25,114 nt of DNA from a virus. Positions 1 to 25,114 of this stretch are shown piece by piece. Made by a program: the position numbers and the translations under genes. Numbering within the stretch: position 1 is the stretch's first letter; each line of letters opens with the position of its first letter. The notes under the pieces were generated by a model. The model did not search any database, had not been told where the DNA came from, and saw nothing but the letters and a program-made list of their open reading frames with translations. Where the stretch lies: IMG/VR virus record IMGVR_UViG_3300042882_001412, positions 1-25,114 of that record. One strand, 5' to 3'.

Positions 1-272
1 TTAGCAATTATAATATAGCTGCTAATTATCATCAGGACAATAGAAATCTCAAGAACACTGTAAATGTTATTTACTCAAAAAAAGAAAATGCCAGTGGTGG
101 AAATCTTCATGTGCCAGACTATGATTTGGTTTTTGATAGTGTTGACGGATCAATGATCTGTTATCCGGCATGGGCAAACTTACACGGAGTTACACCTATT
201 TTACCCACAAAGAAAGGTGGATACAGGAATGGTATTGTTTTTTATCCATTAGGAGGTTTGCACAAAGAATAG
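1..272 (+). CDS. 2OG-Fe(II) dioxygenase, TET/JBP-like, C-terminal part
   Basis: An open frame runs in from the left edge (first full codon at base 3) to TAG at 270-272, giving 89 residues without a start. Seen directly: HQDNRN at codons 10-15 gives the HxDxxN first metal motif. It is followed by GGNLHVPDY and then LHGVTPI, whose His would be the third iron ligand. GYRNGIVFY lies about 15 residues later and supplies the Arg expected to bind 2-oxoglutarate. Order and spacing fit the double-stranded beta-helix core of 2-oxoglutarate/Fe(II) dioxygenases and resemble the TET/JBP branch, which hydroxylates 5-methylpyrimidines in DNA. The 7-deazaguanine genes downstream on the same strand make a base-modifying role plausible, but the substrate is inferred. 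A different 2OG dioxygenase subfamily is the main alternative. Confidence 0.66.
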   Translation, partial: SNYNIAANYHQDNRNLKNTVNVIYSKKENASGGNLHVPDYDLVFDSVDGSMICYPAWANLHGVTPILPTKKGGYRNGIVFYPLGGLHKE

Positions 273-348
273 ATAAAAACATATGAATACTACGATTTTG
301 TTGCATATTGAGGTTAACATAATCATAAACCCTTCTACAACTTAAAAT

Positions 349-996
349 ATGAGTAAGCCTAAAATTACTGAGACAGGTATCAGCAAGTTGACGCTATCTA
401 TTCACGAAACATTTCAACAAACGATTCAAGGTGAAGGGTTTTGGTCTGGGACTCCGTGCGATTTCATCCGATTACACGGGTGTCCGGTGGGGTGTTGGTT
501 TTGTGATACTGGGTATAGTTCACAAGAAACAGTTAAGCCTCCATCAAAAACTTTTAAAACTCTCGACAATTTACTCAGGGAGTTAAAATCTGAGCATATT
601 GTGATATCAGGCGGGGAACCTTTTATCCATAAAGAGTTGCCCGAATTGGTTGATGCTCTTAATGATGCTGATAAATTTGTTGCGATTGAGACATCAGGGA
701 GTTTTTTTCAACCCGTTAAAGACACCTGGATAACCCTTTCCCCAAAAGAACATCTAAATGATCGTTACCCCGTTTTAGACGAGCTATGGGGACTCGCTAA
801 CGAAATAAAATTAATTATCTCCACAGGGCAGGAGATTGATTTTTACAAGAAAAAGTTAGATGCGTTAAATATTCCTATCTACTTACAGCCGGAATGGAAT
901 GGCATAAATAAAACCCTTCCTTTAACAATTGAATTAGTGATAGAATATAAGTATAGACTTTCTTTGCAAACTCACAAATTAATAGGGGTTCAATAA
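349..996 (+). CDS. queE: 7-carboxy-7-deazaguanine synthase (radical SAM)
   Basis: This 215-aa protein is a radical SAM enzyme that contracts 6-carboxy-tetrahydropterin to 7-carboxy-7-deazaguanine, the third step to preQ0. The QueE signature is clear: TIQGEGFWSGTPCDFIRL (residues 25-42), then HGCPVGCWFCDTG, where C45, C49 and C52 form the CX3CX2C iron-sulfur motif. VISGGEP (85-91) is the SAM-contact GGE motif. Length is normal for the family. The start at 349 lacks a strong Shine-Dalgarno. The 76 bases upstream hold only a poor promoter candidate (TTGCAT at 301-306 with weak -10 hexamers). The stop overlaps the queD start by one base (TAATG), so the two are probably translationally coupled. 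Confidence 0.95.
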   Translation: MSKPKITETGISKLTLSIHETFQQTIQGEGFWSGTPCDFIRLHGCPVGCWFCDTGYSSQETVKPPSKTFKTLDNLLRELKSEHIVISGGEPFIHKELPELVDALNDADKFVAIETSGSFFQPVKDTWITLSPKEHLNDRYPVLDELWGLANEIKLIISTGQEIDFYKKKLDALNIPIYLQPEWNGINKTLPLTIELVIEYKYRLSLQTHKLIGVQ

Positions 997-1406
997 TGTG
1001 GACACTGGTTAAGAAATTCACCTTTGAAGCGGCACACCAACTAACTAAACATCAAGGCAAATGCTCAAGACTTCATGGACATAGTTGGGTTGGATATGTT
1101 TATGTTTCAGGTGATAACCTAAAACAATCAGGTAGTGAAGCGGGGATGGTGATGGATTATGGCGAAATTAAAAAAGTTATCAATCTTTTGGTCGATAATT
1201 ATTTAGACCACCATTTTTTAAATGATACGACAAAACTAGAAAACCCTACCAGTGAAGAAATAGCGAGATGGATTTATGATCGAATCAAGCTCAAGCTCCC
1301 AGGACTTACAGCAATCAGAATCGATGAAACTTGCACAAGTCAATGCTTCTACTCTGAACTCAGTGATTTCTCTAGTAGAATCCGCAATGGTGACATTATG
1401 GGGTGA
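996..1406 (+). CDS. queD: 6-carboxy-5,6,7,8-tetrahydropterin synthase
   Basis: QueD (136 aa) turns 7,8-dihydroneopterin triphosphate into 6-carboxy-tetrahydropterin, the substrate of QueE. Visible family residues: zinc ligands H14 (FEAAH), H28 and H30 (RLHGHS), catalytic C23 (GKCSRLHGH), the DH pair at 71-72 (LDHHFLN), and ETCTSQCFY at 111-119 with the C-terminal catalytic Glu. Homology to QueD should end near residue 120. The last 16 residues (ELSDFSS...) are an extra tail encoded where folE begins in another frame. The gene overlaps queE by 1 base and folE by 83 bases or more, as expected for a compact polycistronic unit. Confidence 0.94.
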   Translation: MWTLVKKFTFEAAHQLTKHQGKCSRLHGHSWVGYVYVSGDNLKQSGSEAGMVMDYGEIKKVINLLVDNYLDHHFLNDTTKLENPTSEEIARWIYDRIKLKLPGLTAIRIDETCTSQCFYSELSDFSSRIRNGDIMG

Positions 1407-1899
1407 ACTACCAGAAGGAATGAAAGAGACACCTTCTAGGGTTGTTAAATACTGGGTAGAGATGTCTCAAGGTATAGGCGTTGATCCTTCCGAGTCTTTG
1501 AGTAAAGTTTTTGATTGTGGATATGACCAGGTAGTGATTGAAAAGGGTATTCCTTTCACTTCATTATGTGAACATCACCTATTACCCTTTTACGGTGTTG
1601 CTCATATTGGCTATATTCCTAATCAAAAAGTTGTAGGGTTATCAAAACTCCCAAGGGTTTTAGAGGTGTTGGCAACACAACCCCAAATTCAAGAAAGATT
1701 AACTGAACAGATGGGCGATTTGATTTTTGATAAGTTGAGTTGTAAAGGTGTTGTAGTAATTTTAGAAGCGGAACATAATTGTATGAGTTGTAGGGGAGTT
1801 AAAAAGCATGGGGTGAAAACTATCACCAGTTGTTTAAGAGGTGTTTTTATGACTGATTCCGCAGCCAGGGCAGAAGTTTTAAACCTGATTAAAGGATGA
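1324..1899 (+). CDS. folE: GTP cyclohydrolase I (type IA)
   Basis: FolE converts GTP to 7,8-dihydroneopterin triphosphate, the entry step to both folate and preQ0. With the start at 1324 it is 191 aa. Zinc ligands are C82 and H85 in FTSLCEHHLLPFYG, plus C153 in EAEHNCMSCRGV. KLPRVLEVLATQPQIQERL is the usual substrate-pocket helix. MKETPSRV (33-40) matches the N-terminal TPxRV motif. The frame stays open back to an ATG at 1276; 1324 is preferred because the N-terminal helix is then complete, but neither start has a clear Shine-Dalgarno and an ATG at 1387 would truncate the helix. A mobile genome carrying its own folE can raise flux from GTP instead of relying on the host enzyme. Confidence 0.92.
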   Translation: MKLAQVNASTLNSVISLVESAMVTLWGELPEGMKETPSRVVKYWVEMSQGIGVDPSESLSKVFDCGYDQVVIEKGIPFTSLCEHHLLPFYGVAHIGYIPNQKVVGLSKLPRVLEVLATQPQIQERLTEQMGDLIFDKLSCKGVVVILEAEHNCMSCRGVKKHGVKTITSCLRGVFMTDSAARAEVLNLIKG

Positions 1900-1935
1900 C
1901 ATGAGAATACATTTGATTATTCCTATTAAGGGGGG

Positions 1936-2091
1936 ATGCAAGTTGACTTTGCATCAAATGTTTTATTAGAACAGGAGTACACCAATAATTTATTCTCTTT
2001 TGCTTATCAAGAGTACGAAAAATATCAGCATCAGTATTGGAATGGATTAATTAATCGCGTCAACAGTACAAGGAATGAAAACAATGGCTGA
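1936..2091 (+). CDS. 51-aa protein resembling the DpdA N-terminal extension
   Basis: A short frame starts with ATG at 1936 directly after a G-rich Shine-Dalgarno-like run and ends at TGA 2089-2091, overlapping the preferred queC start (2084) by 8 bases. Its middle, LFSFAYQEYEKYQHQYWN, aligns without gaps to LFSYAYQNHESQWSDSWN in the N-terminal extension of the DpdA encoded 0.7 kb downstream. About 12 identities fall in 33 residues. The DNA is clearly diverged, so this is an old duplication or a shared small domain. The inverted repeat GATGCAA/TTGCATC (1935-1941/1949-1955) covers the ATG and could limit its translation. It may be a real small protein coupled to queC, or a remnant of a second copy of the N-domain. 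Confidence 0.5.
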   Translation: MQVDFASNVLLEQEYTNNLFSFAYQEYEKYQHQYWNGLINRVNSTRNENNG

Positions 2092-2794
2092 TAAATGTTT
2101 GGTAATTTTAAGCGGCGGTCAAGATAGTACGACTTGCTTGGCGATCGCAAAAAGTAAATTCAAAGAAGTTCACGCAGTAACTTTTAATTATGGTCAACGG
2201 CATTTAACCGAAATTGAGAGCGCGATCAAAATAGCTGAAAAGTTAAACTTAGCTTCCCATGAAATTATCGATCTAGGTCAGGGGATTTTAAAAGGTAGCT
2301 CCCCACTGGTCAGCAACAACGAATTGGGAGTTTATAAGAATGTTGATGAATTACCTGGCGGGGTAGAACCAACTTTTGTTTATAGCAGGAATATTTTATT
2401 TTTAACTATTGCATCTAATCGCGCCGCCGTTATGGGTATTAATGATATCTTTATCGGTGTCTGTGAAGCTGATTATGCGGGTTATTTTGATTGCAGACTA
2501 GATTTTATCAATGTCATGTCGAAAGCGTTAGGAGAGGGTGTTTATGGTTCGCCCGATGCTTTTAAAATTCATACTCCGTTAATGAGCTTAACTAAAGCCG
2601 AATCGGTATTATTAGCTAAGGATTTATTGGGTGATGATTTTGATTCAGTGATGGAATTAACCCATACTTGTTATGCGGGTGTTAAGGGCGGATGTGGTAA
2701 ATGTCACGCTTGTTTGATTCGTGACAGAGGTTTTCAAGAGGCGGGAATAGTTGACCCAATATGGAAGTTTAGAAATGTATCTGTATTTAGTTGA
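2084..2794 (+). CDS. queC: 7-cyano-7-deazaguanine (preQ0) synthase
   Basis: QueC uses ATP and ammonia to turn 7-carboxy-7-deazaguanine into preQ0. The protein is 236 aa with this start. SGGQDSTT (10-17) is the PP-loop ATP-pyrophosphatase motif. The C-terminal zinc site is C196, C204, C207 and C210 (TCYAG...GGCGKCHAC). RNILFLTIASNRA and EADYAGYFDCR are standard QueC blocks. The ATG at 2084 is preferred to the in-frame ATG at 2075 because AAGGA lies about 9 bases upstream of 2084 but abuts 2075. There is no fused glutamine amidotransferase domain (Gat-QueC), so the product should be preQ0 and not an archaeosine-type base. It overlaps the dpdA start by 20 bases. Confidence 0.95.
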   Translation: MADKCLVILSGGQDSTTCLAIAKSKFKEVHAVTFNYGQRHLTEIESAIKIAEKLNLASHEIIDLGQGILKGSSPLVSNNELGVYKNVDELPGGVEPTFVYSRNILFLTIASNRAAVMGINDIFIGVCEADYAGYFDCRLDFINVMSKALGEGVYGSPDAFKIHTPLMSLTKAESVLLAKDLLGDDFDSVMELTHTCYAGVKGGCGKCHACLIRDRGFQEAGIVDPIWKFRNVSVFS

Positions 2795-3887
2795 TCACTC
2801 ATCCGAACGCGGACAACGCAAAGTTCTTACTGAGGAGAGATATATAAGCTATTTGCAATCCTACGCATTCGTTGGACAAGCGGGTTTTATTGACACTCAA
2901 AAATATTGGGAGGAGTTATTGAGGATTCATTTAGCTGATACAACAGCAAAACTAAATGGTGACGTTAACATAAAAGAAGTTTTAGTTGATGAAAACAAAC
3001 CAGAACATCTGTTTAGTTATGCCTACCAAAACCACGAATCTCAATGGTCTGATTCTTGGAATCAGACCATTGAGAAAAACAAGAATATGAATATACATTT
3101 AGCGGGTCATTCTGTTAACGTTGACATGGACAAAGTGGTGAAGCCTTTACATGAAAACCATTTAACAACATTTGCAGACCAGAAAGAAGTTAAAGATACT
3201 TTGTCCATTTTGGACAAAGTATCTGACTTAAGACCTAGAGTAATAATTGACTCAGGAGCATTTACAGCTTTTACAACTGGGAAAATAATTAATCCTAAAG
3301 ATTATGCTACATGGTCTTTAGACTTTCAGAAGCGATGGGAGCATAAAATGAAATCTCTAAGTTTTATGAACCTGGACGTTATTGGTAATCAAGATGATAG
3401 CTGGAAAAATCAATCAATACTTGAATCGTTAGGAATGAAACCGATTCCTATTATTACTTTTGGATGTGATAAAAAGCATTTAATTAGAGCATTAGATAAC
3501 TATGATTATATAGCTTTAGGCGGTTTAGTTCCCCATAGTAGGAATAAAATCAAACTTCAAAAATGGTTAGATTATTGTTTCAACATAATCATGGGAAGAT
3601 ATAAAGAAACGGGTGTTATGTCAAGGATTCATTTACTCGGTATAACAACTGATTGGGTACTGAAAAGATATCCCTGCTATAGTTCAGATTCGTCATCATG
3701 GGTTGCTTGTTTAAGGTTTGGCGGCGGTGCTGCTGCGGGTTTAGATAAAATACCCAGATATAAAGAATCAGATGCCGCGTTATCAGCAACAATTCACACT
3801 TTACGATCAGAGGTAGTAAAATATAAAAAGATGGAAACTGAAGCAACAAATTTATGGAAATCAAGGGGAATAATCTGGGATGACTAA
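2775..3887 (+). CDS. dpdA: DpdA-type 7-deazaguanine DNA transglycosylase with N-terminal extension
   Basis: This 370-aa protein is related to tRNA-guanine transglycosylase. DpdA proteins swap guanine in DNA for preQ0 or a derivative. Visible blocks: MNIHLAGHS (105-113, the apparent start of the core), VIIDSGAFTAFTTG (156-169, counterpart of the TGT DSGGFQ motif), MNLDVIGNQDD (198-208), YIALGGLV (245-252), LLGITTDW (287-294) and CYSSDSSSW (301-309), with the candidate catalytic Asp. The frame also opens with TTG at 2751. ATG 2775 is chosen for its GGAAG Shine-Dalgarno. The first ~104 residues are not part of the TGT-like core and resemble the 51-aa ORF at 1936. Two perfect short-loop inverted repeats lie in the gene (3039-3075, 3194-3224). 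It overlaps parB by 8 bases. Confidence 0.88.
   Translation: MYLYLVDHSSERGQRKVLTEERYISYLQSYAFVGQAGFIDTQKYWEELLRIHLADTTAKLNGDVNIKEVLVDENKPEHLFSYAYQNHESQWSDSWNQTIEKNKNMNIHLAGHSVNVDMDKVVKPLHENHLTTFADQKEVKDTLSILDKVSDLRPRVIIDSGAFTAFTTGKIINPKDYATWSLDFQKRWEHKMKSLSFMNLDVIGNQDDSWKNQSILESLGMKPIPIITFGCDKKHLIRALDNYDYIALGGLVPHSRNKIKLQKWLDYCFNIIMGRYKETGVMSRIHLLGITTDWVLKRYPCYSSDSSSWVACLRFGGGAAAGLDKIPRYKESDAALSATIHTLRSEVVKYKKMETEATNLWKSRGIIWDD
3039..3075. repeat. 17-bp perfect inverted repeat, 3-nt loop, inside dpdA
   Basis: Arms 3039-3055 and 3059-3075 are perfect reverse complements (TCTCAATGGTCTGATTC on the left) separated by TTG. It encodes ESQWSDSWNQTIE at the end of the DpdA N-terminal extension, 11 bases before an in-frame ATG (3087) where the conserved core begins. 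A stem this long with a minimal loop is unusual in coding DNA. It could be an mRNA structure that slows ribosomes between two domains, or the scar of a snap-back replication event. Confidence 0.85.
3194..3224. repeat. 14-bp perfect inverted repeat, 3-nt loop, inside dpdA
   Basis: Arms 3194-3207 (AGATACTTTGTCCA) and 3211-3224 are perfect complements around TTT. It encodes KDTLSILDKVSD, a linker just before the RPRVIIDSGAF catalytic block. It has the same design as the repeat at 3039-3075 (long perfect arms, 3-nt loop) but a different sequence. Confidence 0.85.
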
Positions 3888-4554
3888 TTATAAAGTTGAG
3901 CGTGGGGTTTTGGTTGATAGTATTGATATTGAACCTAACCCGTGGAACCCCAACAAAACATCTGAACGTCAGCAAGAGGCGATCACAGAATCATTAAATG
4001 CCTACGGTCAAATCATAGAATTACTGGTTAGACCGCATCCAGAAAAAAAGGGTAAATATCAAGTTATTGACGGGGAACATCGTTTAATCTCATTGAGCAA
4101 CAAAGAGCAAAAAATCTTTGTTAATATTATTTACGACTTACCCGATGTCGAAGCAAAGAAATTAACCATTATCCTCAATGAAACCAGGGGTGATGCTGAT
4201 AAAATCGAACTTGCTAAACTATTGGAAGATATAAATAATGATTTAGGGATTGAAACGATCATAGGGTTGCCATACAGTTCTAATGAATTGGATGAGTTAA
4301 TAAAATTAGCTGATATTGATTGGGATAATTTTGCTAAGGGTGATGATGGTGACGAATTTGATGAAAATGATCCTACGACTGAATCATCGGAATGGATTAC
4401 TGTAGTTGTTAAAATCCCTTCTGATGCGATGGAGAGAATACAAGATGTGTACAACATCGTAAAAGATGAAAGGGGTACTTTACACAAAGATAAAGCGATT
4501 GCATGGGGACAGGTTTTGGAGTCTATGTCTGCTGATTACTTAGCTGGAAAATAG
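3880..4554 (+). CDS. ParB/Srx-fold domain protein coupled to dpdA
   Basis: This 224-aa protein has an N-terminal ParB-like domain: IEPNPWNPN (17-25), an AITESLNAYGQI helix (34-45), LLVRP (48-52) and QVIDGEHRLIS (61-71), which matches the GxxR nucleotide-binding box of the ParB/Srx superfamily. The C-terminal third is acidic (GDDGDEFDENDP) and lacks the ParB HTH and dimerisation domains seen in partition proteins. No parA is nearby. It starts inside the last codons of dpdA (ATGACTAA, 8-base overlap) with AGGGGA upstream, so the two proteins are probably made together. Related ParB/DndB-like proteins occur in some DNA-modification systems. A role in guiding or regulating DpdA is inferred; a partition or nuclease function cannot be excluded. 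Confidence 0.72.
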   Translation: MTNYKVERGVLVDSIDIEPNPWNPNKTSERQQEAITESLNAYGQIIELLVRPHPEKKGKYQVIDGEHRLISLSNKEQKIFVNIIYDLPDVEAKKLTIILNETRGDADKIELAKLLEDINNDLGIETIIGLPYSSNELDELIKLADIDWDNFAKGDDGDEFDENDPTTESSEWITVVVKIPSDAMERIQDVYNIVKDERGTLHKDKAIAWGQVLESMSADYLAGK

Positions 4555-4608
4555 GAATAATTGAACCTAAATTAATCGGGAGATTGCCAGACTAATTAAT
4601 ATTAATTG

Positions 4609-4662
4609 TGGTACAATAGTTAATAGAAATCGCCCTTCGCGGTACGTCAAATACCCAAGGGC
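4609..4662 (+). promoter_or_regulatory. Extended -10 promoter and leader hairpin of the antirepressor gene
   Basis: TGGTACAAT at 4609-4617 is an extended -10 element without a good -35. The palindrome ATTAATATTAAT sits just upstream, around 4596-4607, and could be an operator. A start near 4624 would give a leader with a 6-bp hairpin (GCCCTT 4632-4637 with AAGGGC 4657-4662), followed by AGGA before the ATG at 4688. Confidence 0.5.
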
Positions 4663-4687
4663 TGTAAACCTAACTAACAGGATCACA

Positions 4688-4957
4688 ATGAATAACTTTA
4701 ACAAAGAACTGGCTTTAAGTTTACTCGGATCTGGTAAAGAATACCCCGTTGATTTTGAAGACGCTTGGCAATGGTTGGGATATTCGAGTAAACAGGCTGC
4801 CAAAAAGAAGCTAACCCGCAACTTTGAACAAGAGGAAGACTATTTATCCGAATGGATGAAAACCCCAGATGGCGGTCGTCCTAGCGAATCCATCTATCTC
4901 ACCGTCGATTGTTTCAAGGCATTAGGGATTGATTGTTTTAATGTGTTATACTATTAA
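4688..4957 (+). pseudogene. Antirepressor, N-terminal fragment (gene split by insertion)
   Basis: Residues 1-81 form the N-terminal half of a phage antirepressor of the AntA-like type common in cyanobacterial elements: YPVDFEDAWQWLGYSSKQAA, then EEDYLSEW, GGRPSESIYLTVDCFKALGI. After codon 81 (base 4930) the frame runs into foreign sequence (DCFNVLYY) and stops at 4957. The matching remainder, MSGTEQGKKTRQYFL, resumes at 5689. Removing 4931-5688 (758 bases) would restore an in-frame protein of about 255 aa. The fragment may be inactive, may act as a split protein with the downstream piece, or may be rejoined if the insertion is spliced from RNA. AGGA lies 6 bases before the ATG. Confidence 0.75.
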
Positions 4958-4964
4958 AACAATC
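4931..4964 (+). repeat. 12-bp perfect hairpin at the left edge of the insertion
   Basis: GATTGTTTTAAT (4931-4942) and ATTAAAACAATC (4953-4964) are perfect complements with a 10-nt loop. The hairpin contains the stop codon of the truncated N-terminal antirepressor fragment and lies 20 bases before the endonuclease ATG. No U-run follows, so it is not a standard terminator. Hairpins upstream of homing-endonuclease genes often restrict their translation; that role is inferred. Confidence 0.8.
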
Positions 4965-4984
4965 ACACAACACTTTAACAATAA

Positions 4985-5686
4985 ATGAACATCGAAATAT
5001 CTTCTGTTACGCCCCATCTAATTGAAGATTTAGCTAAGACAGGAATTTATTCTATTACACAAAAGAGTACGGGAAGAAAATATATAGGGAGTACATCGGA
5101 AAATTTTTACCAAAGATGGAGGCGACATTTAAGCGAACTAAAAAAAGGTAATCACCATAGCCAGTTTTTGCAACGAACCTGGGATAAATATGGCTCCGAT
5201 GATTTTGTATTTGAGATTATTGAATTTCACGACGTACTATCTGTTTTAGATAATTTATCTTTATTGAATTTAGAACAGTCTTATTTGGATAAATTAACTC
5301 CAGAGTTCAATATTTCACCTTCTGCACATAGTAGAAAAGGGGTGAAAGTATCGGAAGAAACCCGCACTAGAATCAAAGAAGCAAGAAAATATCAAGTAAT
5401 GAAACCCGTTAAAGAAGAAACAAAGAAAAGAATTTCAGAATCAAATAAAGGAAAACATGAGGCAAGTATTGAAACTAGAAGAAAAATGGCTGAAGCAAAA
5501 AGAGGATTACCACTTAGGGCTATAAATACTTATGTCTTAACATCTCCACTTGGTGTTGATATCACGGTAAATAACCTAAAAGATTTTTGTCGAGAAAATA
5601 ATCTGAATTATCAAAACCTTTTTCATGTTATAAGAGGGAATAGAAAATCTTCTCAGGGATGGAAAATAGTCAAGATAAATCCCTAG
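4985..5686 (+). CDS. GIY-YIG homing endonuclease with NUMOD3 and C-terminal DNA-binding modules
   Basis: This 233-aa protein opens with a GIY-YIG nuclease domain: G20-I21-Y22, Y33-I34-G35, R44/R47 and H48, and Glu97 in LLNLEQSYL as the metal-binding residue. Residues ~110-175 contain two NUMOD3-like stretches (SRKGVKVSEETRTRIKEAR; GKHEASIETRRKMAEAKRG). The end (DITVNNLKDFCRENNLNYQN... GWKIV) looks like a NUMOD1/IENR1-type helix-turn-helix that contacts DNA. It appears complete and likely active, cutting uninterrupted antirepressor alleles to spread itself. There is no clear Shine-Dalgarno. It ends two bases before the antirepressor sequence resumes. Confidence 0.9.
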   Translation: MNIEISSVTPHLIEDLAKTGIYSITQKSTGRKYIGSTSENFYQRWRRHLSELKKGNHHSQFLQRTWDKYGSDDFVFEIIEFHDVLSVLDNLSLLNLEQSYLDKLTPEFNISPSAHSRKGVKVSEETRTRIKEARKYQVMKPVKEETKKRISESNKGKHEASIETRRKMAEAKRGLPLRAINTYVLTSPLGVDITVNNLKDFCRENNLNYQNLFHVIRGNRKSSQGWKIVKINP

Positions 5687-6213
5687 AGATGTCAGGGACG
5701 GAGCAAGGGAAGAAAACCCGACAATATTTCCTGCGGTGCGAGAAGGAGTTGAAAAACACTCATGGAATTAATTTACTAGACAAGCCTTCACCTCAACTGA
5801 TTAGTGATGCGGTTATGGCAGTTTTCCGACCCACCAATGTTGACCCAACACTTATCTCAGGGGTCATTGCCAACAACATCGCTAAAACTTATCCGGCGCT
5901 AGCTCCTGCGATGGAAGAATCCAAAAAACATCTGACCGTCGAAGTCGAGGGAAAACTTCTCACGCCCACCGAACTCGGATTAATCTTAGAACAGCGCACT
6001 GGTGTTAAACACAGTGGCAGACGAGTTAATCAATTGTTAGCCGAGAATGGATTGCAAACTCCTAACCCCGCGGGGAAAGATCCGGCTTGGGTTCCAACTC
6101 CAGAGGGGAGTGCTTTTTCTAAACTGTTACTTGCAGCGCAGAAGGGCGTTAAGGATGCGACTAGACAACATTTGCAGTGGTTTGAATCTGTTGTAGATGT
6201 TTTGGCGGTTTAG
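5659..6213 (+). CDS. Antirepressor, C-terminal fragment
   Basis: The frame opens at ATG 5659 inside the endonuclease gene. Antirepressor homology begins at MSGTEQGKKTRQYFLRCEKE (from 5689), the direct continuation of the N-terminal fragment that ends at 4930. The rest (about 174 aa from 5689) contains a Glu/Lys-rich helix and a C-terminal DNA-binding-like region (LTPTELGLILEQRTGVKHS ... VNQLLAENGLQTPNPAGK), typical of the C-terminal domain of phage antirepressors. Translation of the separate piece could start at 5659 or 5689. The DNA shows no frameshift or internal stop, so selection may still act on it. A strong terminator follows at 6228. Confidence 0.7.
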   Translation: MENSQDKSLEMSGTEQGKKTRQYFLRCEKELKNTHGINLLDKPSPQLISDAVMAVFRPTNVDPTLISGVIANNIAKTYPALAPAMEESKKHLTVEVEGKLLTPTELGLILEQRTGVKHSGRRVNQLLAENGLQTPNPAGKDPAWVPTPEGSAFSKLLLAAQKGVKDATRQHLQWFESVVDVLAV

Positions 6214-6227
6214 AAGGTTGAAATAGC

Positions 6228-6259
6228 AAAAACCCCAGGGGTTGAGTCCTGGGGTTTTT
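6228..6259. terminator. Bidirectional rho-independent terminator
   Basis: A 12-bp stem (AAAAACCCCAGG with CCTGGGGTTTTT), 8-nt loop, with a T-run on one side and an A-run on the other. It separates the antirepressor transcript from the minus-strand small-gene array. Confidence 0.88.
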
Positions 6260-6276
6260 AAGGGTTATGGCGTGGT

Positions 6277-6447
6277 CTAACAGTATCCTTTCTCTCTCAA
6301 GTCTTGGATTTCATGAAATCCCCAGAATTGCTTAACAGGGATAAAACCATCTTTTGTTATTACCCGCACTTTTTTCTCGGTTTCAATAACCTCGACAACA
6401 ACATTTCCAAAAAACTCAAATCCAACCTTGATCCAGTTTGCGTTCAT
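6277..6447 (-). CDS. 56-aa hypothetical protein
   Basis: A short minus-strand frame starts at ATG 6447 with GGAG about 7 bases upstream and ends at TAG 6277-6279. The product begins MNANWIKVGFEFFGNVVVEV and ends REKGYC. It has alternating hydrophobic and charged residues, as in a small beta-barrel, and no recognised domain. It lies 20 bases downstream of the 83-aa gene on the same strand, and is the last gene before the terminator at 6228. Confidence 0.6.
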   Translation of the reverse strand: MNANWIKVGFEFFGNVVVEVIETEKKVRVITKDGFIPVKQFWGFHEIQDLREKGYC

Positions 6448-6467
6448 TTTTTGCTCCGTATAATTCG

Positions 6468-6719
6468 CTAACAGTCTGTTGACAATATCGTTCCGTGTTC
6501 CCTATTCTGTCTTTCCTTGTCTCGTCGTCTTTCGGCACATAACCGCTTCTGTTCGCGCCGATTTTCCTTTTGTTCTGGGGTTAAGTTGGCAAGGTAGCGT
6601 TTCCGCCGTTCCCTTGCCTTCTCCGTCCCCTCGTACTTCAGATCCCTGTCTTTACCCTTCTGGGTTGCCTTATACCGTTGTTGGGCTTCCCAGAGGGAGG
6701 GTTTCCATTCTTTGGTCAT
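6468..6719 (-). CDS. Small basic protein with charged YEATEKA-type motif
   Basis: This 83-aa, highly charged, helical protein has a start at 6719 that overlaps the upstream stop (ATGA), which sets the start. MTKEWKPSLWEAQQRYKATQ and KYEGTEKARERRKRY are shared in style with the 67-aa protein at 10017 (W..S.W.A..RY.AT and KYE.TEKA), so the two are paralogues. The C-terminal half is rich in Arg, Lys and Glu (RREQKRLCAERRRDKERQ). It is probably a small nucleic-acid-binding or coiled-coil protein; function unknown. Confidence 0.6.
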   Translation of the reverse strand: MTKEWKPSLWEAQQRYKATQKGKDRDLKYEGTEKARERRKRYLANLTPEQKENRREQKRLCAERRRDKERQNREHGTILSTDC

Positions 6720-6994
6720 GTGATAAACCACCAATATTTCTTAATTCCCGTGCTTTTCCCGTTGTTGGGACAATCCCCTTCACCCATAACGAGGTTTCCG
6801 TCATTGGTGGGATAACCGTCTTCAGTTTCCCCGACTATTGACAACATGGCTCTATTTAGTGTTTGGATTGAGCAAATAACGTCTTTTTCTTCTTTGAGTT
6901 TTTGGGCTAATTCTTTGGTAGAAACCCCGTCAATCCATCCGGGGTCGCTGTCAATTATCCCCTTGATTTTTGTTTTTAATTGTTCTATTTTCAT
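6716..6994 (-). CDS. 92-aa hypothetical protein, possible winged helix
   Basis: The start at 6994 has the strong Shine-Dalgarno AAAGGAGG 5 bases upstream. The product begins MKIEQLKTKIKGIIDSDPGW; the segment VSTKELAQKLKEEKDVICSIQTLNRAM resembles a helix-turn-helix. The C-terminal half has Gly/Asp-rich turns and ends KKYWWFIT. No family was recognised. Its stop overlaps the next gene's start by 4 bases, so the three genes 6994 to 6277 probably form one transcript. Confidence 0.62.
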   Translation of the reverse strand: MKIEQLKTKIKGIIDSDPGWIDGVSTKELAQKLKEEKDVICSIQTLNRAMLSIVGETEDGYPTNDGNLVMGEGDCPNNGKSTGIKKYWWFIT

Positions 6995-7027
6995 CTGTCC
7001 TCCTTTGTGCGTTTTGGTTTATTAAAT

Positions 7028-7054
7028 CCCTAGCCGTTTGGTGTTTGGCTAGGG
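7028..7054 (-). terminator. Hairpin between two minus-strand genes
   Basis: CCCTAGCC (7028-7035) pairs with GGCTAGGG (7047-7054) across an 11-nt loop. On the minus strand it is followed by ATTTAATAAA. It lies just after the 140-aa gene and before the 6994 gene, so it is a terminator or attenuator; the U-run is weak. Confidence 0.55.
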
Positions 7055-7064
7055 TGTGGGGTTG

Positions 7065-7487
7065 TTAGATTGGTCGCCCTCTTTCGTCTCGGAGGTAAGG
7101 CAAATCATTTTCTTGATTAGCTTTAACTTCTGTTTTAAAATTGTTCTCTTGCAACCACCGCCATAAAGCTCTCATTTCAGGTTTATTTTCATCTGTTAAG
7201 TCAAAATCACTTGTGATAGTTTGTCCATCACCTTTACATCCCCACAGGATTTGAATTTGCTCAAATGGTGCAATTACGTTTACTTTCAAACCGTTTTGTT
7301 TTTGCGCTCTGTAACGGTCAACACCTTGTTGATACGTCGCTTTCCCCGCTTTTTTAGGGTATTTAGTAGATAAGGAGATTGTCTTTGCTCCGGCACACAA
7401 AAAACATCTTCCGTTGGCAATATGAGAAAATTCTTTCAAAAATCCTTTAGCGTCACATCTTGGGCAGTCTATTTGTTGGCAGTTCAT
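7065..7487 (-). CDS. 140-aa protein with DnaJ-like cysteine pairs
   Basis: The start at 7487 has AAAGGA 8 bases upstream. The N-terminus has two CxxC pairs, CPRCDAKGF (8-16) and CFLCAGA (28-34), resembling half of a DnaJ-type zinc-binding region. The middle contains TYQQGVDRYRAQKQNG and the end is WLQENNFKTEVKANQENDL. It is read from a well-formed promoter at 7527-7555. A zinc-binding accessory protein of unknown function is the most that can be said. Confidence 0.6.
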   Translation of the reverse strand: MNCQQIDCPRCDAKGFLKEFSHIANGRCFLCAGAKTISLSTKYPKKAGKATYQQGVDRYRAQKQNGLKVNVIAPFEQIQILWGCKGDGQTITSDFDLTDENKPEMRALWRWLQENNFKTEVKANQENDLPYLRDERGRPI

Positions 7488-7526
7488 TGTTTCGTCCTTT
7501 GCTTTTGGGTGTTGTTCAATAATCTA

Positions 7527-7555
7527 AATATAGTAGACTTACGGCTATATGTCAA
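7527..7555 (-). promoter_or_regulatory. Sigma-70-type promoter of the 140-aa gene
   Basis: On the minus strand TTGACA (7555-7550), a 17-bp spacer and TATATT (7532-7527). The 24 bases ending with TTGACA (7573-7550) are identical to those at 8213-8190 and are AT-rich, like an UP element. The bases from TTGACA onward also resemble the plus-strand promoter at 8714. Confidence 0.75.
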
Positions 7556-7558
7556 CCC

Positions 7559-7762
7559 CTAAAATAAAATATTGTTTTTGCCTTTCCTGTGGCAAGTTCG
7601 GCACGTCGCAGGAGTTTTTGTTACGAGCCACTGAATCCGTCCACAGTGAAAACATTGACCCTTTCTATCGCCCCTCAACTCCTCTAACTTCTTCCTGTTC
7701 CGTTTGTTGTACTCAGTCCGGTTTTTTCTGCCCTTTTCTGAGTGGTTATAGTTGTCTGTCAT
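7559..7762 (-). CDS. 67-aa zinc-ribbon protein
   Basis: The start is taken at ATG 7762 because the open frame farther upstream runs through the terminator at 7807. The product is basic (MTDNYNHSEKGRKNRTEYNK...) with two CxxC pairs, CFHCG and CRTCH, 13 residues apart, forming a zinc ribbon or HNH-like knuckle. The stop codon lies in the AT-rich block immediately upstream of the next gene's -35. Function unknown; probably nucleic-acid binding. Confidence 0.58.
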   Translation of the reverse strand: MTDNYNHSEKGRKNRTEYNKRNRKKLEELRGDRKGQCFHCGRIQWLVTKTPATCRTCHRKGKNNILF

Positions 7763-7806
7763 GTTATTATGAGTTAGTGGTTTTCTGTGACAAGTTCGCC
7801 ACAAAG

Positions 7807-7832
7807 AAAGCCGGATCAATTGATCCGGCTTT
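7807..7832. terminator. 26-nt perfect palindrome terminator
   Basis: AAAGCCGGATCAA pairs perfectly with TTGATCCGGCTTT. On the minus strand it ends the 93-aa gene and continues with TTTCTTTG. Confidence 0.85.
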
Positions 7833-7850
7833 TGGTTTGTTGCCTGAAAA

Positions 7851-8132
7851 TTAAAGCCAATCAGACCCCAAATTAAGAGCCGAATCGACTACGGCACCCT
7901 CAGGGAGTTCTTCTATTCCCAGTTCTTTAGCCATAGCGTCTTCGTCAAGACACGCATATCGGGCGCATTTTTTAGCTAATTCATAAAAGTCTTCATGCAC
8001 CCAGTAGCCCCATTGACAGTCATACTGACCGCCAGAGATAAAACGATAGTGATTCTCTATCAATTTTTGTCTGTGATCTTCTAGTGAAACAAAAGCGTTT
8101 TCGATTTCCAATCCTTTGCTGTAGTCTTTCAT
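7851..8132 (-). CDS. 93-aa hypothetical protein
   Basis: The start is placed at ATG 8132. A longer frame beginning with TTG at 8195 is rejected because that TTGACA is the -35 of the promoter. The product begins MKDYSKGLEIENAFVSLEDH, has an aromatic middle (QYDCQWGYWVHEDFYELAKK) and an acidic C-terminus (EDAMAKELGIEELPEGAVV). No recognised family. It sits between its own promoter (8166-8195) and terminator (7807-7832), a self-contained cassette. Confidence 0.6.
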   Translation of the reverse strand: MKDYSKGLEIENAFVSLEDHRQKLIENHYRFISGGQYDCQWGYWVHEDFYELAKKCARYACLDEDAMAKELGIEELPEGAVVDSALNLGSDWL

Positions 8133-8165
8133 CTTGTTTGCTTGGTATTTTCTGTGACTTCCTAA

Positions 8166-8195
8166 ATAGTACACGGTGACAAGTTGTATTGTCAA
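8166..8195 (-). promoter_or_regulatory. Sigma-70-type promoter of the 93-aa gene
   Basis: Minus strand TTGACA (8195-8190), 18-bp spacer, TACTAT (8171-8166). The 24 bases 8213-8190 match 7573-7550 exactly. Confidence 0.68.
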
Positions 8196-8213
8196 CCCCT
8201 AAAATAAAATATT
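8190..8213 (-). repeat. 24-bp direct repeat shared by two promoters (second copy 7550-7573)
   Basis: Identical copies at 7550-7573 and 8190-8213 comprise an AT-rich stretch, four G residues and TTGACA when read on the minus strand. In the first copy it also encodes the last codons of the zinc-ribbon gene (ILF stop). Confidence 0.85.
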
Positions 8214-8222
8214 TTTTAGATT

Positions 8223-8255
8223 GACTGAACCCCTTGCTATGTAAGGAGTTCAGTC
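8223..8255. terminator. Terminator hairpin after the AT-hook gene
   Basis: GACTGAAC pairs with GTTCAGTC, extended by CCTT/AAGG after one mismatch. It lies 7 bases beyond the stop of the 97-aa gene in its direction of transcription, followed by AATCTAAAAAATATTTT. Confidence 0.72.
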
Positions 8256-8261
8256 TTTTGG

Positions 8262-8555
8262 TTAATCCTCAAATTTTGCCTTGAGAGCCAGCATAGCCTT
8301 TTTCTTCTTATGCCTTAAATAAGATTCGGCATCGGTCAATTTCCTGCCTGGAAAAATAGACGGTCTCCCTATAGGCTTAGGATCAGTTTTGGGATGAATC
8401 CTCGGTCTTCCCACGGGCTTAGGATCGGAGGTTTGGGACGCTCCGCAGGGGGTACAGCGCCATTTTTGCCGACCATCAGGACGCACCCCGTTCTTTTTCA
8501 TCCTATGCCCACACTTTGGACAGGACAGATGTTTTTCCGTGTTATCGTTGATCAT
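8262..8555 (-). CDS. 97-aa zinc-ribbon and AT-hook DNA-binding protein
   Basis: The N-terminus is a transposase-type zinc ribbon: CPKCGHRMKKNG (12-23) and WRCTPCGA (32-39). Two repeats follow, DPKPVGRPRIHP and DPKPIGRPSIFP, each containing a GRP core as in AT-hook minor-groove binders. The C-terminus is a basic helix (SYLRHKKKKAMLALKAKF). It is probably a small DNA-binding regulator or architectural protein. There is no transposase catalytic domain. An AGG Shine-Dalgarno lies about 7 bases before ATG 8555. Transcription probably begins at the extended -10 at 8623-8631. Confidence 0.65.
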   Translation of the reverse strand: MINDNTEKHLSCPKCGHRMKKNGVRPDGRQKWRCTPCGASQTSDPKPVGRPRIHPKTDPKPIGRPSIFPGRKLTDAESYLRHKKKKAMLALKAKFED

Positions 8556-8584
8556 CAGTAGCCTGTTATATAGGTTTGCTCAAG

Positions 8585-8631
8585 TCCCCAGATGTTTTGT
8601 CACATCGTGGGGATATTGCATTATTATATCA
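8585..8631 (-). promoter_or_regulatory. Extended -10 promoter and 5' hairpin of the AT-hook gene
   Basis: Minus-strand TGATATAAT (8631-8623) is an extended -10. Just downstream, TCCCCA/TGGGGA with GATG/CATC and a single bulge form a hairpin (8585-8613), which would stand at the 5' end of the mRNA. Confidence 0.5.
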
Positions 8632-8713
8632 TTTTATCTTGGTAGCGCGATCGCTTAAAATCCCTAGCAACAATCAGGGTTACAGCCAATTTAAAAATAA
8701 TTTTATAAAACGC

Positions 8714-8742
8714 TTGACATATCGTAGTAAGTAGATTATAGT
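8714..8742 (+). promoter_or_regulatory. Strong sigma-70-type promoter of the LPD29 gene
   Basis: TTGACA (8714-8719), 17-bp spacer, TATAGT (8737-8742), about 30 bases before the GTG start. The spacer carries a GTAGTAAGTAG near-repeat that may be an operator. It is divergent from the AT-hook gene; a HIP1 site lies between (8647-8654). Confidence 0.8.
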
Positions 8743-8773
8743 TGTATTAACAACACGCAAAGGACTCAAGACA

Positions 8774-9958
8774 GTGGACATCAAAGATATCGCTAAAGAA
8801 ATCCGTGTAATTCTTGCCAACAGCTTCTACAAAACCAAATTCTCAGTTAAGATTAGTCGATTCAGTCAAGGATCATCAGCCGATATTACCTGGACTGATG
8901 GCCCCACAGAAAAACAGGTTAATGAATTAGTTGGTTATTTTGGAGACACCCGATCTAAATTCATAAATACAACCCGCCTACATAGCGCGACACTGATTAA
9001 CGGGGCGATCGCAAAATGGAAAGAGTTTCACCCTAGCCAAGCTCATTTAACCTTAAATTGTGTAGCATCTGGACTTGATCATTATGCAGCCTTTGATATT
9101 ACCGAGTTTGGTTCCAACAACCCTGATTTACCTCTCTATGAACAATCCATCTATGAGATTGTTCGCCATTCAATTCTTGATGAAACGGGTATCCGTGTTA
9201 CTGGTGATTTAATCTCTAATGAAGAATTGGTCAAACTCAATGAGTTAACCGAACCCGAAACCGAAACTCAAGAAACCATCACCCCTATTAAAATCAACTC
9301 ACTCGCTGAACCGATTTATATTCAAGGAAATTACCCATCTTTAAACAAGTGCAATACAATTCAGCAATACATTCGGCAGGAAGACAATAATCGCACATTA
9401 ACCCAGATAAGTAAGATAGTTGAACTTTCGTCAAAGGATTATCGTGAGTTCCTTCAAAACTTATTACAGCCCCACGAATGGCTCAATGGGGAAGGTGGGA
9501 GTGACAGTTTTTATAAGTCACCGCACGGCGATAATTCAATAGCACTGATTAACGATAAAATTGAATTAAAAAAATGGTTAGCTGAACGCTACACAATTGC
9601 ATTGTTAGTCACCAATGGATCTGAGTACATTCTAGTTGACCCTCAAGGATATCGTTATGCCCGATACGTTGGCTTTGGTGTTGAGATGACACTTGACGAT
9701 ATTCTAAAGCTCTCGGAAGGGACAACTACCGAACCTGAATTAGAAATAGCCGCGCCCGAACCCGAATCCAATCTAGTCCCATTCAAAAAACCAGTCCCTA
9801 GTTCAACACCCACGCCCGCACAAAACCCCCAAAGTTCAGAGGATGTATTTTTTATCCAGACATACGAAGCATGGGTCAAGAAGCTGATGACAAAAGGGGA
9901 ACTCAATAAGATTAAGAGCTTTGATGATTGGTATGCGATCGCATCTCAAGTCCTTTAA
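8774..9958 (+). CDS. LPD29-domain-like protein
   Basis: This 394-aa protein uses GTG as start with AAAGGA about 10 bases upstream. Residues 1-60, especially KFSVKISRFSQGSSADITWT followed by DGPTEKQVNELVGYF, resemble Large Polyvalent Protein associated Domain 29, a module of unknown activity in proteins of phages and mobile elements. Residues ~160-300 form a second unassigned region (YIRQEDNNRTLTQ, LLQPHEWLNGEG). A Pro/Glu-rich linker (~315-360) leads to a short C-terminal helix domain ending FDDWYAIASQVL. It has its own strong promoter and a terminator at 9968. A host-takeover or DNA-related role is likely, but the evidence is only contextual. Confidence 0.6.
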   Translation: MDIKDIAKEIRVILANSFYKTKFSVKISRFSQGSSADITWTDGPTEKQVNELVGYFGDTRSKFINTTRLHSATLINGAIAKWKEFHPSQAHLTLNCVASGLDHYAAFDITEFGSNNPDLPLYEQSIYEIVRHSILDETGIRVTGDLISNEELVKLNELTEPETETQETITPIKINSLAEPIYIQGNYPSLNKCNTIQQYIRQEDNNRTLTQISKIVELSSKDYREFLQNLLQPHEWLNGEGGSDSFYKSPHGDNSIALINDKIELKKWLAERYTIALLVTNGSEYILVDPQGYRYARYVGFGVEMTLDDILKLSEGTTTEPELEIAAPEPESNLVPFKKPVPSSTPTPAQNPQSSEDVFFIQTYEAWVKKLMTKGELNKIKSFDDWYAIASQVL

Positions 9959-9967
9959 TTAAACAAT

Positions 9968-9994
9968 CCCCTAGTTATCACAGCTAGGGGTTTT
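9968..9994 (+). terminator. Rho-independent terminator after the LPD29 gene
   Basis: CCCCTAG (9968-9974) pairs with CTAGGGG (9984-9990), followed by TTTT. Confidence 0.8.
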
Positions 9995-10016
9995 AGAACA
10001 ATATAACGGGGTAATT

Positions 10017-10220
10017 ATGACTGATTGGAGTGAGTCTCAATGGCAAGCGCACAAACGCTACGAAGCCACCGAGAAGGCAAAAAAAAGACAGGCTAAATAT
10101 GAATCCACCGAGAAGGCAAAGAAAAGACAGGCTAAATATGAATCCACCGAGGAAGCTAAAGAAAAGCGACGGGTAAGGCAACGGCTTTACCTTCTCAGGA
10201 AAAAGGGATTAGCAGAATAA
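10017..10220 (+). CDS. 67-aa protein with 13-residue tandem repeats
   Basis: GGGG lies 6 bases before ATG 10017. After MTDWSESQWQAHKRYE the protein contains two near-identical units of 13 residues (S/A-TEKAKKRQAKYE) and a third degenerate one (STEEAKEKR...). The 39-bp DNA units are 10065-10103, 10104-10142 and 10143-10181. The protein is strongly helical and charged. It is a paralogue of the 83-aa protein encoded at 6468-6719 on the other strand. No function recognised. Confidence 0.65.
   Translation: MTDWSESQWQAHKRYEATEKAKKRQAKYESTEKAKKRQAKYESTEEAKEKRRVRQRLYLLRKKGLAE
10065..10181 (+). repeat. Tandem 39-bp repeats inside the 67-aa gene
   Basis: Three in-frame units of 39 bp. The first two are nearly identical (a few substitutions); the third is degenerate. 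The period of 13 codons keeps the frame, so copy number could change without loss of the protein. Confidence 0.85.
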
Positions 10221-10222
10221 AT

Positions 10223-10260
10223 AATTATCCCGATCATTTGTAGTGATCGGGATAATTTTT
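10223..10260. terminator. Shared terminator between convergent genes
   Basis: A 14-bp perfect stem (AATTATCCCGATCA 10223-10236 with 10244-10257), 7-nt loop, T-run on the plus strand and A-rich on the other. The minus-strand gene ends at 10261, immediately next to it. Confidence 0.88.
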
Positions 10261-10497
10261 CTACGCACTTAATACGATTGCAGCCGGATAAATTGCCATG
10301 TAATCGTTTTCACCTAAGCTGATTTTCTGTTGCTCAACTAAAGTAAAAATTGCAAACCAGAATACTTTTTCACTCAATCCCAAATCTTTCTGAGCTTTGG
10401 AGGGATAGGTAAATACTGCCCTCTTTCCTAGGAATTGAGGGATTAACCATTTTTCCACAATGGTGCTCGCATTCTCTAGTTCTTGAGTATTAATCAT
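10261..10497 (-). CDS. 78-aa hypothetical protein
   Basis: This small protein (MINTQELENASTIVEKWLIP... QKDLGLSEKVFWFAIFTLVE... YPAAIVLSA) has a plausible winged-helix order of helices and a hydrophobic C-terminus, but no recognised family. ATG 10497 lies in an AT-rich divergent promoter region shared with the gene at 10563. It ends right at the shared terminator. Confidence 0.55.
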   Translation of the reverse strand: MINTQELENASTIVEKWLIPQFLGKRAVFTYPSKAQKDLGLSEKVFWFAIFTLVEQQKISLGENDYMAIYPAAIVLSA

Positions 10498-10529
10498 AAT
10501 TTAATCAGCACAAAACTATTGTTTTATTA

Positions 10530-10535
10530 TATAAT
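10530..10535 (+). promoter_or_regulatory. Candidate -10 in the divergent AT-rich region
   Basis: TATAAT at 10530-10535 in a nearly palindromic ATTATATAATATA stretch could serve both divergent genes. No convincing -35 is visible. Confidence 0.4.
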
Positions 10536-10562
10536 ATAAACAGTTCTAAATGCTAACAAAAT

Positions 10563-10919
10563 ATGGCGATCGCAACGAACCTAAACCAAAGAATTGAAGG
10601 GCAAAAACTTCTATTCACGGCTGCCACTGATACTATGATTATCGGGGGAATAGTTAGCAATCTTTCTGTAACGGATGCCTATTTTAGCTTAAAACCTTTT
10701 ATGGTTAATGCTAAGATAGATCGGGGTTTTCCATTCCAACTTCAAACCAAGTTACTCGCTCCTGCATTAACAGAGGTTAAGGCTTTTGCTGCTGATGCTC
10801 CTATTAATTTATTGTGGGATTCTAGCGATGGTTGGAACTCGGAAGTTTTAGAAAATTGGAACGGTTCAATCCCTAACTTTATTCCTGTATTGTTGAATAT
10901 AACTATAGCGGAGATTTAA
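10563..10919 (+). CDS. 118-aa hypothetical protein, possibly structural
   Basis: The product begins MAIATNLNQRIEGQKLLFTA and is rich in small and beta-forming residues (IIGGIVSNLSVTDAYFSLKP). It ends NIT-IAEI. A HIP1 octamer forms its first codons (ATGGCGATCGC). It is followed 4 bases later by the 161-aa gene and then the GH10-like gene, all in one direction, so they probably form a module of virion or surface proteins. No family recognised. Confidence 0.55.
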   Translation: MAIATNLNQRIEGQKLLFTAATDTMIIGGIVSNLSVTDAYFSLKPFMVNAKIDRGFPFQLQTKLLAPALTEVKAFAADAPINLLWDSSDGWNSEVLENWNGSIPNFIPVLLNITIAEI

Positions 10920-10923
10920 GATA

Positions 10924-11409
10924 ATGGTTTGGATGGGTTCAAAGGCGAATATAGCCACAATCACGGCTTTAAGTGTTACTGATTTAGAAGATGGAATTGT
11001 CTTCTATGCTTCTGCCGAAAAAACCTGGTTAGCATTAGCTAAAACCGACACGACTTCAACAGCAAATAGTAAAAGTTGCTACACTGCCACAGGGGGCGGT
11101 AGATGGTTTATATCCAGAGATTCTACGGTTGTCGCCACTACCACGCCAACGGGGGCGGCTGCGATTGGAACCCGTTGGATATATCAAGAGAATGGGGCGG
11201 TCAATAACTATGATTCAGTCCTAACCTATGTCTACAACGGCACGGCGTGGGTTGAGACAGATGCCAGAATGCGCGTACACACTAACACCCCGGCAAGTGT
11301 TTCTAAGACCCCCAATAGTGCGAGAGAGACCTGGCTTGATACTTCTACTGGGCTGATGTATGTTGCCTTTTCCGGTGGGTGGGTTTGGGCTGGAGCCAGT
11401 AATGCTTAA
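10924..11409 (+). CDS. 161-aa hypothetical protein, fibre-like composition
   Basis: GGAG lies 9 bases before ATG 10924, inside the end of the previous gene. The protein is rich in Thr, Ser, Ala and Gly with Trp-containing beta repeats (GTRWIYQENGAVNNYDSV; YVYNGTAWVETDA; TWLDTSTGLMYVAFSGGWVW). This pattern is common in phage fibre or adsorption proteins, but no domain is certain. Its stop overlaps the start of the GH10-like gene by 8 bases, so the two are likely expressed together. Confidence 0.55.
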   Translation: MVWMGSKANIATITALSVTDLEDGIVFYASAEKTWLALAKTDTTSTANSKSCYTATGGGRWFISRDSTVVATTTPTGAAAIGTRWIYQENGAVNNYDSVLTYVYNGTAWVETDARMRVHTNTPASVSKTPNSARETWLDTSTGLMYVAFSGGWVWAGASNA

Positions 11410-12142
11410 ATTTACTTGCGGGTCAACTCAATCCATTGACTACGATCAATTTGATGGGATTGTCGCTGGGTATCATTTGAATCTTGGGAGGGAGCCTTGC
11501 GCTCTGGATATCCCCAATAAAATCTATAGATCCCAATTCCTTTATGGTCACAAACACCATAAACCCGGCGAGGGATGGGAACACTGCGAGACTATTACTG
11601 AATGGGTTTATCAGAGGGTTTTGAAGCGCCCAAAGATTAACGAATGGGTGTTGGTAAATGAATTTACCGATGATTTAGGAGTTTGCTATCCAGATTACAA
11701 GCTCGATGACTTAAAGCGGTATTGTGAAGCCGCGCATATTGCCAATCCCAAAGCCCGATTAATCCTGGGAGATTTTAAGCCCCATCTTTTAAGGAAGTGG
11801 GAACAAATAGCGGTTATCTGTCACGAATTAAATCGTGAAGGTTTCCCCGTTGAGGTTGGGGTTCAAACCCATATTAAGACCTATAACGCCCCCGTAATTC
11901 TTGATAGACTCCCACGGGTAATCAAGATGTTTGACTGCCCTGTTCATCTAATAGAGGCAAGTCTCTGGTATCAGAATGATGTTGATAGGTTGCTATGTAA
12001 TTACTTTTGGGGGAAATTAGAGGGAATTGCAGACCAACCTAAAGTTAAATCATTTTGTCAGTGGTGGTTATGTTCTGAAGATGTAGAAATTGGGCGACGG
12101 ATGCCTACTTTTGAAAACTTGCAGCTATATGTTCCTAATTAA
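11402..12142 (+). CDS. GH10-like (xylanase-fold) glycoside hydrolase
   Basis: ATG 11402 is preferred to the in-frame ATG at 11360 because GGAG lies 7 bases upstream and the overlap is shorter; the protein is then 246 aa. Motifs in the order of family 10 glycosidases: LNLGREPCALD with an early TIM-barrel strand, EWVLVNEF (81-88) with Glu87 as candidate acid/base, ILGDFKPH (121-128), VGVQTHI (152-158), and VHLIEASLWY (181-190) with Glu185 as candidate nucleophile. It is shorter than typical xylanases (about 300 aa or more). No signal peptide is seen. As a neighbour of fibre-like proteins it might act on host surface polysaccharide; this is inference. Its stop codon overlaps the convergent gene's stop. 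Confidence 0.5.
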   Translation: MLKFTCGSTQSIDYDQFDGIVAGYHLNLGREPCALDIPNKIYRSQFLYGHKHHKPGEGWEHCETITEWVYQRVLKRPKINEWVLVNEFTDDLGVCYPDYKLDDLKRYCEAAHIANPKARLILGDFKPHLLRKWEQIAVICHELNREGFPVEVGVQTHIKTYNAPVILDRLPRVIKMFDCPVHLIEASLWYQNDVDRLLCNYFWGKLEGIADQPKVKSFCQWWLCSEDVEIGRRMPTFENLQLYVPN

Positions 12143-12690
12143 TTAACAAAAACCGCCATATCCAAAAGCCTGCCGTGCGGTCTAAATTCCCACTGTTTAA
12201 GAAACTCTTTCATATCTTCTAGTCCCAAGGTTGTGGCTTCTATCTCAACTTCTCTATCTAAAATCCCCTCCTCTTGTGTCCAATACTTAACACCATCATT
12301 AGGGTTGTTGTTATCATATGCAGGTTTTCGTTTCATTAAAATATATTCCTCGGAAAATTTCAAGGTTTCATTCTTTGGATTTGGAATGCCTAAACCTTGA
12401 ATCCTAGCGGGAATTTTATTAATTATATCCAAGGACAAATTCTCGTCTTCTCCGGTTACATTGTAAAGCTCAACAGACCAATTAAATGATTCCTTTGAAC
12501 ACAAAAAAGCAAGGTTAGATGGGAATATAGTTGGAAGGTCTTCTGAACGTGAATATAATGATCCAAGCTCATCATTAGCCCTTCGGCAAGCATTGTACCG
12601 ATAAAGCGTTCTTTTTAGCCACTGATAACGCCAATTAGTAATATTATATTTTTGGTCTTCATAATAAGATCGAATGCCTCTAGCTTCCAT
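12139..12690 (-). CDS. 183-aa hypothetical protein
   Basis: AGGAGA lies 6 bases before ATG 12690. The protein begins MEARGIRSYYEDQKYNITNW, rich in Tyr/Arg/Trp, and later contains KIPARIQGLGIPNPKNETL and an acidic linker before WEFRPHGRLLDMAVFVN. No recognised family. It follows the 776-aa gene by 25 bases on the same strand and probably shares its transcript and role. Its stop overlaps the GH10-like gene tail to tail. Confidence 0.6.
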   Translation of the reverse strand: MEARGIRSYYEDQKYNITNWRYQWLKRTLYRYNACRRANDELGSLYSRSEDLPTIFPSNLAFLCSKESFNWSVELYNVTGEDENLSLDIINKIPARIQGLGIPNPKNETLKFSEEYILMKRKPAYDNNNPNDGVKYWTQEEGILDREVEIEATTLGLEDMKEFLKQWEFRPHGRLLDMAVFVN

Positions 12691-12715
12691 TTTATTCTCC
12701 TATTTTTGATTGTTT

Positions 12716-15046
12716 TCAAGTATCCGAACCCTCGCCAACAAGATAACGTGCTGGTTCAAAGTACGGGTACGAATACGGGGAGATTCTAGCCCATTTTACC
12801 ACTTTTCCTTCTGAATCAAGAATTGGTGAACCTCTTAGCCGCTCTGATTCTACTACCTCGGCGAAATAGTTCTCTGATGTACGGTCAAAGCCTTCATAAG
12901 TGCCCGGAGGAGCTGCTACAGGTTTTAAATCAATATAATATCTATAGGGTCTAACACTACTTCTCCCGTGTGCGCTAAATTTAGTCTCAAGCTCAAAGAT
13001 AAAATAACTGGTATTTGTTAACGGTTTTTTTGGACGCTCCAATAAATTCCAGAATATCCAATCTTTTTGATTCCACAAGGATTGAGGCTTAATGTAATCA
13101 GGGATTGATTCTATTGGGAAATAACGATTTAATGATAGGTCTGTTGTAAAATCAGGTATTGGGTTTGTAGCCCAAGTACCAGGAATTGTCCCCGCTATTT
13201 GTGGGTAGCAAATCGGATTACCTGAGAAACCATTGTCCGACGCTCCTAGGTTGGAAATTGAAATCAAATTAAACCTAGCGTTGCCAGTCCCTCTGTTGTC
13301 ATAAAATGACCGATATCTGGGGGTTTTCTCTTGAGTTGATATTTCGTAGCCGATAACAAATTGTTTTGTTTCTGTTAAAGGTTCTGGGTATGTTTTTAAA
13401 GATTCTGAAACAATAGAAAATGTTTTTTTATCTATTGTAAACGTTTTACAATATTTCCAACTGTCTTTTTTGGGTCTGGCATTACTTGTAATTACACCCG
13501 TCCCATAACGACTTACCTTGCTATATTCATCTCCAATAAAAGGCACGGTATCGGGTGACTGTATCCATCCTTGAGTTACTGATCCAGAATTATAATCATA
13601 CGTTTCATCGGGTAACTGTTTTCCTGTCTCCCACTCTCTAATTGTTCCATACAATATTGAAGCATAAATATTTTCTTTATCCATACTGACACGCCCAACA
13701 AAAGCCTCTGAAACTATAGGCTGTTCAGTCGGTCGCCATTCTGTTGCAGGGATATTGCTTTGAATGTATTCACCAGTTCCACTGCCAATTTCACCATTTA
13801 TATCCCCCGTTTCTGTATCCCAATAACTAAGTTTATAATGTTCTGCGGGTGCATCGGGAATAAATTTAACCTTTGTTGCTCTTGTTGGAAATTCAATTGG
13901 AAGGGTTAGTTCTTGTGTTTTTCCTTTTGATTGGTAGTTTAAAATAATGGAAGAATACCGACCTTTGAATCTCAAGGAATAAACCGGAATCTCCTCCTCA
14001 ACAGGATCAGGATAGATTTCCCCATTAGCGTCTGTATTACATCCAGATGGTGAAACGCCTCTGACAAATCGAAGGGAGCCGGGGATGCCCCAGTAAGCTA
14101 AGATTTGATTTAAGTAGCTCTCGATAGCACCCTTTTTATCAAGTTGGCACATAACAGCAAAATATCCATTTTTATGTGCTTCGTCAGATGCTTCCCCTGC
14201 TGCTTCAGGGATAAAAGATTGGTGCGCTGAAATATTGACAGTGTTAATATCAGAATCTATAAGAGGATACCAAGCCCAATTATTTAATACTTGACTACAT
14301 GAAACAACTCGACACATATCAAGATCCAAAACAGTTAGCATTCGACTCATTGTATAAAAACCAAAATCCTCCTCGTCTTCCCAATTGACGTATCTCATGA
14401 CATTCGGTGCTGTTGCGTAGTAATTAATGTATGCCGTTTCCTCACTCAAAAGTAAAGCCGTTGGTGCTGAAAATCTATAATATTCTTTCTTCCAGTTTGG
14501 AATTTTTGGGGTTCTAAACCCTATTTTTATTAGCCCCGCAGGGTAAGGGATGGGATCGAGAAGGGGGCAATGCTGTGGGCTTTGAGTTGGTGCTACTCCT
14601 AGCAAAAAATTCGGATCTGGATTCTCTTGCCAATTTTTCCAAAATCCATAAAAATTAGGATCGTAAACCTGAGTTTCTTTATTGGGATAAGTAGACTGCC
14701 CCGCTATTTTGAAAATTTGATAAAATGAAACAGGGCTATTCCCACCCTGTAAATCGTAAAATAAAGTAACTAACTTGCTTTGGGGTGTATCAGATGTATT
14801 TGTGCCTGGTCTTCTCTCGTCGTTTAGAGCGTCTTCCTCTGTGGCATAGACTCCCGTGGGTTCGGGAATTTCAAGACAGCATTCTACGCCCGTATTACCA
14901 GGTGACAATATTTTTCTCCACGATGTTGTTCCCCCCGTAAAAACAAATTCCCTGTCATTTTCTTGAAGTTTTGAATAGAGGAAAGCAAAATCAAGTTTAT
15001 TAATTATTGCCTCTGTAGAGAATTTATAAGCTCCGTTAATTTTCAT
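12716..15046 (-). CDS. 776-aa protein of unknown function, possible virion component
   Basis: This is the largest gene in the window. AGGAGA precedes ATG 15046, which overlaps the upstream stop (ATGA). The sequence is rich in Tyr, Trp, Pro, Asn and Ser, with many short aromatic strands, few Lys clusters, no membrane segment and no enzymatic motif (for example FYGFWKNWQENPDPNFLLG; QSIPDYIKPQSLWN-like turns). Such composition is typical of beta-rich structural proteins (capsid spike, fibre or baseplate-like). Together with the 276-aa gene before it and the 183-aa gene after it, it forms an orphan block. A structural role is inferred from size, composition and context only. Confidence 0.6.
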   Translation of the reverse strand: MKINGAYKFSTEAIINKLDFAFLYSKLQENDREFVFTGGTTSWRKILSPGNTGVECCLEIPEPTGVYATEEDALNDERRPGTNTSDTPQSKLVTLFYDLQGGNSPVSFYQIFKIAGQSTYPNKETQVYDPNFYGFWKNWQENPDPNFLLGVAPTQSPQHCPLLDPIPYPAGLIKIGFRTPKIPNWKKEYYRFSAPTALLLSEETAYINYYATAPNVMRYVNWEDEEDFGFYTMSRMLTVLDLDMCRVVSCSQVLNNWAWYPLIDSDINTVNISAHQSFIPEAAGEASDEAHKNGYFAVMCQLDKKGAIESYLNQILAYWGIPGSLRFVRGVSPSGCNTDANGEIYPDPVEEEIPVYSLRFKGRYSSIILNYQSKGKTQELTLPIEFPTRATKVKFIPDAPAEHYKLSYWDTETGDINGEIGSGTGEYIQSNIPATEWRPTEQPIVSEAFVGRVSMDKENIYASILYGTIREWETGKQLPDETYDYNSGSVTQGWIQSPDTVPFIGDEYSKVSRYGTGVITSNARPKKDSWKYCKTFTIDKKTFSIVSESLKTYPEPLTETKQFVIGYEISTQEKTPRYRSFYDNRGTGNARFNLISISNLGASDNGFSGNPICYPQIAGTIPGTWATNPIPDFTTDLSLNRYFPIESIPDYIKPQSLWNQKDWIFWNLLERPKKPLTNTSYFIFELETKFSAHGRSSVRPYRYYIDLKPVAAPPGTYEGFDRTSENYFAEVVESERLRGSPILDSEGKVVKWARISPYSYPYFEPARYLVGEGSDT

Positions 15047-15873
15047 ATTATTATTATCTCCTGAGAATCAAAATAGACCTTAGTTTTTAAAGATTCAGAA
15101 TAAAACGATTCATTTTTCGATACAACATCTCCCGCAAAAGCCACCAATGAATCACTATTATACAGGAATAATATATTATAATCCGATGTTGATTCAGTTT
15201 TTATATACTCAACTTCGGACGCAAACTTGATGGCAACAAATGGGCTAAGGGTTGTAACAGTTGAAAAAGAGATATCAGTATAATTTACTGGTTTTGTTGA
15301 TGCTATGATTAGATTATTCAAAACATCTTCAGATTTATTCGTGACAACGCCGTTTTTATCTACTATCAGTTCCGATAAAGAACCCGACAGGGAGCCAAAC
15401 CCAGTAAACCAATCTACATCGCTACTAAACCACGTCAGACATTCCCTAGAGAAGCAATCCAATGGCGGTGCGGTGGTAACATTCCGATCCTTCTTATCGT
15501 AATTTGAAACAGTTATAACTTCGTTTATCCCATCTTCATCTATCCTGAACAAATAGAGTGATTTGGCTTTATTTGCCTTAGTAGATGGGATTGAAATATC
15601 GTTATAGCCAACGTAAACGGGCGACGATTCCGGTCGGGTATAGGCAAAGGGATTTTTAATTGATACTGTCCCTATGGGTGAGTTCAAAAACTCGGCTTCA
15701 GTGTTTAGACATAACCATTCCGAGTTGGTTGTGGAGTGAAACATCGGGACAATAGTTGATATTCCTAGGCCATAACTAACGGTTGAGTCCCATTGTTTCT
15801 TAGCTACCAACTCCAAAAATTCCACTGTTGGCAGTAACGAAACCGAACTAACATAATCAGTCGTCGTTGGCAT
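15043..15873 (-). CDS. 276-aa protein of unknown function
   Basis: The start is placed at ATG 15873 (MPTTTDYVSSVSLLPTVEFL) because GGGAG lies 4-8 bases upstream; the frame is open to 15936 but the extra codons lie in the leader. The protein is rich in Ser, Thr and Val (SGSLSELIVDKNGVVTNKS; VEYIKTESTSDYNILFLYNS), probably beta-structured, without recognised domain. It is probably transcribed from the extended -10 at 15981-15989. The first 8 codons and the bases around them are duplicated 150 bp upstream (15999-16023), where the copy reads MPTTTDYV and stops after 13 codons. Confidence 0.6.
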   Translation of the reverse strand: MPTTTDYVSSVSLLPTVEFLELVAKKQWDSTVSYGLGISTIVPMFHSTTNSEWLCLNTEAEFLNSPIGTVSIKNPFAYTRPESSPVYVGYNDISIPSTKANKAKSLYLFRIDEDGINEVITVSNYDKKDRNVTTAPPLDCFSRECLTWFSSDVDWFTGFGSLSGSLSELIVDKNGVVTNKSEDVLNNLIIASTKPVNYTDISFSTVTTLSPFVAIKFASEVEYIKTESTSDYNILFLYNSDSLVAFAGDVVSKNESFYSESLKTKVYFDSQEIIII

Positions 15874-16023
15874 TTCTCCCTCTGATCTCTCCAATAATAT
15901 TCTAACACCCAAACCCATAAAACAAAAAGCCACCAAGCGGATGCCAGGTAACTTTAAGAGAGAATCTTTCCACCAATATTATTATAACACGAAAACATTA
16001 ACATAATCAGTCGTTGTTGGCAT
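15849..16023 (-). repeat. 25-bp direct repeat (15849-15873 and 15999-16023), offset 150 bp
   Basis: The two copies differ at one base (15865 C, 16015 T) and both end at the ATG of MPTTTDYV on the minus strand. The segment between holds a promoter and leader for the downstream gene. Confidence 0.88.
15981..15989 (-). promoter_or_regulatory. Extended -10 promoter upstream of the 276-aa gene
   Basis: Minus-strand TGTTATAAT (15989-15981) lies about 110 bases before ATG 15873, leaving a leader of about 100 nt. No good -35. Confidence 0.5.
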
Positions 16024-16174
16024 TGCGATCGCACTCCTCGTCCACGGGATAAAAAACTATATATCCCTTTGAGTTTATCGTTGCTTTGCACTTAATTGTC
16101 TTCCCTTGATTGTCGAGTAAATACCCTACAATCGACGGCGTAGCTATTTCCGTTGGTGCTGTTTCTGTTGTCAT
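16007..16174 (-). CDS. 55-aa hypothetical protein
   Basis: A short minus-strand frame from ATG 16174 (GAGGA about 7 bases upstream) to TGA 16007-16009. The product starts MTTETAPTEIATPSIVGYLL and contains KTIKCKATINSKGYIVFYPV, a likely small beta hairpin. Its end overlaps the duplicated MPTTTDYV start (16023) in another frame, which suggests that before the 150-bp duplication it overlapped directly with the 276-aa gene. Confidence 0.58.
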   Translation of the reverse strand: MTTETAPTEIATPSIVGYLLDNQGKTIKCKATINSKGYIVFYPVDEECDRNANND

Positions 16175-16204
16175 TCTATTTCCTCAATTCTTATCTAAAT
16201 TTGT

Positions 16205-16483
16205 TCATGTTGATCTTTTCCACGCTTTTCTACAATCTTCAGAAGTGAACTTGTACAGTGTTCCTTTATCACGAGATACCTTGCCACCTTTACGACCTAT
16301 CTCAGTCATGTAGTCTTTGTTTCGTGATGTGGAAACCCCGCCATCGCTACACTCGTCTGGCGTGAATTTATGAAGCGTTCCTTTATCGTGAGATGCTTTA
16401 CCGCCTTTGCTAGAAATCTCCCGACGTTTTTCTGGACTCATGGCGGCGAAACCACATTTCTTTTTCTTATTTTCTGATTTCAT
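16205..16483 (-). CDS. KGG-repeat (GsiB/Con-10-like) protein
   Basis: This 92-aa hydrophilic protein has two KGG units: MSPEKRREISSKGGKASHDK and YMTEIGRKGGKVSRDKGT, matching the short KGG repeat of stress-inducible GsiB/Con-10-type proteins. Each unit is followed by a near-identical TL(H/Y)KFT(P/S)E(D)(E/D)C tail, so the protein arose by internal duplication of about 50 residues. Such proteins are thought to be disordered and tolerant of desiccation, but phage and plasmid versions have no known task. No strong Shine-Dalgarno precedes ATG 16483. Confidence 0.68.
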   Translation of the reverse strand: MKSENKKKKCGFAAMSPEKRREISSKGGKASHDKGTLHKFTPDECSDGGVSTSRNKDYMTEIGRKGGKVSRDKGTLYKFTSEDCRKAWKRST

Positions 16484-16529
16484 AATTTTACTAACATCTA
16501 AGTTAATATTTATTTTAACACAAATACCT

Positions 16530-16578
16530 TATAATAAAGAAAAAGTATCTGAGTTTGTAGAGAATCTCAGATACTTTT
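16530..16578 (+). promoter_or_regulatory. -10 element and 13-bp 5' hairpin upstream of the Dam-like gene
   Basis: TATAAT at 16530-16535 is followed after 5 bases by a perfect 13-bp hairpin, AAAAGTATCTGAG (16541-16553) with 16566-16578 and a 12-nt loop. If transcription starts near 16542 the hairpin would be the 5' end of the mRNA. The alternative is a weak terminator/attenuator (TTTT then AAAAA follows). Confidence 0.55.
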
Positions 16579-16607
16579 AAAAAGCAAACACACAAAGCAA
16601 CAACATA

Positions 16608-17159
16608 ATGATTATACAACAACTTTCACTATTTGAAACACAACCCGTAATTCTTGATTCAAACGAAAATTATACCCCGTCTGATTTGATTGATTTAGTC
16701 CATGAGTTTTATGGATTTCCTGAATTAGACCCTTTTAGCTGTGAACTTGCCAACCGAACGGTAAAAGCTCAAAAGATATTTACAATTCAAGATGATGGAT
16801 TCAAACAGAACTGGAGACGGGCTAAAACACTCTGGTTAAACCCTCCCTACAGCGCGGGATTTATTGAGAAGGTTGTTGATAAATTGATTGCAACATTGAA
16901 CGAGACTGAAGCGGAAGCATTCTTGTTAACCAATACCGACAACAGTACGGTTTGGTACAAAAAGGCTTTGAATCGGTGCGATCGCTTCTGTCTACCGTCA
17001 ACTCGGTTAACTTTTTATTCCCCAAGACGGGCAGTGGAGGGGAAGAAACAAAACCAAAACCGATTCTCCCAAACTCTATTTTATTTCGGATTGCAACCTC
17101 AAAGATTTGAGGAAATTTTTGAGGGTTGGGGAACTGTTTGTCAGACTTCTAAATGGTAA
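16608..17159 (+). CDS. Phage-type DNA N6-adenine methyltransferase (Dam-like)
   Basis: This 183-aa protein carries YTPSDLIDLVHEFYGFPELDPFS (22-44; ends in the SAM-binding DPFS motif), the catalytic LWLNPPYS (75-82) with NPPY, a strand-helix block FLLTNTDNSTVWYKKAL, and LPSTRLTFYSP. Order and length match the small phage Dam family (DNA N-6-adenine-methyltransferase), which usually methylates adenine in GATC or related sites. The target here is not shown. Every HIP1 octamer contains GATC. It has its own promoter/hairpin and a strong palindromic terminator, so it is a single-gene unit. Confidence 0.85.
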   Translation: MIIQQLSLFETQPVILDSNENYTPSDLIDLVHEFYGFPELDPFSCELANRTVKAQKIFTIQDDGFKQNWRRAKTLWLNPPYSAGFIEKVVDKLIATLNETEAEAFLLTNTDNSTVWYKKALNRCDRFCLPSTRLTFYSPRRAVEGKKQNQNRFSQTLFYFGLQPQRFEEIFEGWGTVCQTSKW

Positions 17160-17164
17160 AAAAT

Positions 17165-17195
17165 AACCCCTGTAAATTAATTTACAGGGGTTTAA
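17165..17195. terminator. Bidirectional palindromic terminator
   Basis: A 28-nt perfect palindrome (17165-17192, arm AACCCCTGTAAATT) with T residues after it and A residues before it. It separates the Dam-like gene from the converging minus-strand operon. Confidence 0.88.
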
Positions 17196-17217
17196 AGTTT
17201 TAGCTATTAATCACTGG

Positions 17218-17430
17218 TTATATATCGCCACGACTGACCTCGCGCCGAAGATCCAGGTCTTTATTTAAAACAAATACTCCATCTTGGAGTTCAATCAAAT
17301 AGCCTGGTTTCAGTGCTTCAAAGATAGATCCTTGACACCGATCTGCTTTTTTATAATCCCCTGTAGACGCTAACTTGCCTTCCACGAAATTCAGAAAACC
17401 ATCTTTGTTAAAGATTTTAATATCTCTCAT
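17218..17430 (-). CDS. 70-aa hypothetical protein
   Basis: The product (MRDIKIFNKDGFLNFVEGKL... KPGYLIELQDGVFVLNKDLD) looks like a small alpha/beta protein with no recognised family. It is the last gene of the minus-strand series, 22 bases before the shared terminator. A 58-base gap separates it from the next gene upstream. Confidence 0.55.
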   Translation of the reverse strand: MRDIKIFNKDGFLNFVEGKLASTGDYKKADRCQGSIFEALKPGYLIELQDGVFVLNKDLDLRREVSRGDI

Positions 17431-17488
17431 TTGCTTTGTCCTTTATCAATCATTAATTTAGGGTGCTTTTTATTTGTTGAAACTTAAC

Positions 17489-17686
17489 CTATAAAGTAAT
17501 CGTTTTTCCTGTTAAAAGATTTTCGAGAGCAACTCGATTTTCCATTAGGTGAATGGACTCTCCATCAAGACACTGAGATCCTATCTCGCCCTTTCTAATT
17601 TTCAAACAGTGGCTTGTTTTATTTGTCATTACCACCACAGGAATAGGGGGATAAGGTGGGGCTACTATGTATGCCGATAATTTCAT
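17489..17686 (-). CDS. 65-aa hypothetical protein
   Basis: The product begins MKLSAYIVAPPYPPIPVVVM and continues with KIRKGEIGSQCLDGESIHL. The proline-rich hydrophobic start is not a clear signal peptide. No family recognised. It lies 53 bases after the RuvC-like gene on the same strand. Confidence 0.5.
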   Translation of the reverse strand: MKLSAYIVAPPYPPIPVVVMTNKTSHCLKIRKGEIGSQCLDGESIHLMENRVALENLLTGKTITL

Positions 17687-17739
17687 AATTATTGATTTAG
17701 TCCTCTGCGCTAACTCCTATTATAGTACAAATCAAACCC

Positions 17740-18207
17740 TCAATATCTCCGCCTTAAATATTCTGCCAATAATAACGCCTCTGCCCTCCCGTGATGTTTT
17801 TCGAGTTTAAGATTGTTAGTTTCACCTGGAAACATCTGCAACGCCATCACCCTTGACGCTTTCTTATCTTTTCCTATTAGGCTGTAGTGCTTTTTCCATG
17901 CCTGGGGAGTAACAAACTCCATCGGGATTCCTAGCGTTGCAATAATCCCAAGCCAAATCCCAAAACCCATCCCAAAGTTAAAAGTAGAAGATACCCCTTG
18001 CTTGGGCATTGCATGAACATTCTCAATAATTAGGTGAGTATTGATGGTGATCATTTCCTTCAGTCCAGATGCCATTAATGTCGGGTTGGGGCGTATCTTT
18101 CCACTAATCTTAATCACTGGACAGTCGAGAAATTTAACCTCACCATTAGAAATCCTACACACTGCCCCCGTCGCTCCGGGGTCAATTCCGATAAATGTTT
18201 TAGTCAT
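17740..18207 (-). CDS. RuvC-like Holliday-junction endonuclease
   Basis: This 155-aa RNase H-fold nuclease matches the small phage RuvC-like type. GIDPGATGAV (7-16) provides Asp9. LIIENVHAMPKQGVSSTFNF (59-78) contains Glu62 and the phage-type AMPxQG motif. KHHGRAEALLLAEY (137-150) is the C-terminal acidic motif. It would cut branched DNA formed during replication or recombination and could debranch DNA before packaging or transfer. The start ATG overlaps the upstream stop by 8 bases (ATGACTAA). Confidence 0.87.
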   Translation of the reverse strand: MTKTFIGIDPGATGAVCRISNGEVKFLDCPVIKISGKIRPNPTLMASGLKEMITINTHLIIENVHAMPKQGVSSTFNFGMGFGIWLGIIATLGIPMEFVTPQAWKKHYSLIGKDKKASRVMALQMFPGETNNLKLEKHHGRAEALLLAEYLRRRY

Positions 18208-18520
18208 TATCCGTTGTTGTTTGTAAATAGTTGATAACAGATGGGCTATAGTCAGATATTAAAATTCTTTCAATTGCCCAAGAGAAGTTGTATTTATCAA
18301 TTTTTTCACCAAGTCTTCTGCTTAGAATTTTAAATATTATTCTGATTTTATCGCCAATATAAGCAGATCCATAATTTAGATTTTTGGCAATCTCAGGATA
18401 AGTATTGTCGTTTAATATTCCCTCGAGAATCTTTCTAGTCAAGCTATCAAGATGTTTTCCGGTCTCGGAAAATACCAAACTATCAACCAACCAGATATAT
18501 TCTAACTGTTCCCTAGTCAC
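18200..18520 (-). CDS. Stand-alone vMAP-type N-terminal HTH protein
   Basis: This 106-aa protein begins with GTG at 18520 (GGGAG about 7 bases upstream). SLVFSETGKHLDSLTRKILEG then NDNTYPEIAKNLNYGSAYIGD and KILSRRLGEKIDKYNFSWA match the helix-turn-helix module found at the N-terminus of many large cyanobacterial signalling proteins (the vWA-MoxR-associated protein N-terminal HTH). In those it is fused to NTPase, WD40 or effector domains; here it is alone. It could act as a DNA-binding regulator or as a decoy for a host system of that type. Overlaps 8 bases with both neighbours. Confidence 0.72.
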   Translation of the reverse strand: MTREQLEYIWLVDSLVFSETGKHLDSLTRKILEGILNDNTYPEIAKNLNYGSAYIGDKIRIIFKILSRRLGEKIDKYNFSWAIERILISDYSPSVINYLQTTTDND

Positions 18521-18803
18521 CTATAAAATCTCCCTCCGCATGGTAGATCCCATTATGAATTTTAAAACCTTCAATATTCTCGGTTTCAATATCCGAAAAA
18601 CTTACCCGTTCACTAACCATCCAGATTAGTAATTTTTCTAAAGTGTCAAAAGCTGGAAGGTGTGGCAGTTCAAGCCTTAATCTATCGGGTGTTCCAAAAG
18701 CACCTTTAAAGTGAGTGCTGAATTTAAAGATAGAATAATGGCGATCGCTTACCCCTCTTGATATTTTTTCCACTTCATCGAGTAGGCATCCTAAGTTTTC
18801 CAT
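18513..18803 (-). CDS. 96-aa hypothetical protein
   Basis: ATG 18803 is chosen (MENLGCLLDEVEKISRGVSD). The longer frame to 18845 would overlap the upstream gene. The start lies in the second copy of a 14-bp tandem duplication; the first ATG (18817) reads only 8 codons to a stop. The product contains RHYSIFKFSTHFKGAFGTPD and LEKLLIWMVSERVSFSDIET. No recognised family. One base separates it from the upstream stop. Confidence 0.58.
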   Translation of the reverse strand: MENLGCLLDEVEKISRGVSDRHYSIFKFSTHFKGAFGTPDRLRLELPHLPAFDTLEKLLIWMVSERVSFSDIETENIEGFKIHNGIYHAEGDFIGD

Positions 18804-18820
18804 CCTAAGTTTTCCATCCT
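18787..18820 (-). repeat. 14-bp tandem duplication at a gene junction
   Basis: Copies 18791-18804 and 18805-18818 are identical (CTAAGTTTTCCATC). Each contains, on the minus strand, an ATG and a potential TAG. The upstream gene stops in the first copy read, and the downstream gene starts in the second. Confidence 0.9.
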
Positions 18821-19080
18821 TTCTTAGCACTGTTGGCATCCGCAAAAGCTATATGATCTCGCGTTATTTGCCACTCGTAACGAGGTCTTAGTCCCTCTCC
18901 AATCCTAACACAATCCGAGTCTGTATCAGTCAGAGGAGTCACACCATTCTGATATTTGAACAGGGTCTTAGTCACCCAATTGACATCGGTTAATAATTGA
19001 TTCCCGCCGCGTTTTCTGGCAGTGGTAACAACTAACTCGGCAATCTCTGGATAATTTGATTTAACTTTTGACTTTTTCAT
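18805..19080 (-). CDS. 91-aa hypothetical protein
   Basis: The product (MKKSKVKSNYPEIAELVVTT... GLRPRYEWQITRDHIAFADA) is small and mixed in charge with no recognised family. A segment NWVTKTLFKYQNGVTPLT could be a winged-helix part. Its start directly abuts the upstream stop (TAAATG). Its last codons lie in the 14-bp tandem duplication. Confidence 0.55.
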   Translation of the reverse strand: MKKSKVKSNYPEIAELVVTTARKRGGNQLLTDVNWVTKTLFKYQNGVTPLTDTDSDCVRIGEGLRPRYEWQITRDHIAFADANSAKKGWKT

Positions 19081-19410
19081 TTAAAATTCTTGATTGTTGT
19101 CTATGGTTTTCTTGAACTCTGAACCAACGGGAGCTAAGTTTTCTCGCCAGCTTAACCATCGGGTTTGTTGGTTTAGTTTGGCGGCGTTATAGTCTTCTAG
19201 TGTGATGTTCCAATCCTCAACAGGAGCAAACTCTAAACCAAGATCAAGAATGGTTTTGACAGCCCCTTCACGGGGGTATTTGGCTTTAGGGTTTGTCGTC
19301 CGGTGATAGAGTGTCATCAAAATAAAGTCTTTGTTTTTGGGGATGGGATTGGGTTCTGGGATTAACAGGATTTGACTGTAGACTGATTCGACTACTTCTG
19401 GATATTGCAT
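19081..19410 (-). CDS. 109-aa hypothetical protein
   Basis: The product begins MQYPEVVESVYSQILLIPEP and contains REGAVKTILDLGLEFAPVED and RWLSWRENLAPVGSEFKKTI. No family recognised. It lies 7 bases after the nuclease gene and abuts the next gene, so it belongs to the same transcript. Confidence 0.55.
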   Translation of the reverse strand: MQYPEVVESVYSQILLIPEPNPIPKNKDFILMTLYHRTTNPKAKYPREGAVKTILDLGLEFAPVEDWNITLEDYNAAKLNQQTRWLSWRENLAPVGSEFKKTIDNNQEF

Positions 19411-19417
19411 GAGGTTA

Positions 19418-20185
19418 TTAAGCTCTTGACGGTATCTTGTTAGTGTTGTCAGATGGAACTATTGAGGTAATACTTGAATCCCCATAATTATTCCACTGAA
19501 CTATATTTGTCGCCTGCTTCCAGAGTTGTTGCACTCGGACTTTGTGAGGTAAAAATTCTTCGCTACAAAACTTTCCGAAGTAATCTATATCCCCATCATA
19601 ACAATCAGTAATTAAATCCCTGGGATATTCAAAATCATAAATCCCGTAAATATTGTTAAAGTTTGCATCGGAATGTTTACCAGATCCCTCCCACAAACCA
19701 AATTGACCCCGAAACCACCCTCGACTTATATCTTCTCTCTTTTGGAATTGTTTACGTCTTTGTATCTCGTATTCGTAACCGTCAATCTCGCTACAGTCTT
19801 CCTGTTCATCAGGAGCGTAAAGCATCCCTATTGCTGTTTCCGAGTCAGGATCATAATGTGATGATATCCCGTTATCAAGCAAAGAAATCCCAACTAAAAG
19901 AATAAGCCCTTTGCAATTACAGTTTTCTATATTCTCCTTAATCTTCCGAACAGTTGCATCGTAATCATGGAACGGATAAACGGGTTTAACCTCAACAAAT
20001 ATCAATTCTTGTCTCCCTACTATCACAAAGTCAGGTATCCATCCATCAAAATCGCAAGGTTCATATTCCCATTTCCAATTAAGTAAATCAAAGAAAGCCG
20101 CCCACTTAGCTTCTAATCTTGACCGGAATTGAATCCCATTATATCGAGTGGGTTTGTTTTTGATGGTGTAGTCAAATCCTTTCAT
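19418..20185 (-). CDS. PD-(D/E)XK-fold nuclease
   Basis: This 255-aa protein has GAGG 5 bases before ATG 20185. The nuclease core is clear: YNGIQFRSRLEAKWAAFFDL (15-34; Glu25), WEYEPCDFDGWIPDFVIVG (39-57; Asp52) and ELIFVEVKPVY (60-70; E65-V-K67). This is the layout of small phage and plasmid PD-(D/E)XK proteins. Residues ~100-255 are an unassigned extension rich in Asp/Tyr (SHYDPDSETAIGMLYAPDEQ, GYEYEIQRRKQF). It could process element DNA or attack competitor DNA; no partner methylase is adjacent. Confidence 0.75.
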   Translation of the reverse strand: MKGFDYTIKNKPTRYNGIQFRSRLEAKWAAFFDLLNWKWEYEPCDFDGWIPDFVIVGRQELIFVEVKPVYPFHDYDATVRKIKENIENCNCKGLILLVGISLLDNGISSHYDPDSETAIGMLYAPDEQEDCSEIDGYEYEIQRRKQFQKREDISRGWFRGQFGLWEGSGKHSDANFNNIYGIYDFEYPRDLITDCYDGDIDYFGKFCSEEFLPHKVRVQQLWKQATNIVQWNNYGDSSITSIVPSDNTNKIPSRA

Positions 20186-20221
20186 GTTTTCCTCTTATTT
20201 GCTAATGTTTGCAATTCAAAA

Positions 20222-20842
20222 TTACCAACTCGGATTACCGCCATTAACGGCATCCGTCATGTATTTAGTTCTACGATGCCAACCCGACTTAAACACGGTT
20301 TGAGAAGGTCTACTGGTATAAATTGAGGTGTAATAACTATCTTGAGACTTGAGATAGTTTAACGCCTGTTCCTGCGGTGTTGACCCTGAGATATCCCACT
20401 TTTTACCACTATTAACATAACTATTCATAATAGCTAAATTAAGCGGTTTCTGGGCTTTATCTGCACCTGAAGCTATCCAGTAGTCGGTGTGATATATCTT
20501 TATTGCTTGGGGTAAAGTTATTGAGGAAACGTTTAACCCGTGCCGTTTGGCTACACTTTCAATAATACCATACTTGGTTTTCCCACCGCCATCGGCAGGG
20601 TGATCCGACCAACCTCCTTCTACCTTCAAAATGTGACTTATAGCCCATGCAAAACCCTCGTCATTTATACCAGCTTGACTAACAGCTTTCTTAATCTCTT
20701 CAGGGGCTTGTGCTTTGGAAATATCACCGGAAACATTACCCGATGGATTAGCACCCGTTACTGATTGAATTGCGGGGGATTGTAATAAATTGATAAGTGT
20801 AAACCCCGTTACCCCTAACATCATTAAGTTATTGAAAATCAT
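20222..20842 (-). CDS. Membrane-anchored GH108 muramidase
   Basis: This 206-aa protein starts with a hydrophobic segment (MIFNNLMMLGVTGFTLINLL), probably a membrane anchor or signal-arrest sequence. A Ser/Gly-rich linker follows. The GH108 lysozyme core is ILKVEGGWSDHPADGGGKTK followed by YGI, with Glu75 as catalytic acid. It ends WHRRTKYMTDAV, like the peptidoglycan-binding end of the family. It would cut the glycan backbone of peptidoglycan for lysis, entry or a transfer channel. It overlaps the M23 gene by 4 bases (ATGA); the two probably act together. Confidence 0.85.
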   Translation of the reverse strand: MIFNNLMMLGVTGFTLINLLQSPAIQSVTGANPSGNVSGDISKAQAPEEIKKAVSQAGINDEGFAWAISHILKVEGGWSDHPADGGGKTKYGIIESVAKRHGLNVSSITLPQAIKIYHTDYWIASGADKAQKPLNLAIMNSYVNSGKKWDISGSTPQEQALNYLKSQDSYYTSIYTSRPSQTVFKSGWHRRTKYMTDAVNGGNPSW

Positions 20843-21435
20843 TTTTTCGGCTCCATTATTGGGATTACTTTTTTAGGGTCAATATATTTCCCGTTGAGTT
20901 TTATTCCTAAGTGCAGGTGATTTCCGGTTGATGTTCCCGTAGTACCAACTAGAGCTATGGGAGTACCTGCTTTGACCGACTGACCCTTTTGAGCTAAAAC
21001 TTTCGAGGCGTGGCAGTATTTGGACAGGTAGCCACCTGAGTGATTGATCTCAACTGCATTGCCACAACCGCCCATGTCACCCGCAAAAGACACCTGACCA
21101 TCGGCAACGGCTAAGATGTTTGCACCCCCCGGCGCTGCAAAATCAATCCCGTTGTGCATTTTTTGCCCTCCCGTTACAGGATGCTCTCTCATACCAAACC
21201 CAGAAGATATTGTGTAAGGGGTTGAATGGGGATAGATAAACTTAGGGGCGTTTTTACCTAACGTAATTGTTTCTGATGTTGTTGTTGATTGGGATTGAGG
21301 AACTGAGGTAGAGGGTGATCCAAACTTAAAAATGCTAAAGCCCACAAGCAAAACAGAAACGAAACACCAGAACCAAACATCATCAAGCTGTTCCTCACAA
21401 TCCCTTATCCTCTCCTCCAATTTCCGGTTCAACAT
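20839..21435 (-). CDS. Membrane-anchored M23-family metallopeptidase
   Basis: This 198-aa protein has a cytoplasmic charged start, one membrane segment (~20-38, WFWCFVSVLLVGFSIFKF), a Ser/Thr-rich linker and a LytM/M23 domain: SGFGMREHPVTGGQKMHNGI (78-97), HNGIDFAAPGG (H94, D98 as zinc ligands), ALVGTTGTSTGNHLHLGI (161-178; H173, H175). It would cut peptide cross-links of peptidoglycan. Together with the GH108 muramidase and the FtsK-like ATPase upstream it forms a wall-opening set. A single membrane anchor in place of a cleavable signal keeps it in the inner membrane. Confidence 0.88.
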   Translation of the reverse strand: MLNRKLEERIRDCEEQLDDVWFWCFVSVLLVGFSIFKFGSPSTSVPQSQSTTTSETITLGKNAPKFIYPHSTPYTISSGFGMREHPVTGGQKMHNGIDFAAPGGANILAVADGQVSFAGDMGGCGNAVEINHSGGYLSKYCHASKVLAQKGQSVKAGTPIALVGTTGTSTGNHLHLGIKLNGKYIDPKKVIPIMEPKK

Positions 21436-21439
21436 TGCC

Positions 21440-21790
21440 TTATTTTCCCCCCATATCTTGCTTGCCTATTTGTTCTGATTTATCGTTTTTGGGAACGTCA
21501 AGGTTGTAGCGCGATCGCAAGCCACCTAATTTAAACTCGCCACTAAATAGGTTTTTAGCTGTCTCTTTCTTTTCGGGTTTAGTGGAATCGGAAGATTTTT
21601 TATCATCGGTTTTGGGTTCTTCTTTAGGTTTTGCCCAGTCCTCCTTGGGTATCTGCCTAGTTATTTCTGGGATGGTTTTTACCGTTTCGGCTACACCCTT
21701 TTTAAACCACCAAGGGATTGACTGATTCCAACAAAAGTAAATCAGAAATACCCAACCCAGAACAGATCCAAAATAGAATAAAACTCTCAT
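21440..21790 (-). CDS. 116-aa single-pass membrane protein
   Basis: The N-terminus is one hydrophobic segment (MRVLFYFGSVLGWVFLIYFC), followed by a Lys/Glu/Pro-rich region (KEDWAKPKEEPKTDDKKSSD) and a short end (FKLGGLRSRYNLDVPKNDKS). A HIP1 site encodes part of RSRYN. No family recognised. It is probably a small envelope component of the apparatus encoded around it. GGAGG lies 10 bases upstream and it overlaps the previous stop by one base. Confidence 0.6.
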   Translation of the reverse strand: MRVLFYFGSVLGWVFLIYFCWNQSIPWWFKKGVAETVKTIPEITRQIPKEDWAKPKEEPKTDDKKSSDSTKPEKKETAKNLFSGEFKLGGLRSRYNLDVPKNDKSEQIGKQDMGGK

Positions 21791-22026
21791 TATTTAACAT
21801 CCTCCAGTGATTCAATTGGGGTAATGGTTGAATCGGAATCGTCACCTTGACCGGGGGGAAGTTGACGATTATTTGTGGCATTTATAGACCCGCCGAACCA
21901 ATAGGTTAAAGTCCCTACACTTTTCTCGAATAATGTCTTGATAGCGGTTTCAACTGTCATCCCTCTGACTCCAAAAAAGACAAGTAAAGTTAGCGCAGAA
22001 ACGAAAACAATTCTTGAGGGTTTCAT
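21790..22026 (-). CDS. 78-aa membrane or exported protein
   Basis: MKPSRIVFVSALTLLVFFGV is a positively charged start plus hydrophobic segment, a signal or single anchor. Then VETAIKTLFEKSVGTLTYWF and a polar tail (GQGDDSDSTITPIESLEDV). GGAG lies 9 bases upstream. No family recognised; adjacent to the ATPase gene. Confidence 0.6.
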   Translation of the reverse strand: MKPSRIVFVSALTLLVFFGVRGMTVETAIKTLFEKSVGTLTYWFGGSINATNNRQLPPGQGDDSDSTITPIESLEDVK

Positions 22027-22038
22027 AAGTAAAGGCTC

Positions 22039-23475
22039 CTATTTATTAATTAAGACTTTGGACTGAGAGGACTGAGATAATTGAGACTCCCATGCGGGTT
22101 TGAGGTAATTCGTGTAACGCTTGTTAGTAGAACGCGGCTCTATTCCTAACTCGCTACAAATTTGTTTTAGGGGTGATGGAATCAAACCGTGGGAATATTT
22201 AAAAGCCCGAAGTTCAAGAGAAGATTTAAACAGGGCAGTATTAACCTGCTCCCACCAATCACTATCCGGGTCGGTTGATTTGGCACTGGCAAAGGTAACG
22301 TTAAATCCTGATAGGTCAGGAATTGAAACTACTCTTGATTGCCCTTTGATTGTGCAGATAGCGGGTCTTTTCCCTTCCTTGAGCAACCTTTCAGCTATCT
22401 CTATTAACCCCGTTTTCTCCCCTGCTAAATACCGTAACTGCGATTCAGGGATTGATGGGTAGCAGATTATTAATTGAGCTAAATTTTCCAGTGTTGCCAA
22501 AGTAAAACCACCCTCACCGACGGACGCGGATTGACCCACGGGGATTAACTTAATCTTGTAGCCTCTACCCTGCTTAATGATCTCAATTAGCTTATCGAGC
22601 CGGGAATTGGTTTTGTCTGACTTGTATCGTTCCACGATACTGTCAAATTCTTCGCAGATTAGGCAAATCGGAGTCAGGTCAACTTGAATTTCTGATATCT
22701 TTTTGGCTCCGTTTTTGGCTCCGTCAACACAAGCCTTAATCCGTTTATCTAATTGGGCGTGAACGTGATCAATTAGGCTATCAATCTCGTCATCGGGTTG
22801 CTTGATCCATTCGGTGTCCAACCCAAACCAATTATTAAGATAACCGTCATTATCGGGCTTTCCATAGTTCGGGTCAGCAATAAACAGTTGACCATCGGGG
22901 TTATTCTCAAGCCATTGACTGATTATCAATCCCAGGAGTTTAGATTTTCCCGACCCCGTGCCACCCGTTAGCCTTTGATGTGGCAACGATAGAAATTCGG
23001 ATACCCAACCCGAATCATCTTTGATTGATTGAAACTTAGACTTGATTTCCGGTGGGATAGCGCGGATCAACAGTTGAGATGATTTGGCATAACCTTTTTC
23101 TCCAAAGTCCCCTAGACTATCCAAAGCCTGACCAACTCCCCAAACTGTCCAACTAACTGATTTAGCCAAGGTATCGGGGACGGTGCGGGGTAGATCCTCA
23201 AGTTTGACCATAGACTCATCCCCTAGTATCAACCCCGCTAAAGCACCAAGGCATCCCACGCCCGCTAAATATAGAAGGATTGAATTATTAACGGGTTTAC
23301 GCTCAATTACCAAAACGCTACCCCATTCTCCTTTCTGAGATTGGTGGGGTGAGATACCTTTTAAATCCTCAATCTGAACAGTCGCAGCGCTGAATAAACC
23401 AATGGCTGAAAATCCTAAACTTGCTGCAACGGCAACCCCCCAATTATCCTTAGTGAAGTTATTTGGTCTTGCCAT
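22039..23475 (-). CDS. FtsK/HerA/TraG-like DNA-translocase ATPase with two membrane segments
   Basis: The start at ATG 23475 has GGAGG 6 bases upstream; a longer frame to 23511 is rejected. The protein is 478 aa. Two membrane segments lie at ~14-33 and ~66-85 (SILLYLAGVGCLGALAGLIL). Walker A is LTGGTGSGKSKLL (~169-181); then QLFIADPNYGKPD, and Walker B LICEEFD (~272-278) with paired Glu. The end (SPLKQICSELGIEPRSTNKR) looks like a winged helix. The layout fits membrane-bound DNA pumps: conjugative coupling proteins or FtsK-like packaging motors. It is flanked by membrane proteins and wall hydrolases. Whether it moves DNA into virions or to another cell cannot be told here. Confidence 0.75.
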   Translation of the reverse strand: MARPNNFTKDNWGVAVAASLGFSAIGLFSAATVQIEDLKGISPHQSQKGEWGSVLVIERKPVNNSILLYLAGVGCLGALAGLILGDESMVKLEDLPRTVPDTLAKSVSWTVWGVGQALDSLGDFGEKGYAKSSQLLIRAIPPEIKSKFQSIKDDSGWVSEFLSLPHQRLTGGTGSGKSKLLGLIISQWLENNPDGQLFIADPNYGKPDNDGYLNNWFGLDTEWIKQPDDEIDSLIDHVHAQLDKRIKACVDGAKNGAKKISEIQVDLTPICLICEEFDSIVERYKSDKTNSRLDKLIEIIKQGRGYKIKLIPVGQSASVGEGGFTLATLENLAQLIICYPSIPESQLRYLAGEKTGLIEIAERLLKEGKRPAICTIKGQSRVVSIPDLSGFNVTFASAKSTDPDSDWWEQVNTALFKSSLELRAFKYSHGLIPSPLKQICSELGIEPRSTNKRYTNYLKPAWESQLSQSSQSKVLINK

Positions 23476-24265
23476 CTTTAGCCTCCTTTTCTGCCAATTG
23501 TTTAGCCTCAAGTTCTAATTGCTTTTGAAGGGCCTCAGTCCGCTTCTGCTGCTCGTAGGTTAAAGCTCTAAGTGTCATGGCAACCTCAGAGAACCGACGG
23601 ACATCACTCGCCAAAACCGAGACATTAACAGAGGTAAACTTTAATTGAATTTGATCTGCCGATGTAGTTTCCCAATGGCGTTTTAGTGCCAAAAGATTTC
23701 CCCAAACCTCAAACAACAAATCAGCCGCTTGCTTCCGTTCTTTAGGTGAACCGTTAAATTCTCCCTCTAGCGTAGCTTTATCAAGTTTGTTAGCCAGAAA
23801 GTTGATTTTCTTAATCAGAAATAACTCAATAGAAATGGGTTTCTTTTCAATCTCAGAACGAGCTTGCAACAGGAATGTTTCTGCTACCGCTTCACTCAAA
23901 TTGTTAACTTGAAAACCTACCTCGTTTAATGACTTATCTAATAGCTCATTTCGTGCCATTTCTAAGTCAGGGGATGGTTGAAATTCTCCAGAATTATCAT
24001 TAGCTTCGGTCGAGGTTTCCCCTGTTGGTTCTACCGTCATTTGCTGAACTTCGGCACTTTCAGCTACGGGAACGTTAGGAGCAAACTTCTTGATAATTCC
24101 TGATTTATTCCCGACTAAGGTAATAAAACTACAAACTGCAATAACTGTTAGTAAAACCGCTACTCGTTTTCGTGTTTTATTAGGCTTTCTAGGTTCCCTC
24201 TGAGTGGCTTCTGAATCCCCACTAAAAGCTGGTAAGTCATCACTAGGCTGTAAACTGTCTAACAT
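23459..24265 (-). CDS. 268-aa single-pass membrane protein with coiled-coil end
   Basis: A charged start (DDLPAFSGDSEATQREPRKP) is followed by one membrane segment (~34-50, AVLLTVIAVCSFITLVG), then a large outer or periplasmic region with helices (EVGFQVNNLSEAVAETFLLQ) and a C-terminal coiled coil (ALQKQLELEAKQLAEKEA). GGGAGA lies 9 bases before ATG 24265. The architecture resembles VirB10/TraB-like or membrane-fusion-type scaffolds only in a general way; no family is recognised. It overlaps the ATPase gene by 17 bases and is probably its partner. Confidence 0.62.
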   Translation of the reverse strand: MLDSLQPSDDLPAFSGDSEATQREPRKPNKTRKRVAVLLTVIAVCSFITLVGNKSGIIKKFAPNVPVAESAEVQQMTVEPTGETSTEANDNSGEFQPSPDLEMARNELLDKSLNEVGFQVNNLSEAVAETFLLQARSEIEKKPISIELFLIKKINFLANKLDKATLEGEFNGSPKERKQAADLLFEVWGNLLALKRHWETTSADQIQLKFTSVNVSVLASDVRRFSEVAMTLRALTYEQQKRTEALQKQLELEAKQLAEKEAKDGKTK

Positions 24266-24270
24266 CTATA

Positions 24271-24696
24271 TCAATCTCCCTGTGCATGGTGTGAGGTTTT
24301 GATTTTCTGGGCGTTGGTGTTTGGAGTGGTGTTTTCGGGCGAAAGTACCTTTCCATAGAGTTCAAGGGCTTCAAAGTATTCAGGACTCCCAGGCTGAAGG
24401 CAATTCAGGTGATTCTCGGTTGCCCTTTGGATCAGTTCACCCAACACAAGGTTAAAGTCTGGTTTTGTGTCTGATCTGTTGGGGCTTGTTTCCTTGTTTG
24501 ATTGGGTGTTATTGCGGGTTGTGATAGCCAAGAGTGCAGTAGTTGTGGAACTAGCTATTAATCCGATAAAACCCCCGTATTGACCCATTCTAACCTCTGA
24601 TATTTCCGGTTCTAATGTTAGGGATAACAGGACTGAACTAAGACCACCAATCACAGTTCCAACCATGATCGCCTTAACGGGTTCTGGGATTTTCAT
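24271..24696 (-). CDS. 141-aa protein with two membrane segments
   Basis: The N-terminal half has two hydrophobic helices (~7-26, VKAIMVGTVIGGLSSVLLSL; ~39-58, GQYGGFIGLIASSTTTALLA) separated by a short acidic loop, like a small holin or channel. The C-terminal half is polar (RSDTKPDFNLVLGELIQRAT ... YFEALELYGKVL). Its start lies inside the end of the 41-aa ORF upstream (23-base overlap). A holin would fit beside the two lysis enzymes farther downstream, but an assembly role is equally possible. Confidence 0.6.
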   Translation of the reverse strand: MKIPEPVKAIMVGTVIGGLSSVLLSLTLEPEISEVRMGQYGGFIGLIASSTTTALLAITTRNNTQSNKETSPNRSDTKPDFNLVLGELIQRATENHLNCLQPGSPEYFEALELYGKVLSPENTTPNTNAQKIKTSHHAQGD

Positions 24697-24799
24697 ATTG
24701 ATAGTTTTGGGATTGTTCCCTGATTCGACTAAAAACTACTTGATTGCTAAATATTAAAAACCCAATAAAGAATGCTGTTAAATAATAAATAGTATTCAT
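24674..24799 (-). CDS. 41-aa small membrane protein
   Basis: ATG 24799 has GGGAGG 9 bases upstream. MNTIYYLTAFFIGFLIFSNQ is a single membrane segment and is followed by a polar tail (SRIREQSQNYQYENPRTR). It overlaps the preceding 28-codon frame by one base and the next gene by 23 bases, so it sits tightly in the operon. No family recognised. Confidence 0.6.
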   Translation of the reverse strand: MNTIYYLTAFFIGFLIFSNQVVFSRIREQSQNYQYENPRTR

Positions 24800-24885
24800 T
24801 AGAAACAACCTCCCATTAAAAAGGGCATTACGTTATGTGAGCAGTAAACTCCAAATAGATTAACCAAGTCGATAACGATTCCCAC
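24799..24885 (-). CDS. 28-aa peptide, GTG start
   Basis: GTG 24885 has the strong Shine-Dalgarno GGGAGGG 6 bases upstream. The product begins MGIVIDLVNLFGVYCSHNVM and is mostly hydrophobic. Its start directly abuts the stop of the upstream frame (24886-24888) and its stop overlaps the next ATG (TAATG). Very short, so the call rests on ribosome-site quality and packing. Confidence 0.4.
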   Translation of the reverse strand: MGIVIDLVNLFGVYCSHNVMPFLMGGCF

Positions 24886-25114
24886 TTAAAACCCTCCCAT
24901 TAATAATTCTAATTGTTGACTGATTTCCTTGGGTTGAGGGATTTTTAGGATAACTTCTATTCTCTCAACCCGTGTTTCTAGTTCGTTTATTCTCCGAAAA
25001 AACTTCTCACAGCTAACTGGGATTTTTTTGACTTTCCCACCGCTTCGTTAAGTTGCTGTTCTAAAGCCTCAATTGAGATTTCTTGATCAAAGTCTAAGAG
25101 GTTTCCTAACTCAT
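24886..25114 (-). CDS. Partial gene with apparent -1 frameshift at a T6 run, coiled-coil end
   Basis: From the right edge, one frame codes for ELGNLLDFDQEISIEALEQQ and continues to FFGE, stopping at TAA 24987-24989. The -1 frame continues from the run of six T (minus strand, T TTT TTC, 25002-24996) as RRINELETRVERIEVILKIP and on to MGGF, ending at 24886-24888. This second part forms a coiled coil, has no ATG, GTG or TTG at a usable position, and its stop directly abuts the next gene's GTG. So it is coding but reachable only by frameshift, transcript slippage or an indel in the T run. GGAG follows the slip site directly. The upstream end lies outside the window. Confidence 0.55.

Follow-up and report, generated by a model that had tools for sequence, protein, structure and literature searches.

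The window analysed here is the whole of the IMG/VR virus record IMGVR_UViG_3300042882_001412, a 25,114-base sequence that is kin to the Planktothrix phage PaV-LD; its segment 22000–25114 shows 75% DNA identity to PaV-LD over 98% of that segment. The host of these viruses, Planktothrix, is a bloom-forming cyanobacterium and a toxic bloom former. All genes concerned are carried on the minus strand. Gene A, a homologue of PaV-LD ORF130L, is truncated by the window edge, and its 3' end (24987–25114, 0 frame) has the C-terminus ...VGKSKKSQLAVRSFFGE and the stop TAA at 24989–24987. The full-length homologue in L030 (L003/L030 contig) has 169 aa. A second frame, B, lies in the -1 frame, which is open from stop to stop across 25047–24886. 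The part of it that would be read after a slip (24886–25032) encodes the 48 residues VKKIPVSCEKFFRRINELETRVERIEVILKIPQPKEISQQLELLMGGF, with two predicted helices, and ends at the TAA at 24888–24886. The first ATG, GTG or TTG in B is an ATG four codons before its end, and start codons (only ATG, plus TTG in some relatives) occur only inside its last six codons. The start-less -1 frame reported by the first-pass annotation is therefore real on the minus strand, and its description as having no start codon is correct in substance.

As was also noticed earlier, the TAA of B directly adjoins the GTG of the next gene, a tiny ORF of 28 aa (24799–24885) that ends with LMGGCF and a stop and is conserved in PaV-LD. 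A hydrophobic ORF of 41 aa (24799–24674), likewise conserved in PaV-LD, overlaps the 28-aa ORF. Upstream of the GTG, the end of B contains the Shine-Dalgarno (SD)-like sequence GGGAGGG (24892–24898), the pairing of which with an anti-SD sequence was estimated at about -10.7 kcal/mol. Within 24799–24900, B and the tiny ORF both end with LMGG(x)F and a stop, with GGGAGG embedded before the next start, and this repeated stop/start coupling module is conserved in PaV-LD. The homologues of PaV-LD ORF129L (24271–24696, hydrophobic in its N-terminal half) and ORF128L (23459–24265, with one N-terminal hydrophobic segment and a coiled-coil-like C-terminus) are followed by an FtsK/SpoIIIE-HerA-like ATPase (22039–23511), which is 81% identical to its homologue ORF127L of PaV-LD. 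The ATPase matches the FtsK/SpoIIIE-like PHROG 1358 (E = 3e-10), and its match to the Pfam HerA domain is under the cut-off. The genes that come after the ATPase in PaV-LD are annotated as peptidase and endolysin. Plasmid matches of the FtsK-like protein were found in Oscillatoria, with about 28% identity and different neighbours. Gene A stands first in an operon that comprises tiny ORFs, membrane-type proteins and the FtsK/HerA-like ATPase; it is not a tail gene.

Protein and profile searches recovered 16 IMG/VR contigs with B, and a DNA pattern limited to B and independent of the heptamer matched 15 contigs, none of them additional. The contig 3300044655_003136 starts within B, so its slip site cannot be scored and it was left out, while 3300044922_000993 stops within B yet spans the slip site and was scored. 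PaV-LD is in the collection twice (HQ683709 and NC_016564) and was tallied once. The scored set consists of 17 records (the window, PaV-LD and 15 IMG/VR contigs) with 9 distinct site sequences, and every homologue of A and B falls in one narrow virus group. Neither A nor the FtsK-like protein retrieved relatives in scans of genome contigs. The two frames, that is, the stop of A together with an open B, are kept in all 17 records covering the site. The comparison of homologues that the first-pass annotation had proposed hence supports both frames, and a single continuous frame was sought among them and none was found.

The B-only region, 34 codons long, starts with the ATA that overlaps the A stop and ends with the B stop; the expected number of amino-acid changes was obtained by placing the same substitutions at random in 50,000 simulations. 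In these pair comparisons, which share branches and are therefore not independent, 18 substitutions separate the window from PaV-LD and cause 5 amino-acid changes, with 11.3 expected (P = 0.00016). Between the window and L014, 23 substitutions cause 5 changes (14.6 expected; 0 of 50,000 simulations as low), and between the window and L016, 16 substitutions cause 3 changes (10.4 expected). The result is weaker for PaV-LD and L014 (14 substitutions, 6 changes, 9.8 expected, P = 0.012), and the close pairs PaV-LD/L016 (P = 0.64) and window/L004 (P = 0.39) have so few changes that they are uninformative. When the other two frames of the B-only stretch are read, the changes are mainly nonsynonymous or hit stops. 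The differences in B are mostly synonymous across the deep split, and therefore B, as judged from its substitutions, is translated and under purifying selection. Silent codon changes in A were counted with the last AAA codon of A as the dividing column. Between L030 and L020 they affect 50 of 107 middle codons, 0 of 10 before and 1 of 11 after the column; between PaV-LD and L020 the corresponding counts are 39/107, 2/10 and 1/11. This drop of synonymous change toward the end of A gives weak support, the counts being small and the genomes looking mosaic. Synonymous change in A is also lower in its first 40 codons than in the middle, and in L002 (8547–9041, minus strand) an unannotated open frame of 164 codons shares about 113 nt with the 5' end of the gene.

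Extensions and heptamers of this kind also occur by chance. PaV-LD has 92 ORFs with a length of 100 aa or more, and in 32 of them the -1 frame stays open for at least 34 codons beyond the stop. These 92 ORFs (24,705 codons) contain 117 in-frame X_XXY_YYZ heptamers (Y = A or T), two of which are GGGAAAG. Five of 129 PaV-LD ORFs of at least 60 aa combine a heptamer with a -1 frame reaching at least 25 codons beyond the stop, and three of the five, ORF130 among them, have no start in the region checked. Length and heptamer by themselves are not beyond chance; conservation and the coding-like evolution of B are, as far as sequence comparison can tell. The end of the kinase gene ORF037 in PaV-LD (L057, 21207–22025) has an in-frame GGGAAAG and a start-less -1 extension of 45 codons, which is apparently non-coding and a chance occurrence, and provides a useful chance control. 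Elsewhere in the same genome (44900–45603), an A8 run adjoins the end of ORF065, the -1 frame of which continues without an early start for 195 codons into ORF066, a minor head protein. In the relative L060, the downstream protein seems to belong to a single 692-aa frame, and the ORF065/ORF066 junction reflects an error or mutation in PaV-LD or else a further frameshift.

The position of the shift in gene A is bounded on both sides. Because the -1 frame is blocked upstream, the shift must fall between the upstream -1 stop and the stop of A. The -1 stop precedes the slippery heptamer G_GGA_AAG (25032–25038; 0 frame GTG GGA AAG) by 3 codons in the window type and by 7 in the PaV-LD type, and this heptamer is found in frame within the two-frame overlap in 17 of 17 records. 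Among the 12 distinct A sequences, GTG GGA AAG is one of only 5 invariant three-codon windows out of 167, while 40 windows are invariant in amino acids. Immediately before the heptamer, the changes GCG>GCT, GCG>GCA and TCG>TCA are synonymous for A and replace residues of B; immediately after it, TCA/TTA and AAA/AGA replace residues of A and are synonymous for B (GTC/GTT, AAA/AAG). This is the pattern expected if B begins at the heptamer. On the contrary side, the L030/L023 pair shows two changes close behind the heptamer that are synonymous for A and replace residues of B (K>Q, E>Q). From this distribution, G_GGA_AAG, which the first-pass annotation had overlooked, is probably the slip site.

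The AlphaFold2 model of B (7 sequences, mean pLDDT 83.4) consists of two helices, residues 9–31 and 37–47 of GGKVKKIPVSCEKFFRR.... The first helix begins in the part encoded before the A stop, and the model therefore fits a -1 frame that is already being read there. Inspected by eye, B shows a conserved series of heptad-spaced hydrophobic residues (F/L, I, L, V, I, L). The model of A is not usable (mean pLDDT 43.6). Comparison of A and B with PHROGs, Pfam, NCBIfam and the PDB sequences gave no convincing match; the best PHROGs match for A of PaV-LD, a tail protein, is too weak (E = 0.049).

Several other explanations for the two frames have to be considered. The first-pass annotation had placed the slip at T_TTT_TTC, which is indeed found at 25002–24996 in the correct register, with B going on for about 36 codons past it, and a second heptamer, A_AAA_AAA (25023–25029), overlooked like G_GGA_AAG by the first-pass annotation, is also in register in the window. 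A shift at these downstream homopolymers, or transcriptional slippage on A7/T6, would agree with the presence of T_TTT_TTC in 14 of 17 records and of the tetramer A_AAA of the last AAA codon in all distinct A sequences. However, A_AAA_AAA is found in only 8 of 17 records, the A7 being lost in L008–L013, and T_TTT_TTC is missing in PaV-LD and two relatives (L016, L032). These three have neither homopolymer heptamer (A_AGA_AAA and C_TTC_TTC instead) and retain B. Moreover, the B-frame helix begins upstream of T6, and the VKK codons of B have silent changes before A7 ends. As a common slip site, T_TTT_TTC and A_AAA_AAA were rejected for their lack of conservation, and a shift at the homopolymers is unlikely when set against a heptamer kept in every record.

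Alternatively, B could be a separate small protein of 34 codons, made by reinitiation at an AUA that overlaps the stop of A (ATAA/ATAG). The overlapping ATA is present in 17/17 records, and a 4-base stop/start overlap is a common coupling layout. But AUA is a very poor start codon, a spaced SD is absent, and the GGAG before the ATA is not kept (CGGCGG in PaV-LD). The product would not contain the -1-frame VKKIPVSCEKFFRR. The first helix begins upstream of the ATA, as do the F/L pairs in heptad register, and the invariant heptamer would be left unexplained. With the helix onset and the missing SD both against it, this reading is disfavoured and somewhat less probable than a shift at the homopolymers. 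It is also conceivable that A and B were once one frame, separated by a one-base indel, a sequencing error or decay into a pseudogene, and homopolymer runs do adjoin the junction. The one-base indel had been named earlier as the plain alternative, but the window, PaV-LD and all 15 contigs share the same two frames, and this excludes a sequencing error or a recent indel. No single-frame record was found and B is under purifying selection, which leaves this explanation as a whole extremely improbable.

We consider it likely, from the conserved layout, that in gene A, a member of the PaV-LD ORF130 family, ribosomes undergo a programmed -1 frameshift at G_GGA_AAG, the -1 frame being coding and without a start of its own. 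Most ribosomes would read GTG GGA AAG TCA and stop 13–14 codons on, giving A (169 aa in L030). In a minority, tRNA-Gly and tRNA-Lys would re-pair one base back on GGG AAA, and these ribosomes would go on with GTC in the -1 frame to make A-B. The predicted A-B has 203 aa (169-14+48), the last 14 residues of A being swapped for a 48-residue tail that would be helical and coiled-coil-like. As a guess, the tail may allow a constant minor fraction of the A subunits to bind a partner encoded in this operon, candidates being the small membrane ORFs, ORF129, ORF128 and the FtsK-like ATPase. Ribosomes finishing B would terminate right where the next tiny ORF begins and, given the good SD at the end of B, could feed its translation; the frameshift may in this way also couple the downstream genes translationally. 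The slippage, its efficiency and the role of the tail are what we infer from sequence. Of the earlier proposal of a -1 frameshift with a coiled-coil extension, the frameshift and the helical, coiled-coil-like extension are supported, while the slip site and the role in assembly are not.

Stimulatory elements are frequent in programmed -1 frameshifting, though not obligatory. Neither a convincing downstream structure nor an upstream SD is evident at the site. The fold of 135 nt has z = -1.72, with 8 of 200 shuffles folding equally well, and the structures predicted downstream of the heptamer differ among relatives. SD-like pairing upstream of the heptamer is weak, reaching about -6.5 kcal/mol at best and -4.2 kcal/mol in L023. 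Within B there is a perfect 8-bp inverted repeat, GGGTTGAG/CTCAACCC (24931–24971; arms 24971–24964 and 24938–24931), which is conserved, with 6 bp kept in L014. It is not an obvious stimulator because it lies about 60 nt past the slip site, and the stem-loop may merely reflect the TRVE and PQP codons.

A distant parallel was found in L047, in which the ATPase is 79% identical and the gene in the place of A is unrelated (hhalign probability 0.1). This gene (3799–4727) has an in-frame A_AAA_AAC at 4476–4482, and its -1 frame goes on for 81 residues, with an ATG 48 codons along. A search for further records of the gene returned only the same contig. With the heptamer rate of PaV-LD, the chance of any heptamer in an overlap of this type is about 0.2, and L047, as one sequence, is only suggestive of a second instance of the frameshift layout. 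Tentatively, and with more doubt than confidence, the frameshift may determine how much A is made relative to A-B for a membrane-associated machine driven by the FtsK/HerA-like ATPase and couple tiny-ORF translation, with the layout rebuilt in L047. In that case, what the operon conserves would be the frameshifting itself, given that in L047 the A gene is unrelated and the heptamer a different one.

Tail and head genes supply the best-known examples of conserved frameshifts in phages. The direct homologue of A, ORF130L of PaV-LD (YP_004957403), also contains the second frame; it is annotated simply as a hypothetical protein, and neither B, a hidden coding extension, nor the following tiny ORFs appear in that annotation. 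No literature was found on PaV-LD and frameshifting, and no case of slippery-site frameshifting in cyanophages or cyanobacteria, or with FtsK in phages, was evident in the portions of the literature available. Bacterial X_XXZ_ZZN programmed -1 frameshifts, such as those of dnaX and the IS3-family transposases, use the same type of heptamer; here the genes differ and there is no clear stimulatory stem-loop or SD. In E. coli, heptamers with AAG in the A site, as here, form the most efficient class, and G_GGA_AAG counts as one of the three best -1 motifs when stimulators are present (PMC4066793).

The closest likeness is to the tail-assembly chaperone frameshift of phage lambda (gpG/gpGT). The lambda site is the identical G_GGA_AAG, located close to the 3' terminus of a small gene (PMC7618472), where a low-level shift yields a C-terminally extended form (PMC5009743). 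In contrast to lambda, A and B have no detectable sequence relation to tail chaperones, and A does not adjoin the tape-measure gene. In PaV-LD the tape measure ORF088 (61293–66047, plus strand) is about 24 kb from ORF130 (89983–90486, minus strand). Given this distance, the neighbouring FtsK-like ATPase and the lack of a convincing tail family match, the role in setting subunit ratios of phage assembly that had been suggested earlier is not supported. Compared with the lambda system, then, the same heptamer and the same logic of an extended product would here serve an extension of about 48 aa that is probably helical, as a candidate frameshift outside the tail and head genes, in an operon with a DNA-translocase-like ATPase.
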